DNA from: Kribbella sp. NBC_01245
GTDB lineage: Bacteria; Actinomycetota; Actinomycetes; Propionibacteriales; Kribbellaceae
DNA length: 64,000 nt
Direction: 5' to 3'
NCBI RefSeq assembly: GCF_036226525.1
Contig: NZ_CP108487.1
Span: 4,960,001 to 5,024,000 of the forward strand
Below are positions 1-64,000 of this stretch, in pieces. The number at the start of each line of letters is the position of its first letter. Position 1 is the stretch's first letter. The notes under the pieces were generated by a model. That model saw nothing but the letters and a program-made list of their open reading frames with translations, did no database searches and had not been told where the DNA came from. The position numbers were made by a program, and so were the translations under genes.

Positions 1-164
1 TGGGCGATCTCGATGTTGAGTTCGACGGCTTCCTCGAGCAGCCGCTGCCGCTCTTCCTCGCTGTCGGTGAGCCTCCGGCGCCGCAGAAGTGAGCTGGTCT
101 GCTCGTCCCGCCGGGCTTTGCGCGCCTGTTCGGCGCTCTGGGTACAACGATCGGTGTTAACCAT
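1..164 (-). CDS. Possible SigB/SigF-type sigma factor, N-terminal part (cut by window edge)
   Basis: Reading leftwards from an ATG at 164, an open frame runs off the window start and gives about 54 residues. The N-terminus is basic, followed by a charged helix (EEERQRLLEEAVELNIEIA). That helix resembles the start of sigma region 1.2/2.1 in SigB/SigF/SigG-type sigma factors, where a run like L-x-E-x-V-x-L-N-L-P-x-A precedes the core-binding region. If correct, it would direct RNA polymerase to stress-type promoters. The catalytic and DNA-binding regions lie outside the window, so the call rests on one motif. It is divergent from the phosphoesterase gene that follows. Confidence 0.45.
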   Translation of the reverse strand, partial: MVNTDRCTQSAEQARKARRDEQTSSLLRRRRLTDSEEERQRLLEEAVELNIEIA

Positions 165-336
165 CTGAATGACCTCGCGACTGTGAGTCACGGCGTGGCA
201 CATGGCTGAACCACGGTCATTACCCTTGCGAATGACCCTAGCCCGAATCGGTCGCAAATGCATCACGTCGCGACCTCGGCATCATCTACTGCGCGTTGCA
301 GCCAGGTACCGAACACCTTCGCGAAGGGAGCGGCGA

Positions 337-831
337 ATGAGCCCGATCTTCGTGATCCAGAAGCATGACGCGAGGCGCCTGCACTACGACGTACGACTCG
401 AAGTCGACGGTGTGCTCAAGTCCTGGGCGGTGCCGCGCGGGCCGTCGCCGGATCCCGCGCAGAAGCGTCTCGCCGTACCGACCGACGACCACAGCATGGA
501 GTACGCCGAGTTCGAAGGCGTGACCGGTTCGGGGCGGTACGGATCGGGCGCGGTGATCGTGTGGGACCTCGGCGTTTATCGCAACCTCACTGAGAAGTCG
601 GGGGTCGAGGTGCCGATCGCGACGGCCCTGGCGCAAGGGCACGCGAAGTTCTTGCTGCAAGGGGTGAAACTCGGCGGCGCGTGGGCGCTGACCCGGACCA
701 GCGCGGACGGCGACTGGCTGCTGGTCAAGGTGCGCGACGAGTACGCCGATCCGTCCTGGGACCCGACCGAGTCCCAGCCCGGGTCTGTCCTGAGTGGGCG
801 AACCATCGAAGAGGTGGCCGCTGCCGGCTGA
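337..831 (+). CDS. Stand-alone LigD-type 3'-phosphoesterase (DNA polymerase ligase N-terminal domain)
   Basis: A 164-residue protein consisting only of the phosphoesterase domain found at the N-terminus of bacterial LigD, which trims 3'-phosphate and ribonucleotide ends in non-homologous end joining. The expected metal and catalytic residues are visible: H10, H16, D18 and R20 in KHDARRLHYDVRLE, then H52 and Y56 in DDHSMEYAEFEG, with the same spacing as H42/H48/D50/R52/H84/Y88 of Pseudomonas LigD. No polymerase or ligase domain follows. The frame is open from 202, but the ATG at 337 is preceded by GAAGGGAG and starts directly at the domain, so it is preferred. No Ku gene is visible nearby. Confidence 0.88.
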   Translation: MSPIFVIQKHDARRLHYDVRLEVDGVLKSWAVPRGPSPDPAQKRLAVPTDDHSMEYAEFEGVTGSGRYGSGAVIVWDLGVYRNLTEKSGVEVPIATALAQGHAKFLLQGVKLGGAWALTRTSADGDWLLVKVRDEYADPSWDPTESQPGSVLSGRTIEEVAAAG

Positions 832-856
832 GTGTGTGCCCGGGTCGGTTGGGTAC
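832..856 (+). promoter_or_regulatory. Candidate SigB/SigF-type promoter for the holin/DUF3618 pair
   Basis: GTGT (832-835), a 15-nt gap, then GGGTAC (851-856) resembles the actinobacterial general-stress consensus GTTT-N14-16-GGGTA. It lies 45 nt upstream of the holin ATG. The -35 element is imperfect, so this is tentative. Confidence 0.3.
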
Positions 857-900
857 CGGCGTCGTAGGGCGTCAACCAGTCAGAGCTGACGGGAGTGACC

Positions 901-1362
901 ATGACGACGCAAGAGCGAACACGCCACATCGATCGCGGGTCTACCGGCGACGAGCATGTCGGCGAACTGGTCGGGCAGCTCAGCGCGGATGTGAGCCGGC
1001 TGGTTCGGGATGAACTGCAGCTGGCCAAACTCGAGCTGAAGGACAAGGGCAAGCAGGCCGGGATCGGCCTCGGGCTCTTCGGCGGCGCCGGCACGATCGC
1101 GCTGTACGGCCTCGGCGCATTCATCACAGCAGCCATCCTCGGCCTCGCCCAGGCGGTACCGGCCTGGCTGTCGGCGCTACTGATCGGGGTGGTGCTCTTC
1201 GTCATCGCGGCGATCGCCGCCCTGCTGGGCAAGCGGCACGTGAGCGAAGCGACGCCGCCGATGCCCGAGCACGTTGTCGAGGGCATGCACCAGGACATCG
1301 AGGCCTTGAAGGGCCACCACGCCGCCGGTCTGGGGCAGGTCGAAGGGAAGAAGACCTTATGA
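901..1362 (+). CDS. Phage-holin-family (holin superfamily III type) membrane protein
   Basis: A 153-residue protein with an amphipathic N-terminal segment (VGQLSADVSRLVRDELQLAK), then two hydrophobic hairpin segments at roughly residues 55-80 and 85-110 and a charged tail. This matches the actinobacterial 'phage holin family' membrane proteins (DUF1469-like), which are chromosomal genes and not evidence of a prophage. The ATG at 901 is preceded by GGGAG; an in-frame GTG at 895 overlaps that Shine-Dalgarno and is less likely. The stop overlaps the start of the DUF3618 gene (ATGA), so the two are translationally coupled. The biological role of this pair is not established. Confidence 0.85.
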   Translation: MTTQERTRHIDRGSTGDEHVGELVGQLSADVSRLVRDELQLAKLELKDKGKQAGIGLGLFGGAGTIALYGLGAFITAAILGLAQAVPAWLSALLIGVVLFVIAAIAALLGKRHVSEATPPMPEHVVEGMHQDIEALKGHHAAGLGQVEGKKTL

Positions 1363-1724
1363 GCAACGCCACTGAGCAGGAGATTCGCGCGGATCTCGAG
1401 CAGACCCGCGAGCGGTTGGCGAGCACGGTCGAACAGCTCGGCCGGCAACTGAACGTCCCGCACCGGATCAAGACCAGTGCCGCCTCGGCCGGCGATCGCG
1501 CCCGCCACGCCGCTTCCGACGCAACCGTCCGCGCGCGCGACGTCGCTTCAGTCGCAACGGTTCGCGCTCGCGATGTCGCTTCGGTCGCGAGCGTGCGTGC
1601 CCGCGACGTCGCATCCACCGCCGGTGACCAGATCCGCCGCAACCCCAAGGCGGCCGCGATCGGCGGAGCCGTGGCAGTCGGCGTCGGCGCAGGTGCCACC
1701 TGGCTGGCAAGGCGCGGCCGATGA
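1359..1724 (+). CDS. DUF3618 domain protein with 11-residue repeats
   Basis: A 121-residue protein. Residues 5-40 (EIRADLEQTRERLASTVEQL) carry the DUF3618 signature. The middle holds three tandem 11-residue units of the form VRARDVASVAT, and the C-terminus has a short glycine/alanine-rich hydrophobic helix (about 98-114) ending in ARRGR, consistent with membrane attachment. The start overlaps the holin stop by four bases. Holin/DUF3618 pairs are common in actinobacteria, and function is unknown. The repeats should form a long amphipathic helix, which is inference from composition. Confidence 0.85.
   Translation: MSNATEQEIRADLEQTRERLASTVEQLGRQLNVPHRIKTSAASAGDRARHAASDATVRARDVASVATVRARDVASVASVRARDVASTAGDQIRRNPKAAAIGGAVAVGVGAGATWLARRGR
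1521..1619 (+). repeat. Three 33-bp in-frame tandem repeats in the DUF3618 gene
   Basis: Units at 1521-1553, 1554-1586 and 1587-1619 each encode one 11-residue module. The third has diverged most. The period keeps the frame, so copy number can change without breaking the gene. Confidence 0.85.
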
Positions 1725-1821
1725 GCGTCGCCTGAAAGCGTTCCCCGGAAGGAACGACACATGATGGCCCCGGCGTCCCGTGTGGGAGGCGCCGGGGCCG
1801 TCACCATGCGTGGGCCGAGTC

Positions 1822-2013
1822 TCAGCGGACGTCGCCGGGGACGGTGTGGGGGAAGGTGTGCGGGTCGGGTTCGACTGGGTGGCCTTCGTCGATCAGGTCG
1901 TCAACGCGGACGCCTTCGTCTGGTTCGCCGGGTGGGTGGAGGGTCTCGTGTTCGGCGATCAGGTCCGTGTCGCCCTCGGCCGGGCCCTCCGGAGGTTGGC
2001 TTCCAGTAGTCAT
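1822..2013 (-). CDS. Small acidic hypothetical protein (63 aa)
   Basis: A short protein rich in Asp, Glu and Pro (for example EHETLHPPGEPDEGVRVDD) with no hydrophobic segment, so it is probably cytoplasmic and disordered. The ATG at 2013 is preceded by GAGGGGAG at good spacing, which is the main argument that the gene is real. I do not recognise the family. It is convergent with the DUF3618 gene and divergent from the first GH123-like gene. Confidence 0.6.
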   Translation of the reverse strand: MTTGSQPPEGPAEGDTDLIAEHETLHPPGEPDEGVRVDDLIDEGHPVEPDPHTFPHTVPGDVR

Positions 2014-2165
2014 GGCGGTTCTCCCCTCTTGATACTCGACCCGTACCCGGTGGCGCGAGGGCCATTCGCGGAGCAGACTGCCCGAATTGGCCGGAATTGG
2101 CCCATCTGTGAACATCAATGAGCATTGACCGCGCAGTGACTTAGCGCCAGAATCGCCGCACTTCT

Positions 2166-2177
2166 TGAAACATTTTA
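2166..2177. promoter_or_regulatory. Weak LacI-like half-palindrome upstream of GH123-like gene 1
   Basis: TGAAACATTTTA lies 25 bp before the start codon. It resembles the LacI-family core TGAAACGTTTCA, and a better copy sits before the second paralogue (15908-15919). Similarity is partial. Confidence 0.25.
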
Positions 2178-2202
2178 ACCACCAATCCACCCGGAGTGCG
2201 AC

Positions 2203-5200
2203 ATGCGAATTCTGCGGTTGGTCCTACCTGGTCTCCTCCTCCTCGGCCTGACTCCCGCTCCGGCGGAGGCGGCACCACCACCGGTCTGGGTGCAGAACGC
2301 ATCCGACCGACTCTTCGTCTCGTCGGTCCGGCCGAACAACGCGCCGACCGCGATCGACCTGTATGCCGCCAGGAACGAGACCGAGGCGGCCCAGATCGCC
2401 GTACGGCCTGGCGCCTCGATCTCCGGCGTCTTCGTCGACGCGACGGCGCTGACCGGCCCGGGTGGCGCGACGATTCCCGCGGCGAACGTGACGGTTCGGC
2501 GCGAGTACAACCATCCGAACGTCTGGACTCCTGGCGGCGTACAGCCCGAAACACCTTCGGGCGCCAACACCCCGCGGTACGACGCGCTGGTGGAGAACTC
2601 GGCGACAACGCTCGCCGCCAACGTCACCCAGCCGTACCACTACAGCGTTCACGTGCCGACCGGTCAGGCGCCGGGCGTCTACACCGGCACCGCCACCGTT
2701 CGCAGCAGCGCGGGCGATGTCGCCGTACCCGTGCGGGTCACGGTGTACGACACGACTCTGCCGAAGACGGACCAGGCGACGTTCAAGGTGAACAACTGGA
2801 CCACCTCCGCGGGCTGGGACTACGACGGCACGGTGAAGGCGATCCCGATGCAGTACGGCGTGCAGATGTACGACGCGAACTGGTGGAAGGTGATCGAGAA
2901 CATCGCCAAGAACCACGCCAAGCACCGCAACAACGTCGTGCACGCGGACTTCCAGGCGCTACTGATCCCGAACACCACGATCGATGCCGCAGGCAACTAC
3001 ACGTTCGGCTGGGAAACGTTCGACAGGTTCATCGAGATCTACCAGAACGCCGGCGCACTGCAGTGGATCCACACGCCGCACCTGCTGAACGGCCGGCATG
3101 AGGTCAACGGGACTTGGGTCAACCCGAAGCTCGAGATGCTGAAGAAGGTCGACGGAACCGTGCAGCGGGTGCTGGTCGATCCGCACACCACGGAGGCGAC
3201 CGCGTACCTGGACAAGCTCTTCGCCGCGCTCAAGGTGCACCTCGATGCCAAGGGCCTGACCGACAAGTTCTACATGAGCGCGAACGACGAGTCGCGCTAC
3301 GTCGAGGACTCGAACGCGGCCAACTGGCTCTACGACGTCTACCGCCGGCACTTCCCGAAGCCGCTGCTCAACGAGGCCGAGCTGGCTGTCCTCAACCCGA
3401 CGGCCAGGACCACGGCGCACACGCCGAAAATGGATCTCTACGAGGAGCAGGTCGGCCTCTACCAGCGCAAGCGTCTGGCCGGCGAGGAGCTCTGGCTCTA
3501 CAACTGCATCGAGCCGCAAGGCCCGTACATGAATCGCTTCACCAGCCAGCACCTGAGCAAGACGCGATCGACCTTCATGCTGGCGTGGAAGACCGGCGCG
3601 GTCGGCTACCTGCACTGGGGCTGGAACTACTGGTTCCAGAACGTCGGCGGGCCGTACATCCAGTTCGACACCTTCAACGGCTCGCAGAACGGCGACCACT
3701 TCCTGGTCCGGCCGAACCGCGCGGCGTACGACGTGTACGACAGCCTGCGCAGTGAGGCACAGCTCGACGGTATCGAGGACTACGAGCTGCTGACACAATT
3801 GGCCCGCACCAAGCCGGTGGCCGCGCGGGCGATCGCGAACAGCCTGATCAGCAGCTCGATCTCGTACGAGCTATCCGGCGAGGCCTTCAACCAGGCACAC
3901 CGCCAGATCCTCGACGCGCTCGCGGCCGGCGGTCCGGACCAGGCGTATCCCTACACGGACGACTTCGGCGCGGGACGCGACTCGTGGCGGCACTCGCGCG
4001 GCGACTGGTCCGCGAGTGGCGGCGTACTGAACCAGACGAACAACACCAACTGGAACTTCGTCGCCGGTCTGGAAGGACGCGCGTACGGCGATGTGGCCGC
4101 AAGCGTCGACCTGAAGATCAACGGCGTCAACAGCAACGGCGGTAACACCAACTGGGCCGGCATGATGGTGCGAAACCTCAACATCAACGATCTGGACAGC
4201 GGCTATCTCATTGCCCAGCGCAACAATGGCGAGGTCTTCGTCTATCGCAGTGGCGAGCGGCTTGCGTCGGCGCAGGTGCCGGGCTACACGCCTGGCCAGT
4301 TCAGCAAGTTGCGAGTCGTTGCTCGCGGCAACACCATCACCGTGTACGGCGGCAACAACCCGGCACCGGTATTGACCGTCTCCGACTCGTCCTTCAGCGC
4401 TGGCGGGTTCGGGCTGGTGACGGGTGGCGCCAGCGCCTCGTTCGACAACGTACGCCTCAACCCCGAGACGAACCCGGCCGAGGCGCGCCCCGTCACGGTC
4501 AGCTCGACGTACGACGGTGACGGCTGGAATCCCCGCGCCGCGGTGGACGGCCGCCGTACGTCGGAGGCGGGCGCGGCGGGCTGGACCAGCGCGGCCGCGA
4601 CGAGTGCGACCGACGCGCAGTCGATCCAGGTCGACCTCGGTTCGGTCCGGCCGGCGAGCCGAGTGGACCTCTATCCGCGATCGGACGGCGCGAACGCGGG
4701 CCGGGGGTTCCCGATCGACTTCACCATCGAGGTGTCGGCCGACGGCTCGAGTTGGTCGACCGTGGCGGACAAGCAGGGTTATCCGCGACCGACGGCGACC
4801 TTGCAGGCGTTCCCGTTCGTGGATCGGCCGGTTCGGTTCGTGAAGGTGACCGGGAAACGGCTCGATACCGACAACTTCGGCACTTACCGGATGCAGTTGG
4901 CGGAGCTGGAAGTTGCTGGGGGCAACCTTGCGGCCGGACGACCGGTGACGACGTCGAGCTCGGTGGAGTACACGAACGAGGGCTGGTTGCGGTCGAACGC
5001 GACCGACGGTGTGCGGCAGTCCTTGCTGTGGAACTCGATGGGCTGGAGCAGTGACGCCGTCGCCGCTGGAACGCCGCAATCGTTGCGGGTCGATCTCGGT
5101 GGACCGAGCATGGTCGGCCGGGTCGATCTCTACGCCCGTAGCGACGGCGCCAACACCGGCGGCGGATTCCCGATCGACTTCACGATCGAGCTCTCGTCCG

Positions 5201-5379
5201 ATGGGGTTTCTTGGACGATGGTTGCCACGGTGGTTGGCCAACCGTTGCCTGGGGCAAATGCGTTGAGCCGGACGTGGTCACCGACGACCGCTCGTTATGT
5301 GCGGATCACCGGCACCAACCTGAGGCCCGACGGCCCGAGTGGTCATCGGATGCAGTTAGCCGAGGTCGAGGTCAGATGA
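2203..5379 (+). CDS. Secreted GH123/DUF4091-family glycoside hydrolase with two discoidin domains (copy 1)
   Basis: A 1058-residue exported protein. Residues 1-24 form a signal peptide ending in AEA. A beta-sandwich and TIM-barrel region (about 30-560) matches the DUF4091/GH123 catalytic family. The adjacent acid pair expected for substrate-assisted catalysis on N-acetylhexosaminides is at D362-E363 (FYMSANDES). Residues about 588-755 form a concanavalin-like jelly roll (WAGMMVRNLNINDLDSGYLI), and about 765-905 and 915-1058 are two F5/8 type C (discoidin) sugar-binding domains with repeated RVDLYxRSDGAN motifs. RBS GGAG precedes the ATG. A full-length paralogue is at 12634-15885. Family members act on terminal GalNAc, but the substrate here is not shown. 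Confidence 0.87.
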   Translation: MRILRLVLPGLLLLGLTPAPAEAAPPPVWVQNASDRLFVSSVRPNNAPTAIDLYAARNETEAAQIAVRPGASISGVFVDATALTGPGGATIPAANVTVRREYNHPNVWTPGGVQPETPSGANTPRYDALVENSATTLAANVTQPYHYSVHVPTGQAPGVYTGTATVRSSAGDVAVPVRVTVYDTTLPKTDQATFKVNNWTTSAGWDYDGTVKAIPMQYGVQMYDANWWKVIENIAKNHAKHRNNVVHADFQALLIPNTTIDAAGNYTFGWETFDRFIEIYQNAGALQWIHTPHLLNGRHEVNGTWVNPKLEMLKKVDGTVQRVLVDPHTTEATAYLDKLFAALKVHLDAKGLTDKFYMSANDESRYVEDSNAANWLYDVYRRHFPKPLLNEAELAVLNPTARTTAHTPKMDLYEEQVGLYQRKRLAGEELWLYNCIEPQGPYMNRFTSQHLSKTRSTFMLAWKTGAVGYLHWGWNYWFQNVGGPYIQFDTFNGSQNGDHFLVRPNRAAYDVYDSLRSEAQLDGIEDYELLTQLARTKPVAARAIANSLISSSISYELSGEAFNQAHRQILDALAAGGPDQAYPYTDDFGAGRDSWRHSRGDWSASGGVLNQTNNTNWNFVAGLEGRAYGDVAASVDLKINGVNSNGGNTNWAGMMVRNLNINDLDSGYLIAQRNNGEVFVYRSGERLASAQVPGYTPGQFSKLRVVARGNTITVYGGNNPAPVLTVSDSSFSAGGFGLVTGGASASFDNVRLNPETNPAEARPVTVSSTYDGDGWNPRAAVDGRRTSEAGAAGWTSAAATSATDAQSIQVDLGSVRPASRVDLYPRSDGANAGRGFPIDFTIEVSADGSSWSTVADKQGYPRPTATLQAFPFVDRPVRFVKVTGKRLDTDNFGTYRMQLAELEVAGGNLAAGRPVTTSSSVEYTNEGWLRSNATDGVRQSLLWNSMGWSSDAVAAGTPQSLRVDLGGPSMVGRVDLYARSDGANTGGGFPIDFTIELSSDGVSWTMVATVVGQPLPGANALSRTWSPTTARYVRITGTNLRPDGPSGHRMQLAEVEVR

Positions 5380-6004
5380 CGGTCAGCACCTCGTCCAGCG
5401 GTTGACGTTTGGCCGGCTTGAACGACGTACCGATCGAGTAGGCCGTGGGGATCAACGCCGCTTGGCGAAGACCCTGCGGCAGCTCGAGCAGCTCCGAGAT
5501 CTCCCGCTCGTAGCGAAGGTGCAACGTCGTCCAAGCCGTGCCAAGACCGCGCGCCCGTGCTGCCAGGCAGTAGTTCCAGGCGGCCGGGAGGATCGAGCCC
5601 CAAAGGCCGGCCTGGTTGCCCTCGGCAAGGGATTTGGCCTGCAGGCACGGGATGACCAGGACGGGTACGTCGCCCATCCGGTCGCCGAGATACGCCACGC
5701 TGTCCCCGACCCGGCGTTGCACCTGCGCCCGGTTGGGGTCATCGGCGTACAACCGGCCAGCCGCACCTGGTGAGTCCAGGTAGTCGGCGACGGCCCGGCG
5801 GTAGAACTCCCCAATCGCCGCGCGCTTGTCCGCGTCCACCACGACGACCCAATGCCAGGTTTGACGGTTGGAGCCGGACGGCGCCTGGAGCGCGATCTCC
5901 AGGCACTCGCGGATCAGCTCCAGCGGCACCGGCTTGTCGAGGTCAAGGCGCTTGCGAACCGTGCGGGTGGTGGTGAGCAGCTCGTCTGGATTCATGCTCC
6001 CCAT
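5372..6004 (-). CDS. Nitroreductase-family FMN oxidoreductase
   Basis: A 210-residue cytoplasmic protein with the nitroreductase N-terminal pattern TTRTVRKRLD followed by ALQAPSGSNRQTWHWVVV, the FMN-phosphate and subunit-contact region, and a C-terminal AWTTLHLRYE segment. It probably uses NAD(P)H to reduce nitro, quinone or flavin substrates. Start: ATG at 6004 gives the track length, and a second ATG at 5995 (MNPDELL) directly follows GGGGAG. Its 3' end overlaps the convergent GH123-like gene by 8 bp. Substrate cannot be read from the sequence. Confidence 0.88.
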   Translation of the reverse strand: MGSMNPDELLTTTRTVRKRLDLDKPVPLELIRECLEIALQAPSGSNRQTWHWVVVVDADKRAAIGEFYRRAVADYLDSPGAAGRLYADDPNRAQVQRRVGDSVAYLGDRMGDVPVLVIPCLQAKSLAEGNQAGLWGSILPAAWNYCLAARARGLGTAWTTLHLRYEREISELLELPQGLRQAALIPTAYSIGTSFKPAKRQPLDEVLTVI

Positions 6005-6010
6005 GATGGC

Positions 6011-6976
6011 TCAGCAGGCGTAGGAGCCGTTCGGGTGCACCTTTTCGCAGTAGCGGACGTGCAGGTGGTTGTCGTGGTTCGCCTCGTGCGTGGTCAGACC
6101 CTCGTTGATCAGGGTCGGATCGTTGAAGAAGATGAACCGGACGTGCCCGGGTGCGGCGGCCCGGATGGCCTGGACGAGTTGGCGGGTCGCGGCTCGGTCG
6201 TACGTCGTGCTCTGCCAGGTGATCCGGCTACCGGTGCACTGCGCGTTGTCGGTGCGGATCGGCCACATGTCGATGTCGAGCCCGACCTCGTGACTACCGT
6301 GACCGGGGATGTCGCCGCCGTGTTCGAACGAGGCGTCGCCGTACGGCACCTGGCCTTGGCTGGTCGACGCGAATGAGCGTGCCGCTTGTTCGAGCTGGGC
6401 GATCGCGGCAGCCGTTGCCCAGTTGGCGGTGGTGTTGCCGTCGGGGTTCTTGTCGCAGAAGTTCGCGTTGAAGTCCGGGTAGTCGTAGTGCCAGGTCAGG
6501 TTCTTCCAGGTGACCGGGCCGGTGATGCCGTCAGCGCCGATGCCCGCGTGGGATTGGAAGGCGGTGACGGCATCCTTCACGGCCTGGCTGTAAACGCCGT
6601 CGACCGCGAGGCTCAGCCGCCGCTTCGCGTTCAGCTCGACTTGTAATGCTCGAACGGCTGGGCCGGTGTTGCCTGGGCGGATCAAGGGAGCGAGAGCGCC
6701 CCAGGTTTGCGGGCCGACGATGCCGTCGGAGCCTAGACCTTTCGCCGCTTGGAACGCCTTTACGGCGGTCACCGTCGATGCGCCGAATACGCCGTCTGCT
6801 GGTGCTGATTGACCGTGGTGCTGGAGGAGGTACTGGATGGCGGTCACGTCCGCGCCGCGATTACCGCTGCTCTGCGTCGGGAAGAACGCGTTCGCATAGG
6901 CATCCGCGGGCGCCGGCATCACCCCCACCAGCAACAACCCCGCCACCACCTGCCCGAACCGCCGCAACCACAACAT
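6011..6976 (-). CDS. Secreted murein endopeptidase (M74/MepA-like) with two peptidoglycan-binding domains
   Basis: A 321-residue exported protein: signal peptide (MLWLRRFGQVVAGLLLVG, cleavage near ADA), two PG_binding_1 repeats (about 30-95 and 100-160, each with ADGVFGxxT or VDGVYS), then a zinc peptidase domain. The metal motif is GHGSHEVGLDIDMW plus HDNHLHVRY near the C-terminus, as in penicillin-insensitive murein endopeptidases (HxxxGxxxD and HxH). It would cut peptide cross-links in cell wall. The ATG at 6976 has GGAGG five bases upstream; an upstream in-frame start at 7003 would spoil the signal peptide. It lies just upstream of the nitroreductase gene on the same strand. Confidence 0.87.
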   Translation of the reverse strand: MLWLRRFGQVVAGLLLVGVMPAPADAYANAFFPTQSSGNRGADVTAIQYLLQHHGQSAPADGVFGASTVTAVKAFQAAKGLGSDGIVGPQTWGALAPLIRPGNTGPAVRALQVELNAKRRLSLAVDGVYSQAVKDAVTAFQSHAGIGADGITGPVTWKNLTWHYDYPDFNANFCDKNPDGNTTANWATAAAIAQLEQAARSFASTSQGQVPYGDASFEHGGDIPGHGSHEVGLDIDMWPIRTDNAQCTGSRITWQSTTYDRAATRQLVQAIRAAAPGHVRFIFFNDPTLINEGLTTHEANHDNHLHVRYCEKVHPNGSYAC

Positions 6977-7078
6977 CCCAGCCTCCACCCAGTAGCGAAC
7001 CAACCCCGGTAAGTAACCAACCCCACCGCGCCACCTTCAGCCAATTTCCTCCCACCCGCAACCCCCAACCCCCAATCC

Positions 7079-7446
7079 CGCCAACACCGGCACCAGGCTT
7101 GCGGTCGGCACCCCTCAGCCCTGCGTCGATTGGTCTGGATTCGCCCGCTGCGAGGGGGTTCAGTTTTCCCAATTTGGCCGCGCGGGCGAATCCTGACGAA
7201 TCGACGCTAATCGCGCGCCAGGAACCACGCCGGCCGGGTCAAAAGGCCCCGAGGAAGGTCATCCGTCGACCGGCATTAGCGACGATTCGTCCGGATTCGC
7301 CCGCACGGCCATAGTCGGAAAACCTCACGCCGCCGCAGCGGGCGAATCCAGACCAATCGACGCAGGGCTGAGGGGGTGCCGACCGCGGGCGTGGTGCCGG
7401 TGTAGGCGTGGTGAGGTGCGGACCGCAAGCCTGGTGGCGGTGTTGG
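7079..7446. repeat. Long near-palindromic fold-back element (arms about 133 bp)
   Basis: This region between the endopeptidase and the YciO-type gene has no credible gene. Segment 7079-7211 is the near-perfect reverse complement of 7275-7408, leaving a 63-nt GC-rich loop. Outer arm landmarks are CCAACACCGGCACC on the left and GGTGCCGGTGTAGG on the right; inner landmarks are GCGGGCGAATCC (7182-7193) and its complement at 7292-7303. The outer right end is duplicated: 7421-7446 matches the left end (7081-7106) better than the intervening copy does. No transposase is present. It may be a MITE-like or fold-back element, and as RNA it would form a very stable hairpin after the YciO-type gene. Confidence 0.85.
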
Positions 7447-7451
7447 TGGGG

Positions 7452-8072
7452 TTACTCGAAGGGGGTGGGGTCGCCGGCGCCGATTCGGACGACCTCGGGG
7501 ACGTCTTCGGAGAAGTCGATGACGGTGGTGGGGTCGGTGCCGCAGTCGCCGGAGTCGATGACGGCGTCTACCGCGTGGTCGAGGGCTTCTTTGATCTCCC
7601 AGCCCTGGGTCATCGGCTCTTCCTCATCGGGGAGCAGCAACGTCGTCGAGAGCAACGGCTCCCCAAGCTCAGCCAAGAGAGCCTGAGTGACCACGTGGTC
7701 AGGGATGCGCACCCCGACAGTCTTCTTCTTCGGGTGCATGAGCCGGCGCGGGACTTCCTTCGTCGCCGGGAGGATGAACGTGTAGCTCCCGGGAGTAGCC
7801 GCCTTCACCGCACGGAAGACCGTGTTGTTGATGTGCACGAACTGCCCGAGCTGAGCGAAGTCCTGGCAGACCAGCGTGAAGTGATGCCGGTCATCGAGCC
7901 GGCGGATCTGCCGGATCCGCTCGAGCCCTTCCGCATTACCCAGCTGACAGCCGAGGGCGAAACAGGAGTCCGTCGGGTAGGCGATCAGCCCGCCGGACCG
8001 GATCAGGTCCACCACCTGCCCGATCGCACGCTTCTGCGGGTTCTCCGGATGCACGTCGAAATACCTGGCCAT
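7452..8072 (-). CDS. YciO/YrdC/Sua5-family protein (L-threonylcarbamoyladenylate synthase type)
   Basis: A 206-residue protein covering one YrdC domain. It shows GGLIAYPTDSCFALGCQL near residue 28, RIRQIRRLDDRHHFTLVC (the K/R-rich ATP-binding region) and a conserved GVRIPDH motif. YrdC/Sua5 proteins make threonylcarbamoyl-AMP for the tRNA t6A modification. The short form without the Sua5 extension is closer to YciO, whose role is less clear. The stop codon lies five bases from the long palindrome. The ATG at 8072 is single and well placed. Confidence 0.88.
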   Translation of the reverse strand: MARYFDVHPENPQKRAIGQVVDLIRSGGLIAYPTDSCFALGCQLGNAEGLERIRQIRRLDDRHHFTLVCQDFAQLGQFVHINNTVFRAVKAATPGSYTFILPATKEVPRRLMHPKKKTVGVRIPDHVVTQALLAELGEPLLSTTLLLPDEEEPMTQGWEIKEALDHAVDAVIDSGDCGTDPTTVIDFSEDVPEVVRIGAGDPTPFE

Positions 8073-8126
8073 GACTGCAGACCTTAGTGCCCTGGCTCAC
8101 AACCTGCCCGATTCCGCAGCTCACCC

Positions 8127-8160
8127 TTGCAACACTCCATTACTAGAGTTATGGTCTCTA
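8127..8160 (+). promoter_or_regulatory. Promoter with overlapping inverted repeat before the Dabb/MFS operon
   Basis: TTGCAA (8127-8132), a 17-nt spacer and TATGGT (8150-8155) form a good -35/-10 pair. The inverted repeat TAGAG-N7-CTCTA (8144-8160) overlaps the -10, as expected for a repressor site. The cognate regulator is not in the immediate neighbourhood. Confidence 0.55.
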
Positions 8161-8198
8161 ACAGTTCTTACGAACCAACACCCGAAGGAGAGAACGCG

Positions 8199-8615
8199 AT
8201 GATCTACCACAGCATCCGAGTCCAGATGAAGGCCGATGCTCCCCAGGAGCAGGTCGATGCCGCCCTCGAGCAGCTGCGCAAGATGGGCCGCGAGATCCCG
8301 GCCGTGCAGAGCTGGGCGGTCGGCCGCGACATCGGCGGCGACTTCGACTACGGCGCGCAATTCGTCCTGAAGGACCTCGACGGCTACCTCGAGTACATGC
8401 ACTCCCCGATCCACCGCAAGGTCGACGAAATCGGCCTCCCGATCGTCGAGAACATGATCTCGACCGACCTGACCGATGACGACGACCCGGCGATCGGCGA
8501 CAAGATCCGCGAGATCCACGTCAAGCGGTTCGAGGGCGATCCGGAGCTGCTGACCCTGGTCGAGGGCCTCGACTCCTACTCCGGCAGCGGCGTCCCGGGA
8601 ACGACCGGGAAATGA
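8199..8615 (+). CDS. Dabb (stress-responsive alpha/beta barrel) domain protein
   Basis: A 138-residue protein of the dimeric alpha/beta barrel family: MIYHSIRVQMKADAPQEQVD, then the central pattern VQSWAVGRDIGGDFDYG and the helix YLEYMHSPIHRKV. Dabb proteins include small ring-cleaving or cyclase-like enzymes and stress proteins of unknown role. The open frame begins at 8127, but GAAGGAG before the ATG at 8199 fixes the start. The stop overlaps the MFS start (ATGA), so both form one operon and may act on, and export, the same compound (inference). Confidence 0.82.
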   Translation: MIYHSIRVQMKADAPQEQVDAALEQLRKMGREIPAVQSWAVGRDIGGDFDYGAQFVLKDLDGYLEYMHSPIHRKVDEIGLPIVENMISTDLTDDDDPAIGDKIREIHVKRFEGDPELLTLVEGLDSYSGSGVPGTTGK

Positions 8616-10072
8616 CCACCACGCGGCGCCCGTCCGCGGGCGCGATCCTCCTCGTCCTCGCGGCGGGCACCGCGGCGTTCGCGATGCTGCAGTCGCTCAT
8701 CACCCCGGTGCTGGCCACCATCCAGTCAGAGCTGAACACGACGCAAAGCACAGTCACCTGGGTCCTGACCGCCAACCTGCTCTCCGCGGCGATCTTCACC
8801 CCGATCATCGGCCGCATAGGCGACTCGATCGGCAAGAAACGCGCCCTGGTGATCGTCCTACTCGCCCTAGTAGCCGGATCCCTTATCGCCGCCCTGGCCA
8901 CCAGCATCGGCGTACTCATCGCCGCCCGAGTCGTCCAAGGCGCGGCGGGCGCGGTCTTCCCCTTGGCGTACGGCATCATCCGGGACGAATTCCCAGCGGC
9001 CCGGGTCGCGTCCGGCGTCGGCGCGATCTCGGCGATCATCGCGGCCAGTGGTGGCCTCGGCATCGTGCTGGCCGGGCCGATCGTCACCGGTCTGGGCTAC
9101 TCCTGGCTGTTCTGGATCCCGATGATCCTCGCGATTCTCGCGACCGCCGCGGCCTACCTGTTCGTGCCCGAGTCGCCCGTACGTCAACCCGGCCGGATCA
9201 ACTGGCTCGCGGCGGGCCTACTCGCGTCCTGGCTGGTCCTGCTGCTGCTCGGGGTCAGCCGCGCGCCGGTCTGGGGCTGGACGTCGACGCAAGTAGTCGC
9301 GCTGATCGCCGGCGCCGCCGTACTGCTCGTCGCCTGGATCGCCACCGAGCTGCGATCACGAACGCCGTTGATCGACATGCGGATGATGCGCCTGCCAACC
9401 CTGTGGACGACCAACCTGGCCGCTTTGCTCTTCGGTGCCGGCCAGTTCGCGATGTTCGCGTTCCTGCCGCAGTTCGTGCAGACACCGACGTACGCCGGTT
9501 ACGGGTTCGGGTCGTCAGTCACGGCGGCGGGCCCGCTGATCCTTCCGATGCTGATCACGATGTTCGTCGGCGGAATGGCGAGCGGCCGGCTCGAACCCAT
9601 CTTCGGCTCAAAGGCCCAACTGGCCGGCGGATCGGCCTTGAGCGTGGTGGCCTTTGCCGGTCTGGCGTTCTTTCACGATGAACGCTGGCAGATCGGCGTA
9701 GCGACCGGCGTCTTCGAGCTCGGTATCGGCCTGGCCGTCTCCGCGATGACCAACCTGATCGTCACCGGCGTACCGTCGTCGCAAACCGGCGCGGCCACTG
9801 GGATGAACGCCAACTTCCGGACCATCGGCGGCGCACTCGGCACCGCCGTGGTCGGTTCAGTCATCACCAGCAACCTGCAGGGCAACGGCGTTCCGGCCGA
9901 GACGGGCTACGCCACCGGTTTCGGTGTCCTGAGCGTCATCTCGATCGCCGCGGTCGCCGCCGCCTTGCTCGTACCCTCAGTCCGTCAACGCAATAGCGCC
10001 ACGGCCGCGTCGAAGGCGGAGTCGCGATCGGCGGCGAACTCCTCGTCGGTGAAGACGGGCGTCCGGACGTGA
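8612..10072 (+). CDS. MFS drug-efflux-type permease (DHA2-like)
   Basis: A 486-residue membrane protein with about 14 predicted helices. The loop 2-3 motif is GRIGDSIGKKRALV, and VVQGAAGAVFPLAYGIIRDE corresponds to the family motif in helix 4-5. It likely exchanges protons for a hydrophobic solute or drug. The start overlaps the Dabb stop. The last 20 or so residues (SATAASKAESRSAANSSS) are low-complexity and run antisense through the tail of a decayed peptidase gene, which suggests the original stop was lost when that region rearranged (inference). Confidence 0.88.
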   Translation: MTTTRRPSAGAILLVLAAGTAAFAMLQSLITPVLATIQSELNTTQSTVTWVLTANLLSAAIFTPIIGRIGDSIGKKRALVIVLLALVAGSLIAALATSIGVLIAARVVQGAAGAVFPLAYGIIRDEFPAARVASGVGAISAIIAASGGLGIVLAGPIVTGLGYSWLFWIPMILAILATAAAYLFVPESPVRQPGRINWLAAGLLASWLVLLLLGVSRAPVWGWTSTQVVALIAGAAVLLVAWIATELRSRTPLIDMRMMRLPTLWTTNLAALLFGAGQFAMFAFLPQFVQTPTYAGYGFGSSVTAAGPLILPMLITMFVGGMASGRLEPIFGSKAQLAGGSALSVVAFAGLAFFHDERWQIGVATGVFELGIGLAVSAMTNLIVTGVPSSQTGAATGMNANFRTIGGALGTAVVGSVITSNLQGNGVPAETGYATGFGVLSVISIAAVAAALLVPSVRQRNSATAASKAESRSAANSSSVKTGVRT

Positions 10073-10352
10073 GGCGGAATGCCCGGGCCGTCGAAGCTGC
10101 GCCAGTCGGGCGTCCGGAACTCCTCGTTCGGCACGATGTAGTGCCAGCCGTTCGGCAGCTCCCGCACCAGCACATCGGAGAAGACGCCCTGCGTGTTCGC
10201 GCCGATCCGGACCGGTCGCGGGTCGCGTCGTCCGCGTCGTTCCGGGCCCGCTTCAGGTAGGCCAGGAAGGGTTTGCCGGTCAACCGCGACGCGAGCCGCA
10301 GACCGAATTCGTCCGAGCCGCCGCGGCCGATTCGCCACGAGAGAGGAATCAC
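9985..10352 (-). pseudogene. Remnant of an S41-family (tail-specific/CtpA-like) peptidase
   Basis: Two minus-strand frames hold adjoining parts of one S41 C-terminus. The first (about 10331-10215) reads GGSDEFGLRLASRLTGKPFL followed by AYLKRARNDADDATR, the region around the catalytic lysine strand. The second (about 10215-9985) reads GANTQGVFSDVLVRELPNG and ends with DSAFDAAVALLR. Between them the frame shifts and several tens of residues usual in the family are missing. No start or N-terminal two thirds exists upstream. It is therefore a truncated, frameshifted relic. Exact breakpoints are estimated. Confidence 0.75.
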
Positions 10353-10381
10353 CCGTCCCTTGGTAGACCTACCACCACCGG

Positions 10382-11005
10382 TCAGGGCACCGGGATTGCC
10401 GTGACCACCAGGTTGTTCGCATAACCTCCACGAGCCCGGTTGAAGGCGCCAGTACAGGTGATGAGCACCAGACGATGGGCGTCCGTCTGCGAGAAAGCCC
10501 CACTCGTCGTAGCCAAGGCATCCTTCGGCACGGACTTCACCGAACTCACCCGGTACGTCGCGCTACGGCCGCCACCGCGAAGCACCACTCGCTCTCCCGG
10601 CCGAACGCGTAGCAGGCGGACGAAGAACCCGAGGCCCTCTGTAGCCGAGTCGACGTGCCCAGCAAGCACTACCGAGCCGAACGGGTCTCCCGCCTGCGCC
10701 CCGCCATCCCACCACCCGACGGCCCGGACGTCCTCCGGCACGACGAGCAGCCCGTCCGTCGTACTGGCGGGCTGGACCGGCGCAGTAGCCCCGCCGGGCA
10801 GAACCAGTTGGGCCGGGATGAACCGGAAGCGTTGGCTCGCAGCGGGCGTTCCCACTCGCGCTGTCGGCACCACCTCAGCGCTCACCGGCGCTCGCCCGGG
10901 CTCAGCCTTAGGCGAAGGCGCAGGCTGCATGGCCGGGTCGGCGCAACCCGTGAGCGCCGAACCGGCCAGCAGCAGTACCGCGAGCCCGGTGTGGACTGAG
11001 GTCAT
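10382..11005 (-). CDS. Class F sortase, predicted lipoprotein
   Basis: A 207-residue exported protein. The N-terminus is a lipoprotein signal with lipobox LTGC. The sortase domain covers about 75-207, with catalytic H117 in VLAGHVDS, C184 in LITCTGAF and a following Arg in NRARGGY. Class F sortases are actinobacterial transpeptidases whose substrates are mostly unknown. The start codon overlaps the DUF4397 stop (ATGA, 11002-11005), so the two are coupled. That coupling suggests the DUF4397 protein is a partner or substrate, but no LPxTG-like motif is evident in it. Confidence 0.88.
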   Translation of the reverse strand: MTSVHTGLAVLLLAGSALTGCADPAMQPAPSPKAEPGRAPVSAEVVPTARVGTPAASQRFRFIPAQLVLPGGATAPVQPASTTDGLLVVPEDVRAVGWWDGGAQAGDPFGSVVLAGHVDSATEGLGFFVRLLRVRPGERVVLRGGGRSATYRVSSVKSVPKDALATTSGAFSQTDAHRLVLITCTGAFNRARGGYANNLVVTAIPVP

Positions 11006-11775
11006 CGGAGAGCGGCTTGCCCGCCGGTGCCGGTGTCCACGCGATCAGGCTTGACCGAACCGGTGCGCGGCAGTGTGAGCACACCGACCACCACGGTCAT
11101 CGTCTTCGCCGCCGGTACACCGACCGCGAATACCCGGTTTAGCGAACCGCCTTTCACGGTCAGTGATAAAGGACCGAGAACTCTGGGCGAAGTGGCACCG
11201 GCCGGAACGATTTCGACCCGGTAAGTACCAGCCGGAACGACCAGTTCTAGGGATTCACCATTGGCCACATTCGCGAACAGCACCTGGCCGTTCACCCGGA
11301 TATCGGCCGGACCGACCGCGGCCGTGTGTGCCACCCGCAGCAATGCCTTGTCCGCCGTCACCGCGGTCGACTTGTTGGCGTACGAGGTGACGACCGGCGC
11401 GCCGGTCGGGGCGGCCGGCAGATGCAGGACGGTGTCCTGACTACCTCCCGTCAACACCCGGATACGCCGATCGAGCACCGTGGTGGCGCCGGCTTTCGCC
11501 GTGATCCGGCGCTCCCCCGAGGTCAGCCGGAACGGGCCGACCATGGTCGCCGGTGCCACCCCGCGAGCCACGGTCCGGCCGTCCACCGAGATGTCGACCG
11601 TCCGCCCGGGCAGCCCCTGGACGACGTACACCAGCCCAGTCGAGGCGGCTGTCGCACCGGGCAGGATCGCGGCCGGCACCAAACAGGCTGTCACCGCGAG
11701 CACACTCAGGATTACCGGACGGCGCATTCTCGAATCACCGGACCGGAATCGCTTCGACACTTTCTGCAATACCAT
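11002..11775 (-). CDS. Secreted DUF4397 domain protein
   Basis: A 257-residue exported protein with a signal peptide (MRRPVILSVLAVTACLVPAA, cleavage near ATA) and beta-rich DUF4397 units, each with a pattern such as GLVYVVQGLPGRTVDISVDG and LLRVAHTAAVGPADIRVNG. The domain is common in surface proteins of actinobacteria. The frame is open far upstream to 12600, but that part is antisense to another gene. The ATG at 11775 has GAGGGGG upstream and sits just before the signal peptide. The C-terminus is short and hydrophilic (RVDTGTGGQAALR) with an adjacent Val/Leu-rich strand. It is coupled to the class F sortase gene. Confidence 0.85.
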   Translation of the reverse strand: MVLQKVSKRFRSGDSRMRRPVILSVLAVTACLVPAAILPGATAASTGLVYVVQGLPGRTVDISVDGRTVARGVAPATMVGPFRLTSGERRITAKAGATTVLDRRIRVLTGGSQDTVLHLPAAPTGAPVVTSYANKSTAVTADKALLRVAHTAAVGPADIRVNGQVLFANVANGESLELVVPAGTYRVEIVPAGATSPRVLGPLSLTVKGGSLNRVFAVGVPAAKTMTVVVGVLTLPRTGSVKPDRVDTGTGGQAALR

Positions 11776-11911
11776 CACAACCCCCTCTGGACGCCTCAAA
11801 GGGAATTCTGGATAAATACGGAAATGAATTCCCTCGGCATCGATTGCGGCGTATGGTACGGGCAACTCGCGCGGGTCTCCAGAGGTCAGGTGGCTCTGGT
11901 TCCCAGGCGAG

Positions 11912-12628
11912 ATGGGGGCGGACAACTTGACTGCTTCGACGATCGGGCGAGCAGCCCGAATGCGCCACGGTCTGGTTCTGGTCGCGCTGACTCCGGGGCT
12001 CAGCGCGGCCACGTCCTGCGATCCCCCCGTGACGGCGCCGACGGCGCCGAGCCCGAGTGCGGCCACGCCATCGGCTACCGGTGGTCCGAAGGTCCCAGGT
12101 CCCAACGGAGCGGGGATCCGCCTCCTCGTGACACCGCGGCCGGACGGATCATTCGTCGTCACTGAGCGGGTCGTGCTGCGGCGGCCGGTCAGCACGCTGC
12201 CCCTGCGCCTGCCAGACGTGAAGCAGGCCAAAGGAGCCGTGATCAGGCCGGCCGCGGTCGACCTGAAGGTCAGCGCCGATGACGTAGCGGTTGCTGCCGC
12301 TCCGATCGTCGTGACCTCCTCGACCGAGCTCGTGCTGGGAACACCCGGGACAGTGATCGAGTTCAGGTACCGACTCACCGGGACCACCTGGCGGGCGGAG
12401 CCGTCCCCGCCTGGCCGGGTCCTCAGCCTCATCACCCCGCTGGCCGCCGGCGCCGACGAGACGCTGCCGACCGTGATCCTCGTCGGCTCCGGCCTTCGCA
12501 ACGCCAGTTGCCCCGAACTCCCCGAGCCGCGCTGCGCCTTCGGCGCCCAGCCCCATCTCACTGTCCAGCCGGATATCCCGGCTGGACAGGCGACCGTCAT
12601 CCTGCAACTGGACCTGCCAAAGAGCTGA
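11912..12628 (+). CDS. Secreted or lipid-anchored hypothetical protein
   Basis: A 238-residue protein (222 if started at the ATG at 11960, MRHGLVLVALTPGLSAATSC). The segment looks like a signal peptide ending at a cysteine, but the lipobox (AATSC) is poor. A Pro/Ser/Thr linker follows, then a beta-rich domain of about 160 residues with two cysteines (NASCPELPEPRCAFG) that could form a disulfide. I do not recognise the family. It is divergent from the sortase/DUF4397 pair and may belong to the same surface system. The start is uncertain because no strong Shine-Dalgarno is seen. Confidence 0.65.
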   Translation: MGADNLTASTIGRAARMRHGLVLVALTPGLSAATSCDPPVTAPTAPSPSAATPSATGGPKVPGPNGAGIRLLVTPRPDGSFVVTERVVLRRPVSTLPLRLPDVKQAKGAVIRPAAVDLKVSADDVAVAAAPIVVTSSTELVLGTPGTVIEFRYRLTGTTWRAEPSPPGRVLSLITPLAAGADETLPTVILVGSGLRNASCPELPEPRCAFGAQPHLTVQPDIPAGQATVILQLDLPKS

Positions 12629-12633
12629 CCGGA

Positions 12634-15600
12634 CTAGCGAGCTTCGAGTTCGGCCAACTGGACGCGGAGTTCACCACCCGGCGCCGGTTGCACCTTGGTC
12701 GCGACGACCCGGACATACCGCGCGCTAGTTGCCGTGAAGGTGAACGACTGCGCCAGCTCATCCGGCTTCGGGTATCCCGTTTTGGTGACCACCGGCGTCC
12801 AGGTCGAGCCGTTCAGCGAGGTCTGGATCTCGAAGTCGACCGGGAAACCCGCGCCGGTGTTCGCGCCATCACTGCGAGCGAACAACGCCACCTCTTTGAT
12901 GCCGGTTACCGCACCGAGGTCGACCGTCGCGGACTGCTGCCCGGTCGTGAACGGCTCACTGGTCCACCCCAGCGAGTAGCCCAGCACCGAGTGGGTCAGC
13001 CCGTCGGTCAACGCGCTCCGGCGCCAGCCGTTGTCGTGGAACTCCGATGACGAGGACGCCGTCACCGCACGACCGGCGGCATAGTTGCCCCCAGCAACTT
13101 CTACCTCGCCGAACTGCATCCGGTAATGCCCGAACGGATCCTTGCTCAGCTTCGTCCCGGTGACCCGAACGAACCGAACCGGCCGCTCCGCGAAGGCCGC
13201 ACCCTGCGCACCAGCTGCCGGACGCGGTACGCCCTGCCGCGAGGCGACCGTCGTCCAAGCCGAACCATCCGCCGAGATCTCGACGGTGTAGTCGACCGGG
13301 AATCCGATACCCACATTCGCGCCATCCGCGCGCGGCCAAAGGTCCACCCGGCCGGCCTGGACCGCACTACCCAGGTCAACCGTCAACGTCTCCGTGTGGT
13401 CAACGTCGATTTGGCTGTTACTGCTCCACCCAAGTGCGCCCGCGACCGCTCCGGTGAAACCATCGACGGCGAAGCGCGAGTTCCAGCCGTCGCTGTCGTA
13501 CGAGCTGCTCGTCTGGATCGCGGCACCCACGGCCGGGTTGGTGAAGGGATGGACCCGCAGGTTGTCGAACCGGGCCGCGGTACCACCGGTCACCAGGGCC
13601 ACGTGGCCGACGGCGTACGCGTCATCCGTGACGGTCAGCAACGGCGCCGCGTTCGCCCCGACGTACACGCGAATTTGCTTGCCCTTGGCAATGACCCGCA
13701 GATGCGTCCACTGGCCGGGCTGGTAGCCGGGGATCTGCGCCTTGCCGATCTCCTGGTCACCGCGATGCAGGAAGACCTCGCCGTTGTTGCGAATGGCCGC
13801 GAGATATCCGGTGTTGTAGTCCGTCGCGTTGACGTTGCGGACGACCAGTCCGGCCCAGTTGTTCTGGCCGCCATTGCCGGCGACACCCGTGATCCGCAGG
13901 TCGGCGTCGGCCACCAGGTCGCCGTACGAGCGGCCCTCGATCGCGGCGGCGGCCGAGTACCAGCCTTCTTCGAGGCGCGACTGAACCAGCTCGCCGCTCT
14001 CGGTCCGCCAATGACCAGTGGGCTGGCCGTTGCCGTCGTCGACCGCGAACCGCAGGTTGTCCGTACCCGCCGCGAAGTCGTCCGTGAGCGGTCCGTCGGT
14101 CCGGATGTCCGGCGCCGGCGAGACCAGCGCCGCCAGGATCTGCCGATGCTTCTCGTACACGGACGCACCGGAGCGCTCGTACGACGAGAAGTCGGTGATC
14201 AGGGATTCCACGATCGCCCGGGCCAGGTTCGGCTTGACCGCGGCGAGTTTGGTCAGCAGCTCGAAGTCCTCCTGCCCATCGAGCTGAGTCTCACTGCGGA
14301 CGCTGTCGTACACGTCGAGCGCGGCACGGTTCGGCCGGACGATGAAGGTGTCGCCGGTCTGCGGCTCGTCGAAGGTGTTGTACTGGCGCGCGTTGTCGTT
14401 GGTCCAGCGATGCCAGTAGTTCCAGCCCCAGTGCAGGTAGCCGGTGCCACCGATCTTCCACACCAGCCAGGGCAGCAGCCGGGTCTTCGCGAGATGCATG
14501 CCGATCAGCCGGTTCATGTGGAAGTTCTGCGGCACGATGCAGGTGTAGAGCCACAGGTCTTTGCCCGCCCGCTTCTGCGCCTGCCAGAAGCCCGCGTGAT
14601 CCTCATAGTTCTCGGTGTACGGCGTGACCGTGCTGACGCGCTGCGCCGCCTCCGGCAGGAAGCTGAAGCCGTACGCCTCGTTGGTGCGCGGATTCGGGAA
14701 GTAGTCGTCATAGAGGTCGTAGAACCAAGCGGCAGCCGTTGCCTGGTTGGGATGCGTCGGCTCGTCCAACGCGCTCATGTAGAAGTTCTCGGCCCAGCCC
14801 TTGGCCACGAGGTGCTCGCGCAGCTTGGCGAACATCATCTTCAGGTACGACGTGCTCTCGGTGGTGTTCGGCGGAACGAGCACGCGCTGCACCTGCCCGT
14901 TGACGTTCTTCAGCATCTCCAAGTGCGGGTCTTCGGCACCGTTGGGGCCAGGCTCGAGCAACGTCGGGGTGTAGATGTACTGCATCGCGCCCGCGTCCAC
15001 GAACAACTGCACGAACCGGTCGAAGTCCGTCCAGTCGATCAGGTAATTGCCCTGGGCATCGATCTGCGTGCGCGGCCGGATCAGCGCCTGGAAGTCGGCG
15101 TACACCAGGTTGTTGCGGTGTTTCGCCTGGTTCCGGGCGAAGCTCTCGATCACCTTCCACCAGTTCGGGCTGAAGGCGGCGGCATTGTCGTACTGGAACG
15201 GGATCGCGCGCTCGGTGCCGGAGTAGTCCCAGCCGACCGACGTGGTCCAGCCGTTCATCTTGAACGTCGACTGGTTGGCCGGCGGTACGTCGACCGGATA
15301 GACGACGACCGTGACGGGCACGACCGTGTCGCCGCCGCTGCTGCGAACCGTCACCGAACCGGTGTAGGCGCCGGGCGCCTGACCAGCGGGGACGGAAACG
15401 CTGTAGTGGAAGGCCTGCGTGTATCCGGCCGGGACGGACTTCGGCGTGTTCTCGACGAGTGCGTCGTAGTAGTCGTTCTGGCCGTTCGGCGCTCGGTCGA
15501 TGTCGGGCATCGGGCCGAGCTCCGCGCCTTCGCCGCCGATCAGGATGTTCGGGTGGTTGTACTGACTGCGCAAGGTCACGCTGGTTACGGGGATGGTCGC

Positions 15601-15885
15601 GCCGCCCGGGCCGGTCAGGGCGGCGGGCTGGGCCAGCTGGGCGCCGGTGACGTTTTGGTCGGGGCGGAGCATGATCTGCGCTGCCTCCACCTCGCCGCGA
15701 GCCGCGTGCAGGGTGATCGTGGTGGGCGCGTTGGCCGGCCGGGGTGTCGACGAGAACACGTGGTCGGCGGCGTTGTGCACCCAGACGGCCGGCGGCGCCG
15801 CGGTCGCCGGAGGTGTGAGCAGAGTGCCGGTCAGCGCGACCAGCACGCCGATGCCGACGGCCCGCGCGGTTCGCAGTGAGCTCAT
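12634..15885 (-). CDS. Secreted GH123/DUF4091-family glycoside hydrolase with two discoidin domains (copy 2)
   Basis: A 1083-residue paralogue of the protein at 2203-5379 with the same order: signal peptide (cleavage near ATA), GH123/DUF4091 region (about 30-575), jelly-roll domain (about 595-780) and two F5/8 type C domains (about 790-935 and 940-1083). The paired acids are D374-E375 in FYMSALDEP, closer to the usual GH123 form than the ANDES of copy 1. Shared landmarks include HWGWNYW and FxVRPNRAAxDVYDS. RBS GAGAGGA precedes the ATG. It is divergent from an MFS gene. Copies differ enough to suggest different substrates rather than a recent duplication. Confidence 0.87.
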   Translation of the reverse strand: MSSLRTARAVGIGVLVALTGTLLTPPATAAPPAVWVHNAADHVFSSTPRPANAPTTITLHAARGEVEAAQIMLRPDQNVTGAQLAQPAALTGPGGATIPVTSVTLRSQYNHPNILIGGEGAELGPMPDIDRAPNGQNDYYDALVENTPKSVPAGYTQAFHYSVSVPAGQAPGAYTGSVTVRSSGGDTVVPVTVVVYPVDVPPANQSTFKMNGWTTSVGWDYSGTERAIPFQYDNAAAFSPNWWKVIESFARNQAKHRNNLVYADFQALIRPRTQIDAQGNYLIDWTDFDRFVQLFVDAGAMQYIYTPTLLEPGPNGAEDPHLEMLKNVNGQVQRVLVPPNTTESTSYLKMMFAKLREHLVAKGWAENFYMSALDEPTHPNQATAAAWFYDLYDDYFPNPRTNEAYGFSFLPEAAQRVSTVTPYTENYEDHAGFWQAQKRAGKDLWLYTCIVPQNFHMNRLIGMHLAKTRLLPWLVWKIGGTGYLHWGWNYWHRWTNDNARQYNTFDEPQTGDTFIVRPNRAALDVYDSVRSETQLDGQEDFELLTKLAAVKPNLARAIVESLITDFSSYERSGASVYEKHRQILAALVSPAPDIRTDGPLTDDFAAGTDNLRFAVDDGNGQPTGHWRTESGELVQSRLEEGWYSAAAAIEGRSYGDLVADADLRITGVAGNGGQNNWAGLVVRNVNATDYNTGYLAAIRNNGEVFLHRGDQEIGKAQIPGYQPGQWTHLRVIAKGKQIRVYVGANAAPLLTVTDDAYAVGHVALVTGGTAARFDNLRVHPFTNPAVGAAIQTSSSYDSDGWNSRFAVDGFTGAVAGALGWSSNSQIDVDHTETLTVDLGSAVQAGRVDLWPRADGANVGIGFPVDYTVEISADGSAWTTVASRQGVPRPAAGAQGAAFAERPVRFVRVTGTKLSKDPFGHYRMQFGEVEVAGGNYAAGRAVTASSSSEFHDNGWRRSALTDGLTHSVLGYSLGWTSEPFTTGQQSATVDLGAVTGIKEVALFARSDGANTGAGFPVDFEIQTSLNGSTWTPVVTKTGYPKPDELAQSFTFTATSARYVRVVATKVQPAPGGELRVQLAELEAR

Positions 15886-15907
15886 GGTGTTCCTCTCGAG
15901 CGGTGAG

Positions 15908-15919
15908 TGAAACGATTCA
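15908..15919. promoter_or_regulatory. LacI-family-like operator upstream of GH123-like gene 2
   Basis: TGAAACGATTCA is a 12-bp palindrome with one mismatch, centred on CG and matching the LacI-type core TGAAACGTTTCA. It lies 23 bp upstream of the start codon. No LacI gene is in the window. Confidence 0.45.
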
Positions 15920-16044
15920 ACCGAACGCCGAGCCCAACCCTGGCAGCGCCGATCGAATTACGCCGAGCTTCGTATTAATCGGAAGCGACAGCAACGCATT
16001 CGATTCCGGTGAAATCCTTCAGCGGGACGGTTTAAGGTCCTGAC

Positions 16045-17517
16045 ATGAGTAGTGATGACGGGTTGATCGCCTTCGGTACCGCGCGGGCCAGGTGGGTGCT
16101 GGCCGCGACCGCGCTCGGTTCCGGGATGGCGTTCCTCGACGGCACGGTGGTGAACGTCGCGCTGCCGGTGATGGGCCGCGATCTGAATGCCGAGGTGTCC
16201 GGTCTGCAGTGGATCATCAACGGCTACATGCTGATGCTGGCCGCGTTGATCCTGCTCAGCGGTTCACTCGGTGACCGGCTCGGCCGGCGGCGGCTGTTCG
16301 TGATCGGCGTGATCTGGTTCGCGGCGGCTTCCGCGATCTGCACGTTCGCGCCGAACCTCGGCGTGATGATCGCCGGCCGCGTCTTGCAGGGCATCGGCGG
16401 CGCCCTCCTCACCCCGGGCAGCCTCGCCATCCTGCAGACGTCGTTCCGTCCGGGCGATCGCGGGCGGGCAGTCGGCGCGTGGTCCGGTCTGACCTCCGTC
16501 TCGGCGGCGATCGGCCCGTTCGTCGGCGGCTGGCTGGTCGATACCGGCTCCTGGCGGCTGATCTTCCTGATCAACGTGCCGCTCGCGATCATCACCGTCG
16601 CGATCACCCTTCGCCATGTGCCGGACACGCGCGACGACACCGCCACCGGCAAACTCGACGTGGCCGGCGCATTCCTCGCCACGGTGGGGCTCGCGGCCTT
16701 GACGTACGGCCTGATCGACGCGGGTAATCGCGGCTTCGGCGATCCGGCCGTGATCGGCACCTTGGCCGCGGGCGTGTTCGCGCTGATCGCGTTCGTCGTG
16801 GTCGAACTGCGCAGCAGCCATCCGATGCTGCCGCCCGGGATCTTCGCCGATATCCGTTTCACCGGCGCCAACCTCGTGACGGTCGTCGTGTACGGCGCAC
16901 TCGGCACGGCCACCTTCCTGATGGTCGTGTACTTCCAGGAGGTGCTGGGCTATTCCGCCCTCCGCGCCGGCGCCGCGCTACTGCCGATGACCATCCTGAT
17001 GCTCACGCTTTCGGGCCGCGCGGGCGCGTTGGCCGAGCGCGTTGGCGCGCAGCTCCCGATGACGCTCGGGCCCTTGGCGATGGCCGGCGGCTTCTTGCTG
17101 ATGCTCCGCGTCGACCCGGGTACGTCGTACTTGACCGCCGTGCTGCCGGCTGTGCTGGTGCTTGGCGCGGGTCTCGTGCTGACGGTGGCGCCGCTGACCG
17201 CAGTGGTGCTCTCGTCGGTCGACGACCATCACGCGGGTGTGGCGTCGGGCGTGAACAACGCGGTCGCGCGGTCGGCGCAGTTGATGGCGGTGGCGGCGAT
17301 TCCGTTGGCTGCGGGGATCACTGGTGACGTGTATCGGGATCCCGTTGCCTTTGGCAACAGCTTCGGCATGGCGATGTGGATCTCGGCCGCGTTGGCGGTG
17401 GCCGGTGGCGTACTGGCCGCTGTTACGTTGCGCCCGCGGCCGGTTCGCCGTACGCCCGAACCGGCGGAGTCCCATCGCCATTGCGCGCTGGAATCTCCGC
17501 CGCTTCGGACTCGCTGA
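16045..17517 (+). CDS. MFS transporter, DHA2 family
   Basis: A 490-residue permease with about 14 helices. Helix 1 carries LDGTVVNVALPVM, the DHA2 motif D1, and the helix 2-3 loop reads GDRLGRRRLF. The motif VLQGIGGALLTPGSLAIL is the usual motif C region start. It likely couples proton entry to export of a hydrophobic compound. The ATG at 16045 has only a weak AAGG upstream, and the leader is short. It sits between the second GH123-like gene (divergent) and ceramidase (convergent). A role with either is possible but not shown. Confidence 0.88.
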   Translation: MSSDDGLIAFGTARARWVLAATALGSGMAFLDGTVVNVALPVMGRDLNAEVSGLQWIINGYMLMLAALILLSGSLGDRLGRRRLFVIGVIWFAAASAICTFAPNLGVMIAGRVLQGIGGALLTPGSLAILQTSFRPGDRGRAVGAWSGLTSVSAAIGPFVGGWLVDTGSWRLIFLINVPLAIITVAITLRHVPDTRDDTATGKLDVAGAFLATVGLAALTYGLIDAGNRGFGDPAVIGTLAAGVFALIAFVVVELRSSHPMLPPGIFADIRFTGANLVTVVVYGALGTATFLMVVYFQEVLGYSALRAGAALLPMTILMLTLSGRAGALAERVGAQLPMTLGPLAMAGGFLLMLRVDPGTSYLTAVLPAVLVLGAGLVLTVAPLTAVVLSSVDDHHAGVASGVNNAVARSAQLMAVAAIPLAAGITGDVYRDPVAFGNSFGMAMWISAALAVAGGVLAAVTLRPRPVRRTPEPAESHRHCALESPPLRTR

Positions 17518-17525
17518 TCAGGTGC

Positions 17526-19559
17526 TCAGGTGACGGTGAAGGTGCGGCTGGTGCCGGTGAACGGGGTGATCGTGCCGTTCAGCGCCTTCGAGTCGCCGCG
17601 GTGGAAGATCCGGTAGGTGCCGGGTGCTGCCGTGGCCGGGATCTGCCAGGTGATCGTGGCCTTCGAATCGGCGATGCCGACGCGGGTCCAGCGATAGCGA
17701 GTGGACCAGTCGCCGTCGTCCGCGACGCGTACCCATTGGCCGCCGACTTGGCGTTGCACCTCGAGGAACGTGCCGTTGCGGTGCAGGTTGTTCTTCGGAT
17801 GACCCGTGACGAACTCGACCGTGGCGGTCGCGCCACGTTGGTACGACGGTGCCGCGTCGGTCAGCACCTGGCCGAATGACTTGAACGGCGGCGGAGCGTC
17901 CATCACGACGCCGGTCTGGAGGTTGAGCTCGGCCGTGCCCGGTTTCGTCGGACGCGTTCCGATCGGGATCGTCGTACCGGCTTTCATGGCCTTGGCAAGT
18001 GCGGTGAACTCCTGCTGGTATGCGGGCAGCGTGTACTTGCCGAAGAGCGTCGAGCCGCCTTCGTACTGCTGGAGCTGGTACTCCTCGGGCGTGGTGACGT
18101 ACTGGCTGTAGGCGTTCGCGTAGGCCTGGACCAGCACGTTCTCCAGCGGTACGCCGAGCTCGGTCGCGATCGTCCGGCGCAACCGCAGACCCGCCACGAT
18201 CGTGACCTCACCCGGTACGGCGACCAGGTGGAACTGGCCGAGCTTCACCAACTGGATGGGTACGACGTTGGGCGTTGCCTCGAGCAGGCCGGTCGGAACC
18301 GCCGCCAGCTTGGGCGATTGGCACGAGATCAACCACGGCGGCACGTCGATCTTGTACGGCTTGAGCGCTTCGAAGAACGGATTCGTCACGCCCTCGGGGA
18401 TGATCGCGATCCCGGGGCCGTCCTCGACGCTGCCGGCAAGGGTGGAGACGCCAACCACGCCCGGGCAGGTGCGATGCGGCTCGCCGTCCGGCGTGTAGCG
18501 CGGGTCGACCTGAACCGCCGACATGTCGACAAATCGCATCCGCGAGTCGATACCGCCGTCGATCGGCGTGCGCGGTCCGTCGTACACCTGCTGGGCCTTC
18601 TGGCGTTGACGATCGCCGAGGATGCGGGCGTTGTCCCACTCGTTCTCGGTCGGACCTGAGCCGGGGCGGAGGTTGAGGTTCGGGGACATGTCGCCCGCGT
18701 TCGTGTTCGGGAAGGCGGCGACGAAACCGTTGGGGTTGTCGTCGAGGTAGCGCACGCCCTTGTCGTCGTGCTCCCAGCCGTATGACGCGTAGCCCTTGTT
18801 GTCCGGGCTGATCAACGTGTTGTTGTTGGTGATCGAGGTGGCGTGGGTGGCGAACCAGCTGATCGCGCCGACGTCCGCGCCGTTCTGCTGGAACCGCAGT
18901 ACTGTCATCGCCGGGTCGATCGCCTGCGGGAATGCGGCCTTGTCGGCGGCCGGGTTCGCTTCGAAGGCCACGCGGGATCTCTGCACGCTGGCGTTGGTCA
19001 GCTCGCCTCGGCCGAGGCTGATCGAGCCGGGTTTCAGGTCGTTGTGGGCCTCGGCGATCGACTCAGCCATGCCGTCGACCGTCGCTTCGAAGGCCTGCTT
19101 CTGGAAGCCGAGGATCGAGAGGTTGTACGCCAGGTGGTGCGACTGGCCGCCGACGCCGGAGTGCGTGTGGGTCGCGGAGAGCAGGACGTTCTGCTCGTTG
19201 TAGAGATTGCCGAAGCGGGCTTGGAGTTTCGCGAGTACGGCGTCGCGTTGAGCCTGGAAGATCATCGCGAGATCGGCGTTGAGGTAGGCGATGCGGCGCG
19301 AGCTGGTTTGGTCCACCACGACGAATGCGCGGGACCGCTGGCGCTGGTGGATGCCGGTGGTGTTCTGGCCGAACTTCGAATAGCCCATCATGCCGTTCTC
19401 GGCGGCTGGGCCGGTGACGTCGGAGATACCGCGGCCGACGAGATAGGTAGTGGCTGCTGAATATGTAGACGCTTCCGTAGATGCCGCGCCCGGGAGCGGG
19501 GCGAGGGCAACGGCGGCGGTGAGAGCGACAAAGGGTGCGAGCGCACGCGACCAGACCAT
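17526..19559 (-). CDS. Secreted neutral/alkaline ceramidase
   Basis: A 677-residue exported amidase that splits ceramide into sphingosine and fatty acid. Signal peptide at 1-26. Zinc ligands appear in LSATHTHSGVGG and SWFATHATS. The nucleophile is in NTNAGDMSPN, S292, matching the conserved GDxSPN serine of Pseudomonas ceramidase. The C-terminal 150 residues form the Ig-like domain of the family. AGGAG precedes the ATG at 19559. It lies 3.6 kb from a GH123-like gene, and the founding GH123 enzyme acts on glycosphingolipids, which supports a shared substrate class (inference). The 3' end nearly meets the MFS gene. Confidence 0.93.
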   Translation of the reverse strand: MVWSRALAPFVALTAAVALAPLPGAASTEASTYSAATTYLVGRGISDVTGPAAENGMMGYSKFGQNTTGIHQRQRSRAFVVVDQTSSRRIAYLNADLAMIFQAQRDAVLAKLQARFGNLYNEQNVLLSATHTHSGVGGQSHHLAYNLSILGFQKQAFEATVDGMAESIAEAHNDLKPGSISLGRGELTNASVQRSRVAFEANPAADKAAFPQAIDPAMTVLRFQQNGADVGAISWFATHATSITNNNTLISPDNKGYASYGWEHDDKGVRYLDDNPNGFVAAFPNTNAGDMSPNLNLRPGSGPTENEWDNARILGDRQRQKAQQVYDGPRTPIDGGIDSRMRFVDMSAVQVDPRYTPDGEPHRTCPGVVGVSTLAGSVEDGPGIAIIPEGVTNPFFEALKPYKIDVPPWLISCQSPKLAAVPTGLLEATPNVVPIQLVKLGQFHLVAVPGEVTIVAGLRLRRTIATELGVPLENVLVQAYANAYSQYVTTPEEYQLQQYEGGSTLFGKYTLPAYQQEFTALAKAMKAGTTIPIGTRPTKPGTAELNLQTGVVMDAPPPFKSFGQVLTDAAPSYQRGATATVEFVTGHPKNNLHRNGTFLEVQRQVGGQWVRVADDGDWSTRYRWTRVGIADSKATITWQIPATAAPGTYRIFHRGDSKALNGTITPFTGTSRTFTVT

Positions 19560-19649
19560 GGTGGGACTCCTGGGGGCTCTTTGGGCCTTTTCGGGCGGAA
19601 AGGTGAGCTTCTCTCAGGTTTCCGGAGAGTACTGGCTCCAGCACCCAAT

Positions 19650-20372
19650 GTGAAGACCGAACCTACTTGCCTTGTCGGACAACCCGCCGTCGCGGGTGTG
19701 CGACTGGCGATCGGGTGGCCCCGGGATCGGCTTGGGCTTACCACGTTGGGCGAGAGTACGCGGGCGTTCTTGCTGGGGGTGGTCGTCACGGGTGGGAGTG
19801 CCGCTCTACTGTTCGCTCTGGCGACCGTGGCCGGGTGGGTCAGCTGGGGTCGGATGGACCTGTCGGCGTTGCTCTTCTACGTCGCGATGAACGGTCTGGT
19901 CGCCGTACTGCTGGAGGCTTTCCCCGAGGAGCTCACGCTGCGCGGGATGACGTGGAGCGCGTTACGCCGGCAGTACGGCGGACCCGCGGCAGCTCTCGGC
20001 ACGACCGGGCTGTTCCTCTTCGTCTCGGCCGGCTCCTCGGTGGTCCACAAGGGCGTGACGAGCGTGCTCGGCGGCGAGTCCTCGGCGATCGGCTGGGCGC
20101 CGGCCGGCGAGGACCCGTTCACCTACTTCTTCCTGCTGACGATCTTCGGGTTGACGCTGGTCGCCGCCCGCACCGCCACCGCGTCCAAGAGCCTCTGGAC
20201 GGGTATTGGCACGCACCTCACCTTCCTCACGATCAACCGGATCACGTTGTTCGGCGAGGAGCGCAGCGCGGGCTGGTCGGCCGATTTCGTCAACGGGGAC
20301 GCGGTTCTGATCATCCCGGGCTACCTCATCCTCGCCGCCCTGACCTACCTGGTGATCGCCCGCCGCAACTAG
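19650..20372 (+). CDS. CPBP-family intramembrane protease-like protein
   Basis: A membrane protein of about 240 residues with the three CPBP/Abi motifs: EELTLRG (EExxxR, glutamate catalysis), FVSAGSSVVH (FxxxH type) and THLTFLTIN (HxxxN type). About five to six hydrophobic segments are visible, one or two fewer than usual at the N-terminus. Start is uncertain: a GTG at 19650 leaves 90 bp to the divergent ceramidase start, while a TTG at 19581 adds 23 residues but leaves almost no promoter. Possible roles are prenyl-protein processing or bacteriocin immunity. No substrate is obvious here. Confidence 0.78.
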   Translation: MKTEPTCLVGQPAVAGVRLAIGWPRDRLGLTTLGESTRAFLLGVVVTGGSAALLFALATVAGWVSWGRMDLSALLFYVAMNGLVAVLLEAFPEELTLRGMTWSALRRQYGGPAAALGTTGLFLFVSAGSSVVHKGVTSVLGGESSAIGWAPAGEDPFTYFFLLTIFGLTLVAARTATASKSLWTGIGTHLTFLTINRITLFGEERSAGWSADFVNGDAVLIIPGYLILAALTYLVIARRN

Positions 20373-20396
20373 GCGGTCGCGCGGGCAGCGCAGCCG

Positions 20397-23300
20397 TCAG
20401 GGGTCGTAGCGGCACCGGCCGCCGGTGGTCACCGCGGCGTCGAGATGTGCGGCGAGGTTGGGTGCCTGCGGCCCGAGCTTGCGGATAGCGGACCGGATCG
20501 CCCGGGTGACGTTGACCCGGGCGCGCTCCGCCTCGTCGGCGAACCGCCGCGCCCGACCGCCCAGGCCGAGTGCACCCGACAGCTCGGCGAGCAGGAACTG
20601 TCGCTCGCTCTCCAGACGATCGGTTCTACCGCCATCGTTCCAGTCACGGGCTTCGTCGAGTTCGGCGTCGATACCGGCAAGGCGGGCGCGGTACGACGCG
20701 AGCGCGGCGTTGTCGAGTACCTCATCGGAAGCCCAGGGGAAGCTCACTTCAGGGCCGACAACGCCGTTGGAGCCGTTAGTGGCCAAGGCGACCAGCCGCG
20801 CGGCAGGCACGTCCTTGCACGGGTTGGCGACCAGGATGGTGAGGTAGGCGAGGCCGAGGCTGCGTGGAAGTCGTGCGACCTCGGCGCCGTAGCGTGCGGT
20901 GACCACCGGGCCGACTGACTCCAACACCACTGCGACGGAGCTCAGCTCGGTCAACGCCGACTCCGAGGCCGCCAAGAGCGCCACGCACCCCGCCGTACGA
21001 TGCGCCGCGACCGCCGTTTCCAGGTGTGCGCGAGCCTCATCCGGCTTACCGAGCAAGGCGGCGAGCCGACCGAGGAAGTGAGAGGTCGAGCCAAGGCAGG
21101 TGACCGCCCCGGCACCGACGACGAACCGCCCTGCGAGCGGCAAGAGCGCGTCGTAAAGCACCGTCGCCGCATCGGCGTCCTCCAGCAGCACCGCGTCCTC
21201 CGCCAGCAGGGCGAGCGTCCAGCAGTACAAGGGGTCGTGGGCCAAAGTGCCAGCGGCCCGCATGAGCCTTCGGAATCGCTCGCCAGCAAGCTCGATCTCG
21301 CCGCGTGCCGCGTCCATCTGCACGACGGCAGCGTCATGGGCGAGTGGGAACGGCGAGGTTTCCGCGAGGTCGCGGGCGACGCGCTCCATCAACGTCGCGT
21401 CGTCCTCCGACAGGTCGGCGCAGCGCCAGACGGTGAAGAGCTGACCCCAACTGACGGCGTCGGCGTCGGGGAGCCCTGCGCCCCGCGCGACCGACCTGGC
21501 CTCGTGCAGGAGTTGGAGCGCTTCGGTGGTGTCCCCCCGGAGGGTGGCGAGGGTCGCGCGCCGCGAGAGCGCGAGATGGCGGAGCGAGGGCTGGCGCTCG
21601 CTCTTTGCGATCCGCTCCAGGGATTGCACGGCGGCGTCTGCCATGGTCAGGTCGCCGAGTTCGAGGCCGAACACGGTGATCCAGATCGCTGCCGCGGCCT
21701 CCTCCGCCGGATCCACCGCGATATCGGCGAGGCGACGTGAGGTCTCCAGGGCGTTGGCGGGTTCGTGCTGCCCCCAGGTCACCTCGAGCCGGGCGGTCAA
21801 CGCCGCGGAGAGGGCCGTCGCCCGGTCTCGTTCGGGTACGTCGGTGCCGAGCGCGAGCGCGACCTGCTCGGCGCGGTGCGCGATGACCCGGGCCGCATCC
21901 CGGTCGACAGTCGCGGTGACCCCAGCAAGCCGGGACAGGACCCTGGCACGACTGGGTGAGGCACGCCCTTCCCAGCGCGCCTCGGCCCTCTGCAACACCT
22001 CGATCACCTCGCGGTCGACGGCGTTGAACGGCAGGTGGGACGCCGCCTGGAGCGCAGCGCGGCTGAGGAGGTCCGCGTCGCCGAGTGACTCCGCCAGGGC
22101 GACCGCGAGCCCGGCGGTCTTGCGGGCGGACGACGTACGTCCCGCGCTGAACTGGGCGGCGGCCAGGTGCACGAGGAGGTCGCAGCGTTCCTTCGCCTCC
22201 GCGGCCGGGATCCTGCCGTGCGCCGTCAGCGCGTTCTCGAGTGCGGTCACCGCCTCGGCGTGTGCGTGCGCCGCCGTCGCGAGCTCGGCGACCCGTCGGC
22301 ACAGGCCCGCAGCCTCCACGGCCCCGCCCGCCGGCCACGCGGCGAGGAAGTGGTGCGCCAGGCGGTCCGGCCCGGCACCGGCCGCGGCGAGGGCGTGACC
22401 GGCCCGGAGGTGCAGGTCGGCGAGCGTGGCGGGCGGGATCCCGTCGTAAAGTGCCTCGCGGACCAGCGTGTGGCTGAACGCGTAACGCGACGGAACCGCC
22501 AGGTCGGTGCGTAGCAGCCCTGCATCCGTCGCGGCGTCGAGTACGGAACGCACCGACTCGGCCGGTGCGTCGAGGACAGCGCTCAGGATGTCGAGTCGTA
22601 CGTCCGGGCCGAGCACCGCGGCCGCGTCAAGCACATCGGGCACCGTCCCGGCTGCCGATGCCGCCTGGCGACGCAGCGCGTTCCGCAGCCCGAGTGGCAG
22701 CCCGGCGTCGGCGGGCGAGCCGCCCGCTGCCAGCCGGCGTGCGACGTGCGTGACGAAGAGGGGATTGCCCTGGGTCCGTTCGCAAATCTCGGTGACGAGC
22801 TCGGCCGCGGCCGTCACCCCATGAGCCTCCAGAACGGCGCCGATCCCGGACTCGGACAGGGGTGCGGGCGCAAGTACGGCTCCGCCCGACTCGAGTCGGC
22901 GGATGACCGTTGACAGGTCGGTGTCCGCGGCGACCTCGGCCGGACGGTAGGTGCCGATGAGGAGCAGGCGGGCGTGCCGGCCGAACCGCGCGACGAACTC
23001 GAGCAGCTGCGCGGTCGCCGGTCCCGCCGCGTGCAGGTCCTCGAGTACGACGACGACCAGGCCTCTCCCGGCCATGGTGGCCAACAGGTCGGTCACCGCG
23101 TCGTACAGGACGAACTGGTCGACCGTGGCAGCCCCCGGCCCGGCCGGCCCGAGCGGCCCGAGACTCTCGCGCCGGGCGGCGACGTCCGCCTCCGCTGCGC
23201 GGGCCGCGTCCCGGAGCACTTGCACCCACGGCCAGTACGACGGGGCTCCGCCGTCCTCCCAAGCGGCACCCCACAGCCAGGTCGCGCCGGCCGCGGTCGC

Positions 23301-23444
23301 GTGGGCGCGGAACGCGTCGACCAGCGCGCTCTTGCCGATCCCCGCGTCGCCGGCGATGAGGACCAACCGGCCGACGCCGCCGGCCACGTCGTCGAGCGCG
23401 CCACGCAGGGTGGCCAGCTCTGAATCGCGGCCGACAAGATCCAC
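20397..23444 (-). CDS. Large AAA+ (AAA_16/STAND-type) signalling ATPase
   Basis: A 1015-residue protein. The N-terminus is an AAA_16 ATPase, Walker A GDAGIGKS at 32-39 and Walker B in LVVVVLEDLHAAG, then a long helical TPR-like region (about 340-900). The C-terminus (VNVTRAIRSAIRKLGPQAPN followed by GGRCRYDP) matches a tail found in similar actinobacterial ATPases, but no LuxR or other HTH is present, so DNA binding is not evident. The GTG start at 23444 follows AGGAGG. It is divergent from the methyltransferase gene, with a 17-bp palindrome between. It may act as a sensor or regulator for that neighbour (inference). Confidence 0.85.
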   Translation of the reverse strand: MDLVGRDSELATLRGALDDVAGGVGRLVLIAGDAGIGKSALVDAFRAHATAAGATWLWGAAWEDGGAPSYWPWVQVLRDAARAAEADVAARRESLGPLGPAGPGAATVDQFVLYDAVTDLLATMAGRGLVVVVLEDLHAAGPATAQLLEFVARFGRHARLLLIGTYRPAEVAADTDLSTVIRRLESGGAVLAPAPLSESGIGAVLEAHGVTAAAELVTEICERTQGNPLFVTHVARRLAAGGSPADAGLPLGLRNALRRQAASAAGTVPDVLDAAAVLGPDVRLDILSAVLDAPAESVRSVLDAATDAGLLRTDLAVPSRYAFSHTLVREALYDGIPPATLADLHLRAGHALAAAGAGPDRLAHHFLAAWPAGGAVEAAGLCRRVAELATAAHAHAEAVTALENALTAHGRIPAAEAKERCDLLVHLAAAQFSAGRTSSARKTAGLAVALAESLGDADLLSRAALQAASHLPFNAVDREVIEVLQRAEARWEGRASPSRARVLSRLAGVTATVDRDAARVIAHRAEQVALALGTDVPERDRATALSAALTARLEVTWGQHEPANALETSRRLADIAVDPAEEAAAAIWITVFGLELGDLTMADAAVQSLERIAKSERQPSLRHLALSRRATLATLRGDTTEALQLLHEARSVARGAGLPDADAVSWGQLFTVWRCADLSEDDATLMERVARDLAETSPFPLAHDAAVVQMDAARGEIELAGERFRRLMRAAGTLAHDPLYCWTLALLAEDAVLLEDADAATVLYDALLPLAGRFVVGAGAVTCLGSTSHFLGRLAALLGKPDEARAHLETAVAAHRTAGCVALLAASESALTELSSVAVVLESVGPVVTARYGAEVARLPRSLGLAYLTILVANPCKDVPAARLVALATNGSNGVVGPEVSFPWASDEVLDNAALASYRARLAGIDAELDEARDWNDGGRTDRLESERQFLLAELSGALGLGGRARRFADEAERARVNVTRAIRSAIRKLGPQAPNLAAHLDAAVTTGGRCRYDP

Positions 23445-23463
23445 CCTCGCCTCCTCAGGAATC

Positions 23464-23480
23464 GTTCACTCGCAGTGAAC
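23464..23480. promoter_or_regulatory. Perfect 17-bp palindrome between ATPase and methyltransferase genes
   Basis: GTTCACT-CGC-AGTGAAC has perfect 7-bp arms. It lies 20 bp before the ATPase start and 53 bp before the methyltransferase start, a suitable place for an operator controlling both. Confidence 0.6.
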
Positions 23481-23532
23481 AGCCTGGTGCACGCCTTCAG
23501 AGTGACACGTTCCAACCACCGAAGGAGTCACC

Positions 23533-24612
23533 ATGAACCAGCAGACCGCCACCCCGACCCTTGAGGAAGAGGCCGCCGCCTTTACCGGCCGCGTCGTCGC
23601 TGACACGGCCGCCGCCGCAGCGGTGGTGATGGCAGCACTCGGCGACCGGCTCGGCCTCTTCAAGTCGCTCGCCGGCGACGGTTCGGCCACGAGCGCGGCG
23701 CTCGCCCGGCGTACCGGACTCGACGAGCGCTATGTCCGCGAGTGGCTTTCCGGCATGTACGCCGCCGGCTATCTCACTTACGAACCGGCCGCGATGACCT
23801 TCGCGATCCCCGACGCCCACATCCCGACCCTGGCGGCCGAACCCGGACCGGCGTTCTTCGGCGGAGTCCATCAGGAACTCCTCGGCGCGATCCAGCGGTA
23901 CGACCAGATCCTCACCTCGTTCCGCTCGGGCGGCGGCGTTCACCACGACCACCTGCACCCCGATGTCGGCCTCGGGACCGCACGGTTCACCGCTGCCTGG
24001 CACGAGCACCTCCTCGTTCCCGAGTGGCTTCCCCTCGTCCCAGAGACGCGGGCACTTCTCGACCACGGGGCAGACGTCGCCGACGTCGGCTGCGGCGCCG
24101 GTCTGGCCTGCATCAGCCTCGCCCGCAACTTCCCGGCGTCGCGGTTCGTGGGCTACGACGTCTCCCAAGCAGCCGTCGACGCCGCCCGCCTGAACGCCAA
24201 GGAGGCCGGCGTCGAGGACCGGGTGAGCTTCGAGGTGCTCGACGCAAGCCAGGGGCTGCCCAGGATGTTCGACGTCATCACCACCTTCGACGTCGTCCAT
24301 GACGCCGTGGCGCCGCGCGCGCTGCTGCGCTCGATCCGTGACGCGCTTCGCGAAGGTGGGCGCTATCTGTGCCTTGACATCAACTGCTCGGCCGAAACCA
24401 CCGAGAATGTCGGGCCCATCGCCACTCTGCTGTACGGCTTCAGCCTGCTCTACTGCATGACGACGTCGCTCGCAGAGGGCGGGGAGGGACTCGGGACGCT
24501 CGGACTCCCCGAATCGGTACTGCGTGAGCTTGCCGCCGAGGCCGGGTTCTCGGGTGTACGGCGAGCCGAGATGGACAACCCGTTCAACTCGCTCTACGAG
24601 GTATCCCGCTGA
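23533..24612 (+). CDS. SAM-dependent class I methyltransferase with N-terminal winged helix
   Basis: A 359-residue enzyme. Residues about 30-95 form a winged-helix/dimerisation segment (LAGDGSATSAALARRTGLD then YVREWLSGMYAAGYLTYE), followed by a Rossmann methyltransferase domain with motif I ADVGCGAGLACISLA near 180 and a later VITTFDVVHD. This architecture occurs in rRNA-like or small-molecule methyltransferases, and the substrate cannot be read. AAGGAG before the ATG fixes the start. It ends at a strong hairpin terminator and is divergent from the AAA+ ATPase. Confidence 0.88.
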   Translation: MNQQTATPTLEEEAAAFTGRVVADTAAAAAVVMAALGDRLGLFKSLAGDGSATSAALARRTGLDERYVREWLSGMYAAGYLTYEPAAMTFAIPDAHIPTLAAEPGPAFFGGVHQELLGAIQRYDQILTSFRSGGGVHHDHLHPDVGLGTARFTAAWHEHLLVPEWLPLVPETRALLDHGADVADVGCGAGLACISLARNFPASRFVGYDVSQAAVDAARLNAKEAGVEDRVSFEVLDASQGLPRMFDVITTFDVVHDAVAPRALLRSIRDALREGGRYLCLDINCSAETTENVGPIATLLYGFSLLYCMTTSLAEGGEGLGTLGLPESVLRELAAEAGFSGVRRAEMDNPFNSLYEVSR

Positions 24613-24625
24613 GGGCTGGAAGGTG

Positions 24626-24651
24626 GCTCGGCGCGGTCTCCCGCGCCGAGC
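24626..24651. terminator. Hairpin terminator between convergent genes
   Basis: GCTCGGCGCGG and CCGCGCCGAGC form a perfect 11-bp stem with loop TCTC. No long T run follows, as is common in GC-rich bacteria. It serves the methyltransferase and the M23-like peptidase genes. Confidence 0.8.
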
Positions 24652-24672
24652 TACTCCGCGACAAACGGACTA

Positions 24673-25512
24673 CTAGCAGTCCTTGATGACAGTGCCGTTG
24701 TTGTCCTTGGCCTCGTCATTTCCCCAGCGGGACAGGTAATACGCCGAGACCCACTGACCCGCCGGACCTTCGTCCAGGTCGGTCTTGAGCCACCAGTGGT
24801 TGAAGGAAGTGCCCACACGTACTTCCGGTCCCCACACCTTGCAGAAGACGTAATTCGTGCCCTTGTAGAGCTTGCCGGTCACTGTGCCACCAGGAGTGGA
24901 ATGACCCGGCGCATCCGCGAAGGTGTCCACCCAGAACTTGTCCGGGGTGCCGCCACAGGCGTTCGCACTGGTCTCGAAGTGCTGGTTGTACGACCACGTA
25001 AGCGGTACGGCGTGACCGTTGAACCAGGACTGCTGGACGACCCCGTTCAGCTTCTGCTCGAAGTGCAGGTGCGGGCCGGTGCTCTGGCCGGTGTTGCCGA
25101 CTGTTCCGATCTGGTGGCCCTGACCGATCGTGTTGCCCACGACGACCAGGCGGCTGTCCATGTGCAGGTAACGCGTCTGCCAGCCGTCCGCGTGGTCGAT
25201 GACGACCATCTTGCCGCCGCTGGCGGAGTCGAGCGAAGCGCTCACCCTGCCCGCAGCCGAGGCCAGCACCGGGGTGCCACGGGTGGCACCACTCGGCGAA
25301 ACCATGTCCAGCATCCACTGGCTGGCATGCCCGCTGTGGGTCGCCGTGGTCCAGCGCAGGTTGCACGGGATCGGGAGCTGGAAGCCGGGTCGCGCCTGCA
25401 CGGCGGCATCGGCCGGCGTGGGTTGGGAGTTGGCGAAGCCGACCAGGCCCGCGGCGGCGACTGCGGCCACCAGGGCGAGGCGGACCAGCCGCTGCGAAAG
25501 ACGAGATGTCAT
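24673..25512 (-). CDS. Secreted M23-family (LytM) peptidase-like protein
   Basis: A 279-residue exported protein: signal peptide (MTSRLSQRLVRLALVAAVAA, cleavage near ADA), a LytM/M23 domain (about 40-170) with THSGHASQWMLD and GPHLHFEQ, and a C-terminal domain of about 80 residues, SH3-like, with two cysteines pairs (ANACGGT, YVFCKVW, IKDC). M23 enzymes are zinc endopeptidases of peptidoglycan. The frame starts at 25563, but GAAGGA before the ATG at 25512 is the better start and begins the signal peptide directly. Confidence 0.87.
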   Translation of the reverse strand: MTSRLSQRLVRLALVAAVAAAGLVGFANSQPTPADAAVQARPGFQLPIPCNLRWTTATHSGHASQWMLDMVSPSGATRGTPVLASAAGRVSASLDSASGGKMVVIDHADGWQTRYLHMDSRLVVVGNTIGQGHQIGTVGNTGQSTGPHLHFEQKLNGVVQQSWFNGHAVPLTWSYNQHFETSANACGGTPDKFWVDTFADAPGHSTPGGTVTGKLYKGTNYVFCKVWGPEVRVGTSFNHWWLKTDLDEGPAGQWVSAYYLSRWGNDEAKDNNGTVIKDC

Positions 25513-25623
25513 GACACGTTCCTTCGAGATGGTGGTCACGGACTGGGGTTCTGTCGCCACCATAGGTCAACAACTAACCGACTAGAGCGATCAGCCGTGA
25601 CCATTTCACCACAGTGAAAAGGG

Positions 25624-26363
25624 TCAGCCCTTTTTGCGCTTTGCCAGGTAGTAGGCGCGCGTCTCGGGCGGTAAGCGCTCGATCGAATAGCGCAGCATCG
25701 TGCGCGGCATCCGCTCGGCGTAGGTGTCGAGGAAGGCCTCCAGCTCGGCCTGATCGACCCGCTTGCCGGCTTCTCGCAGCATCCAGCCCGCGGCCTTGTG
25801 GATCAGGTCTTCGCGATCGGACAACACCCGGGCCGCCAGCTCGTAGGTATCGGCCGATTCGCCGGTGTTGATGAACCACTGCGTCGCGATCAGGGCGATC
25901 CGACGCTCCCACAGGCTCGGCGAGACGACCAACGTACGCAGCAGATCGCGCGGTTTGTCCTTGAGGTGTCCGCCGACGATCTGCGGCGCACTGCAGTCGA
26001 CGAGGTCCCAATTGTTCACGAACCGGGTGTTCCGCAGATAGAGCTCGAAGATCGCGCGCGACTCGGCCGGATCGGCCGTGCGTGGCTTCAGCGCGAGAGT
26101 GGCCCGGTCGGCCAGCAGGGCGAGAACCGCCAGCCGGTGCTCGTGGACCGGGCTCGCGAGGGCCTTCTCCAGCTCGGGCAACGGCAGGCCCGCGCGCAAG
26201 TAGGGCTTGATCAGCGCTCGCAGGGTGGAGAGTTTGACCCCGATCATCTGGTCGCCCTCGCCGTACTCGCCGGGCTTCGTCTTGAAGTACCGCGCGAGGA
26301 CCGCCGCGGTCTCCGGATCGGCGGCCGCGTCGATGGCGGCGATCAACTCGGCGAGGGCGCTCA

Positions 26364-26364
<1 letters not shown>
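25624..26364 (-). CDS. DNA alkylation repair protein (AlkD-like HEAT-repeat glycosylase)
   Basis: A 246-residue all-helical protein of the AlkD family, which removes bulky or cationic alkyl bases without base flipping. Recognisable features are ARYFKTKPGEYGEGDQMIGV near 25, FVNNWDLVDCSAPQIVG near 115 (with the conserved W and D) and DLIHKAAGWMLREAGKR near 190. It starts at the last base of the SDR stop (TGATG), so the two are likely co-transcribed. No other repair gene is adjacent. Confidence 0.9.
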
Positions 26365-27101
<737 letters not shown>

Positions 27102-27102
27102 G

Positions 27103-27762
27103 TCAGACCTGCTTCTGGAGCTTCTGCATGGTCAGGATCTCCTTCGACTGGGTGATATTGACCTCCTGCGCGAGCTCGTTGATGCGCAGGTCGCTGCCAT
27201 TCTCGATCGCCGTACCGCTCATGGTCACGGCGCCCTGGTGGTGCTTGATCATCAGCTGCAGGAACGACTTGTCGAACGCCGCGCCGGTCGACTTCTCCAG
27301 TGTGGCGAGCTGGGCCGGCGAGGCCATCCCGGGCATACCGCTGTGGTCGGTGTGCTCCGCGTGCTCGAGGTTCGGCGGCTGCTGGCCGCGCTCGGTCAGC
27401 ATCAGCCCCATCGCGTCGATCTCGGGCTTCTGGCCGACCCGGATCCGCTCGGCCAGCGACTTGACCGAGGCGTTCGCCGCGCGGGTCTTCGCCCACTCCG
27501 TCATCTGCACCGCCTGCTGGTGGTGCACCATCATGTCCTGCAGGAACTTCACGTCATCCGGATCGACGGTGTTCTGCGTAGTCGGCACGGCCGTGACGGT
27601 CTGGTTCGGCCCGCCGGGAGTGCCCGGCACGATGATCGGCGCCGAAGGCATGACCGTCGTCGGCCCGCTCGGTGAGGCCGTGCCTGCTTTGTCGTCGCCA
27701 CTTGTGCAGGCCGTCAGGCCCACAGCCAGCAATATCGCGACAACGGTAGGGAAAACCTTCAC
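27103..27762 (-). CDS. DUF305 domain lipoprotein
   Basis: A 219-residue predicted lipoprotein (signal VKVFPTVVAILLAVGLTAC, lipobox LTAC), a Pro/Thr linker, then a four-helix DUF305 domain with two matching motifs, MMVHHQQAVQM and MIKHHQGAVTM, separated by a Met/His-rich segment (HAEHTDHSGMPGM). The His/Met pairs suggest copper or other metal binding. The GTG at 27762 is preferred because the upstream TTG at 27786 has no signal function; a GAGGAG lies 10 bases before it. It is divergent from the LVIVD gene, a combination I also associate with other actinobacteria. Confidence 0.85.
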   Translation of the reverse strand: MKVFPTVVAILLAVGLTACTSGDDKAGTASPSGPTTVMPSAPIIVPGTPGGPNQTVTAVPTTQNTVDPDDVKFLQDMMVHHQQAVQMTEWAKTRAANASVKSLAERIRVGQKPEIDAMGLMLTERGQQPPNLEHAEHTDHSGMPGMASPAQLATLEKSTGAAFDKSFLQLMIKHHQGAVTMSGTAIENGSDLRINELAQEVNITQSKEILTMQKLQKQV

Positions 27763-27854
27763 AGACGCCTCACTCCTCGTCGTCAAATGACTACCGGAAC
27801 CCTAACTCGCGGACATACGCTGCTCCCAGCCAATTCCATCGGAGGTACCAGGCA

Positions 27855-29231
27855 ATGCGTATGCGCCGCCACCGCACGCTAGTCCGCTTCGCCCTGACGA
27901 CCGGTCTCGTCGCGTCCCTCGCGACCGCTGCCGTCGGCACCTCGGCCGCCGATCCGGCCCCGGAGACCGGCGCGACCAAGAGTGACAACATCACCCATCT
28001 CGCCAGCGTGCCGATGGTCGGTCCGCTGGCCGGCGGTGTGAACACCGATATCGCGTTCGCCGGCAAGAAGGCGTACGTCGGTAACTACAGCGGGTTCCAG
28101 ATCTACGACATCGCGGACCCGGCCAAGCCGACCCTGATCAGCCAGGTGCACTGCCCCGGCAGCCAGAACGACGTGAGCATCTACGCCGGCCTGCTGTTCC
28201 TGTCGACCGACTCTTCGCGCAGCGACAGCTCCTGCCAGAGCGTGCCGCAGTCGCCGACGATCAAGGAGTCGTGGGAGGGCATCAAGATCTTCGACGTAAA
28301 GGACCCGGCGAACCCGAAGTACCTCGCCGCCGTCGAGACCAAGTGCGGTTCGCACACGCACACGCTGGTGCCGGACAAGCGCGGCAAGTCGGTCTACATC
28401 TACAACTCGTCGTACTTCCCCAGGGATACGTACCCGGACTGCCTGCCGCCGAACGACCGCATCGACATCCTCAAGGTGCCGTTGAACGACCCGACGAAGG
28501 CCGCCGTGGTGGCCTCGCCGATCCTGTTCCCGGACGGCGGCTTCCCCGGCAGCGAGACCGGTACGGCGACCAGCGGCTGCCACGACATCACCGCCTTCCC
28601 GTCGAAGAACATCGCGGCCGCGGCGTGCATGGGTGACGGCGTACTGCTGGACATCTCCAAGCCCGAGGCGCCGACCGTGATCCACAAGGTCCAGGACGCG
28701 GCGAACTTCGCCTTCTGGCACGGCGCGACCTTCAACGGCAACGGCACCAAGGTGATGTTCCAGGACGAGCTCGGTGGTGGCGGCGGCGCGGAGTGCAACG
28801 CCGAGGTCGGCCCGAACAAGGGCGCCACCGCGATCTTCGACATCAAGGACCGCAAGCTCGTCTTCCAGAGCTACTACAAGATCTCGCGGCACCAGGCGGA
28901 GAACGAGAACTGCGTGTCCCACAACGGCTCGCTGATCCCGGTGCCCGGCCGCGACATCGTCGTACAGGCTTGGTATCAGGGCGGGTTCTCGGTTTGGGAC
29001 TTCACCAACTCGAAGAAGCCGAAGGAGATCGGCTTCTTCGACCGTCCGCCGCGTAACCCGGCCGGTTTCGGTGGTTACTGGTCTGCGTATTACTACAACG
29101 GCGCGATCTACGGCACCGAGTCGGTGACGGCGTTCGATGTCTTCAAGATCAAGGACCGGCGCACCGATCTGGCCAACTTGGTCAAGCTGAAGGAACTCAA
29201 CGTGCAGACTCAGCCTGCTTTCTGGCGCTGA
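27855..29231 (+). CDS. Secreted LVIVD-repeat (beta-propeller-like) protein
   Basis: A 458-residue exported protein: signal peptide to about residue 31 (GTSAA), then LVIVD-type repeats such as AYVGNYSGFQIYDIADPAKP and VLLDISKPEAPTVIHKV, expected to fold as a beta-propeller. Eight or so cysteines and several His/Met residues are spread through it. The role is unknown, though such proteins often lie next to DUF305 metal-binding lipoproteins. GGAGG nine bases before the ATG fixes the start. It ends at a strong terminator. Confidence 0.87.
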   Translation: MRMRRHRTLVRFALTTGLVASLATAAVGTSAADPAPETGATKSDNITHLASVPMVGPLAGGVNTDIAFAGKKAYVGNYSGFQIYDIADPAKPTLISQVHCPGSQNDVSIYAGLLFLSTDSSRSDSSCQSVPQSPTIKESWEGIKIFDVKDPANPKYLAAVETKCGSHTHTLVPDKRGKSVYIYNSSYFPRDTYPDCLPPNDRIDILKVPLNDPTKAAVVASPILFPDGGFPGSETGTATSGCHDITAFPSKNIAAAACMGDGVLLDISKPEAPTVIHKVQDAANFAFWHGATFNGNGTKVMFQDELGGGGGAECNAEVGPNKGATAIFDIKDRKLVFQSYYKISRHQAENENCVSHNGSLIPVPGRDIVVQAWYQGGFSVWDFTNSKKPKEIGFFDRPPRNPAGFGGYWSAYYYNGAIYGTESVTAFDVFKIKDRRTDLANLVKLKELNVQTQPAFWR

Positions 29232-29243
29232 GGTTTTTGGGAA

Positions 29244-29280
29244 CTGCCCCGGGCCTTTCTTGGTCCGGGGCAGTTTTTGG
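29244..29280 (+). terminator. Rho-independent terminator of the LVIVD gene
   Basis: AACTGCCCCGG (29244-29254) pairs with CCGGGGCAGTT (29267-29277), loop of 12, followed by a T run ending at 29280. It lies 12 bp after the stop. Confidence 0.92.
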
Positions 29281-29281
29281 T

Positions 29282-30856
29282 TTAGAGCAGCCGTAGTGGC
29301 ATGGGTCCGTCGGCGAGGATCGACTCGTGGAAGTGCTTGAGGTCGCCGTTGTGCTGCGCGCGCAGTTCGCGGATGTGCCAATGGCCGAGGTGGTAGGCGA
29401 GGGCCTGGCCGGGATCGTCGAGGGCGTAGCGCAGGATCTCGGACTCGACCTCCACCGGTGACAGGAAGCCCGCACGCGCGAGGTAGGCGGCGGCCTGTTC
29501 GCGACTCCAGCCGAGCACGTTCAGACCGGTATCGACCACCAGGCGGGCCGCGTGGAACCGCTCGGACGACAGCCGCCCGTAATGGTCGATCGGGTCCTGG
29601 TAAAGCCCGAGCTCCTTGCACAAGCCGGCGGCGTACTCCGCCCAACCCTCGTGATAGCCGGCGATCGCGAACGTCGGCAGGTCGAGCTGTTCCCGGCGTA
29701 ACGGGTGGAGTGTCTTGTTCTCCAGTTGGCGTCCGAGTTGCAGGTGATGGCCGGGCAGGCCCTCGTGGAACATCACGCTCGCCGCTTGGATCAACGGTCT
29801 ATTCGGTAGGTCGGATCCGTTGTAGTGGTAGTAACCGATGCCGGAGTTGCCGGGCGGTTCGTAGTAGCCGTAGGTGAGGCCACCTGCCAGGCCGTCGTCC
29901 AGCTTGCGAATCGCGAAAGGGGCCTCGGGCAACTTCTCGAAAACGTCATCCAGTACGCCGGTGAGGCGATCCAGGTGGGCCTGGTAGCGCCGTTCGAGGT
30001 CAGCTGGGTCCTTTGCGTAGGAGGCGGGATCGGCTTTCAGGGCATCGCGGTAGGCGATTTCGTCGGTGATGCCGAGCTCGTCGGCGATCTGCTGAGTTAG
30101 GCGATCGACCTCGGTTAGGCCGATGTGGTGCACTTCTTCGGCGGTTTTGTCCAGGCCCGTGTGCAGGCGGATCAGGCCGTCGTACGTCTTGGCGCCGCCG
30201 TCGTATTGGGCTATGCCGACGGCGTTGTTGTTGCGCTCGGCATCTTGTTGCAGGCCTTCGAAGATCTTGGTGAAGGCCTTGTCTATAAGGGGATTGCCTG
30301 CGGTTTCTTCGGCATGGGATTGCATGGTGTCGATGACTATTTTGGTAGCCCAGGAGGGGATGCGGATGCCTCGGGCGCGTTGTTCGTCGAGCTTTCGGGC
30401 GATCTGCTCGACGGCTCGGGCGTAGTCGTCCATCAGGTGCGGGAGGTCGCTGCGGTAGAAACCGAGGCGCATCGAGTAGTAGGGGGTGACGTCGAATCTG
30501 TACCAGTTTCGGTCTTCCTCGGCGACCTCTTGTTCCAGGTGGTCTTGGAGGAAGGCTGCCGATAGGCGGGTTTCGCGGTCGGCAGTGGTGAGGTCGACCT
30601 TGGCCAATTCTCCCAACGCCTTGCGGGCTTGGGCTATTGGCTCCTCGGTCTCGTCGATTGGGAGGTGGTCGACGGTACGGCCGAGGCGGTTCGCGGTCAC
30701 TGGGTCGCGGTCGAGTGCGCGCTCCCAGGCCTCGTCCATCAGCTTGTCGATCTCAGCGCTTGCCTTGTTGCTTTTGGCAAGGTCTTGGGCATTGCCGCCT
30801 TGGGCATTGTCGCCTTGGGCATTGTCGCCTTGGGCATTGTTGCCTTGGGCGCTCAT
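29282..30856 (-). CDS. DUF885-family zinc-metallopeptidase-like protein
   Basis: A 524-residue protein whose core matches DUF885, a family of M32/gluzincin-like peptidases. The metal motif is FHEGLPGHHLQL and the third ligand region is YHEGWAEYAAG. It has no signal peptide. The N-terminus carries about four copies of a NAQGD-type pentapeptide, encoded by 15-bp DNA repeats, before the family domain begins near residue 30 (SAEIDKLMDEAWERAL). The start directly follows the GNAT stop with one base between. Peptidase activity is likely but unproven. Confidence 0.85.
   Translation of the reverse strand: MSAQGNNAQGDNAQGDNAQGGNAQDLAKSNKASAEIDKLMDEAWERALDRDPVTANRLGRTVDHLPIDETEEPIAQARKALGELAKVDLTTADRETRLSAAFLQDHLEQEVAEEDRNWYRFDVTPYYSMRLGFYRSDLPHLMDDYARAVEQIARKLDEQRARGIRIPSWATKIVIDTMQSHAEETAGNPLIDKAFTKIFEGLQQDAERNNNAVGIAQYDGGAKTYDGLIRLHTGLDKTAEEVHHIGLTEVDRLTQQIADELGITDEIAYRDALKADPASYAKDPADLERRYQAHLDRLTGVLDDVFEKLPEAPFAIRKLDDGLAGGLTYGYYEPPGNSGIGYYHYNGSDLPNRPLIQAASVMFHEGLPGHHLQLGRQLENKTLHPLRREQLDLPTFAIAGYHEGWAEYAAGLCKELGLYQDPIDHYGRLSSERFHAARLVVDTGLNVLGWSREQAAAYLARAGFLSPVEVESEILRYALDDPGQALAYHLGHWHIRELRAQHNGDLKHFHESILADGPMPLRLL
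30789..30848 (-). repeat. Four 15-bp tandem repeats in the DUF885 gene 5' end
   Basis: Units 30789-30803, 30804-30818, 30819-30833 and 30834-30848 differ at one or two positions and encode the NAQGD-type N-terminal repeats. The middle two are identical. Confidence 0.93.
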
Positions 30857-30857
30857 T

Positions 30858-31625
30858 TCAGATCTCCTTGCCGAAGGTCAGCCACCACGGCTCGCGAACG
30901 TAACCCAGCTTGGCGTTCACGGCCAGCATGGGCAGATTGACCTCGGCGCCGCCGGTACGGAAAACCCGCGCGCCCTCGGCGTACAACGCCCGGATCATCA
31001 CCGCCTTGATCGCGGCCGCAAGCCCCTGACCACGCCACTCCGGATCGGTGACGGTGATGAACGTGTCGACCTCCCGCCCGTCGATCGTACTGACGGTGAT
31101 CCCCAACCACCGGCCATCCGCGACCGCCCCGAACACGCGTTGATCGCGGACCATCGTCGCGAACTCCGTCGCACTCTGGCGTTCATGCAATGTCGCGGGC
31201 GTCATCGGGAAATCGCCCGCGGCTCGTTCGTACATCTCGTACGCCAAGTCGGCATCTGCTTGGCCCAGTTCGCGAATCTCCAACTCGGGCGGGATCAGCG
31301 CGTCGTACCGGGTCCAGTCGGGATTCTCCGGCAGCACCAGTTCGGCACCCCACGAGCGCCAGCGCACGGCGAAACCCGCGCCCTCGAGCCGATCGACCCG
31401 CGCGTCGTCCTCGCGAACCACGCTCACCGCCAGCGTCATCCCGTCGGCCCGCGCCTGCTGTACGCCGTACTCGAGTAACGAGGTCCACACCCCTGGATCG
31501 TCGGCATCAACCTGGATCCGGATCGCCTGGTCGAAACCGGCGGGCTGGAGCTCAACCGATCCCCCGGCGCCCTCGAACCGCCGCCGCCCGGGCCGCGCTT
31601 CGACTTCGCGAATGTCCCTGTGCAT
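30858..31625 (-). CDS. GNAT-family N-acetyltransferase
   Basis: A 255-residue protein with a GNAT fold. The acetyl-CoA site is in EWRGQGLAAAIKAVMIRALY (R/QxxGxG/A), preceded by the beta4 strand DTFITVTDP. The N-terminal half (about 20-110) resembles a second, degenerate GNAT repeat (VQQARADGMTLAVSVVRED). The target could be an amine on an antibiotic, protein or metabolite. It is co-directional with, and one base upstream of, the DUF885 gene, so they are probably co-transcribed. Confidence 0.86.
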   Translation of the reverse strand: MHRDIREVEARPGRRRFEGAGGSVELQPAGFDQAIRIQVDADDPGVWTSLLEYGVQQARADGMTLAVSVVREDDARVDRLEGAGFAVRWRSWGAELVLPENPDWTRYDALIPPELEIRELGQADADLAYEMYERAAGDFPMTPATLHERQSATEFATMVRDQRVFGAVADGRWLGITVSTIDGREVDTFITVTDPEWRGQGLAAAIKAVMIRALYAEGARVFRTGGAEVNLPMLAVNAKLGYVREPWWLTFGKEI

Positions 31626-31676
31626 ACCCGAACGCTACGGCGCCGTCGGCGCGCGGACATCCCATTTGGCGGGCCC

Positions 31677-32993
31677 TTATGGCAGGCGGTAGGTGCGAAG
31701 GGTGCCGTTGGCAAGGGTCGCGAAGGTCCTGGTGTGCGGGTTGTAGGCGGTCGGGTGGTAATCCGGGATGAGACCGGTCCGAATGCCGTCCACGGGGTCC
31801 CAGAACTCGAGACCCTCATCGGCCGCGACAGCCAGGCGTCCGTCAACCGACCACATCTCGCCTTTGGGACCAGCGAAGACGCCAACCCGCCTGGCGGTAG
31901 GCGCGTCGTACAACTGAACGCCATCAACCATCGCCAGATCGTCATCGCCGATCCGCTGAATGGCGACCGTGGTGTCGTCGACCCAGGCCACAGGCTGGTT
32001 CCACGCGTAATCGCGCTGGGCCAGGCTCCGGCCGCGGTCGGCCGCATACCTATCGCCTTCGCGCCATGCCGCCAGGTCGATCATCAGCGGGATGCCGACC
32101 GGGTGCCACACCCAGCCGTCGTCGACGCACCAGGTGCCGGCGCGGTTCACGGTGAGCCGGCCGTGAAAGTAGTCGAGGTAGTTCTCGCCCTTCGCCCACG
32201 AGGTGTCGCGCTCAGTGAGCAGGCGGCCGGTCGCGGCGTCGAACCGGTCCAGCCGGTTCCAGTCCGTTGCCGCGATCACCGTGCCGTCCTGGGCGAAGGT
32301 GAACGGGAAGGGCGTCGTGTAGTTGTGCCCTTGCCCGCGATCCAGCCGCAACGCGACCACACCCCGCGCCGCGAGATCCACCACCGCCCCGTACTGCCCG
32401 TGATCCGTCACCACGGCCGCAAACCTCCCGTCGTACGACGCATGCACCGTCGGCCCGTACACGCCGTGGACGGAACTATCCGGCGCCTCTTCGTCAGACA
32501 GGACGAGCTCGTACGTCGCGGCGTCCGCGCGTACGTCGGTGAGGCCGTGGTTAGCGTCCGTGCGTACGACAGTCGTGGTGTCGGCGCGTACGTCGGTCGC
32601 GGCGTCCGTGCGTACGACGGTGAGGGCGTTGGTCGTGTAGACGAGCCAGCCGTCGGGCAGGGGCGCGAGGCAGCGGCCGTTCGCCGGGTCGAGCGCGAGG
32701 GGCGTCTCGTGGAAGGCGCCTCCAACCGGTACGTCGCAACGGCGAACCTCGGGCGTGCCACGAACCCCGGTGGCGGTCTGCTCCTCGGCACGCTCCGAAC
32801 ATCCCTCACACACGACGGCCAGTTGCGAACCAGGGTCGTCGAGCGCGGCACAAGTCGCGCAGAGCAGGTCGTACGCCAGGCCGCGACCGGTGTAGACCCG
32901 GATCACGTCGTCGTCGGACTCCTCGACAGCCAGGTGCAGGCAGATCCGGAACGGCCCCTCGTACGCCGCGTGCCCACACGCCAGCAACTCCAT
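31677..32993 (-). CDS. Hypothetical protein with degenerate repeats, probable beta-propeller
   Basis: A 438-residue cytoplasmic protein without a signal. The N-terminus has paired cysteines (LACGH, CATC, CEGC) spaced like a zinc ribbon. Residues about 118-160 contain four degenerate repeats of the type VVRTDAATDVRAD. The rest contains beta-propeller-like strands (for example FAAVVTDHGQYGAVVDLAA, GRLLTERDTSW, LEFWDPVDGIRTG). I do not recognise the family. The repeats coincide with a GC-rich DNA repeat at about 32520-32632. It is followed at 33003 by the zincin gene, co-directional. Confidence 0.65.
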   Translation of the reverse strand: MELLACGHAAYEGPFRICLHLAVEESDDDVIRVYTGRGLAYDLLCATCAALDDPGSQLAVVCEGCSERAEEQTATGVRGTPEVRRCDVPVGGAFHETPLALDPANGRCLAPLPDGWLVYTTNALTVVRTDAATDVRADTTTVVRTDANHGLTDVRADAATYELVLSDEEAPDSSVHGVYGPTVHASYDGRFAAVVTDHGQYGAVVDLAARGVVALRLDRGQGHNYTTPFPFTFAQDGTVIAATDWNRLDRFDAATGRLLTERDTSWAKGENYLDYFHGRLTVNRAGTWCVDDGWVWHPVGIPLMIDLAAWREGDRYAADRGRSLAQRDYAWNQPVAWVDDTTVAIQRIGDDDLAMVDGVQLYDAPTARRVGVFAGPKGEMWSVDGRLAVAADEGLEFWDPVDGIRTGLIPDYHPTAYNPHTRTFATLANGTLRTYRLP

Positions 32994-33002
32994 CGGGCGG
33001 GT

Positions 33003-33344
33003 TTAGCCGTAGCCGAGTTCGTGCAGGCGATCGTCGTCGATGCCGAAGTGGTGGGCGATCTCGTGCACGACCGTGATGTTCACCTCGTCGACCACGTCCT
33101 CGACGGTGTCGCAAATGGCCAGCGTCGGATTGCGGTAGATCGTGATGCGATCCGGTAGCACTCCGTCGTAGTACTGGCCGCGCTCGGTCAACGGGATGCC
33201 CTCGTAAATGCCGAGCAACTGCGGATCATGCGCCGGCGCCTCGTCCTCCACGAAGATCGCGACGTTATCGAGCATCGCGGCCAGCTCCGGCGGCACCAGA
33301 TCCAGCGCCTCCGCCACCAGCACCTCGAAGTCCGGCCGGCTCAT
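33003..33344 (-). CDS. Zincin-like metallopeptidase family protein (short form)
   Basis: A 113-residue protein carrying the HExxH zincin motif, VVHEIAHHFGIDDDRL, near its C-terminus. The length and motif fit the small 'metallopeptidase family' actinobacterial proteins (Zincin_1), of unknown substrate. The ATG at 33344 (MSRPDFEVL) is preferred; an upstream GTG/ATG at 33356 adds four residues. The stop lies 9 bp from the start of the next minus-strand gene. Confidence 0.84.
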   Translation of the reverse strand: MSRPDFEVLVAEALDLVPPELAAMLDNVAIFVEDEAPAHDPQLLGIYEGIPLTERGQYYDGVLPDRITIYRNPTLAICDTVEDVVDEVNITVVHEIAHHFGIDDDRLHELGYG

Positions 33345-33446
33345 CTCGATCACCACCCCAGCCTAGAACCTCCCCGTTAACCCCACCCGCCCTCCCGCCT
33401 GTCGCCGCGCCCGCCCCGTCGTCGTTCCGGCGTCGGGTATCTCGTT

Positions 33447-33475
33447 TTGGCGCTGGGCCCAGAACCCTCTATGCT
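33447..33475 (+). promoter_or_regulatory. Promoter of the tRNA cluster
   Basis: TTGGCG (33447-33452), a 17-nt spacer and TATGCT (33470-33475). It lies 45 nt before tRNA-Glu, and no other gene uses it. Confidence 0.6.
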
Positions 33476-33519
33476 TACGGCTGTCCCTGATGCAGGAGCT
33501 TCGGCTCCCGCGGGTCCGA

Positions 33520-33592
33520 GTCCCCATCGTCTAGTGGCCTAGGACGCTGCCCTTTCAAGGCGGTAACGCGGGTTCGAATCCCGTTGGGGATA
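33520..33592 (+). tRNA. tRNA-Glu (anticodon TTC)
   Basis: A 73-nt cloverleaf: acceptor GTCCCCA pairs with TGGGGAT, D-loop TAGTGGCCTAGG, anticodon loop CTTTCAA giving TTC, T-arm GCGGGTTCGAATCCCG. CCA is not encoded. Confidence 0.97.
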
Positions 33593-33672
33593 CGCTCGAA
33601 AGAGTGAGTAAGAAGTGTGAAAGAGTGTGGTGAGAACGGCGCGAAAGATGGTGTACCATCGTCGCGCAGCCT

Positions 33673-33749
33673 GGCCCAGTAGCGCAGTTGGTTAGCGTGC
33701 CGCCCTGTCACGGCGGAGGTCGCGGGTTCGAGTCCCGTCTGGGTCGCCA
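33673..33749 (+). tRNA. tRNA-Asp (anticodon GTC)
   Basis: Acceptor GGCCCAG pairs with CTGGGTC, anticodon loop CTGTCAC giving GTC, T-arm GCGGGTTCGAGTCCCGT, and an encoded CCA end (33747-33749). It follows tRNA-Glu by 80 bp. Confidence 0.97.
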
Positions 33750-33797
33750 GGAGAGTGGCGGCGGAGTGGAAACACACCGCCGCCAATTTTCTCTCCC

Positions 33798-33870
33798 GGT
33801 CAGGTAGCTCAGCTGGTAGAGCGTCCGCCTGAAAAGCGGAAGGTCGGCGGTTCGAGACCGCCCCTGACCA
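33798..33870 (+). tRNA. tRNA-Phe (anticodon GAA)
   Basis: Acceptor GGTCAGG pairs with CCTGACC, anticodon loop CTGAAAA giving GAA, T-arm GGCGGTTCGAGACCGCC, discriminator A. It is the third member of the cluster. Confidence 0.97.
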
Positions 33871-34133
33871 CCCTTAGTTTGAGCGTGAATTCGTCAGTCT
33901 GACGTCACGCAGATCTCCTCAGGCGTAGCAACGGGTGTAGCAGTAGCCCTTACGCCAGCTGCCTTTGGGCTTCTCCAGTGCCTCCTCCTTCAGCGAGACC
34001 TGCGCGTAGATGGTCATCGTCCGCTGCAGCGCTCCGAGTGCCGGCTGACCAAGGTACGGGCGCAGTACGGGCAGTGGGGCAACAGCGGCGATTCCTAGCC
34101 TGGCGTCGTCCAAATCCCACCAAAGGAGCGTTT

Positions 34134-34505
34134 GTGGCCCTGTCCGTACGAAGAGTGTTCGTGTTGATGTCGATCCGCGCGCGGGTAGCGGCGTCGACGG
34201 TCTTGCTGCTCTCCGTGGTGCCCTTGGCCTTCACGGTGGGTTCAGCCTCCCCGGCTGCCGCACGTGAGCCGTCGCCACCGACCAACTGCAGTTCGGGTGT
34301 CCACCGCTCGTCCCAGGCGTGGGCAATGTGCAAGTCCGGGTACGGAACCTTCCGTGTCTGGGCCCGTTGCAACTGGAGCGCATCGACGCTGTACGGCCCG
34401 TGGAAGCCTCCGAGCCAGTTCGGTTCCTCGAGCGTGCTCTGCGCGACCTCCACCCACCCCTATGGCGTCGTGATGGCTTACGGCATCCAGAAGCGCGAAG
34501 GCTGA
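34134..34505 (+). CDS. Small secreted hypothetical protein
   Basis: A 123-residue exported protein. The signal segment (VAASTVLLLSVVPLAFTVGS, cleavage near AAA) leads to a mature domain of about 75 residues with four cysteines (TNCSSG, AMCKSG, ARCNWS, LCATS), likely two disulfides. The GTG at 34134 follows AAAGGAG, which makes it the start; the frame is open further upstream. I do not recognise the family. It is the first gene after the tRNA cluster. Confidence 0.7.
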   Translation: MALSVRRVFVLMSIRARVAASTVLLLSVVPLAFTVGSASPAAAREPSPPTNCSSGVHRSSQAWAMCKSGYGTFRVWARCNWSASTLYGPWKPPSQFGSSSVLCATSTHPYGVVMAYGIQKREG

Positions 34506-34560
34506 CGTCTAGTCCGCCGGGATTTGCCTTACCTGACTGATCCCGCGGGGGGCGGAGTGG

Positions 34561-34800
34561 TCAGTCCAGCCTCTCCAGATAGATGTGAGCGACCTCCGAC
34601 GACGAATAAGGCCCGTCGCCATCGGTGTCGTACTGAGGAAGGTCGAATCGGACTAGGTACATCCGGAGCCACTGCCGGGCGCCCTGGAACTCCGTCGACA
34701 ACCCCAGAACTGTCCCAGTGGGCTCGGCCGGCCACGGGCCGGGACCGTGTTCGGGGTCTTGCAACACCCGAACTCGATCACCTGGCTGGAAGTCGTCCAC
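34561..34800 (-). CDS. Hypothetical protein (79 aa)
   Basis: A small soluble protein starting MDDFQPGDRVRVLQDPEHGP, a pattern of small SH3-like or Tudor-like barrels, and ending SSSEVAHIYLERLD. Function is unknown. It is 53 bp from the DinB gene on the same strand. Confidence 0.65.
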   Translation of the reverse strand: MDDFQPGDRVRVLQDPEHGPGPWPAEPTGTVLGLSTEFQGARQWLRMYLVRFDLPQYDTDGDGPYSSSEVAHIYLERLD

Positions 34801-34853
34801 TCCTCGAGCCTAGACGCGCCTTCGCTCCCACCGCAGGCTTTGCGATTGGTGGG

Positions 34854-35360
34854 TTATTCGCCTGTGGTGCCGTCGATGCGTTCGCGGAGGAGGTCTGCGT
34901 GGCCGTTGTGGCGGGCGTACTCCTCGATCATGTGCAGGTAGATCCAGCGCAGGGTGTAGTCCTCGCCAGGGCTGGGTTCGTCGAGGCTGCGGCCGGCGAC
35001 GGCGGCTCGCGATCGGGCGACGCTTGCTTGGTAGCTGGCCAGGTCGTCGGCGGCGTGCGCGATGTCGACCTCGTCGCCGCCTTCCGCTGAGCCCGGCACA
35101 TAATCCCAGAAATACAGGTGGTCCGGTTGGCCGTCGTACTCATGGAACCAGGCCTCGACTCCAGACAGGTGTCGAATAAGGCCGAGCAGCGAGAGCGTCG
35201 ACGGCGGCACCGAGCGCAGCGCCAGTTGTTCCGGCGTCAGCCCGCCACATTTCAGCAGCAATGTCGTGCGTTGGTACTCGAGACGGTCTTCGAGCGCGGC
35301 CCGCTCGTCGATCGGGTTGTGCGGCGGCTCGCCTCGCTCGGGCGTGCTCCAGGTCGACAT
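34854..35360 (-). CDS. DinB/DUF664-family protein (copy 1)
   Basis: A 168-residue four-helix protein of the DinB superfamily (DUF664 branch), thought to include mycothiol- or metal-dependent transferases. Metal-ligand candidates are H65 in LIRHLSGVE and two His in HMIEEYARHNGHADLLRE near the C-terminus. Its C-terminal motif is almost identical to that of the second copy at 38710-39249. Substrate is unknown. Confidence 0.86.
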   Translation of the reverse strand: MSTWSTPERGEPPHNPIDERAALEDRLEYQRTTLLLKCGGLTPEQLALRSVPPSTLSLLGLIRHLSGVEAWFHEYDGQPDHLYFWDYVPGSAEGGDEVDIAHAADDLASYQASVARSRAAVAGRSLDEPSPGEDYTLRWIYLHMIEEYARHNGHADLLRERIDGTTGE

Positions 35361-35528
35361 TCCGGCAACCTTACGTACGCGTCGACCCCTTCGCCATCAG
35401 GTTCCAAGGCAAGGCCAGCAGACGGCTGATGTCCTGAGGCGGGTTTCCGACATTGTCGTGGCGGCTCGAGGGACCAACCCCTATCGTGAATAAACGAAAG
35501 GTCCTTGCGTATTGCGATGGGAGTGGCC

Positions 35529-36803
35529 ATGAACCGACGGGTCGGCATTGTGCTCGCGAGCGCCGTCGCAATCGGGCTGCTCCTCACATCGGCCGGGCTG
35601 GTGGCACAGGCCGACCAGTCGTCGGTACAAGTGGCGTGTACCGCTCCCGCGTGGGCCGAAGGGGTCAGCTACGCCGTCGGCGCCAAGGTGACGTACCAGA
35701 ACCGGTTGTACGAGGCCCGGTCCGCGCACACCGCGCACCCCGGCTCCGGCTGGAACCCGATCGCGGCCCCCTCGCTGTGGCTCGACCTCGGCGCTTGCGA
35801 CAGCACGCCACCCACGACTCCACCGACCACGCCACCACCTGGGACGGTGACCTGTCCGGTGAAGTCCCGGCCGGCCGGCAAAGTGCTGGTCGGCTACTGG
35901 GAGAACTGGGACGGCGCCTCCAACGGTGTGCATCCGCCGTTCGGCTGGACCCCGATCACCGACTCGCGGATCGGGCAGCACGGCTACAACGTGATCAATG
36001 CGGCGTTCCCGGTGATCCTCTCCGATGGCACGGTGCGCTGGGAGGACGGCATGGACGCGACCGTGAAGGTCGCCACCCCGGCCGAGATGTGTCAGGCGAA
36101 GGCAGCGGGCCAGACCATCCTGATGTCGATCGGCGGCGCCACTGCCGGCATCGACCTCAGCTCGTCCGCCGTGGCGGACCGGTTCGTGGCGACCGTGGTG
36201 CCGATCCTCAAGCAGTACAACTTCGACGGTATCGATATCGACATCGAAACCGGCCTCGTCGGCAGCGGCAACATCAATCAGCTGTCCGCCTCACAGGCCA
36301 ACCTGATCCGGATCATCGACGGTGTCCTCGCCCAGATGCCGTCGAACTTCGGCCTGACCATGGCGCCCGAAACCGCCTACGTCACCGGTGGCAGCGTCGT
36401 CTACGGCTCGATCTGGGGTGCCTACCTCCCCATCATCAAGAAGTACGCCGACAACGGCCGGCTGTGGTGGCTGAACATGCAGTACTACAACGGCAGCATG
36501 TACGGGTGTTCCGGCGACTCGTACTCCGCGGGCACAGTGCAGGGCTTCGTCGCCCAGACCACGTGTCTCAACAGCGGTCTGGTCATCCAGGGCGTCACGA
36601 TCCGCGTCCCGTACGACAAGCAGGTTCCCGGTCTCCCAGCCCAATCCGGCGCTGGCGGCGGCTACATGTCGCCATCCCTCGTCGCCCAGTCGTGGAACAG
36701 CTTCAACGGAGCTCTCAAGGGCCTGATGACCTGGTCCATCAACTGGGACGGCTCGAAGAACTGGACCTTCGGCGACAACGTCAAGTCGCTCCAGGGTCGC
36801 TGA
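35529..36803 (+). CDS. Secreted GH18 chitinase with CBM5/12 chitin-binding domain
   Basis: A 424-residue exported enzyme. Signal peptide to about residue 28, then a CBM5/12 domain (about 36-87, AWAEGVSYAVGAKVTYQNRL), a Pro/Thr linker and a GH18 TIM barrel (about 112-424). The catalytic motif is FDGIDIDIE with E240 as proton donor (DxxDxDxE). Conserved barrel elements include LVGYWENWDGA, MSIGGAT, MAPETAY and MQYYNGSMYG. It hydrolyses beta-1,4-GlcNAc polymers outside the cell. GGGAG before the ATG at 35529 chooses this start over 35505. Confidence 0.93.
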   Translation: MNRRVGIVLASAVAIGLLLTSAGLVAQADQSSVQVACTAPAWAEGVSYAVGAKVTYQNRLYEARSAHTAHPGSGWNPIAAPSLWLDLGACDSTPPTTPPTTPPPGTVTCPVKSRPAGKVLVGYWENWDGASNGVHPPFGWTPITDSRIGQHGYNVINAAFPVILSDGTVRWEDGMDATVKVATPAEMCQAKAAGQTILMSIGGATAGIDLSSSAVADRFVATVVPILKQYNFDGIDIDIETGLVGSGNINQLSASQANLIRIIDGVLAQMPSNFGLTMAPETAYVTGGSVVYGSIWGAYLPIIKKYADNGRLWWLNMQYYNGSMYGCSGDSYSAGTVQGFVAQTTCLNSGLVIQGVTIRVPYDKQVPGLPAQSGAGGGYMSPSLVAQSWNSFNGALKGLMTWSINWDGSKNWTFGDNVKSLQGR

Positions 36804-36813
36804 CCGCGACTTG

Positions 36814-37377
36814 TCAGACCTCGTAGCGTAGGAGGACTACGCCGTTGTCGAATGGGGTGGCCTCGAGCAGCTTCAAGTTCCGTTGATCCTCGAAGAGGTG
36901 CGTTCCTTTGCCGCGGGACGACGGGCAGACCAGCATCCGGACTTCGTCGATGGCGCCGGCGTCCAGCAGGGAGCGCATGAGCGTCAAGCTCCCCCATAGC
37001 CAGAGGTCCTTGCCGCTCTGCTCCTTGAGCTCCCGGATGGTGGCGACCGGGTCGCGCGTCACGGTCGCGGCCGGGAAATCGCCCCACGGCGCGTCATCCA
37101 GCTTCGACGAGGCGACGAACTTGGTGAGGTTGTTGAGCTTCTTGCCGTACTCGCCCTGCCCCTCGGCGTACGGCCAGTAGTCCTTGGACTGGTTGTAGGT
37201 GTTGGCGCCGAGAATCAGCGTGTCGACCGAGTCGATGAAGCCCATCAGATTGTTCTGGAAGGGGTTGTCAGTGACTTCGTCGTCGAACGGTTCCCCCGAC
37301 ACGAAGCTGAGGCCACCGTCCTCCTCCGCGGCGATGTTGTCGACGGTGACCCACTGCTGAACTATGAGTTTTCGCAT
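36814..37377 (-). CDS. Dihydrofolate-reductase-like (RibD C-terminal) protein
   Basis: A 187-residue protein of the RibD/DHFR-like fold: MRKLIVQQWVTVDNIAAEED at the N-terminus, TLILGANTYNQSKDYW near 60, and LWLWGSLTLMRSLLDAGAID near 130, the NADPH loop. Not folA; the family is used in varied reductions. GGAAGGA before the ATG at 37377 sets the start. It is convergent with the chitinase gene. Confidence 0.85.
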   Translation of the reverse strand: MRKLIVQQWVTVDNIAAEEDGGLSFVSGEPFDDEVTDNPFQNNLMGFIDSVDTLILGANTYNQSKDYWPYAEGQGEYGKKLNNLTKFVASSKLDDAPWGDFPAATVTRDPVATIRELKEQSGKDLWLWGSLTLMRSLLDAGAIDEVRMLVCPSSRGKGTHLFEDQRNLKLLEATPFDNGVVLLRYEV

Positions 37378-37480
37378 GGCTGTCCTTCCTGGCGATGGTG
37401 CGGCCACGCCGGCCGCATCTGCCTCTGAGACGCAGCCGCCACGCCTGTCTCGACATCCCGGCTACAGCTTGTCGGGAAAT

Positions 37481-38140
37481 TCATCGCAGGTTGTCCGGTT
37501 CGATCGGCTCTCCAAGACCCTGCAGGTGCTGGGTCTCGTTCAGAGACACGACCTGATGGCTGAAGTGGGTGTCGTTGCGACGGAGTGTGGTGATACTGCC
37601 AGAAGTCAGGGGAAAGAAGCCCCGGTCTGTCGACATCATCGGCATGCCGATCCAGGCTGCAATCAGATAGCTCGATGCGGACCCGTGAGACACCACTATC
37701 TGGTTCGCGACTGGTCGACGGAGGATGTCATCGAGGGCCGGGTACAGGCGTTCGACCAAGGCCAGCCGGGTCTCCGCGCCGGCTGGTCCGTCGTGGTGGC
37801 CGAGGCGATCGCCGTACTCCGGAAGCGGGATGCGGCGCTCGGCGAGCCACGCTTGGGGACGCCCGTCAGCCTCACCGTTGGACCTCTCGCGAAGCCGCGC
37901 ATCAGTCTGAACCTCGACGGAGAACCTCCGGGCAATTCGCTCTGCCGCTTGGCTGGCTCGACGCAGATCAGAGGAGTAGACCTCGACCGGCTGGAGTCCG
38001 ATCCTGCTCGCCAGGGCCTCGGCGATGCGTTCGGCCTGCAGGCGACCACGGGCGGTCAGCTCTGAGTCGTGCCAGCCGCCAACGAGGCCGTCAACGTGAT
38101 GCTGCGCCTCGGGATGCGTGACGAGGTAGATGTATCTCAT
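37481..38140 (-). CDS. Histidine-phosphatase-family protein
   Basis: A 219-residue protein of the phosphoglycerate-mutase-like superfamily. The RHG motif appears as VTHPEA, so the nucleophile His is kept but Arg and Gly differ. Second His in VVSHGSASSYLIA is present, as is SDLRRASQAAERI. The enzyme may dephosphorylate a small molecule. GGAGGG before the ATG at 38140 sets the start. Confidence 0.84.
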   Translation of the reverse strand: MRYIYLVTHPEAQHHVDGLVGGWHDSELTARGRLQAERIAEALASRIGLQPVEVYSSDLRRASQAAERIARRFSVEVQTDARLRERSNGEADGRPQAWLAERRIPLPEYGDRLGHHDGPAGAETRLALVERLYPALDDILRRPVANQIVVSHGSASSYLIAAWIGMPMMSTDRGFFPLTSGSITTLRRNDTHFSHQVVSLNETQHLQGLGEPIEPDNLR

Positions 38141-38179
38141 TACCCTCCTTCGACCCACCCGACGGAAGGAGGTGGTCGC

Positions 38180-38614
38180 TCAGTCGAGACAGAATTCGTT
38201 GCCCTCAACGTCCTGCATTACGAGGCACGACTCGTTGATCCCATCGGCACGCAGAAGTCGCACGCGCACCGCGCCGAGCGGGAGCAGTCGTGCACATTCG
38301 GCCTCAAGTGCGGCCAGGCGCTCTTCGCCCGCGAGCCCGGTTCCGACCCGCACGTCAAGGTGCACCCGATTCTTGACGACCTTGCCTTCAGGAACACGCT
38401 GGAAGAACAATCGCGGACCCACGCCTGTGGGATCTATGCACGCAAACGCCGAACCCTGCTGCTCAGGCGGCAGCGAGCGATCGAAATCGTCCCACGTCGC
38501 AAACCCCTCCGGTGGTGGCGGTACGACGTATCCCAACACCTCGCACCAGAAACGAGCGACGCGCTCAGGATCTGCGCAGTCGAAGGTGACTTGGAACTGC
38601 TTGACCGACGCCAT
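38180..38614 (-). CDS. VOC-family (glyoxalase-fold) protein
   Basis: A 144-residue protein with the paired beta-alpha-beta-beta-beta VOC modules: QFQVTFDCADPERVARFWCE at the start and RVHLDVRVGTG then VMQDVEGNEFCLD at the end, where His and Glu metal ligands sit. Possible roles are glyoxalase, dioxygenase or antibiotic binding. ATG 38614 is taken because the upstream residues (MNLWRRRKVRLYGRP) are unlike the family. Confidence 0.86.
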   Translation of the reverse strand: MASVKQFQVTFDCADPERVARFWCEVLGYVVPPPPEGFATWDDFDRSLPPEQQGSAFACIDPTGVGPRLFFQRVPEGKVVKNRVHLDVRVGTGLAGEERLAALEAECARLLPLGAVRVRLLRADGINESCLVMQDVEGNEFCLD

Positions 38615-38709
38615 CGGTCTACCGTACAGGCGGACCTTTCGTCGTCTCCACAGATTCACGCCTGCCGCACCCCCGGTCGGGCTGAGGCGGCGGCTATAGG
38701 GTCTTGGAC

Positions 38710-39249
38710 ATGACTGGCTTGGATGAGCAAGGGCGGCCGGAACCTCCGCTTGCGGCGGGCGAGGTCGAGACGCTGGTGGGCTTCTTGGAGTATCAGCGCG
38801 CGACGTTCGCCTGGAAGTGTTCTGGGCTGGACGTGGCTGGGCTGACAGCGAGCGTGGGCGTCTCGACGATGACGTTGGGCGGGATGCTCAAGCACTTGGC
38901 CTATTACGAGGACCACTGGTTCTCCCATCGCATGCGGGGGAACGAGCGCCAGGCGGTTTGGAAAGACGACTACTGGGACGGCGATCCCGACTGGGAGTGG
39001 AACTCGGCCGCCCAGGATTCTCCCGAGGAACTGCACGTCCTCTGGGAGAGCGCGGTATCCCGCTCTCGCGAGCTGCTCTCCGAGACCTTGGCGGACGGTG
39101 GCTTGGACCAGCCGGCGCGACGCGGCTTTGTGGACGGTCGTGTGCCCAGCGTGCGGTGGATCGTGGTGCACATGATCGAGGAGTACGCCCGGCACAACGG
39201 GCACGCCGACCTCATCCGGGAGTCGGTGGACGGCCTCGTCGGGGAGTGA
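38710..39249 (+). CDS. DinB/DUF664-family protein (copy 2)
   Basis: A 179-residue paralogue of the protein at 34854-35360, with KCSGLDVAGL, MLKHLAYYEDHW and the C-terminal HMIEEYARHNGHADLIRE, carrying the probable metal-binding His residues. TATAGG (38695-38700) lies 9 bp before the ATG, so the message may be nearly leaderless. Function is likely thiol- or metal-dependent transfer; substrate unknown. Confidence 0.86.
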   Translation: MTGLDEQGRPEPPLAAGEVETLVGFLEYQRATFAWKCSGLDVAGLTASVGVSTMTLGGMLKHLAYYEDHWFSHRMRGNERQAVWKDDYWDGDPDWEWNSAAQDSPEELHVLWESAVSRSRELLSETLADGGLDQPARRGFVDGRVPSVRWIVVHMIEEYARHNGHADLIRESVDGLVGE

Positions 39250-39412
39250 CGGGACGGGCTGTTGGGCACAACCGCCGACTCCATAGATCGGCCCGCTGCC
39301 CGGGCCTCCGACGCGTGCGAAGTTCCTTGTGCACTGGCGCTTCCTCCCGGGAGCGGCCCGTGTCAGGCTCGCCGTATAGCCGGTCAGGCCATAACGAGGG
39401 AGGGGACGTCTC

Positions 39413-39955
39413 ATGGGGGAATCAGCGACGCGACGTCGTATTACTCGCGGCGATGCCACCGCGGTTTTCGAGGCATTCGGTAACGGGGGAAGGACCGTTC
39501 TGCAACACTCTCAAGTTGCGCAAGCCGCACCTGCCGATGAGGTCGGCAGTCGTGGGTCGATCCGCCCGTTCTCTGGATCGCCATGGGACGGTGCGGCCTT
39601 CTGCGCCGACGACTGGCACGTGATTCTCATCGCCGACATCGAGGGAGGCGACAATTCCTTCAGCCGCCAGGACGCGGAAGACATCATGCAAGGGCTCACC
39701 ATCAGTTTCAGCCTCGACGGCAATCCGCTGGAGACGACCCGCACGGCGATCCGGCGGTTCCTGGACCCCCGTGCCTTCGGCCTTGACGCTGCCTACTACT
39801 TCCAGCAGGGAAGAATCATGGCGCCTGCGGACCTGAGCGTCGGGCAGCACCAACTGGAAGTAGACGTCAGCGATTCAACGGGTCAGCAAACCTTTCACGA
39901 CGCCATCACCTTCACCATCGACGCGTCCGGCACCGGAGCCTGCACCGCCACGTGA
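39413..39955 (+). CDS. Hypothetical protein (180 aa)
   Basis: A soluble protein with no signal peptide, starting MGESATRRRITRGDATAVFE and containing a conserved-looking core from about residue 50 (WDGAAFCADDWHVILIADI, LTISFSLDGNPLETT, AAYYFQQGRI) of beta-strand character. GAGGGG before the ATG supports the start. I do not recognise the family. It lies after a 163-bp gap from the second DinB gene. Confidence 0.65.
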   Translation: MGESATRRRITRGDATAVFEAFGNGGRTVLQHSQVAQAAPADEVGSRGSIRPFSGSPWDGAAFCADDWHVILIADIEGGDNSFSRQDAEDIMQGLTISFSLDGNPLETTRTAIRRFLDPRAFGLDAAYYFQQGRIMAPADLSVGQHQLEVDVSDSTGQQTFHDAITFTIDASGTGACTAT

Positions 39956-40041
39956 TCCCCGACCACGCCTGCTGTGGCACGCTCGTGGCACGACGAACGT
40001 CTGATCGTCGTTCTGGGTGTTGTGCGCAAGGAGGGACTCGG

Positions 40042-40485
40042 ATGCCCTGGAACCCACGGCACCCTGAACCGCCTTTGCCGCCTCGGCTCGCTGTGTATGC
40101 GAACCGCGTCGCAGAGATCTTGTGGGACAGGCGGCCGGTTGGCTTCCTGCTGGTTCAGCCGGAGCCTTGGGCGATGCAGGTCGGCGGCGCGCTGTGGTGG
40201 CGGCGCTGGTCGGAATCCCGCTGGACTGCGCATCTGTGGCTCACGTTCCCTGACCTCGATCCGAACGGCGAGGAACCCAGAATGGCCTGGTCCGAAAGGG
40301 TCTCTGACTTCAGCGCGACTGACACGATCGTTTCACCGGAGGATCTCGGGGCTGAGCTGGACGACTGGGATGCCAATCGGTTCAGGTTGGTTGGTGAGCA
40401 ACTGGTCTTGCGATGGCTGGACGCCGACGAATCCGCACGGGTGGCTTTGGCCGAATGGGGTGACGAGTGGCCGGCCGCGACATAG
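40042..40485 (+). CDS. Hypothetical protein (147 aa)
   Basis: A 147-residue soluble protein with several tryptophans (WAMQVGGALWWRRWSESRW) and acidic C-terminal helices. AAGGAGGG before the ATG at 40042 fixes the start. The family is not recognised. Next gene downstream is the nucleotidyltransferase. Confidence 0.7.
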   Translation: MPWNPRHPEPPLPPRLAVYANRVAEILWDRRPVGFLLVQPEPWAMQVGGALWWRRWSESRWTAHLWLTFPDLDPNGEEPRMAWSERVSDFSATDTIVSPEDLGAELDDWDANRFRLVGEQLVLRWLDADESARVALAEWGDEWPAAT

Positions 40486-40577
40486 GCAGCCGGACGCCCT
40501 GACTGCGGGCGAACGACCCAACCTGCCAATACCCGTCGCGGCAGCGAGGGCCGCTTGGCGGGCTAAGGTCGATTGGG

Positions 40578-41300
40578 ATGAGTAGCAAGAGCAGTGGACC
40601 GCCGGCTCCCCGCCTCGCCGGGATCCGGGCCCGCTGGCTGAGTGCCGCGACCGCCGCTCTCCATGACGATCCGTTGGTGGTCGGCGCCGCCCTGGTTGGC
40701 TCGCTCGGCACCGGTCGCGCCGACGACTGGAGCGACGTCGATCTCCTCATCGTCGTGGAGGACGCGCACCTCAACGACTACGCGATCCCCGGCCGCCTTC
40801 CCAACGGTCCCGGTCGGCCGGCCTTCGCCATTGACGCCCGCCACAACGGCCCTCGCGGCACCAGAGCGGTCAGCGCTCAGTACGTCGTGGAGGGGCTTCC
40901 GCTGTGGGTCGACTGGCACATTCACCCGGTGTCCCTGGCGAGCTGGCCTTCCGACAGCAACGTCATCTTCGACCGGCGCGACATCAGCCGGATCTCGGTC
41001 ACCTTCTCCGAATACGTCAACAGCGGCCAGCACGAGTCGGCCACCCCGAAGAGCGCAGACGACCAACAGGCCATGCGGCTGGCGCTCGTCCCGATCGCGG
41101 GAAAGCAGCTCGCCCGCCGCTCACCAGAGACGGCCCGGACGATCGAGTTCCTCGGTGGTACCTATGCGCAGGACGGCGATTGGAAAGACCACCTCGCCGC
41201 CCTGCGTCAACTGCTCGACCGATTCGCGACACTCGGGCTCACAGACAGCCACTCGGCCGGGCAGGCGTACATCGAGTTCCTGGAGAAAACCCTGCGCTGA
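40578..41300 (+). CDS. Nucleotidyltransferase-fold protein (aminoglycoside-nucleotidyltransferase-like)
   Basis: A 240-residue protein with the nucleotidyltransferase signature VGSLGTGRADDWSDVDLLIV (GSxxxG...D-x-D) near residue 40 and a third acidic region at PLWVDWHIHP. The rest is helical, as in ANT-type enzymes and related minimal transferases. It may transfer AMP to a drug or other hydroxyl. A terminator follows. Confidence 0.82.
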   Translation: MSSKSSGPPAPRLAGIRARWLSAATAALHDDPLVVGAALVGSLGTGRADDWSDVDLLIVVEDAHLNDYAIPGRLPNGPGRPAFAIDARHNGPRGTRAVSAQYVVEGLPLWVDWHIHPVSLASWPSDSNVIFDRRDISRISVTFSEYVNSGQHESATPKSADDQQAMRLALVPIAGKQLARRSPETARTIEFLGGTYAQDGDWKDHLAALRQLLDRFATLGLTDSHSAGQAYIEFLEKTLR

Positions 41301-41352
41301 CCGCAATCCGCCGGACTCGGCGCGCACGACCGCTGTACGAACGCCGACGGTT

Positions 41353-41387
41353 CGCCAGGCCCCGAGACATCTCCCGGGGGCCTGGCG
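41353..41387. terminator. Hairpin terminator between convergent genes
   Basis: CGCCAGGCCCC (41353-41363) pairs perfectly with GGGGCCTGGCG (41377-41387), loop of 13. It separates the nucleotidyltransferase and VIT/vWA genes. Confidence 0.8.
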
Positions 41388-41396
41388 CACGTGGGG

Positions 41397-43841
41397 CTAG
41401 TGCGTGCGTTTCCAGAAGGTGGGGCGAGTTGGTACGTCGGTCGGTGGCGTGCCGATGAAGGTGTCGAGGACGTTGATGGTGCGCTGCCAGAGGGCATCCA
41501 GGTCCGCGTCGGATGGTGGGGTCGGGCCTTCGCAGGCGGCCAGGGCGGTGACGAGTTCCCGCAGCGGTGCGAGGACGGCGTCGTCGACCGAGGACGCGAC
41601 ATGGTGGACCAATGCGTCGAGACGGGTGGCCAGGTCGGCCAGGATCGCAAGGCGTTGCGCCCTCGTCGGCGTACCAGCTGATCGAAGCAGGCGTGCTTCG
41701 CCGGCGAGCTGTACTCGGGCCTCGGCCAGCAGGTCACGTTCGAAGTCAGCATGCCGCGCCGGCGCCTTCCCGAACGCCCCGCCCGCGAACCCGCGACTCG
41801 CGCGCGCCCGGTGGACCGCGCCGGCCGACAATTGTGCGCCTCCGCTGAGCGGCATCGCGACCGCCATCGCGCCGGGCATCGACGGGGCCATCGGCGCGCT
41901 CATCGGGGTGGGCGCCAGGCCGACGAACTGGTCGGCGTCCCAGCCCGAGGGCAGTTCGACCGGCTGGATCACGCGATGGGCCGGTCCGCCTTCCGCGACG
42001 ACTCTCGAGTCGACCGCCACTAGCGCGGTGAAGCGGCAAAGCACCTTGTGCCGCAGCGATACGGCGACGATCTGACGCTCCAACTCACGCGGGTTCTCCG
42101 CCTCGGCGGCGTACCGGTCCTCGAGGTCGCGCAGGTGTCCTCGCGCCCACACCGGCGCGAGAACACCGCTCGCTGAGGAGACGGCGGGCACAGTCATCTG
42201 CCACGGCTCGCCAGCCGCGGTCGTGCCCTGGAGGCGCATCGCTGCGTCAGGTGCCGAGCTGCTGTAGCGGCCGCGGATCACCAGCGGTACGCCGACGAAA
42301 GCGTCCGGCATTCGCGCTGGACTGATCGTGCCGTCGACCAGTTTCAGCCCATCGGCGGACAGCGTCAGGTTGGTCAGCAGCGGCGTGCCGATCCGGCGAT
42401 GGATCCGGTCGAGGCCCTCGTCGAGGCGGTCCTCGCTCTCCACCAGTTCGCAGCGGCCGCCGCCGACCGCGGCCAGGCGACCGAGGAAGCCGGCGTTGAC
42501 CGCCCGGTCGATGCCGACGGTGTGCACCCGTACGCCGACGAGCGCGCCGGTGAGCTCCGACAGGATCTGGTCCTCGTTACCGACCTGCCCGTCGGTCACC
42601 AGCACCAGCACCCGTTCACGCTCACGTTCGGCGTCGGGTTCGGCGGCGGGCTTTGCGGCCAGCAACGTGGTGGCCTCGCGGAGCGGTGCGAGCATCTCGG
42701 TGCCGCCCCGGGCGGTCACGCCGGCGAGGTGCTCGACCGCGCGGAATCGATTGCGGTCCGTACCGTCCACCAAACCGGCCGGCAGGTCCTTGGGATGCTC
42801 GACGACGCTGTCGAAAGTCAGTACGGCGAACCGGTCGGCGTCAGTCAGCGTGTCGATGATCCGCGCCGCCGCACGTCGAGCCGCGACCATCTTCCAGCCA
42901 CCCATGCTGCCGGATCGGTCGAGGACGAGTACGACATCGCGCCCTCGTGACGCCGTGGCCTCCACCGGCGGCAGCACGGTCAGCTCGAACGTGCCTTGCC
43001 CAGCATCCGAATCGTCGGGCTCGACCGTCAATGCGCTCGCAGTCGCCTCCTTCTCGCCGTACGCCAGTCGGAGCACGAAGTCACGATCCACTCGCTCGCC
43101 AGGCTCGATGGCCACGCTGGTCACCCGCCCTTCGACCGAACTGCTGATCGCGTGCAGGCTGGACCGGATGCCGTGCAGGTTCAGTCCGCCCGGATCCACG
43201 TCGGCCCGGATTGCCAACCGGATCGGGTTCGGGAATCCGGGCAACAGGATCGGCGGCGTGATCCGGGACGCGTCCGGCACGGCGTCGGTGTCGAGCGCGA
43301 CGCCATCACCGACACCTCGGCCGGGCAGCAGTTCGCCCGGGATGTAGCGGGGCGCAACCACCAGCGGCAGCCGGTACGTCGCCTCGCCGTCTTCGTACGG
43401 GAGTGGGCCGACCAGGGTCAGCCGTATCGTCACTCGCTCACCTGGCAGGAGGTTGCCGACCCGGAGGGTGAACACATCCGGCCGCTCCTCTTCGGCGATC
43501 GAGGCCCGCTGCCCGGCCGCCAGCGCCGCGTCGTACGTCGCCCGGGCCTCGGCGCGTTCTCGCAGGTCGGCCTCGACCGTACGGCCGTCGGCCTCCATCC
43601 GCAGCCCGGTGACCGCCGCCCGGGCCGGCAGCGGGAAGACGTACGTCGCCTCGAGCGGGACGTCGTGCGGATTGCGGAAGTCCTCGGTCAGCACGGTCCG
43701 CGCGACCAGGCCGGTGATCGTTGCGGCCGCGTCGATCCGCTCCAGCGGGAGGTTCCCGCGCTCCGTGCGCAGAGTCCCGAGCCCGCCTTCGTCCGTCGGG
43801 TGCCGCAACTCGTCGGGCTGCATGGTGGTGATCGCGGTCAT
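41397..43841 (-). CDS. VIT and von Willebrand factor A domain protein
   Basis: An 814-residue protein of the VIT/vWA family. Residues about 25-150 form the VIT domain (LVARTVLTEDFRNPHDVPLE, TYVFPLPARAAVTGLRM), and about 300-480 a vWA domain with an intact MIDAS, DRSGSMGG starting at D308, and VLVTDGQVGN. A C-terminal helical region of about 200 residues follows. There is no signal peptide, so it is probably cytoplasmic. The start overlaps the MerR stop by four bases, forming an operon. The role is unknown, possibly a chaperone-like or metal-dependent adhesion or assembly protein. Confidence 0.88.
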   Translation of the reverse strand: MTAITTMQPDELRHPTDEGGLGTLRTERGNLPLERIDAAATITGLVARTVLTEDFRNPHDVPLEATYVFPLPARAAVTGLRMEADGRTVEADLRERAEARATYDAALAAGQRASIAEEERPDVFTLRVGNLLPGERVTIRLTLVGPLPYEDGEATYRLPLVVAPRYIPGELLPGRGVGDGVALDTDAVPDASRITPPILLPGFPNPIRLAIRADVDPGGLNLHGIRSSLHAISSSVEGRVTSVAIEPGERVDRDFVLRLAYGEKEATASALTVEPDDSDAGQGTFELTVLPPVEATASRGRDVVLVLDRSGSMGGWKMVAARRAAARIIDTLTDADRFAVLTFDSVVEHPKDLPAGLVDGTDRNRFRAVEHLAGVTARGGTEMLAPLREATTLLAAKPAAEPDAERERERVLVLVTDGQVGNEDQILSELTGALVGVRVHTVGIDRAVNAGFLGRLAAVGGGRCELVESEDRLDEGLDRIHRRIGTPLLTNLTLSADGLKLVDGTISPARMPDAFVGVPLVIRGRYSSSAPDAAMRLQGTTAAGEPWQMTVPAVSSASGVLAPVWARGHLRDLEDRYAAEAENPRELERQIVAVSLRHKVLCRFTALVAVDSRVVAEGGPAHRVIQPVELPSGWDADQFVGLAPTPMSAPMAPSMPGAMAVAMPLSGGAQLSAGAVHRARASRGFAGGAFGKAPARHADFERDLLAEARVQLAGEARLLRSAGTPTRAQRLAILADLATRLDALVHHVASSVDDAVLAPLRELVTALAACEGPTPPSDADLDALWQRTINVLDTFIGTPPTDVPTRPTFWKRTH

Positions 43842-44623
43842 GTCGTGTCTCCAGATTCTCGCTGAGCGGTCGACCGCCCCGACGTCCCGTGGCTTGGCAC
43901 CGAGCTGCGGCTCGGCCCGGCTGATGACGTGGGTGACTGACCGTCTGAATGGGTGAGGAGTTGACGCGCAAGCTCGGCGAGCAGGGGTGCGGCGGCGGCG
44001 CGGAGTGCCGACAGCTGCTCAGCCGTGAGGTGGGTGGGCGGTACGTCTGTGGTGTCGAGCACGACCGTGACGCCGTCCGACAATCGGATCGCCGTCACGA
44101 GCGCGGTCCCGTCTGCGTCGGCCACGGTCGGCCGGTCTGTCCAGAACCGCGCCCGCTCCGGCGCGAGTTCCGCCGCCTGCGCCCGCAGGGGTTGCGCTGC
44201 CGACTCCAACTCCGGCTCCCGCTCCCGCTCCCGCGCAGGTGCCGGCGCAGTTGCCGGCCTCGGCGTCGGCGTCGGCAATCCGGCCGCTGCTGAAGGCGCT
44301 GTCGGCAACGCGGCGATCGTGCTCAGGGTCCGATCAGTGGCGCCGGCTAGCTCGGCCTGGATCTCGGCCAAGGCGCGCCCCTGGGACTGGAGCCGCTTGA
44401 TCGCGACCAGTTGCAGGAGGTGTCTGCGGCCGTACAGCGCGGTGCGGCCGCGCATCTCGGCGGGGCGATCGACCAGTCCGATGGTCGAGTACCAGCGGAT
44501 CGCCCGCCGGTCCGGAACCGCGCGCACCCGGCCATTGACCTGGCCCGGGTAGTCGACGGCCAGCGCCGTCCCGACCAGCTCGGTCAGCTGGTCGAGCGTC
44601 CACAACTCCTCAGTCCCTGCCAT
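43838..44623 (-). CDS. MerR-family transcriptional regulator
   Basis: A 261-residue protein. Residues 8-75 form a MerR winged helix (WTLDQLTELVGTALA, AIRWYSTIGLVDRPAEMRGR and YGRRHLLQLVAIKRLQSQG), followed by a short coiled region, a Pro/Ala/Glu linker and a C-terminal beta-type domain (about 165-225). It has no cysteine metal site like MerR itself, so it responds to something else or to none. It probably controls its own operon with the VIT/vWA gene through the repeat at 44634-44657. Confidence 0.86.
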   Translation of the reverse strand: MAGTEELWTLDQLTELVGTALAVDYPGQVNGRVRAVPDRRAIRWYSTIGLVDRPAEMRGRTALYGRRHLLQLVAIKRLQSQGRALAEIQAELAGATDRTLSTIAALPTAPSAAAGLPTPTPRPATAPAPAREREREPELESAAQPLRAQAAELAPERARFWTDRPTVADADGTALVTAIRLSDGVTVVLDTTDVPPTHLTAEQLSALRAAAAPLLAELARQLLTHSDGQSPTSSAGPSRSSVPSHGTSGRSTAQRESGDTT

Positions 44624-44633
44624 TCCCCCATGC

Positions 44634-44657
44634 TGACACTGTCATATAACACTGTCA
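44634..44657. promoter_or_regulatory. Double operator of the MerR-VIT/vWA operon
   Basis: TGACA-C-TGTCA (44634-44644) is a perfect palindrome. The nonamer ACACTGTCA occurs twice (44636-44644 and 44649-44657), 13 bp apart, with TATA between. It lies 11 bp upstream of the MerR start, at an ideal position for autoregulation. Confidence 0.65.
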
Positions 44658-44659
44658 AC

Positions 44660-44959
44660 ATCGCAAAGACCGACTCTTCCTCCTCAAATCAACGTCACGA
44701 GTGACGCACTCGGGCTGAGGCGGACGGGTGCGCAGAGAGTGCGTGCAGCCGATCAGGGGTGGTCGTGGCGGTGATTGACGAGGCGGGTGGGGGCGGGGAA
44801 AGATGTGGGTCGGCGCGGCCCGCGCCTCACCTTCGTTGACCGGCCCCAGCCTGGTCTTGTTGAGAAGGCAAAGGGATTTCAGATCTCGGGCCGCTCGTCC
44901 TGGTCAACTGCCTCGGGCGGGATCGCTGGGGGATCGCGTGCGAGTGCGTGGAAGGCCAG
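44660..44959. other. Non-coding stretch before the nitrilase-fold gene
   Basis: About 300 bp with no supported gene on either strand. The only long frame (from 44803) is a shadow of the following gene. No clear promoter or hairpin beyond the MerR operator at its left end was found. Confidence 0.6.
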
Positions 44960-45919
44960 ATGACAGCGCACAGGAACTTCAAGCGACGGGTTCGTGCCCG
45001 CGCCGCCAAGACGGGCGAGTCCTACACGGCTGCCCTCCGGCACTTCCGTCCGACTCCATCAGGAGAAGACATGCCGGAAAACACCCAGACCACCCTGCGG
45101 ATCGCCGTCGCCCAGTCGACGGTTCGCGAGGATCCCACCGACGCCGACGGGCTGCGTGCGAGCGCGGCGGAGGTCCGCCGGTTCATGAAGGACGCGGCCA
45201 AGGCGGGCGCCCGCCTGGTTCATTTCACCGAGGGCGCCATCTGCTTCCCGAGCAAGTACGTGATGTCCGAACTCGGCCCGGACGAGGTCGGCCCGTCCGA
45301 CTGGACCAAGGCCGACTGGGCGGTGCTCCAGGAGGAGCTCGACCGGATCGCCGTACTGGCGGGTGAGCTCGGGATCTGGACGGTGATTCCGTCGGTGCAC
45401 CAACTGCCCACCCCGACGCGACCGCACAACAGCATTTACGTCGTCTCCGACCAGGGCAAGGTGGTCAACCGGTACGACGAGCGCATGCTGTCGACCACCA
45501 AGATCACCTGGATGTACACCCCGGGCGCGGAGCCGGTGACGTTCGAGGTCGACGGCTACCGGCTCGGTCTCGCGCTGGGGCTGGACGTGATGTTCCCGGA
45601 GGTGTTCACGGAGTACGACCTGCTCGACGTCGACGCCGTACTGGTGTCGTACTCGACCAGTGGCTCGGCCGGGAATGAGACCGTGCCGGCCCAGGCCCGC
45701 GGAGCCGCCGTGGCGAACACCTACTGGGTCAGCCTGGCCGTGCCGGCCAACCCCGTGGCCGATGCCTTGTCGGCGCTGATCGACCCGCTTGGCAGGCAGG
45801 TCGCCGAGGGCCCGGCAGACGCCACGCCTGCGATCGCGGTCACCGACCTGCACCGTTTGGACCGGAGCCAGATCGGCCGCGACTTCCGCCGCCGGACCCG
45901 CGCTCGCATCAACTCCTGA
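44960..45919 (+). CDS. Nitrilase/carbon-nitrogen-hydrolase-fold protein lacking the catalytic Cys
   Basis: A 319-residue protein. Residues about 45-300 match the C-N hydrolase fold (LRIAVAQSTV, HFTEGAICFP, TWMYTPG, LGLDVMFPEVFTEYDLLDVD), with the first Glu in place. At the position of the family nucleophile (usually ICYDxRFPE) the sequence reads LGLDVMFPE, with G207 instead of Cys, and the region of the catalytic Lys reads YDERML. It is therefore likely inactive or altered. A 37-residue N-terminal tail (FKRRVRARAAKTGESYTAAL) precedes the fold. Two starts are plausible: ATG 44960, and ATG 45071 with AGGAGA. Confidence 0.75.
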   Translation: MTAHRNFKRRVRARAAKTGESYTAALRHFRPTPSGEDMPENTQTTLRIAVAQSTVREDPTDADGLRASAAEVRRFMKDAAKAGARLVHFTEGAICFPSKYVMSELGPDEVGPSDWTKADWAVLQEELDRIAVLAGELGIWTVIPSVHQLPTPTRPHNSIYVVSDQGKVVNRYDERMLSTTKITWMYTPGAEPVTFEVDGYRLGLALGLDVMFPEVFTEYDLLDVDAVLVSYSTSGSAGNETVPAQARGAAVANTYWVSLAVPANPVADALSALIDPLGRQVAEGPADATPAIAVTDLHRLDRSQIGRDFRRRTRARINS

Positions 45920-45924
45920 GTGAC

Positions 45925-45956
45925 GGTGTGAGGGGCACTCCGGTGCCCCTCACACC
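45925..45956 (+). terminator. Hairpin terminator after the nitrilase-fold gene
   Basis: GGTGTGAGGGGCAC and GTGCCCCTCACACC form a perfect 14-bp stem with loop TCCG, six bases after the stop. No T run follows. Confidence 0.85.
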
Positions 45957-45995
45957 ACAGTTCAAGACCGCCCGGCACATGGCAGGGTTGCGGCC

Positions 45996-46577
45996 ATGAT
46001 CGCTGACGTCGCGAAAGACTTCCTGCACAACGAGCTGCGAGACCTTCGGAAGGCGATGGTTTGGAAGCTCGAAGGGCTCAAGGAGTACGACATCCGCCGC
46101 CCCTTGACCGTGACCGGAACCAACCTTCTCGGGCTGGTCAAGCACGTGTCGCTTTGGGAGTCCAGGTACTTCGGCGAGGTCTTCGATCGGCCGTTCCCCG
46201 AACCTCTGCCCCGGTGGGACGACGCCACGCAACGCGGCGCCGACATGTGGGCGACCGAGCACGAAACGCGTGAGGAGATCATCGACCGCTACCGTCGCGT
46301 GTGGGCGCACTCGGACGCGACGATCACCGCGCTCGCCATCGACTCATCCGGCCACGTGCCCTGGTGGCGAAACCCCGAGGTGAAGTTGTTCAACATCATG
46401 GTCCACATGCTCGGCGAGACCAGCCGGCACGCAGGGCACGCCGACATCCTGCGCGAGCAGCTCGACGGTTCGATCGGAACGATCGCCGCACGCGCGAAGT
46501 CGCAACCCGATGCGGCGTTCTGGGAGACCCAGCGCGCTCAGATCGAGCGAGCCGCCAAAGCAGCAGCCAACGCTTAG
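45996..46577 (+). CDS. DinB-family protein (copy 3)
   Basis: A 193-residue DinB-fold protein, more distant from copies 1 and 2. Features are TNLLGLVKHVSLWESRYFGE near 45 and MVHMLGETSRHAGHADILRE near 140, carrying the candidate metal His residues, with a C-terminal tail. Likely a metal-dependent transferase or similar thiol-related enzyme. Start ATG 45996 has weak CAGGG upstream. Confidence 0.86.
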   Translation: MIADVAKDFLHNELRDLRKAMVWKLEGLKEYDIRRPLTVTGTNLLGLVKHVSLWESRYFGEVFDRPFPEPLPRWDDATQRGADMWATEHETREEIIDRYRRVWAHSDATITALAIDSSGHVPWWRNPEVKLFNIMVHMLGETSRHAGHADILREQLDGSIGTIAARAKSQPDAAFWETQRAQIERAAKAAANA

Positions 46578-46620
46578 CCGATCCCGAGAATCACCGGCTA
46601 ATGGAGAAGGACGGATGCGC

Positions 46621-47442
46621 CTAGCTTCTGCCTATTTTCTGCGGAGTGGGGCATTTCGGAATGATCGGCGGATTGAATAGGCGGTCCGCGAGCGTGGGTG
46701 ACTCTGATTGATTTCGGCAGTATTGTCTATCCGTCACCGAAGAGGCAGGCAATCTGATCACCGCGTGATCACCCGGCGAGAAGACGACGAGGTCCGATCC
46801 ATCGCTTGCCAACGTGTAGATCACCGTCTCGGTGGCGCCGCCCACTTTCGCGGTCTCGGGCGCAATCCACGTGCCGGCCACGAGAGCGCCCACGGAGGTC
46901 AGGGTCAAGAATGCCAACGGGATCGCGAACATCAGGACCAGGTCGCCTATGCTCCGTCGCATCCAACCGAAGATGAATGCTCCTACTGGAGTAGCGACTC
47001 CAACAATTACGGTAACGAAAATGTCAGAGAGAGATAACGCCACCGGCAGAATGAACGGCACTCCGGCGATCGTAAGCAGGAGGGCAACCCCTTGGCGGCG
47101 AGGTCTTTCCGATAGTCGATAGGCCCCGATATAGATGGCGGCCAGACCACCGATGTAGGACAGGAACGGGAACAACTGCATGATGATCGCCTGAATGACC
47201 ACGGTGAGCGACGTATTGATTAGCAGCGCCGCCGCGACGTCAGGGTCGAAGCGAGCAACAACAAGCACCCGGCCGGCAAATAGAATGGTCGAGAACAGTG
47301 CCCCAAAGGCTGTGAGCGAGGTAATGCTGCGCGCGATACGAGCAATCGAGATTGGCTTGTCGTCGGGCAGCACGCTCGGACGCGCGGCGCGCCGTCGCAT
47401 ACTTCTAGCTGCTGCCGCCCCCATGCCCGCCGTCCTCTTCAT
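46621..47442 (-). CDS. Hypothetical membrane protein (four to five helices)
   Basis: A 273-residue protein with an Arg-rich N-terminus and several transmembrane segments (about 43-63, 70-95, 125-150, 155-180 and 185-205) plus a C-terminal soluble tail. Family not recognised. The ATG at 47442 has GGGAG upstream and overlaps the HNH stop (ATGA), so the two are co-translated. Base composition is somewhat less GC-rich than its neighbours (for example AATTCC-type stretches and AT-rich codons at 46621-47350), suggesting acquisition with the HNH gene (inference). Confidence 0.7.
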   Translation of the reverse strand: MKRTAGMGAAAARSMRRRAARPSVLPDDKPISIARIARSITSLTAFGALFSTILFAGRVLVVARFDPDVAAALLINTSLTVVIQAIIMQLFPFLSYIGGLAAIYIGAYRLSERPRRQGVALLLTIAGVPFILPVALSLSDIFVTVIVGVATPVGAFIFGWMRRSIGDLVLMFAIPLAFLTLTSVGALVAGTWIAPETAKVGGATETVIYTLASDGSDLVVFSPGDHAVIRLPASSVTDRQYCRNQSESPTLADRLFNPPIIPKCPTPQKIGRS

Positions 47443-47798
47443 GGGTTCTCCCAACCCCGTACCGCGAGGCCCGCTTGGATCTTGAAGTGGCGTTCAAGGA
47501 AGGCGCGCTCGTCAAGTCGCTTCCGCCTGAGCCAGTTGGTGACTTCGCTGTTGCACTTGCTGGCATTGCAGGAGTCGCAGGCCGGGGCGATGTTGTCCAG
47601 CGTGTAGCGCCCGCCACGAGAGATAGGCAGTACGCAATCCCGCTGCAGCGGCTTGTCCGCAGCGCCGCAGTACGCACAGCCGGCCCAAGCCGCCTTGAGT
47701 GCGGTCCACTGCTCGTCGGTGAGGTCGTGCTCGACGCGAAGCATTCGACGCTTACGCCGTCGGGCTGCCGTGGCCTTGCGGCTCCGATTGACCGCCAT
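47439..47798 (-). CDS. HNH-endonuclease-like protein with altered motif
   Basis: A 119-residue protein with the HNH zinc-finger pattern GCAYCGAADKPLQRDCVLPI then SRGGRYTLDN and ACDSCNASK. Two CxxC pairs (GCAYCG and PACDSC) are intact, but the first catalytic His of the family (D-H-V-x-P) is replaced by Cys (RDCVLP). It may be a weak or altered nuclease. ATG 47798 is chosen over a GTG at 47840, whose extra residues lack family features. It is translationally coupled to the membrane protein. Confidence 0.78.
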   Translation of the reverse strand: MAVNRSRKATAARRRKRRMLRVEHDLTDEQWTALKAAWAGCAYCGAADKPLQRDCVLPISRGGRYTLDNIAPACDSCNASKCNSEVTNWLRRKRLDERAFLERHFKIQAGLAVRGWENP

Positions 47799-47866
47799 CG
47801 CCGCAGCGTAACAGCGCAAGGCCGCCCACAATCGAGACACGCAACCGGTGGCGCCAACCCGGTGTT

Positions 47867-48523
47867 CTAGGTGGTTCGGGGGCGCAAGAGGCCGGTGACC
47901 GTGCCGTAGATGTAGTCGGCCCAGCGCTCGAGCGACCAGCCGCGCCGGACCACCAATAGCTCGAACATCTCAGGAGAAGTGGCCGACCACATCAGGTCGG
48001 CGGCGGCCTCCACCTCAACACCAGCGCGCAGGTGGCCGGCCTGCTCCAGATACCGCGCGTTCTCGATCATTCGGACGTGCCTGTCCTCGTCCATCTCACG
48101 GAGCAGGTCGCTCAAACCGGAGTCCACCAGCGCCGCATCCCGAACCAGCAGATAGATCGGGTTGACGCTGGGGCCGACCTCCATCGCGAGGCGCGACCAT
48201 CCGTAGGCCACCTCGTACGGATCTGGATTCGTACGCAGACGGTCGGAGCGCTGATAGGCGGGGACTGCTCCACGGCCCAGGAGGCCCTGCCGGTACAACG
48301 CCTCCACCAACCCGGTCTTGCCACCGAAGGTCTTGTACACCGATTCGGGCGAGACGCCTGCGTCCGACGCGATCGCCGCGACCGTCGTACTCGCGAATCC
48401 TGAACGCAGGAAGAGTTCCCGGGCACTCTCGAGCATCTTCGCCCGGCGAGCCAGCGCGGCGTCCCGCCGGCGCGAGGAGTCGTACGGGCGCTGAGCCTTG
48501 ACAGGTCCGGACAGGCGGATCAC
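47867..48523 (-). CDS. TetR-family transcriptional regulator
   Basis: A 218-residue regulator. The N-terminal HTH (about 30-75) reads ESARELFLRSGFASTTVAAI then ASDAGVSPESVYKTFGGKTG, typical of TetR. The C-terminal helical ligand domain is undefined. The GTG start at 48523 lies 12 bp from a perfect 18-bp palindrome in the divergent promoter region, so it probably represses itself and the NTF2/NmrA pair. Confidence 0.9.
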   Translation of the reverse strand: MIRLSGPVKAQRPYDSSRRRDAALARRAKMLESARELFLRSGFASTTVAAIASDAGVSPESVYKTFGGKTGLVEALYRQGLLGRGAVPAYQRSDRLRTNPDPYEVAYGWSRLAMEVGPSVNPIYLLVRDAALVDSGLSDLLREMDEDRHVRMIENARYLEQAGHLRAGVEVEAAADLMWSATSPEMFELLVVRRGWSLERWADYIYGTVTGLLRPRTT

Positions 48524-48534
48524 ACTCCAAATTA

Positions 48535-48552
48535 GATACAGTCGACTGTATC
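48535..48552. promoter_or_regulatory. Perfect 18-bp palindromic operator
   Basis: GATACAGTCGACTGTATC is fully self-complementary. It sits between the TetR gene and the divergent NTF2-like gene, the standard position for a TetR operator. Confidence 0.82.
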
Positions 48553-48566
48553 AAAAGGAGGGCACC

Positions 48567-48989
48567 ATGGCCGCCGAGCAGCTCCAGACCTTCGCTCATC
48601 GCGTCTCCGCAGCGGCGAACTCGCACGACATCGACAAAGTGGTCGAGTGCTTCACCGAGGACTACGTCAACGAGAGCCCGGTTCACCCGGCGCGTAGTTT
48701 CCGCGGCCGCGAGCAAGTGCGGCGGAATTGGACTCAGATCTTCGCGACCGTTCCCGACATCACCACGAAGGTCCTCCGGAGCCACCAGGACGGCGAGCTC
48801 GTCTGGTCGGAGTGGGAGATGCGAGGTACGCGACTCGACGGCGTCGAGCACCTGATGCGCGGCGTCATGCTGTTCACCGTCGAAGGTGACCGCGCCCGCG
48901 CCGTGCGTTTCTACCTCGAGCCGGTCGATCAGGCTGACCTGGATGCCGATCAGGCCGTCCAGCAATTACTCACCGAGCCGCGGCCATGA
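48567..48989 (+). CDS. NTF2-like (SnoaL-type) protein
   Basis: A 140-residue NTF2-fold protein: FAHRVSAAANSHDIDKVVEC, DYVNESPVHPARSFRG and VWSEWEMRGT, as in SnoaL-like cyclases, isomerases and epoxide-handling enzymes. AAGGAGG precedes the ATG at 48567. Its stop overlaps the next gene (ATGA), and the operator upstream suggests control by the adjacent TetR. Confidence 0.85.
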   Translation: MAAEQLQTFAHRVSAAANSHDIDKVVECFTEDYVNESPVHPARSFRGREQVRRNWTQIFATVPDITTKVLRSHQDGELVWSEWEMRGTRLDGVEHLMRGVMLFTVEGDRARAVRFYLEPVDQADLDADQAVQQLLTEPRP

Positions 48990-49855
48990 TCCTGATAGCG
49001 GGCGGCACCGGACGCCTCGGAAGTCAGCTCGCCAACGCCCTTTGCCGCCGCGATTTCAGGGTGCGGGTGATGAGCCGCGGCTTGAGCCCTCACGCCGACC
49101 GGCTGGATGAGAAGGTCGAGGTCGTCCACGGGGATATCCGCGATCCGGCCGATCTCGTCACGGCGATGGACGGGGTCGAGCTAGTGGTATCGGCGGTGCA
49201 GGGATTCGCCGGCCCGGGTGACGTCAGCCCGGAGAGCGTTGATCGGGATGGCAACATCAACCTCATTGAAGCGGCGGAAAAGCAGGGCGCCGCGTTCGTT
49301 CTGGTCTCGGTCCTCGGCGCTGCGACGGACAGCCGCATGGAACTGTTCCGCATGAAGTACGCCGCCGAGCAGCGCCTGCGAGCCGGGTCGTGCCAATGGA
49401 CGATCGTTCGACCGGAAGCGTCTGCCGAGACCTGGGCGAACATCATCGAGCAAACGGCTGGGAAGTCCGGTAGACCGCTGGTGTTCGGACGCGGTGACGC
49501 CCCGATCTCCTGGGTGAGCGTCCAGGACGTGGCCGCGCTGGTCGAGCGGGCGGTGCTCGACGAGTCGCTGCGAAACCGCGTCCTGGAGATCTCGGGACCG
49601 GAGCCCGCCACGTTGATGGAACTGGCGAAGATGGTGATGGTCCGCCAGGGATGGACTGGTAGTCCCCGCCGGGTGCCACGGCCGATGCTGCACGTCATGG
49701 CGAACACCGTCGGGCGTCTTCGTCCCGAAATGGACCGGCAAGCACGTGCCTCGCTCGCGATGGACAACATGCCGACTCACCGAAGCGACGTACTGCGGGC
49801 CGAGTTCCCCGACTTGCCATGCACGCCGGTGTCGGCGGTGATCGCCCAGCTGTAA
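48986..49855 (+). CDS. NmrA-like NAD(P)-binding protein
   Basis: A 289-residue atypical short-chain dehydrogenase/NmrA protein. LIAGGTGRLGSQLANAL is the cofactor loop, and SVLGAATDSRMELFRMKYAAE replaces the usual YxxxK by R/K variants, so it may act as a sensor or quinone reductase rather than a typical oxidoreductase. It overlaps the NTF2-like gene by four bases and is probably co-expressed, so the pair may act on the same metabolite. Confidence 0.87.
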   Translation: MILIAGGTGRLGSQLANALCRRDFRVRVMSRGLSPHADRLDEKVEVVHGDIRDPADLVTAMDGVELVVSAVQGFAGPGDVSPESVDRDGNINLIEAAEKQGAAFVLVSVLGAATDSRMELFRMKYAAEQRLRAGSCQWTIVRPEASAETWANIIEQTAGKSGRPLVFGRGDAPISWVSVQDVAALVERAVLDESLRNRVLEISGPEPATLMELAKMVMVRQGWTGSPRRVPRPMLHVMANTVGRLRPEMDRQARASLAMDNMPTHRSDVLRAEFPDLPCTPVSAVIAQL

Positions 49856-49862
49856 GGAGCTA

Positions 49863-50372
49863 CTAGAAGAGGCGGGCGGCCTTGACCTCGCTAGGTTCCT
49901 CCAGCTCCAGGAGGAACTGCTTCCGCTTCAGACCGCCCGCGTACCCGGTCAGCGATCCGTTCCTCCCGATCACCCGGTGGCACGGAACGATGATCGACAA
50001 CGGGTTCTGACCGACCGCCTTCCCGACTCGCTGGGCGAGCGCCCGATCCCCGAGCTGTTCCGCGATTTCGCCGTACGACGCCGTCCCGCCGTACGGGATC
50101 TGCTCGAGGATCGACCACACGCGGCGTTGAAACTCGTCGCCGCGCAGGACGGTCGGGAGGTCGAAGGTGGTCCGCTCACCGGTGAGGTACTCGTCCAGTT
50201 CGCGGACCGCCTCGGACAGCAGTGGGCCGGTGGCTTCGACCCGCTCGCCAAGGGTTTCCGGTGTCGGCTTCACCCAGTGGTGCGGGAAGTAGACGCCGAC
50301 CAGGGCGTCGTGCGAGGCGACCAGGGTGAGGTCACCGATCCGGGTGCTGACGATCGCGTGCTGGTTGTTCAT
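49863..50372 (-). CDS. ogt: Methylated-DNA-protein-cysteine methyltransferase (Ogt/MGMT-type)
   Basis: A 169-residue DNA repair protein that takes the methyl group from O6-methylguanine onto its own Cys. The active-site motif is IIVPCHRVIG, with the nucleophile Cys, and FQRRVWSILEQIPYGGTASY is the DNA-binding helix. The N-terminal domain begins IGDLTLVAS. ATG at 50372 gives the usual family length; ATG at 50426 adds 18 residues without clear ribosome binding site. It is convergent with the NmrA gene. Confidence 0.93.
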   Translation of the reverse strand: MNNQHAIVSTRIGDLTLVASHDALVGVYFPHHWVKPTPETLGERVEATGPLLSEAVRELDEYLTGERTTFDLPTVLRGDEFQRRVWSILEQIPYGGTASYGEIAEQLGDRALAQRVGKAVGQNPLSIIVPCHRVIGRNGSLTGYAGGLKRKQFLLELEEPSEVKAARLF

Positions 50373-50490
50373 GGTGATGGAACGGATCCGCGCCCGGAGG
50401 TGTGAGGTCTGAGTGACCTGGGTCATGTGATGTCACGATGGCCGATCTCGCGGTGTCTTCATGGTGAACCCGAGGAAATAAGGAGACACC

Positions 50491-51681
50491 ATGGCTGGGA
50501 AGACCGAGGTGGTTGTGATCGGCGGCGGCTATGCCGGCGTTATGACGGCCAACCGCCTGACGCAGCGGGATGACGTCACGGTGACGCTGATCAACCCGCG
50601 GCCGAGCTTTGTCGAGCGGATCCGGCTGCACCAGTTTGTGGGCGGGTCCGATGACGCGGTCGTTGACTACCCGGAAGTCCTGGCTGAGAAGGTCGGGCTG
50701 GTGGTCGACGCCGTGACGCGGATCAACGCTTCCGAGCGAAGCGTGACGTTGGCGACGGGGGGCACAGTCGGGTACGACTACCTGGTCTACGCGGTGGGCA
50801 GCGGGACCGCCGAGCTGCGGGTGCCGGGAGCGGCCGAGTTCGCATATCCGACTGCCAGCCTGGAGGAGGCGAAGCGGCTGAGGTCCGTCGTCAACGACGC
50901 ACCCGCAACGGCCTCGGTGACGGTTGTCGGTGGCGGTCCGCTTGGCATCGAGACGGCCGCCGAGCTTGCGGAGTTGGGCCGCACTGTGACGCTGGTCTGC
51001 GGCGAGCAACTCGGCCCGTACCTCCACCCGCGGGGTCGACGCTCGGTGGCCAAGGTGTTGTCCTCGCTCGGTGTGACCGTGCTCGAAGGCCCGGGCGCGA
51101 AGGTGACGGCTGTGACGCGCGACGCCGTACGACTCAGCGACGGCCGCGAACTCCCAAGCACGGTGACGATCTGGACGGCCGGCTTCGGCGTTCCGGACCT
51201 GGCCGCCCGCAGCGGGTTGAGCACCGATGACATGGGTCGCCTGCTCACCGACGAGACGCTGACCAGCGTGGACGACGAGCGCATCGTCGCTACCGGGGAT
51301 GCGGCTGCGCCTTCGGACCTGCCGTTGCGGATGAGCTGCCAGGCCGCGCTTCCGCTGGGCTCGCACGCCGCCGATACGGTGCTCAGCCGGATGGCCGGTG
51401 AACAACCAGCCGACTTCGGCAAGGGGATCGCCGCGATGTGCGTCAGTCTGGGTCGTCGGGCCGGCGTGTTCCAACTCGCCCACCGGAACGACGTCGCGAT
51501 GAGGCTGCACCTGAGCGGCCGGCTTGGCGCGAAGCTCAAGGAGTCTGCTTGCAAGAGCCCCATCAAGCAGTTGGCGGACGAGGCACGCAAGCCCGGTTCG
51601 CACACCTGGCTGGTCAACGACGCCAAACGCCGGCAACTAGTGCAGGCCAAGCGCGTGCCCACCGCTGAACCGACGGCCTAG
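50491..51681 (+). CDS. FAD-dependent pyridine-nucleotide-disulfide oxidoreductase (NDH-2 type)
   Basis: A 396-residue flavoprotein. VVIGGGYAGVMTANRL is the FAD loop, VTVVGGGPLGIETAAELAEL the NAD loop, and TGDAAAPSDLPLRMSCQAAL the second FAD contact. The architecture resembles type II NADH dehydrogenase or similar membrane-peripheral oxidoreductases; no transmembrane segment is present. AAGGAG precedes the ATG at 50491. Confidence 0.88.
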   Translation: MAGKTEVVVIGGGYAGVMTANRLTQRDDVTVTLINPRPSFVERIRLHQFVGGSDDAVVDYPEVLAEKVGLVVDAVTRINASERSVTLATGGTVGYDYLVYAVGSGTAELRVPGAAEFAYPTASLEEAKRLRSVVNDAPATASVTVVGGGPLGIETAAELAELGRTVTLVCGEQLGPYLHPRGRRSVAKVLSSLGVTVLEGPGAKVTAVTRDAVRLSDGRELPSTVTIWTAGFGVPDLAARSGLSTDDMGRLLTDETLTSVDDERIVATGDAAAPSDLPLRMSCQAALPLGSHAADTVLSRMAGEQPADFGKGIAAMCVSLGRRAGVFQLAHRNDVAMRLHLSGRLGAKLKESACKSPIKQLADEARKPGSHTWLVNDAKRRQLVQAKRVPTAEPTA

Positions 51682-51794
51682 GGAATCGCGACGTGTGGAC
51701 GGTGTTGCTGGCGGATCGGCCAACCTTGGCCAGTCGTACGTCGCCCGGGCGGCCATTGCGTCTTCACCTCGTCAGAGGTTGTCTCCAAAAGCCC

Positions 51795-51825
51795 TTGGAT
51801 CGTGGGGGATGCGCTGCTGTATAAC
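51795..51825 (+). promoter_or_regulatory. Promoter giving a leaderless message for the DUF952 gene
   Basis: TTGGAT (51795-51800), a 19-nt spacer, then TATAAC (51820-51825). The ATG at 51832 begins seven bases after the -10, where transcription should start. Confidence 0.6.
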
Positions 51826-51831
51826 CGGTGC

Positions 51832-52203
51832 ATGATCTATCACGTCGTGCCGCTTGGTGAGTGGAACGTCAATCCTGAGCTGCCGTACGCGCCCGCCTCC
51901 CTTGCGGAGGAAGGGTTCGTGCACTGTTCTGCGGACGAAGCGACGACGCTGGCCATCGTCAACGCGTTCTACCGCAGTACTTCCCGGCCGTTGCTGGCGT
52001 TGGTTCTCGACGAGAGCCGGCTTGTGGCGAGGTGTGAGTGGGAGGCGGCCGCTCCCGCTCCCCCGCCGGGAGTTGCCGAGGGCACCTTGTTCCCGCACGT
52101 GTTCGGCCCGATCAACCGCGACGCCGTCGAGCGCATCCTGCTCGTCCAGTGGGACGAGGAAGACCGGGCGACGGGACTGGAGGAGAACGCCGGTGTTCAT
52201 TGA
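51832..52203 (+). CDS. DUF952-family protein
   Basis: A 123-residue protein of the DUF952 family, related to glutathione transferase or ADP-ribosyl-like folds. The signature is MIYHVVPLGEW at the N-terminus, SLAEEGFVHCSADEATT (His and Cys) and LFPHVFGPINRDAV. The ATG at 51832 lacks a Shine-Dalgarno but lies just after a -10 element, so the transcript is probably leaderless. Its end overlaps the NUDIX gene by 11 bp. Confidence 0.86.
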   Translation: MIYHVVPLGEWNVNPELPYAPASLAEEGFVHCSADEATTLAIVNAFYRSTSRPLLALVLDESRLVARCEWEAAAPAPPPGVAEGTLFPHVFGPINRDAVERILLVQWDEEDRATGLEENAGVH

Positions 52204-52588
52204 CAAGGTGGCGTGGGTTTGTCTGCAGGGCGGGAAGATTCTCAGTTCGCGGTCGCGGGGCAAGGACGCGTATTACCTCCCCGGCGGGAAGCGGGAGCCG
52301 GGTGAGAGTGATGTCGAGACGCTGGTTCGGGAGATTCGCGAGGAGCTCGCCGTTGCCATCGTGCCTGACACCGCGAGCCACCTGGGGACGTTCCGGGCAC
52401 AGGCGCACGGGCATGCCGACGGCGTGATCGTGCAGATGGCTTGTTATACCGCTGAGCATCGCGGGACACCTGTCGCCAGCAGTGAGATCGAGGAAGTCGT
52501 TTGGCTCGCATACGGCGACCGCGAGCGGGTGTCCCCCGTCGACCAGATCATCTTCGATCACCTGCACCAGGACGGCCGGCTTCGCTGA
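52193..52588 (+). CDS. NUDIX hydrolase
   Basis: A 131-residue NUDIX pyrophosphatase. The NUDIX box is GGKREPGESDVETLVREIRE followed by ELAV, matching GxxxxxExxxxxxxREUxEExGU except for Ala in place of the last Gly. It would hydrolyse a nucleoside diphosphate linked to X. The GTG at 52193 follows GGAGGAG within the end of the DUF952 gene, in another frame, so the two overlap and are translationally linked. Confidence 0.88.
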   Translation: MFIDKVAWVCLQGGKILSSRSRGKDAYYLPGGKREPGESDVETLVREIREELAVAIVPDTASHLGTFRAQAHGHADGVIVQMACYTAEHRGTPVASSEIEEVVWLAYGDRERVSPVDQIIFDHLHQDGRLR

Positions 52589-52593
52589 ACCGG

Positions 52594-52749
52594 TCAGCGG
52601 CCGAGGAGGCGGGCGAAGAAGCCTTTCGAATCGGGATGGCCGGCGCACCACTCGGCAGGTGGGACGGAGAGTTTGACCTGGGCTACGTGCTGCCCGCAAC
52701 CGGCCCAGGTCGTCTTACCGCATTGACGGCACTTCACTGCGCGACACAT
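52594..52749 (-). CDS. Small zinc-ribbon-like conserved protein (51 aa)
   Basis: A 51-residue protein starting MCRAVKCRQCGKTTWAGCGQ, then HVAQVKLSVPPAEWCAG and ending FFARLLGR. The cysteine pattern suggests a zinc ribbon. Similar short proteins occur widely in actinobacteria. GAGGGGG precedes the ATG. It overlaps the 3' end of the DapA-like gene by 35 bp on the same strand. Confidence 0.75.
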   Translation of the reverse strand: MCRAVKCRQCGKTTWAGCGQHVAQVKLSVPPAEWCAGHPDSKGFFARLLGR

Positions 52750-53614
52750 TCGCGACCCCCTCGTTGAGACCTTCAAAGTACTCGAGGGATTGAGGATCGG
52801 CCGAGACCAGGGGCAGGCGTACGTCTGCCGTCGGGATCAACCCGCGCGCGTGGAGCACGGCCTTGACGACCGTCGGGTTGGGCTCGGCGAACAACGCGGA
52901 AGACAAGGCAGCGAGGCGGTGTCCGAGCGCGCGAGCCCGAGGCACGTCGCCCGCATGCCAAAGGTCGATCAGTGAGACGAAGTCCGCGGTGTCGACATGC
53001 GCGGACGCCAGGATCGCGCCGTGCGCACCAAGGGCGAGCAGCGGCGAGATCACCACATCGTCACCACCAAGTACGGCGAAATCGTCAGGCAGCTCGGACA
53101 TCAACGCGACAGTGTCATTGTCGATCCCACCAGCGGCGTACTTGAACGCCGCCACCCCCGGCAGCGAAGCCAACCGCCGCAAGGTCTCGAGCGTCAGACT
53201 CTGCCCCGTGCGATAAGGAATGTGGTAGATCACGAGGGGCACCGGGCTCACCGATGCCAAGTGGGTGAAGTAGGCCAGAACGCCCGCATCACCAGGGCGT
53301 ACGAACGACGGCACTGGCACCTGCGCCGCGACCACCTCGGGCCAATCCGCCAAGGCCTCCAGCTCCGACGGCCTATCCGCACCGACGACGAGTTGCGCGT
53401 CACGCGTACGGCAGACCCCTGCCAGTACGTCGAACACGGCACGCTTTTCCGAATCGCTCAGCGCGGCGGGCTCAGCCGTCGTACCGAGGCAGACCAGGCC
53501 GGTGGCGCCCGCGTCGAGCATTTGGTGCGCCAGGGATTCCAGTGGGTCGAGGGCTACGCCGCCGTTGGAGTCGAACGGCGTGATCAGCGGGACGTACAAA
53601 CCGGTGAGCGTCAT
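52715..53614 (-). CDS. Dihydrodipicolinate-synthase/N-acetylneuraminate-lyase-family aldolase (DapA-like)
   Basis: A 299-residue TIM-barrel lyase. LYVPLITPFDSNGGVA opens the barrel, VCLGTTAEPAALSDSEK is the substrate loop, IYHIPYRTG carries the catalytic Tyr, and FKYAAGG the Schiff-base Lys. As a stand-alone paralogue beside a LysR gene it more likely handles a sugar acid or keto acid than lysine synthesis. The frame extends upstream to 54124, but that part is antisense to the LysR gene, so ATG 53614 is the start. Confidence 0.87.
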   Translation of the reverse strand: MTLTGLYVPLITPFDSNGGVALDPLESLAHQMLDAGATGLVCLGTTAEPAALSDSEKRAVFDVLAGVCRTRDAQLVVGADRPSELEALADWPEVVAAQVPVPSFVRPGDAGVLAYFTHLASVSPVPLVIYHIPYRTGQSLTLETLRRLASLPGVAAFKYAAGGIDNDTVALMSELPDDFAVLGGDDVVISPLLALGAHGAILASAHVDTADFVSLIDLWHAGDVPRARALGHRLAALSSALFAEPNPTVVKAVLHARGLIPTADVRLPLVSADPQSLEYFEGLNEGVANVSRSEVPSMR

Positions 53615-53684
53615 TGGTCCAGCCTCGACGGTCAAACTGGCAAGGTCTAGTTCAGCTTTGTACGGCAATGCGTAAGCTGGGCTA

Positions 53685-54578
53685 ATGCTCGACGTACGGC
53701 GACTCCGGCTGCTGCGGGATTTGGCGCAGCTCGGGACCATCGCGGCCGTGGCGAAGGCGCATACGTACACGCCGTCGGCCGTATCGCAGCAGTTGGCCGT
53801 GCTCGAACGCGAAGCCGGCGTACCGCTCCTCGAACGGACTGGCCGGCGGGTTGCCCTAACGGCAGCGGGCGTCGTTCTCGTTAGGCACGCCGAGACCGTG
53901 CTGGCCGCTCTCGAAGGCGCGAGTGCCGCCTTGGCCGAGGCGCGTGGCGAGTTGGCGGGCCCGTTACGGATCGGCGCGTATCCCACCGCCGTACGGACGT
54001 TGCTGCCGACGGCGCTCGTCGCCTTGGGCCGCGAACATCCCGGGCTCGAGCTGATGGTTTCCGAGCTCGATCCCGTTGCCGTCCCCGAGGCGTTGCGCGA
54101 GCGTCGGCTCGATGTCGCGCTCATCCACGACTACGACGTGATGCCGGTCGAGCCGGACCGGACGCTCGACGCCGTTCCCCTGCTGGACGAAACGGTCTTC
54201 TTGGCCACACCGTCTGCGGCCAAGGCAACCAAAGACCCGATCGCCGACGCCCGGGATGCCGCGTGGATCGTCGGCAGCCCGGGCACCGTCTGTCATGCCG
54301 TCACGCTGCAGCTCTGCCGGTCGGCCGGCTTCACCCCGCAGGTACGGCATCACGCCGACGACTTCGCGGCCGTACTCGCGCTGGTCGCCGCCGGCCAAGG
54401 CGTCTCGCTCGTCCCCCAACTCGCGACGGCCGAAGCCCCAGCCGGCGTACACCTCATCCCGCTAGCCGCCCGGCGCCGGACCCGCATCACCTACCGCCAA
54501 GGCGCCTCCAGCCACCCCGCGATCGCCGCCTTCACCACGGCGATCCGGGAGGCTACAAACCAATACCTGAAGGGCTAG
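53685..54578 (+). CDS. LysR-family transcriptional regulator
   Basis: A 297-residue regulator. The N-terminal winged helix is LRLLRDLAQLGTIAAVAKA then HTYTPSAVSQQLAVLEREAG, and the effector domain (about 90-297) has two alpha/beta lobes. It is divergent from the DapA-like gene, so it probably controls it. The 70-bp spacer holds weak TTG-type signals only. Its stop codon lies within the CTAG boundary of the hairpin element at 54575-54741. Confidence 0.9.
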   Translation: MLDVRRLRLLRDLAQLGTIAAVAKAHTYTPSAVSQQLAVLEREAGVPLLERTGRRVALTAAGVVLVRHAETVLAALEGASAALAEARGELAGPLRIGAYPTAVRTLLPTALVALGREHPGLELMVSELDPVAVPEALRERRLDVALIHDYDVMPVEPDRTLDAVPLLDETVFLATPSAAKATKDPIADARDAAWIVGSPGTVCHAVTLQLCRSAGFTPQVRHHADDFAAVLALVAAGQGVSLVPQLATAEAPAGVHLIPLAARRRTRITYRQGASSHPAIAAFTTAIREATNQYLKG

Positions 54579-54741
54579 TGGTCGGCGCCGGATGGTCGGC
54601 GAGTGGCTGCGGTGTCCAGGCGGGTGCATCGCAAGGCGGAGAAGGAGCCTCGATGCTTTTTATCGTGGCTTCTTCTCCAACGCCGCGAGGTGCCCGCCTG
54701 GGCGCCGCAGACGCCGACGAACATCCGGCGCCGACCACTAG
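54575..54741. repeat. CTAG-bounded 167-bp inverted-repeat element between convergent genes
   Basis: The left part (CTAGTGGTCGGCGCCGGATG) is the exact complement of the right end (CATCCGGCGCCGACCACTAG). Inner arms pair too, for example CCAGGCGGG with CCCGCCTGG and GGAGAAGGAGCC with the GGCTTCTTCTCC run, leaving a loop near 54654-54660. It contains no gene. Both neighbours use its terminal TAG as stop codon (54576-54578 on plus, 54740-54738 on minus). It is either a MITE-like insertion or a very strong bidirectional terminator. Confidence 0.88.
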
Positions 54742-56168
54742 GCGGCGAGAGCGGCTTCGGCGACGGTCTCGGCGTCGGGCGTGAGCTGCGGCGTGGCCAG
54801 GCTGACGAGGACGTTCAGGACGGCGAACGCGGCTGCGACCAAGAGACCACGGTGGAAGCCTTCGACCAGCGCCGCCTGCTGGGACATGCCCTGGGTCAAC
54901 GCGTCGGTGGTGTGACTGATCGACAAGGTTGTCACCACGGCCAGACCGAGAGCGCCACCGACCTGGTAGACCGCGGTCACCACGCCCGAGGCGGCGCCGG
55001 CCTCATGACGCTCGACGTCCGAGACGGCTGCGATCTGAGCCGGTACGGCGACCGCGATGATGCCGAACCCGAAGAGGATGAACCCGGGCAGGAGCTCGAC
55101 CGCGTAAGACCCATCGGCGCTTGCCTGCGAGAGCAATAGCAACCCGGCGAGACTGAGGACCGTGCCGGCGAGCTGGACCGTGCGAGTGCCAACGCGGTGC
55201 ACGAGCTGCGAGGCCACGACCGCACCGAGCACGGCGGCACCACCCATCGGCAGGAAGTGGACGCCCGCGGCCAGCGCCGAATCGCCTCGCACCTGCTGCA
55301 GGTAGATCGCAGTCAGGAAGAACATCGACAGGAAGCTCGCGCCATTCAGGGCGAGCGCGCCACTCGACACACTCAGCGCTCGCGAGCGGAACAGACCCAA
55401 CGGCACCAGCGGCGCCTTCGAACGGGCTTCGACCCGGACGAACGCGACCATCAGCACCACCCCGCCGATAAGGAATCCGGCCACCTCGAACGACGCCCAA
55501 CCACTCGGCTCGGCGCGAACGACGCCGTACACGATGGCGAGGAGACCGGCCGTGCCGAGTACGGCGCCGGCGGTGTCGAAGGTGCGCGGGCCGTCCTGGC
55601 CGTGGCGGTGATCGGGCACGAAGACCGGGATCAACGCGATCAGCAGTACGACGATCGGCACGTTCACGAAGAACACCCAGGCCCAGCTGAGCGCGTCGAC
55701 CAGCACTCCTCCGGCGACCACGCCGAGGGTGCCGCCGAGCCCGGCCAGACCACCCCAGACGCCCATCGCGATATTGCGATCCCGGCCGTGGTCGAACGTC
55801 ACCATCAGCAAAGCGAGCGCGGCCGGTGAGAGTAGTGCGCCGCCGAGGCCTTGCACGGCTCGAGCGGCGATCAGGAATTCGGACGAGTTCGCCAGGCCCG
55901 CGACCAGCGAGCTGACGCCGAACAGCGCGAGACCCGCGATGAAGACCCGGCGCGATCCGAGCAGGTCGGCGGCCCGTCCACCGAGCAGGAGGAATCCGCC
56001 GAACAGCAGCGTGTAGGCGCTGATCACCCATTGCAGGGTCTCCGGCGTGAAACCCAGATCAGCCTGGATGTCGGGCAGCGCGACATTCACGATCGTCACG
56101 TCGAGCACCACGATGAACTGCGCCAGGGCGAGCACGGCCAGGGTCGCCCAGGGACTGCGTTGTCGCAT
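54738..56168 (-). CDS. MFS transporter, DHA2 family
   Basis: A 476-residue permease of about 14 helices. VLDVTIVNVALPDIQ is motif D1, and VQGLGGALLSPAALALLMV is the motif before helix 5. It likely exports a drug or metabolite. It is divergent from the TetR gene, with a complex operator between, so it is probably the TetR target. The last codons are next to the CTAG-bounded hairpin. Confidence 0.9.
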   Translation of the reverse strand: MRQRSPWATLAVLALAQFIVVLDVTIVNVALPDIQADLGFTPETLQWVISAYTLLFGGFLLLGGRAADLLGSRRVFIAGLALFGVSSLVAGLANSSEFLIAARAVQGLGGALLSPAALALLMVTFDHGRDRNIAMGVWGGLAGLGGTLGVVAGGVLVDALSWAWVFFVNVPIVVLLIALIPVFVPDHRHGQDGPRTFDTAGAVLGTAGLLAIVYGVVRAEPSGWASFEVAGFLIGGVVLMVAFVRVEARSKAPLVPLGLFRSRALSVSSGALALNGASFLSMFFLTAIYLQQVRGDSALAAGVHFLPMGGAAVLGAVVASQLVHRVGTRTVQLAGTVLSLAGLLLLSQASADGSYAVELLPGFILFGFGIIAVAVPAQIAAVSDVERHEAGAASGVVTAVYQVGGALGLAVVTTLSISHTTDALTQGMSQQAALVEGFHRGLLVAAAFAVLNVLVSLATPQLTPDAETVAEAALAA

Positions 56169-56193
56169 GACTTACCTCATCTATCGGCTTGTG

Positions 56194-56244
56194 TACGGCG
56201 TACGTCTACGTTGTATACGTACGCCGTAGACGTTAGGTCTACGG
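56194..56244. promoter_or_regulatory. Compound operator between MFS and TetR genes
   Basis: Two inverted repeats overlap: TACGGCGTACGT-N11-ACGTACGCCGTA (56194-56228), and CCGTAGAC-GTTAG-GTCTACGG (56224-56244). The arms are perfect. The second lies just upstream of the TetR start and the first nearer the MFS start, so each gene could be controlled. Confidence 0.78.
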
Positions 56245-56259
56245 TGTAAACTTGTCAAC

Positions 56260-56943
56260 GTGGTGACCACCAGAGACCTGACGGCAAAAGATCCGACGAC
56301 GACCCAGCGGCGGCTCGATCCGGCCCGGATCGTGGCGAGCGCGCTGGCGATCGCGGACGGCGAGGGCCTGCCCGCGGTGACCATCCGGCGCCTCGCGCAG
56401 GAGCACGAGGTCACGCCGATGGCGCTCTACCGGCACTTCAAGGACAAGGACGAGCTGCTCGGCGCCCTTGCGGATCGCCTGCTTTCCGACATCGACATGC
56501 CCGAGCCCTCCGAGGCGCCGTGGGACTGGCAGGTCCGCGAGGTGCTGGCCGCGGTCGTCGACGCACTGCGCCCCCATCCAGAGGTCGCGAATCTGACGCT
56601 GCCCCGGATCCTGCTCACCGAGCCCGGTCTCGAGCTGGCAGAACGGACCCTCGGCCTGCTGGTCCAGGGCGGGTTCACCCCGGACCAGGCCGGCGAGATC
56701 GGCCGCCAGTCCATCTGCTCGCTGATCACCCTCGTCACCACCGAGCCGGGCGGGGGCGTTGATCCCGAGGTCCGCGAGCAGCAGATCCGGAACAAGCGGG
56801 CCGCGATCGCGATGCTGCCGCCACAGCGCTACCCGAACGTTGTCGCCGCCGCGGACAGCCTCACCGGCTGCGAGGATCCCCAGGCGTACTACGAGATCGG
56901 CCTCGACCTCGTCGTCGCCGGCATCCGCGGCATGGTCAAGTAG
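56260..56943 (+). CDS. TetR-family transcriptional regulator
   Basis: A 227-residue regulator with an HTH at about 23-65 (RIVASALAIADGEGLPAVTI then TPMALYRHFKDKDELL) and a helical C-terminal domain resembling TetR_C proteins for tetracycline-like or other ligands. The GTG start at 56260 follows TAAACT (56246-56251) by nine bases, so the transcript may be leaderless. It likely represses the divergent MFS gene and itself through the compound operator. Confidence 0.9.
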   Translation: MVTTRDLTAKDPTTTQRRLDPARIVASALAIADGEGLPAVTIRRLAQEHEVTPMALYRHFKDKDELLGALADRLLSDIDMPEPSEAPWDWQVREVLAAVVDALRPHPEVANLTLPRILLTEPGLELAERTLGLLVQGGFTPDQAGEIGRQSICSLITLVTTEPGGGVDPEVREQQIRNKRAAIAMLPPQRYPNVVAAADSLTGCEDPQAYYEIGLDLVVAGIRGMVK

Positions 56944-57015
56944 TTGCTAGCAGCAACCTTCTGCCGGTAGCAGTACCACTTTGCCCGCAGCCCGGGACAA
57001 GGCAGGGTGGCGGGT

Positions 57016-58014
57016 ATGAGACTGCTGATGCTGGGCGGTACGGCGTTCGTGGGCCGGGCTGTCGTCGATGACGCGCTGGCCCGCGGCTGGGACGTGACCG
57101 TTCTGAACCGGGGCACCACCAAACCGCCCGCCGGGGTCACCGCCTTGGTCGGCGACCGGACCACGCCCGAGGGCCTGGACACCCTCAAGACGGGCGAATG
57201 GGACATCGTCGTCGATGCCTGGTCGCAAGCCCCACGCGCGGTGGACGCGAGCGCCCGCCTGCTGGCCGATCGCGCCGGCTTCTATGCCTACGTCTCGACC
57301 AGAGGCGTGTACGAATGGCCACCGCCCGCCGGCGCCGATGAGGACTATCCACTGGTCGACGCCGATCCCACCGACGGCGACGTGGACTACGGCCGGGCGA
57401 AACGCGGCGCGGAGATCGCGGTCACCGCCGCATTCGGAGATCGGTCGTTGCTGGGGCGTGCCGGGTTGATCCTGGGCCCGTGGGAGAACGTCGACCGGCT
57501 GCCCTGGTGGTTGCGCCGGATCGCCAAAGGTGGACCGGTGCTCGCGCCAGGCCCGCACGAGCTCGCCTTGCAGTACATCGATGCGCGCGATCTCGCCGGC
57601 TGGACGCTGGACCAGGCCGAGCGCGGCAACGGCGGCGCGTACAACCTGGTGAGTCCGCCGGGATTCACGACGATGGGGCAACTACTCGAGACCTGCGTCG
57701 AGGTGACCGGCTCGGATGCCGACCTGCGCTGGACCGAGCCGGAGCGGATCCTTGCCGCGGGCATCGAAGGCTGGACCCAACTGCCGATCTGGGCCGAACC
57801 CGGCACGAGCTACGACGCCTTGCACCATGCGGATGTCTCGAAGGCCGTCGCGGCGGGCCTGGTCAACCGGCCGGTCGAAGACACCGTCCGCGATACCTGG
57901 ACCTGGATGCAAGGGCCGGACGGGCAAATGGCCCGGACCGTACGGTCAGCGACCGGGCTCGATCCGGAGATCGAGGCAACGTTCCTGAAAGCCCAGCCCC
58001 AAGGACCGTCTTAA
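57016..58014 (+). CDS. NAD-dependent epimerase/dehydratase-family protein
   Basis: A 332-residue atypical extended SDR: MLGGTAFVGRAVVDDAL is the cofactor loop, YAYVSTRGVYEW the centre, and DYGRAKRGAEI contains YxxxK. It resembles the reductases related to anti-sigma-factor-like NAD-epimerases in actinobacteria. Substrate unknown. An in-frame GTG at 57007 is three codons upstream. A hairpin follows. Confidence 0.87.
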   Translation: MRLLMLGGTAFVGRAVVDDALARGWDVTVLNRGTTKPPAGVTALVGDRTTPEGLDTLKTGEWDIVVDAWSQAPRAVDASARLLADRAGFYAYVSTRGVYEWPPPAGADEDYPLVDADPTDGDVDYGRAKRGAEIAVTAAFGDRSLLGRAGLILGPWENVDRLPWWLRRIAKGGPVLAPGPHELALQYIDARDLAGWTLDQAERGNGGAYNLVSPPGFTTMGQLLETCVEVTGSDADLRWTEPERILAAGIEGWTQLPIWAEPGTSYDALHHADVSKAVAAGLVNRPVEDTVRDTWTWMQGPDGQMARTVRSATGLDPEIEATFLKAQPQGPS

Positions 58015-58064
58015 CGTTCATTTGACCCCACGCGGTCGCCCGATATGGCACCGTAGTCGCACAC

Positions 58065-58112
58065 GGCCCGTCCTCATCGAGCCCACCTCCCCCCGGGGCC
58101 CGAGGACGGGCC
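58065..58112. terminator. Hairpin after the epimerase gene
   Basis: GGCCCGTCCTC (58065-58075) pairs with GAGGACGGGCC (58102-58112), loop of 26 that itself contains CCCCGGGG. It could be a terminator. The remaining gap to 58290 holds nothing else I can support. Confidence 0.6.
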
Positions 58113-58289
58113 GTTCCCTGTCCAGGCGGCAGAATCCGGCGACTTCCGGACAGTGGTCGGCCCCGAACGCTGTTGCCTCAACGCCGGGGCCTGGGGAGGG
58201 CGACGCTCGAGCGGGCACCCTCTCGTGTGCGCCCAGTGCCCGCTCCCCGGCCTTTCATGCGCCTTGGTCGCAATAACCACGAAGGCTTT

Positions 58290-58811
58290 TCAGGCGGAAA
58301 GGTTGGCCAGCGCCCAGCGGGCCCAATCCAGCGTGGCGGTGTGCTGGCGCAGGCCGAACTCCGCCGCCAGCCGCCCGAACCACAGCCCTTCCTCCCCGCA
58401 CCGAGCGTCCTGAGCGCGCACGACCTCGGTCAATTCGGCCAATTCCCGCTCAGCCTCGATTGCGGTCTGCTCCAGTAACACCCGCGCCTCGGCGGCCGGC
58501 AGCGTCGACAGCAGGAACATCCGCAGCACCTCTTCGTTGCGGACGTTCTTGTGCACCGGCGGATTCCGCAGCCACTCGCGCAACTCCTCCCGCCCCGGCT
58601 CGGTGATCGCATACGTACGCCGCCCGCGGGCGCCCTCGTCCACCACCGCGACCAGGCCGTCGTCCGCGAGCCGGGTGAGCTCCGGATAGATCTGGCTGTG
58701 CTTGGCATGCCAGGCGTAGCGCTGGAGCGTGTGCTCGAACCGGCGGGTCAGCTCGTAGCCGCTGCCGGGGGCATCGTCGAGCAGGCCGAGCAAGGCGAAC
58801 CGAAGGGACAT
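58290..58811 (-). CDS. PadR-family transcriptional regulator
   Basis: A 173-residue regulator. The winged helix occupies 1-90 (ALLGLLDDAPGSGYELTRRF then AWHAKHSQIYPELTRLADDG), and the C-terminal helical domain (about 95-173) is the PadR dimerisation part. It is divergent from the carotenoid oxygenase gene and likely represses it through the palindrome at 58834-58857. Confidence 0.93.
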   Translation of the reverse strand: MSLRFALLGLLDDAPGSGYELTRRFEHTLQRYAWHAKHSQIYPELTRLADDGLVAVVDEGARGRRTYAITEPGREELREWLRNPPVHKNVRNEEVLRMFLLSTLPAAEARVLLEQTAIEAERELAELTEVVRAQDARCGEEGLWFGRLAAEFGLRQHTATLDWARWALANLSA

Positions 58812-58833
58812 GGCAACAGGTTATTGCATTCAT

Positions 58834-58857
58834 TGACATGTAGGAAATTACATGTCA
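58834..58857. promoter_or_regulatory. PadR-type operator
   Basis: TGACATGTA-GGAAAT-TACATGTCA has perfect 9-bp arms, and its core ATGTA...TACAT resembles known PadR sites (ATGTAT-N8-ATACAT). It lies between the PadR gene and the carotenoid oxygenase gene. Confidence 0.85.
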
Positions 58858-58893
58858 TCTTCGGAGCATCAACGCCAGATCTGGGGAGTGACG

Positions 58894-60243
58894 ATGACGA
58901 CCACAACAACGACCGGGGTATTCAGCGCGGCAGTGCTGGCACCTGTGCCCGACGAGACCGAGGCGTACGACCTGCCGATCGTCGGCGCCCTGCCGCCCGA
59001 TCTCACCGGCCGCTACCTGCGCAACGGCCCGAACCCGCTGCCCGGCGAGAATCCCGCGCACTGGTTCGGGGGCCACGGCATGTTGCATGGCATCCGGCTG
59101 GCCGACGGCCGGGCGGAGTGGTACCGCAATCGCTGGATCCGCACCGACCCGTTCAAGGGCAAGGTGACCGATCGGCGTTCGCATCGCGCGACCACGGCGA
59201 ACACGCACATCATCGAGCACGGCGGCTGCCTGCTGGCCCTGGGCGAGGGCGGATTCCCTTATCAGGTTGACCGCGAGCTGGACACGGTCGGCCCGCATGA
59301 CTTCGGCGGAAAGTTGCGCACGGCAATGACCGCGCATCCCAAGCAGGACCCGGTGACGGGTGAGCTGCACTTCTTCGGGTACGGCGCCACGCCTCCGTAT
59401 GCGACGTACCACCGTGCGGACGCGTCCGGTCAACTCGTGCACAGCGCCGAGATCGAGATCGCCGGCCCGACGATGATGCACGACTTCGCGGTCGCCGAGA
59501 ACCACGTGATCTGGCTCGACCTGCCGGTCACGTTCGACCACACCCTGATCGACCGCGGCATGCCGTACGCCTGGAACGAGCAGTACGGCGCACGCCTCGG
59601 GTTGATGCCGAAGAACGGGACGGAGGTGCGCTGGTTCGAGGTGGACCCGTGTTACGTCTTCCACGTCGGCAACGCCTCGGAACTACCCGACGGCCGGATC
59701 ACCCTGGACGTCGTACGGTATGGCCGCGCCGGGTGGGACCACATGTGGAGCAGCATCGGCGGTCAGGTTCGCAACGGGCATGAGGTGGTGCTTTCGGCAG
59801 GGCGCGTCGGCGGCGCGACGTTGCATCGGTGGACACTCGACCCAGCGACCGGGGTTGTCGCGGATCAGCCGTTGGATGATCTCGAGGTGGAGTTCCCGAC
59901 GCTCAACGAGGAGCGGCTCGGGCGGGCGAATCGCTTCCTGTACACGGTTTCGCAGCCGCTGGGCGCGGTGGTGAAGTTCGATACGAACTCGGGCCAGACG
60001 TCGGTGGCCGAGCTCGGGCGGGACCGGATTCCGGGCGAGGCGGTCTTCGTCCCGGCCGCGGATGCGCGGAACGAGGATGACGGCTGGCTGCTCACGGTTG
60101 TGGGCGATGAGACCGGCAGCGCCTCCGAGTTGGTCGTGCTCGATGCGTCGGATCTGGACAGCGGTCGGGTCGCCACGGTGCAACTAGCGCGGCGCGTGCC
60201 CGCCGGATTCCACGGCTCCTGGATCCCCGACCCAGCCAGCTGA
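58894..60243 (+). CDS. Carotenoid oxygenase (RPE65/CCD family)
   Basis: A 449-residue iron-dependent dioxygenase. The beta-propeller iron ligands, four His, are visible in TAHPKQDPVTGELHFFGY, MHDFAVAENHV, CYVFHVGNAS and GFHGSWIP. The N-terminus has LPPDLTGRYLRNGPNPLPGE typical of the family. It cleaves a conjugated double bond in carotenoids, apocarotenoids or lignin-type stilbenes. ATG 58894 follows GGGGAG; the upstream start at 58852 lies inside the operator. Confidence 0.92.
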   Translation: MTTTTTTGVFSAAVLAPVPDETEAYDLPIVGALPPDLTGRYLRNGPNPLPGENPAHWFGGHGMLHGIRLADGRAEWYRNRWIRTDPFKGKVTDRRSHRATTANTHIIEHGGCLLALGEGGFPYQVDRELDTVGPHDFGGKLRTAMTAHPKQDPVTGELHFFGYGATPPYATYHRADASGQLVHSAEIEIAGPTMMHDFAVAENHVIWLDLPVTFDHTLIDRGMPYAWNEQYGARLGLMPKNGTEVRWFEVDPCYVFHVGNASELPDGRITLDVVRYGRAGWDHMWSSIGGQVRNGHEVVLSAGRVGGATLHRWTLDPATGVVADQPLDDLEVEFPTLNEERLGRANRFLYTVSQPLGAVVKFDTNSGQTSVAELGRDRIPGEAVFVPAADARNEDDGWLLTVVGDETGSASELVVLDASDLDSGRVATVQLARRVPAGFHGSWIPDPAS

Positions 60244-60246
60244 GAT

Positions 60247-60846
60247 CTATGCAGCGGGTCCTCGGCCGGACAGCATCCGGATCATCGCCGGCAGGACGGC
60301 GACCGAGACGTCCGGGTCGATGGCCCGCTGCACGCCGAGTCCGACGCCGAGGCTGAGCACGGCGGTGGCGCAGTCGGTGGCGGACATCGGCAGCTCGATC
60401 CCGAACTGGTCGGCATGCCGGCCGAGCAGCACGGCCACGGCGTCGCGGATCTCGCCGTTCCGGGCGGCCAGCTCCTGCCGGATGTGCTCGTCCTGCCGGG
60501 CCCGCGTCGCGAACTCGACCTCGAACACGGTCCAGGCCACATCGCCGATGGTCGCGTCAGCCCAATCCTGGAAGGCGGCGAGCATCTCCTCCAGCGTGGT
60601 CGTACCGGCAAGAGCCGAGGCCATCCGCATCGCCTGGTCCGCGCGGATCGCGTCAACGACGGCCAGGCAGAGCTCGTCCTTGTTGCGGAAATTCGAGTAG
60701 ACCGCGCCCTTGGAGAAACCCGCCTCGTCCGCGACCTTCTCCAGCGAGGTGGCCGCATAACCGTCCCGCAGGAACAGCGCCGTCGCCGTACCAACGAGCT
60801 TCTCGCGGGTCGCCGCCTGGCTCTCCGCCCTGGTCATCCTGGCCAT
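60247..60846 (-). CDS. TetR-family transcriptional regulator
   Basis: A 199-residue regulator with an HTH at about 12-57 (VGTATALFLRDGYAATSLEK then AGFSKGAVYSNFRNKDELC). The C-terminal domain is TetR_C-like. The frame starts at 61053 upstream, but that part is antisense to the monooxygenase, so ATG 60846 is used. It likely controls the divergent monooxygenase/SDR operon, as CTAGA-AC-TCTAG lies just upstream. Confidence 0.88.
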   Translation of the reverse strand: MARMTRAESQAATREKLVGTATALFLRDGYAATSLEKVADEAGFSKGAVYSNFRNKDELCLAVVDAIRADQAMRMASALAGTTTLEEMLAAFQDWADATIGDVAWTVFEVEFATRARQDEHIRQELAARNGEIRDAVAVLLGRHADQFGIELPMSATDCATAVLSLGVGLGVQRAIDPDVSVAVLPAMIRMLSGRGPAA

Positions 60847-60848
60847 GG

Positions 60849-60860
60849 CTAGAACTCTAG
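60849..60860. promoter_or_regulatory. Short inverted repeat before the TetR and monooxygenase genes
   Basis: CTAGA-AC-TCTAG has perfect 5-bp arms. It is three bases from the TetR start and 51 from the monooxygenase start. Small size makes chance possible. Confidence 0.4.
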
Positions 60861-60910
60861 TGGTTGTTTCACCTTCCGCAGGTATCCAAATACCGCTAGT
60901 CTCCGAAAGC

Positions 60911-62380
60911 ATGAACGAGACACGGCAGTACGACGTTCTGGTGATCGGCGCCGGCGCCTCCGGGATCGGCGCCGCCATCCGGCTGAGGCAGGCGGGGCGC
61001 GACTTCGCCGTACTGGAGAAGGCGGACGACCTCGGCGGCACCTGGCGGGACAACTCGTATCCAGGCTGCGCTTGCGACGTACCGTCCGCGCTCTATTCGT
61101 ATTCCTTCGCGCCCAATCCGGAATGGACCCGGGCCTTCGCCGCCCAGGCCGAGATCCAGGCGTATTTGCGCACGACCGCCGAGCGGTACGACGTACAGTC
61201 GCGGATTCGGTTCGGCGTCGAGTTGGAGCGTGCCGATTGGGACGAGTCGGCCGGACTTTGGCGACTGGAAACGACCGATGGGCCTTATGCCGCAAGGATC
61301 CTGATCTCGGGCACCGGGCCGTGGCACCAGCCGTTGATCCCGGAGATCGCCGGGTTGTCCGAATTCACCGGTGAGGTTTGGCATTCGTCGCGGTGGAATC
61401 ACTCGTACGACCTGAAGGCCAAGCGTGTCGCCGTGATCGGGACGGGTGCTTCGGCGGTCCAGTTCGTACCGAAGATCCAGCCGTCGGTCGCGGAACTCCA
61501 CTTGTTCCAGCGAACGGCGCAATGGGTGCTGCCCAAGCCCGACCACTACGTACCGCAGGCGGAACGCTGGTTGATGCGCTCCTTCCCGGCGGCCCAGCGC
61601 GCGCTGCGATCCGCGGAGTACGCCGGGATGGAGTTGCTCGGCCTGGGCTTCCGCCACCCTTGGCTCCTTCGCCAGGTGCAGCGAGTCGGACGACTCCACC
61701 TGCGCCGGGCGGTGCGCGATCCGCTGCGGCGCGCGGCGTTGATGCCCGACTACACGCTTGGCTGCAAGCGGCTTCTGCTCTCCAACGACTACTACCCAGC
61801 GGTTGCCGCCAGCAACGTTGTGGTTCATCCGGGCTTGAGGGTTGTCGATGGCAACAAGCTGGTCGATGCCGATGGCAATGAAACGGTCGTGGACGCGATC
61901 ATTCTCGGTACTGGGTTCCACATCCTGGACTTGCCGATCGCGCACCGGGTGTACGACGCGGACGGGCAAAGTCTGGCGGAGCATTGGAAGGGCAGCCCGC
62001 AGGCCTATCTCGGCACCACGGTGAAGGGATTCCCGAACGCCTTTCTCCTCCTTGGCCCGAGTCTTGGCACGGGACATACGTCCGCTTTCATGATTCTCGA
62101 GGCGCAGTTGCGTTATGCGCTTGGTGGTGTCGAGGCGATCCTGCGCGGGGATTGGCATAGCGCCGAGATTCGTCCAGAGGCGCAGGACGCTTTCAACGCC
62201 GAGGTGCAGGAAGGATTGGCGGGGACCGTTTACGAGACAGGCGGTTGTGCCAGCTACTACCACGACGCGAATGGGCGGAACAGCTTCAGCTGGCCGTGGT
62301 CGACGGCCCGAATGCGTCGCAGAATAAGGGATTTCGACCCGGCCGACTATCTCGTGAGTGAAAAGGCGGGTGTGCGATGA
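60911..62380 (+). CDS. Flavin-containing monooxygenase / Baeyer-Villiger-type enzyme
   Basis: A 489-residue flavoprotein. VIGAGASGIGAAIRL is the FAD loop, FTGEVWHSSRWNHSYDLKAK contains an FxGxxxHxxxW-like motif of flavin monooxygenases, and VAVIGTGASAVQFVPKI is the NADPH loop. The substrate is a ketone or heteroatom compound. ATG 60911 lies just before the FAD loop; the frame opens earlier, opposite TetR. It overlaps the SDR gene by ATGA. Confidence 0.91.
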   Translation: MNETRQYDVLVIGAGASGIGAAIRLRQAGRDFAVLEKADDLGGTWRDNSYPGCACDVPSALYSYSFAPNPEWTRAFAAQAEIQAYLRTTAERYDVQSRIRFGVELERADWDESAGLWRLETTDGPYAARILISGTGPWHQPLIPEIAGLSEFTGEVWHSSRWNHSYDLKAKRVAVIGTGASAVQFVPKIQPSVAELHLFQRTAQWVLPKPDHYVPQAERWLMRSFPAAQRALRSAEYAGMELLGLGFRHPWLLRQVQRVGRLHLRRAVRDPLRRAALMPDYTLGCKRLLLSNDYYPAVAASNVVVHPGLRVVDGNKLVDADGNETVVDAIILGTGFHILDLPIAHRVYDADGQSLAEHWKGSPQAYLGTTVKGFPNAFLLLGPSLGTGHTSAFMILEAQLRYALGGVEAILRGDWHSAEIRPEAQDAFNAEVQEGLAGTVYETGGCASYYHDANGRNSFSWPWSTARMRRRIRDFDPADYLVSEKAGVR

Positions 62381-63201
62381 GGTATCCACCGATCGAGTTG
62401 AGGCGCGCGGTCGTGATCGTCACCGGCGGCGGTCGCGGGATCGGCCGCGCCACCAGCCAGGCCTTCATCGAGGCGGGCGCCACGGTCTGCATCGGCGACC
62501 TCGACGTCGACCTCGCCCGGGAGGTCAGCCCGCACACATACCAGGTAGACGTCACCGATCGGACTTCGTTCGCGGCGTTCGTCGGCGAGGTGCTGGCCGA
62601 GTTCGGCCGGGTCGACGTACTCGTCAACAACGCGGGCGTGATGCCGCTCGGCGCGTTCCTGGACGAGCCAGACGCCCTCAGCCGCACAACTCTCGACGTG
62701 AACGTCTGGGGCCTGATCCACGGTATGCGCCTGGTCCTGCCCGGCATGATTGCCCGAGGCAACGGCCATATCGTCAACATCGCCTCGATGGCGGGCAAAC
62801 TGCCACTGCCGGGGATGGCCGTCTACAACGCCAGCAAGTACGCCGCGGTGGGGCTGACCGCTGCGGTACGACGCGAGGTGCGCGCCTCGGGCGTGAGCGT
62901 GAGCGCGGTGCTGCCGAGCGCGGTCCGGACCGGGCTCGCGTCCGGCGTACCGGTTGGTGGTGCGCTGCCCACGGTCGATCCCGAGGACATCGCGGCCGCG
63001 GTCATCCGCAGCTGCCGCACCCGCCGAGCGGAAACGCCCGTGCCCGGTTATCTGGCCGGTTGGGACCTGCTCGCGGCCGTCACCCCCGAGCCGCTGATGA
63101 ACCTCGGCCGCCGTCTCGTCCGGGACGACCGCGCCCTCACCTCGGTCGACGCGACCAGCCGTGCGGCGTACGAGGCGAGGGTCGCGAAACAGTCGCCATG
63201 A
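62377..63201 (+). CDS. SDR-family oxidoreductase
   Basis: A 274-residue short-chain dehydrogenase. VIVTGGGRGIGRATS is the cofactor loop, NNAGVMPLG the structural motif, and VYNASKYAAVGL carries YxxxK with Ser in NIASMAG. It probably supplies a ketone to the monooxygenase by oxidising an alcohol (inference). The C-terminal 60 residues resemble those of SDRs fused in lipid or steroid routes. It is translationally coupled to the monooxygenase. Its 3' end overlaps the VOC gene by 65 bp on the opposite strand. Confidence 0.91.
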   Translation: MRYPPIELRRAVVIVTGGGRGIGRATSQAFIEAGATVCIGDLDVDLAREVSPHTYQVDVTDRTSFAAFVGEVLAEFGRVDVLVNNAGVMPLGAFLDEPDALSRTTLDVNVWGLIHGMRLVLPGMIARGNGHIVNIASMAGKLPLPGMAVYNASKYAAVGLTAAVRREVRASGVSVSAVLPSAVRTGLASGVPVGGALPTVDPEDIAAAVIRSCRTRRAETPVPGYLAGWDLLAAVTPEPLMNLGRRLVRDDRALTSVDATSRAAYEARVAKQSP

Positions 63202-63763
63202 GGACAGCTGTGACCGCAATTCCTCGATAGCGGCCAGGTCGGCATCGAGGGCGGCCGGCCTCGAGCACCTTGATGGCGGCGGGGATATCGCCACGGGCGT
63301 CGCCTTGGCGGGCGGCGTTGAGCAGCACCCGGTCGAGCTGTCCCGCCGTCTCGGCCTGGTCGTCTTTCTCGGCCTGGCCCGGCGAGGTGATCCGGAGCCA
63401 GTTGCCTCCCGGGTCGACGACCGAGAACCCGCCGGTGGTGCCCTGTTTGCGGCGCGGCCGGGTCATCCGCGGCAACCCGCTGACCGGCAGCTTCCCGTAC
63501 GCCGCGCGCAGGCCGGCCGCGAACTCGTCGTACAGGACAGCGATATCGGGCACCACCACGATCACGTTGCCGAGGGAAGTCTCGGGATCGAACTCGGGGA
63601 TGCCAAAAAAGTGCAGGTCGAGCCCGCCACGCTGCAGGCACAGGTACGGATTCGGCCGGGCTTGGCGGTAGGTGACGGTGAAACCGAGGGCTTCGTAGAA
63701 GGGCACGATGTCGTCGAGGTGGCGGCAGGGCAGGATCGGAATCGTTCGCTCCACTGAACTCAC
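63137..63763 (-). CDS. VOC-family protein with possible frameshifted C-terminus
   Basis: A 208-residue protein. The VOC half (about 1-130) reads RTIPILPCRHLDDIVPFYEA, GGLDLHFFGIPEFDP and TGGFSVVDPGGNWLRI. A short helical stretch (DRVLLNAARQGDARGDIPAA) follows. The reading frame after residue about 170 becomes Arg-rich (RPRCRPGRYR), while the -1 frame at 63255 gives a plausible helix (ALDADLAAIEELRSQLSS), so a one-base shift is suspected. The GTG at 63763 is chosen over 63889, as a -10-like TACGCT precedes it. The overlap with the SDR gene would vanish or shrink with an intact frame. Confidence 0.72.
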   Translation of the reverse strand: MSSVERTIPILPCRHLDDIVPFYEALGFTVTYRQARPNPYLCLQRGGLDLHFFGIPEFDPETSLGNVIVVVPDIAVLYDEFAAGLRAAYGKLPVSGLPRMTRPRRKQGTTGGFSVVDPGGNWLRITSPGQAEKDDQAETAGQLDRVLLNAARQGDARGDIPAAIKVLEAGRPRCRPGRYRGIAVTAVLMATVSRPSPRTPHGWSRRPR

Positions 63764-63924
63764 CCAAACAGCGTACGCTGTCCGGAGTTTCTTCGCCCAT
63801 GGTTTTCGGCTTGGCTCTGGATCACGAGTGGGGTTGCTGGCATCTTGGGACTGCCAACCGGGGTGGATGGCGCGGCTGTGGGGGAACACGGGCCGCTGAA
63901 TCGAGCCGGCAGCGGCTCGGGGGG

Positions 63925-64000
63925 ATGGTCGTGATGCGTCGTTTTGCCTTGTTCTGTTCGGGTTTGCTGGTTGCGGCGAGCATTTTGACAGTGCCGAGTA
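63925..64000 (+). CDS. Start of an exported protein (cut by window edge)
   Basis: An ATG at 63925 follows a GGGGGG run, and the first 25 residues form a signal-peptide-like segment (MRRFALFCSGLLVAASILTV). A GTG at 63931 and ATG at 63934 are alternatives. The mature part lies outside the window, so nothing further can be said. Confidence 0.55.
   Translation, partial: MVVMRRFALFCSGLLVAASILTVPS

Follow-up and report, generated by a model that had tools for sequence, protein, structure and literature searches.

A near-palindrome at positions 7079–7408 of a 64,000-nt stretch of the Kribbella sp. NBC_01245 genome (hereafter the window; all positions refer to it unless stated) probably belongs to a family of mobile, non-autonomous palindromes that is restricted to one species, with arms homogenised by fold-back template switching. 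Direct support comes from repetition, restriction to one species, empty sites in relatives, gene-end location, lack of target duplication and covariation between arms. From these we infer a mobilising enzyme, and template switching as the cause of the covariation.

Structure of the window palindrome

A first-pass annotation had described a long near-palindrome, and it is real: the arms are 88–89% complementary, in a gapless pair of 101 nt (7111–7211/7275–7375, 88%) and a second pair of 36 nt (7079–7114/7373–7408, 89%). Folded with RNA parameters, the palindrome reaches -304 kcal/mol (shuffles -185 +/- 6.6), and a z of -18 puts it far from chance. Counting both the 12-base motif GGATTCGCCCGC and its complement, there are exactly four occurrences, whose orientation alternates (7137, 7182, 7293 and 7338), just as had been described. 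An additional outer copy on the right was also confirmed: 7415–7466 is 81% complementary to 7061–7112, and GACCGCAAGCCTGGT in this extra copy is closer to the left outer arm than the proximal right copy is. Outer segments are tandemly repeated at other copies of the family too, which explains the duplicated right end.

The annotation missed that the arms are imperfect palindromes in their own right. The window copy is a dimer of two imperfect hairpin units of about 85 bp, inverted around a 71-bp centre and flanked by mirrored outer segments of about 44 bp (Table 1). Each unit has 26-bp stem arms and an inner part of about 33 bp (~35 bp). The segment is absent from congeneric spacers and the ORFs across it are merely mechanical, consistent with the reported lack of coding content. 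It is the only element of its family in the whole window. Two long window ORFs, 2203–5379 (+, 1058 aa) and 12634–15885 (-, 1083 aa), resemble paralogues and bracket the palindrome in opposite orientations.

Table 1. Parts of the window palindrome and its flanking genes
Feature	Position	Strand	Remark
Flanking gene, peptidoglycan-binding / Peptidase_M74-like	6011–7003	-	Start codon 75 bp from palindrome
Left outer segment (CGCCAACACCGGCA...CAGCCCT)	7079–7122		Mirrored at 7364–7408
Left ~85-bp hairpin unit	7123–7207	+	Stem arms 7123–7148 and 7182–7207
71-bp centre separating units (TAATCG...GGCATTA)	7208–7278
Right ~85-bp hairpin unit, inverted	7279–7363	-	Stem arms 7279–7304 and 7338–7363
Right outer segment, proximal copy	7364–7408
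Right outer segment, second copy	7415–7447		Best pairing with left outer arm; similar outer repeats at other copies
Flanking gene, Sua5/YciO/YrdC family	7452–8072	-	Stop codon 43 bp from palindrome

A repeat family at gene ends

The annotation had proposed a blastn search of the same genome. Searching the 8.68-Mb genome with 7061–7466 gave 67 matches, including about 15 full dimers (type A) that are 66–79% alike. The palindrome is multicopy, and the number of copies genome-wide led us to reject a single local regulatory structure. A related type B has about 42 copies, 190 bp to 1.4 kb long and about 80–90% alike. Some B forms reach 1.4 kb with terminal inverted repeats of about 290 bp; the ORFs inside the long forms have no Pfam domain. 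One such pair (L175:1184–2571 and L176:1139–2573, about 91% identical) has non-coding interiors rich in smaller palindromes. Type C, an 88-bp hairpin (CTTTGCATTCATTCGTCGGAATCCGCCCTC...GAGGGCGGATTCCGACGAATGAATGCAAAG) with symmetric ends (CTTTGCATTC...GAATGCAAAG), came up by chance within the examined loci, and 33 copies were collected. Unit size is 84–90 bp. The B/C stem pattern matches 337 times in the genome; since a C copy gives two matches and a B copy usually one, we estimate about 140 C copies and roughly 200 elements in total.

Blastn found no palindrome in 39 relatives. The A and B/C motif patterns were absent from 37 congeners, from 394 other actinomycete genomes of the class and from viral contigs, and blastn against plasmids and phages gave no match; a phage or plasmid origin was rejected accordingly. 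GTDB-wide, the A pattern has a single exact match, in a Phycisphaerales MAG; no hairpin surrounds this match, and it was taken as chance. Judged by these fixed patterns, which could miss a strongly diverged relative, the family is confined to one species among the 37 congeners and 394 class genomes examined.

With related copies across the genome and none in the 37 sister species, the palindrome is best seen as an insertion of a repeat family. The spacer between the YrdC-like and peptidoglycan-binding genes is 448 bp in the window. In three congeners (G052, G049 and G024) these two genes are separated by about 90–320 bp that do not contain the element, which supplies the empty sites that the annotation had looked to relatives for. 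The outcome that it had set against its own proposal, one copy only, conserved alongside its neighbour, is not what the genomes contain: the copies are many, and the empty sites exclude conservation with the neighbouring gene.

Copies lie mostly directly after stop codons. Thirteen of 18 A copies are at most 60 bp from a stop codon, with gene calls around them made by a GC3 heuristic. The 40 classified A and C copies occupy 15 convergent, 23 tandem and 2 divergent spacers, whereas the 34 window spacers longer than 40 bp comprise 7 convergent, 18 tandem and 9 divergent; copies thus avoid divergent spacers (2/40 vs 9/34). One C copy provides the last residues and the stop codon of the preceding gene, and congener versions of that gene are about a dozen codons longer.

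Target duplications, also expected by the annotation, were found flanking neither A nor C, where direct flank repeats of 2–10 bp do not exceed the cross-copy expectation. At both C copies examined for their neighbours (L238:761–940 and L248:733–934), the flanking genes are non-adjacent in every congener examined, so the exact junctions are unreadable; these copies possibly mark points of deletion or rearrangement.

Arms that change together

Pairing holds in 95.5% of the stem cells of 41 aligned units (90.3% when shuffled, 0/500), and two-sided stem changes number 52 against 15.1 +/- 2.7 in shuffles, with sliding controls nowhere near; these strengths are approximate because the shuffles ignore the shared ancestry of the copies. 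Just 8 one-sided wobble states occur, and G-U intermediates are nearly missing; columns 20–73, for example, read C-G in 27 units and T-A in 14, and no intermediate is seen.

The covariation is centred on the 85-bp unit. With three divergent copies left out, inverted motif partners of the same unit agree far more than shuffles do (z = 4.5 and 4.4), those facing each other across the long hairpin agree less (z = 1.2 and 2.1), and direct repeats, for which pairing is impossible, show no agreement (z = 0.4 and 1.1). When all 16 dimers are included, all pairs associate, the direct repeats among them (z = 4.3 and 5.0). Outer segments of A copies match within a locus more than between loci (z = 5.0). 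The flanks of C copies are mirrored locus by locus to about 12 bp past the motif (390 vs 299 +/- 10, 0/2000), which could alternatively arise by insertion into palindromic targets.

Template switching homogenises inverted repeats and makes double substitutions (PMC8604942, PMC8794818). The pattern here is the one expected of DNA fold-back template switching, and unlike that of stepwise RNA selection. As in quasipalindrome correction, both arms change together (PMC8604942, PMC8794818); in contrast to that process, the correction here would act on a dispersed family with nested units, and it is read from sequences rather than from events.

Alternatives and candidate movers

Strong stem covariation also speaks for selection at the RNA level, in which a family of bidirectional terminators or of hairpins at mRNA 3' ends would have spread, its pairing kept by selection on transcripts. 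Copies close behind stop codons and between convergent genes suit this explanation, but the gene-end position equally fits mere tolerance. Mismatches on the likely transcribed (read-through) strand do not favour G-U (36, against 34 A-C), so strand asymmetry gives no signal of RNA selection, and 302 of the 463 mismatches, two thirds, are non-wobble. A scan of 6900–7600 for intrinsic terminators (a short G+C stem with a T run behind it) gave 0 sites, and the C copies, with T on their upstream and A on their downstream side, are arranged the opposite way round to a terminator. No Rfam family fits: the best scores against Rfam 15 are 24 and 15 bits, with gathering cut-offs of 62 and 100. The structured RNA that the annotation had suggested finds no backing here, and we regard RNA-level selection as rather improbable. 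Still less probable, to the point of being very unlikely, is that a protein of replication or chromosome organisation binds or anchors at the copies and that this usefulness has multiplied them. In most of the retrieved C copies both arms carry the stem TTCATTCGTCGGAATCCGCCC free of mismatches and the loop is variable, as might be expected of such sites, but the low-mismatch search pattern itself selects conserved stems, and absence from all sister species examined argues against a core function.

An ordinary MITE, descended by internal deletion from a DDE insertion sequence whose transposase moves it via the terminal inverted repeats, is unlikely, though less so than either of these. The annotation's 'MITE-like fold-back element' holds as far as dispersed non-coding copies and empty sites go; target duplications and a parent transposon were not found. 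Like MITEs, the elements are short, non-coding, multicopy and dispersed, with terminal inverted repeats (about 290 bp in the long B forms) and empty sites in relatives. Unlike MITEs and fold-back elements, their units are nested and dimerised, with homogenised arms. A MITE would need an insertion sequence with ends matching GCGTYGATTSGTC or GCATTCATTCGTCGG, and among the loci examined we found no transposase linked to the family or sharing its ends. Several B loci contain IS30-family copies, but their ends differ from those of all three types. They appear to have arrived later, as passengers: they are mostly about 99% identical to one another, B copies are only about 80–90% alike, and they are seated inside another palindrome. 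We rejected the IS30 transposase as the driver for its differing ends and its position.

REP and BIME elements are high-copy extragenic palindromes, often inverted dimers, with some species-specific families; most are found near stop codons, in the spacers of tandem or convergent gene pairs (PMC3733652). The present family resembles REP/BIME/REPIN elements (GTAG and CGTC families) in its high copy number, extragenic position, inverted dimers and location at convergent and tandem gene ends. It differs in unit size (84–90 bp with an inner part of about 35 bp, vs 20–40 bp), in lacking the unpaired GTAG or CGTC tag at the stem end (CGTC lies inside the stem) and in that no RAYT gene flanked by the repeat was found. 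None of the known REP, RAYT or Rfam families fits. The genome has one partial match to PF01797 (Y1 transposase), with no A, B or C motif closer than about 3.8 kb. We rejected a RAYT as driver, since this sole Y1 fragment is decayed, lies beside a TnpB gene and is unlinked to the motif. At that locus (L249:53–1700, genome ~1476945–1478600), an IS605-type TnpB gene (481 aa) adjoins the decayed TnpA (Y1) remnant. Integron attC core sites did not fit the elements either in an informal comparison by eye.

The best reading is therefore of REP/BIME- or MITE-like non-autonomous mobile palindromes. They belong to neither class, because unit size, tag and RAYT depart from REPs, and target duplication is absent and a parent not found for a MITE. 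The basic unit would be the fold-back hairpin of about 85 bp, with the window copy an inverted dimer carrying mirrored outer segments. Copies would have spread without duplicating the target site, probably through an enzyme supplied in trans that recognises the hairpin. The analogy is with TnpA-REP, which is thought to act in trans on REP hairpins. Copies would persist chiefly directly after stop codons, as the least harmful sites. Fold-back template switching during DNA synthesis would then copy a change from one arm to its partner, and in this way the arms would stay complementary once an element is in place. The low similarity among A copies indicates that many insertions are old; any present mobility is conjectural.

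More tentatively, the family may be a novel class: a one-species mobile palindrome moved by a non-REP enzyme without target duplication, its nested arms continually rewriting each other. This is possible, though we would not bet on it. If true, hairpins could persist and grow outwards despite sequence change. The expansion of large palindromes in a single species whose relatives keep empty sites offers a clean natural system for asking what moves REP-like palindromes without a dedicated transposase, and whether DNA template switching rather than RNA selection can give stem covariation. It also carries a warning, as covariation by itself is no proof of a functional RNA.

The IS30 copies (L179:1238–2907, genome 3101237–3102906; also L139, L140, L144, L183, L184 and L185) lie between the halves of a separate palindrome (GTGGGTTACCACC...), which brackets them at the B loci as GTGGGTTACCACCYCG.../...CGRGGTGGTAACCCAC. 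Their position suggests palindrome-directed insertion.

Follow-up and report, generated by a model that had tools for sequence, protein, structure and literature searches.

The window, a stretch of 64,000 nt from the genome of Kribbella sp. NBC_01245, contains a gene for a nitrilase-fold protein with a structured leader in its 5' UTR. The mechanical ORF starts at GTG 44948, and 44960 was taken as the gene start. The main features are the following.

44811-44936, + strand: structured RNA leader (R1/R2 element), 5' UTR, 126 nt; 133.8 bits with model R1, 117.5 bits with model R2
44960-45919, + strand: nitrilase-fold gene, 319 aa, intact frame
44960-45064, + strand: N-terminal module, residues 1-35, Arg/Lys-rich, FKxxVRxRxxxTGxxYTxAL/R; common to unrelated proteins
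45071-45916, + strand: nitrilase-fold body, residues 38-319; PF00795 over residues 70-296, Foldseek matches to amidases/CPA at E 2e-11
45925-45958, + strand: strong hairpin 3' of the stop codon, terminator-like, without a U-run

The host genome is a single contig of 8.68 Mb with six CN_hydrolase genes. A VIT/VWA protein resembling sortase targets is encoded at 41397-44623 on the - strand, adjoined by a MerR-type gene, and a mycothiol-S-transferase (DinB superfamily) gene lies just 3' of the nitrilase-fold gene (45996-46577, +). Three tRNA genes are clustered at 33520-33870 (+).

The sequence-only reading of this ORF had proposed a nitrilase-like fold, which was borne out by Pfam and Foldseek. 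PF00795 (CN_hydrolase) matched at 64.8 bits (cut-off, 23.2), and nitrilase-superfamily structures ranked first for the body in Foldseek (TM ~0.5). A PDB search with the single sequence found no relative at E<=0.001; structural relatives in the PDB were reached only with a profile. The AlphaFold model, calculated from 10 input sequences, had a mean pLDDT of 56.5 and was low at residues 173-192 and 206-222. The predicted nitrilase fold is supported by these analyses but the residue geometry is not, and one residue of interest, C95, is unplaced in the model. The frame is unbroken, as that reading had stated. Its suggestion of an own terminator held in part: the hairpin behind the stop codon is strong (-34.1 kcal/mol, z -6.1), but the U-run is missing.

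The active site is changed at several positions, and we call proteins that carry these replacements swapped and those with the usual residues canonical.

45230-45232, + strand: E91, catalytic-Glu position, retained and invariant
45242-45244, + strand: C95, clade-specific Cys and candidate relocated nucleophile; S/T/V in 25 canonical proteins
45479-45481, + strand: E174, where canonical proteins have Lys; 62 E and 2 D among the 64 swapped, K in 25/25 canonical
45500-45502, + strand: K181 at the canonical Glu position (probable Glu2); K in 64/64 swapped, E in 25/25 canonical
45578-45580, + strand: G207 at the nucleophile position; G in 64/64 swapped, C in 25/25 canonical

These residues lie in the motifs HFTE91GAIC95, RYDE174RMLSTTK181IT, and LALG207LDVMFPE. 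After 12 ORFs shorter than 220 aa had been left out, 94 distinct proteins, pooled from every source, were aligned. The states at 91/174/181/207 were EEKG in 62 proteins, EDKG in two, -EKG in one (a fragment), and EKEC in 25, and the combinations EKE-, EKEG, EKGC, and EKKC occurred in one protein each. Position 95 was Cys in 63 of the 64 swapped proteins and Ser in the remaining one. The columns that most strongly separated the clades included 95, 174, 181, and 207. Two canonical-clade nitrilases (L063:3875-4750 and L067:3872-4753) are without the Cys (EKE- and EKEG), with Lys and Glu kept.

In BLASTP against a canonical relative, residues 171-207 paired without gaps, so that E174 stood opposite Lys, K181 opposite Glu, and G207 opposite Cys; therefore, the changes at these three positions do not depend on the placing of gaps. 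A gap lies directly beside C95 in the same alignment. Two of the checks that had been proposed earlier, alignment with C-N hydrolases and conservation of the Gly among orthologues (64/64 EEKG/EDKG proteins), agreed with the claim of a Gly in place of the nucleophile. The claim that two triad members are changed also stands, the catalytic Glu (E91) being retained. The lysine region YDERML was described as lacking its Lys, and Glu indeed occupies that position; however, a Lys is present seven residues on (K181), and plain loss of the Lys was ruled out. As judged from the aligned sequences, the Lys is not merely lost, it is exchanged with a conserved Glu seven residues on.

The triad of MtCPA is Glu48, Lys121, and Cys158, and a second, superfamily-conserved Glu132 supports the Cys and Lys (PMC4812014). 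The invariant canonical Glu at 181 is probably this second Glu (Glu2) of the superfamily, since the spacing fits; profile alignments to solved amidases place it one or two residues off Glu2. If this assignment is right, the clade has exchanged Lys and Glu2. The swapped protein shares the fold, the CN_hydrolase profile, and the catalytic Glu with the amidases and carbamoyl hydrolases of the superfamily (AmiE, 2uxy; MtCPA, 5h8i-l; NitFhit, 1ems). Unlike them, it is without the elbow Cys and the Lys of the Y-x-K motif at its canonical place, has Glu and Lys exchanged, and carries an extra N-terminal module. With these residues, it is predicted that the swapped protein cannot run the classical nitrilase Cys-thioester (Cys-Lys-Glu) reaction.

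The gene was found in 36 of the 38 genus genomes, with the copy in G018 frameshifted and in two pieces; G003 and G023 had only distant nitrilases. Named relatives at 69-82% identity were mostly from Kribbella. The second-best nitrilase group in the same genomes, in which most proteins retain Lys and Cys, was ~40-47% identical. This EKEC sister family (L055, L125, and L158 from a Streptomyces plasmid) has common loops with the swapped clade; unlike the latter, it has the canonical E-K-E-C set and no N-terminal module. In a tree built without the swap columns and without the L144 fragment, the swapped state appeared as one change, and the 64-row clade had an SH-aLRT support of 96. Its closest canonical kin were plasmid proteins of Streptomyces and Kitasatospora. 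Among plasmids, full-length module-bearing homologues were found in Sinorhizobium, Rhizobium, Phyllobacterium, Microvirga, and Streptomyces, and 36 of the 53 matching records had a coverage of at least 80%. A search across the phylum with profile A1 gave matches in at least 2 of 396 genomes, and a search of viral contigs gave no match. On this phylogenetic evidence, the swapped form is of single origin and is maintained in Actinomycetes and on rhizobial plasmids. Many of the 64 swapped proteins are close Kribbella relatives, and the counts are therefore non-independent. A single swap event means that long conservation is shown but not repeated coevolution, so that the coupling of the four sites is unreplicated.

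Neighbouring genes were varied small-molecule enzymes and regulators with no constant partner. In genome G246 (L109/L074, C6:315930-317911), one gene of each kind, swapped and canonical, stands next to the other in divergent orientation, and the two may be a functional pair. Broken copies of the swapped gene occur in L054 (G018), L144 (G137), and L168 (S. meliloti pSmeRU11c); in these, the leader and the beginning of the module can still be made out.

The existence of such frameshifted or truncated copies would fit an ordinary decayed or mutated nitrilase, but the same replacements are conserved in 64 proteins from two phyla, and we regard this explanation of the window gene as hardly credible. 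The earlier view that the gene is not simply decayed was thus confirmed; the 36/38 genus orthologues, together with the conserved replacements, rule out a simple pseudogene.

What the body does is a more balanced question. It may be a non-catalytic pseudoenzyme, whose rebuilt pocket does no more than bind a ligand or a partner protein (e.g. a canonical nitrilase) and in which C95 is structural. No nucleophile residue is present at the elbow in 64/64 proteins, and the divergent pair in G246 fits such a partnership, but that pair is found in one genome only, and the near-invariance of C95 and K181 goes beyond the needs of a purely structural role. We give the pseudoenzyme slightly less than even odds. 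The literature listings on nitrilase pseudoenzymes that were examined yielded nothing on this swapped protein. In another explanation, chemistry has been relocated: C95 (or S95) would be a new nucleophile, and E91, E174, and K181 would form an acid-base network. This is attractive in that a Cys was gained at E91+4 (one Ser among the 64) in the very clade that lost C207; against it, the BLASTP gap lies beside C95, the AlphaFold model gives C95 no geometry, and there was one origin only. We consider relocated chemistry unlikely.

The structured leader is the most unusual part of the locus; like the Lys-Glu exchange and the shared module, it does not figure in the sequence-only reading. Upstream DNA is conserved from Kribbella to the rhizobial plasmid copies, and the leader itself stands before the latter. 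Its helices are, in window coordinates:

44812-44826, + strand: hairpin P1, 44812-44815 with 44823-44826; 96.4% of cells paired
44817-44892, + strand: pseudoknot a, P1 loop 44817-44821 with 44888-44892; 98.9% paired, 4/5 pairs vary on both sides
44830-44868, + strand: P2 (44830-44834 with 44864-44868) enclosing P3 (44838-44841 with 44853-44856)
44844-44931, + strand: pseudoknot b, CCCCAGC 44844-44850 with GCTGGGG 44925-44931; 100% paired on alignment A5
44873-44887, + strand: P4, 44873-44877 with 44883-44887; 99.4% paired
44909-44919, + strand: P5, 44909-44912 with 44916-44919, the weakest helix; 89.9% paired

Across 35 nitrilase leaders, the seven helices (two of them pseudoknotted) had standard pairs in 97.7% of pair cells, compared with 38-51% in slid controls. 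Fourteen of the 34 pairs vary on both sides, and 0/500 shuffles reached the observed covariation; one P2 pair, for example, is exchanged from C-G to U-A in 15/35 rows. In 43 diverse elements, the covariation score was 0.357 versus 0.130 in shuffled alignments, the alignment having been fitted to the structure. Pseudoknot b, which joins the P3 loop region to the 3' part, was Watson-Crick at 7/7 positions in 81 of 91 elements, versus 161/1176 swapped and 175/910 shuffled controls, although a few of the 81 best 7-mer pairs are other complementary stretches and not homologous pseudoknot b. In divergent elements, this helix is rewritten as CTCACGC/GCGTGAG, CCCACGC/GCGTGGG, CTCCGGC/GCCGGAG, or CTCGCGC/GCGCGAG. 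By MFE folding, the window leader alone was no more stable than its shuffles (z -0.14). The two predicted pseudoknots rest on comparative evidence and are shown by covariation.

The Rfam 15 covariance models gave chance-level matches only and none at the leader element, and the literature listings examined for the leader or its partners had nothing on the element. ZMP/ZTP riboswitches occur near two loci (L151:1644-1727, -; L083:2984-3066, +) and are unrelated to it. As in riboswitches and in S15-type autogenous leaders (PMC4137082), the 5' leader is conserved, structured, covarying, and pseudoknotted. It differs from them in belonging to no Rfam 15 family and in being tied to an N-terminal peptide common to unrelated proteins.

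This peptide, the module, had no Pfam family at E<=10 when residues 1-42 were searched, and it was missing from all 29 non-swapped nitrilases aligned. In the class, it was found in 53 of 394 genomes at 75 places. Its partners are APH, BtrH_N/DUF4872, DUF4287/AHSA1, DUF2087, a weak DUF1835, or domainless proteins, and a zf-C4_ClpX partner was met via the leader search. BLASTP matches between the families need the first 40 residues, and the partner tails are unrelated by BLASTP except between two BtrH groups. Between families, the module has a median pS of 0.56 and pN of 0.29 at 58% identity, which indicates that the peptide itself is under selection. Within Kribbella (435 pairs), the median dN/dS was 0.31 for the body and 0.17 for the module, values that are affected by saturation. 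The pS was lower in the module (0.18) than in the body (0.43), and this hints at an extra nucleotide-level constraint there.

Leader and module were found together in nearly all searches. Model R1, built from nitrilase leaders only, gave 57 matches at E<=0.01 in 37 of the 38 genus genomes. Judged by position and by reading the downstream sequence, a module gene followed in 53: the swapped gene in 36 (G018 frameshifted), an APH-type module gene in 16, and the zf-C4_ClpX module gene in one. The other four precede canonical nitrilases of the sister family without the module (L055, L056, L058, and the fragment L241); thus, the pairing is not absolute, and the first three, all from Kribbella, have the same leader RNA as the swapped gene. 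In 345 class genomes, R1 gave 26 matches with a module gene downstream in 25, the exception (L243) being a weak, partial match without a module ORF. Model R2, built from 43 diverse elements, many of them from module loci, gave 64 matches in 41 of 335 class genomes, with the module downstream in 64/64; 59 coincided with modules of the class survey, same strand and no more than 76 nt away, and the five others, read individually, also had the module, one of them degraded. The leader-module spacing was 19-80 nt on the same strand in 34/34 cases measured. Conversely, R1 matched 15 of 17 further module loci at E<=1; it missed L252 and L263, and R2 finds an element at the place of L263 (G324). These searches show that the pairing of leader and module is near-strict in the genomes surveyed. 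At L144:9517-10246, ~5 kb away from a swapped gene, there is a second leader-plus-module gene with an unknown body.

The same leader and module ahead of unrelated genes, as well as plasmid locations in rhizobia and Streptomyces, could also be produced by a DNA-level mobile or recombination unit that is placed before different genes and has no role as a regulatory RNA. The covariation of the double pseudoknot and the constant strand and spacing relative to the start codon agree with an RNA function instead, and we think a purely mobile unit quite improbable. We read the leader plus module as a putative portable cis-regulatory RNA-peptide unit.

Our preferred explanation, at a probability of roughly 0.7, is that the locus is a regulated three-part unit of structured leader, Arg-rich module, and once-rebuilt nitrilase-fold body. 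The 126-nt double-pseudoknot leader would be a cis-regulator of ORF 44960-45919 and of the other partner genes. The Arg-rich module, translated directly behind the leader, probably joins it in control; it might, for instance, be an RNA-binding tag through which the product feeds back on the mRNA that encodes it, or the ribosome might sense it as a nascent peptide. In the body, the conserved sequences show that E91 was kept, that Lys and Glu were exchanged, that Gly took the place of Cys, and that a Cys was gained at E91+4. The pocket would then retain its charges and serve a different purpose, most likely to bind, or to modify by way of C95, a small amide-type or related molecule. A bolder version is tentative, and we would sooner bet against it than for it: leader and module would be one portable control unit of a new class, a cis-acting RNA cooperating with the peptide encoded just behind it. 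This unit would serve at least seven unrelated protein kinds in Actinomycetes and, in rhizobia, the nitrilase body; in the window gene, the nucleophile would have moved from C207 to C95.

A covarying leader that is absent from Rfam and tied almost strictly to the module would be a new coupling of RNA structure to protein synthesis. The partner list (APH-like, BtrH-like, SRPBCC-like, and ClpX zinc finger proteins) offers direct handles on the signal, and in the swapped active site nature provides a clean test of the ways in which a nitrilase fold can be rewired.
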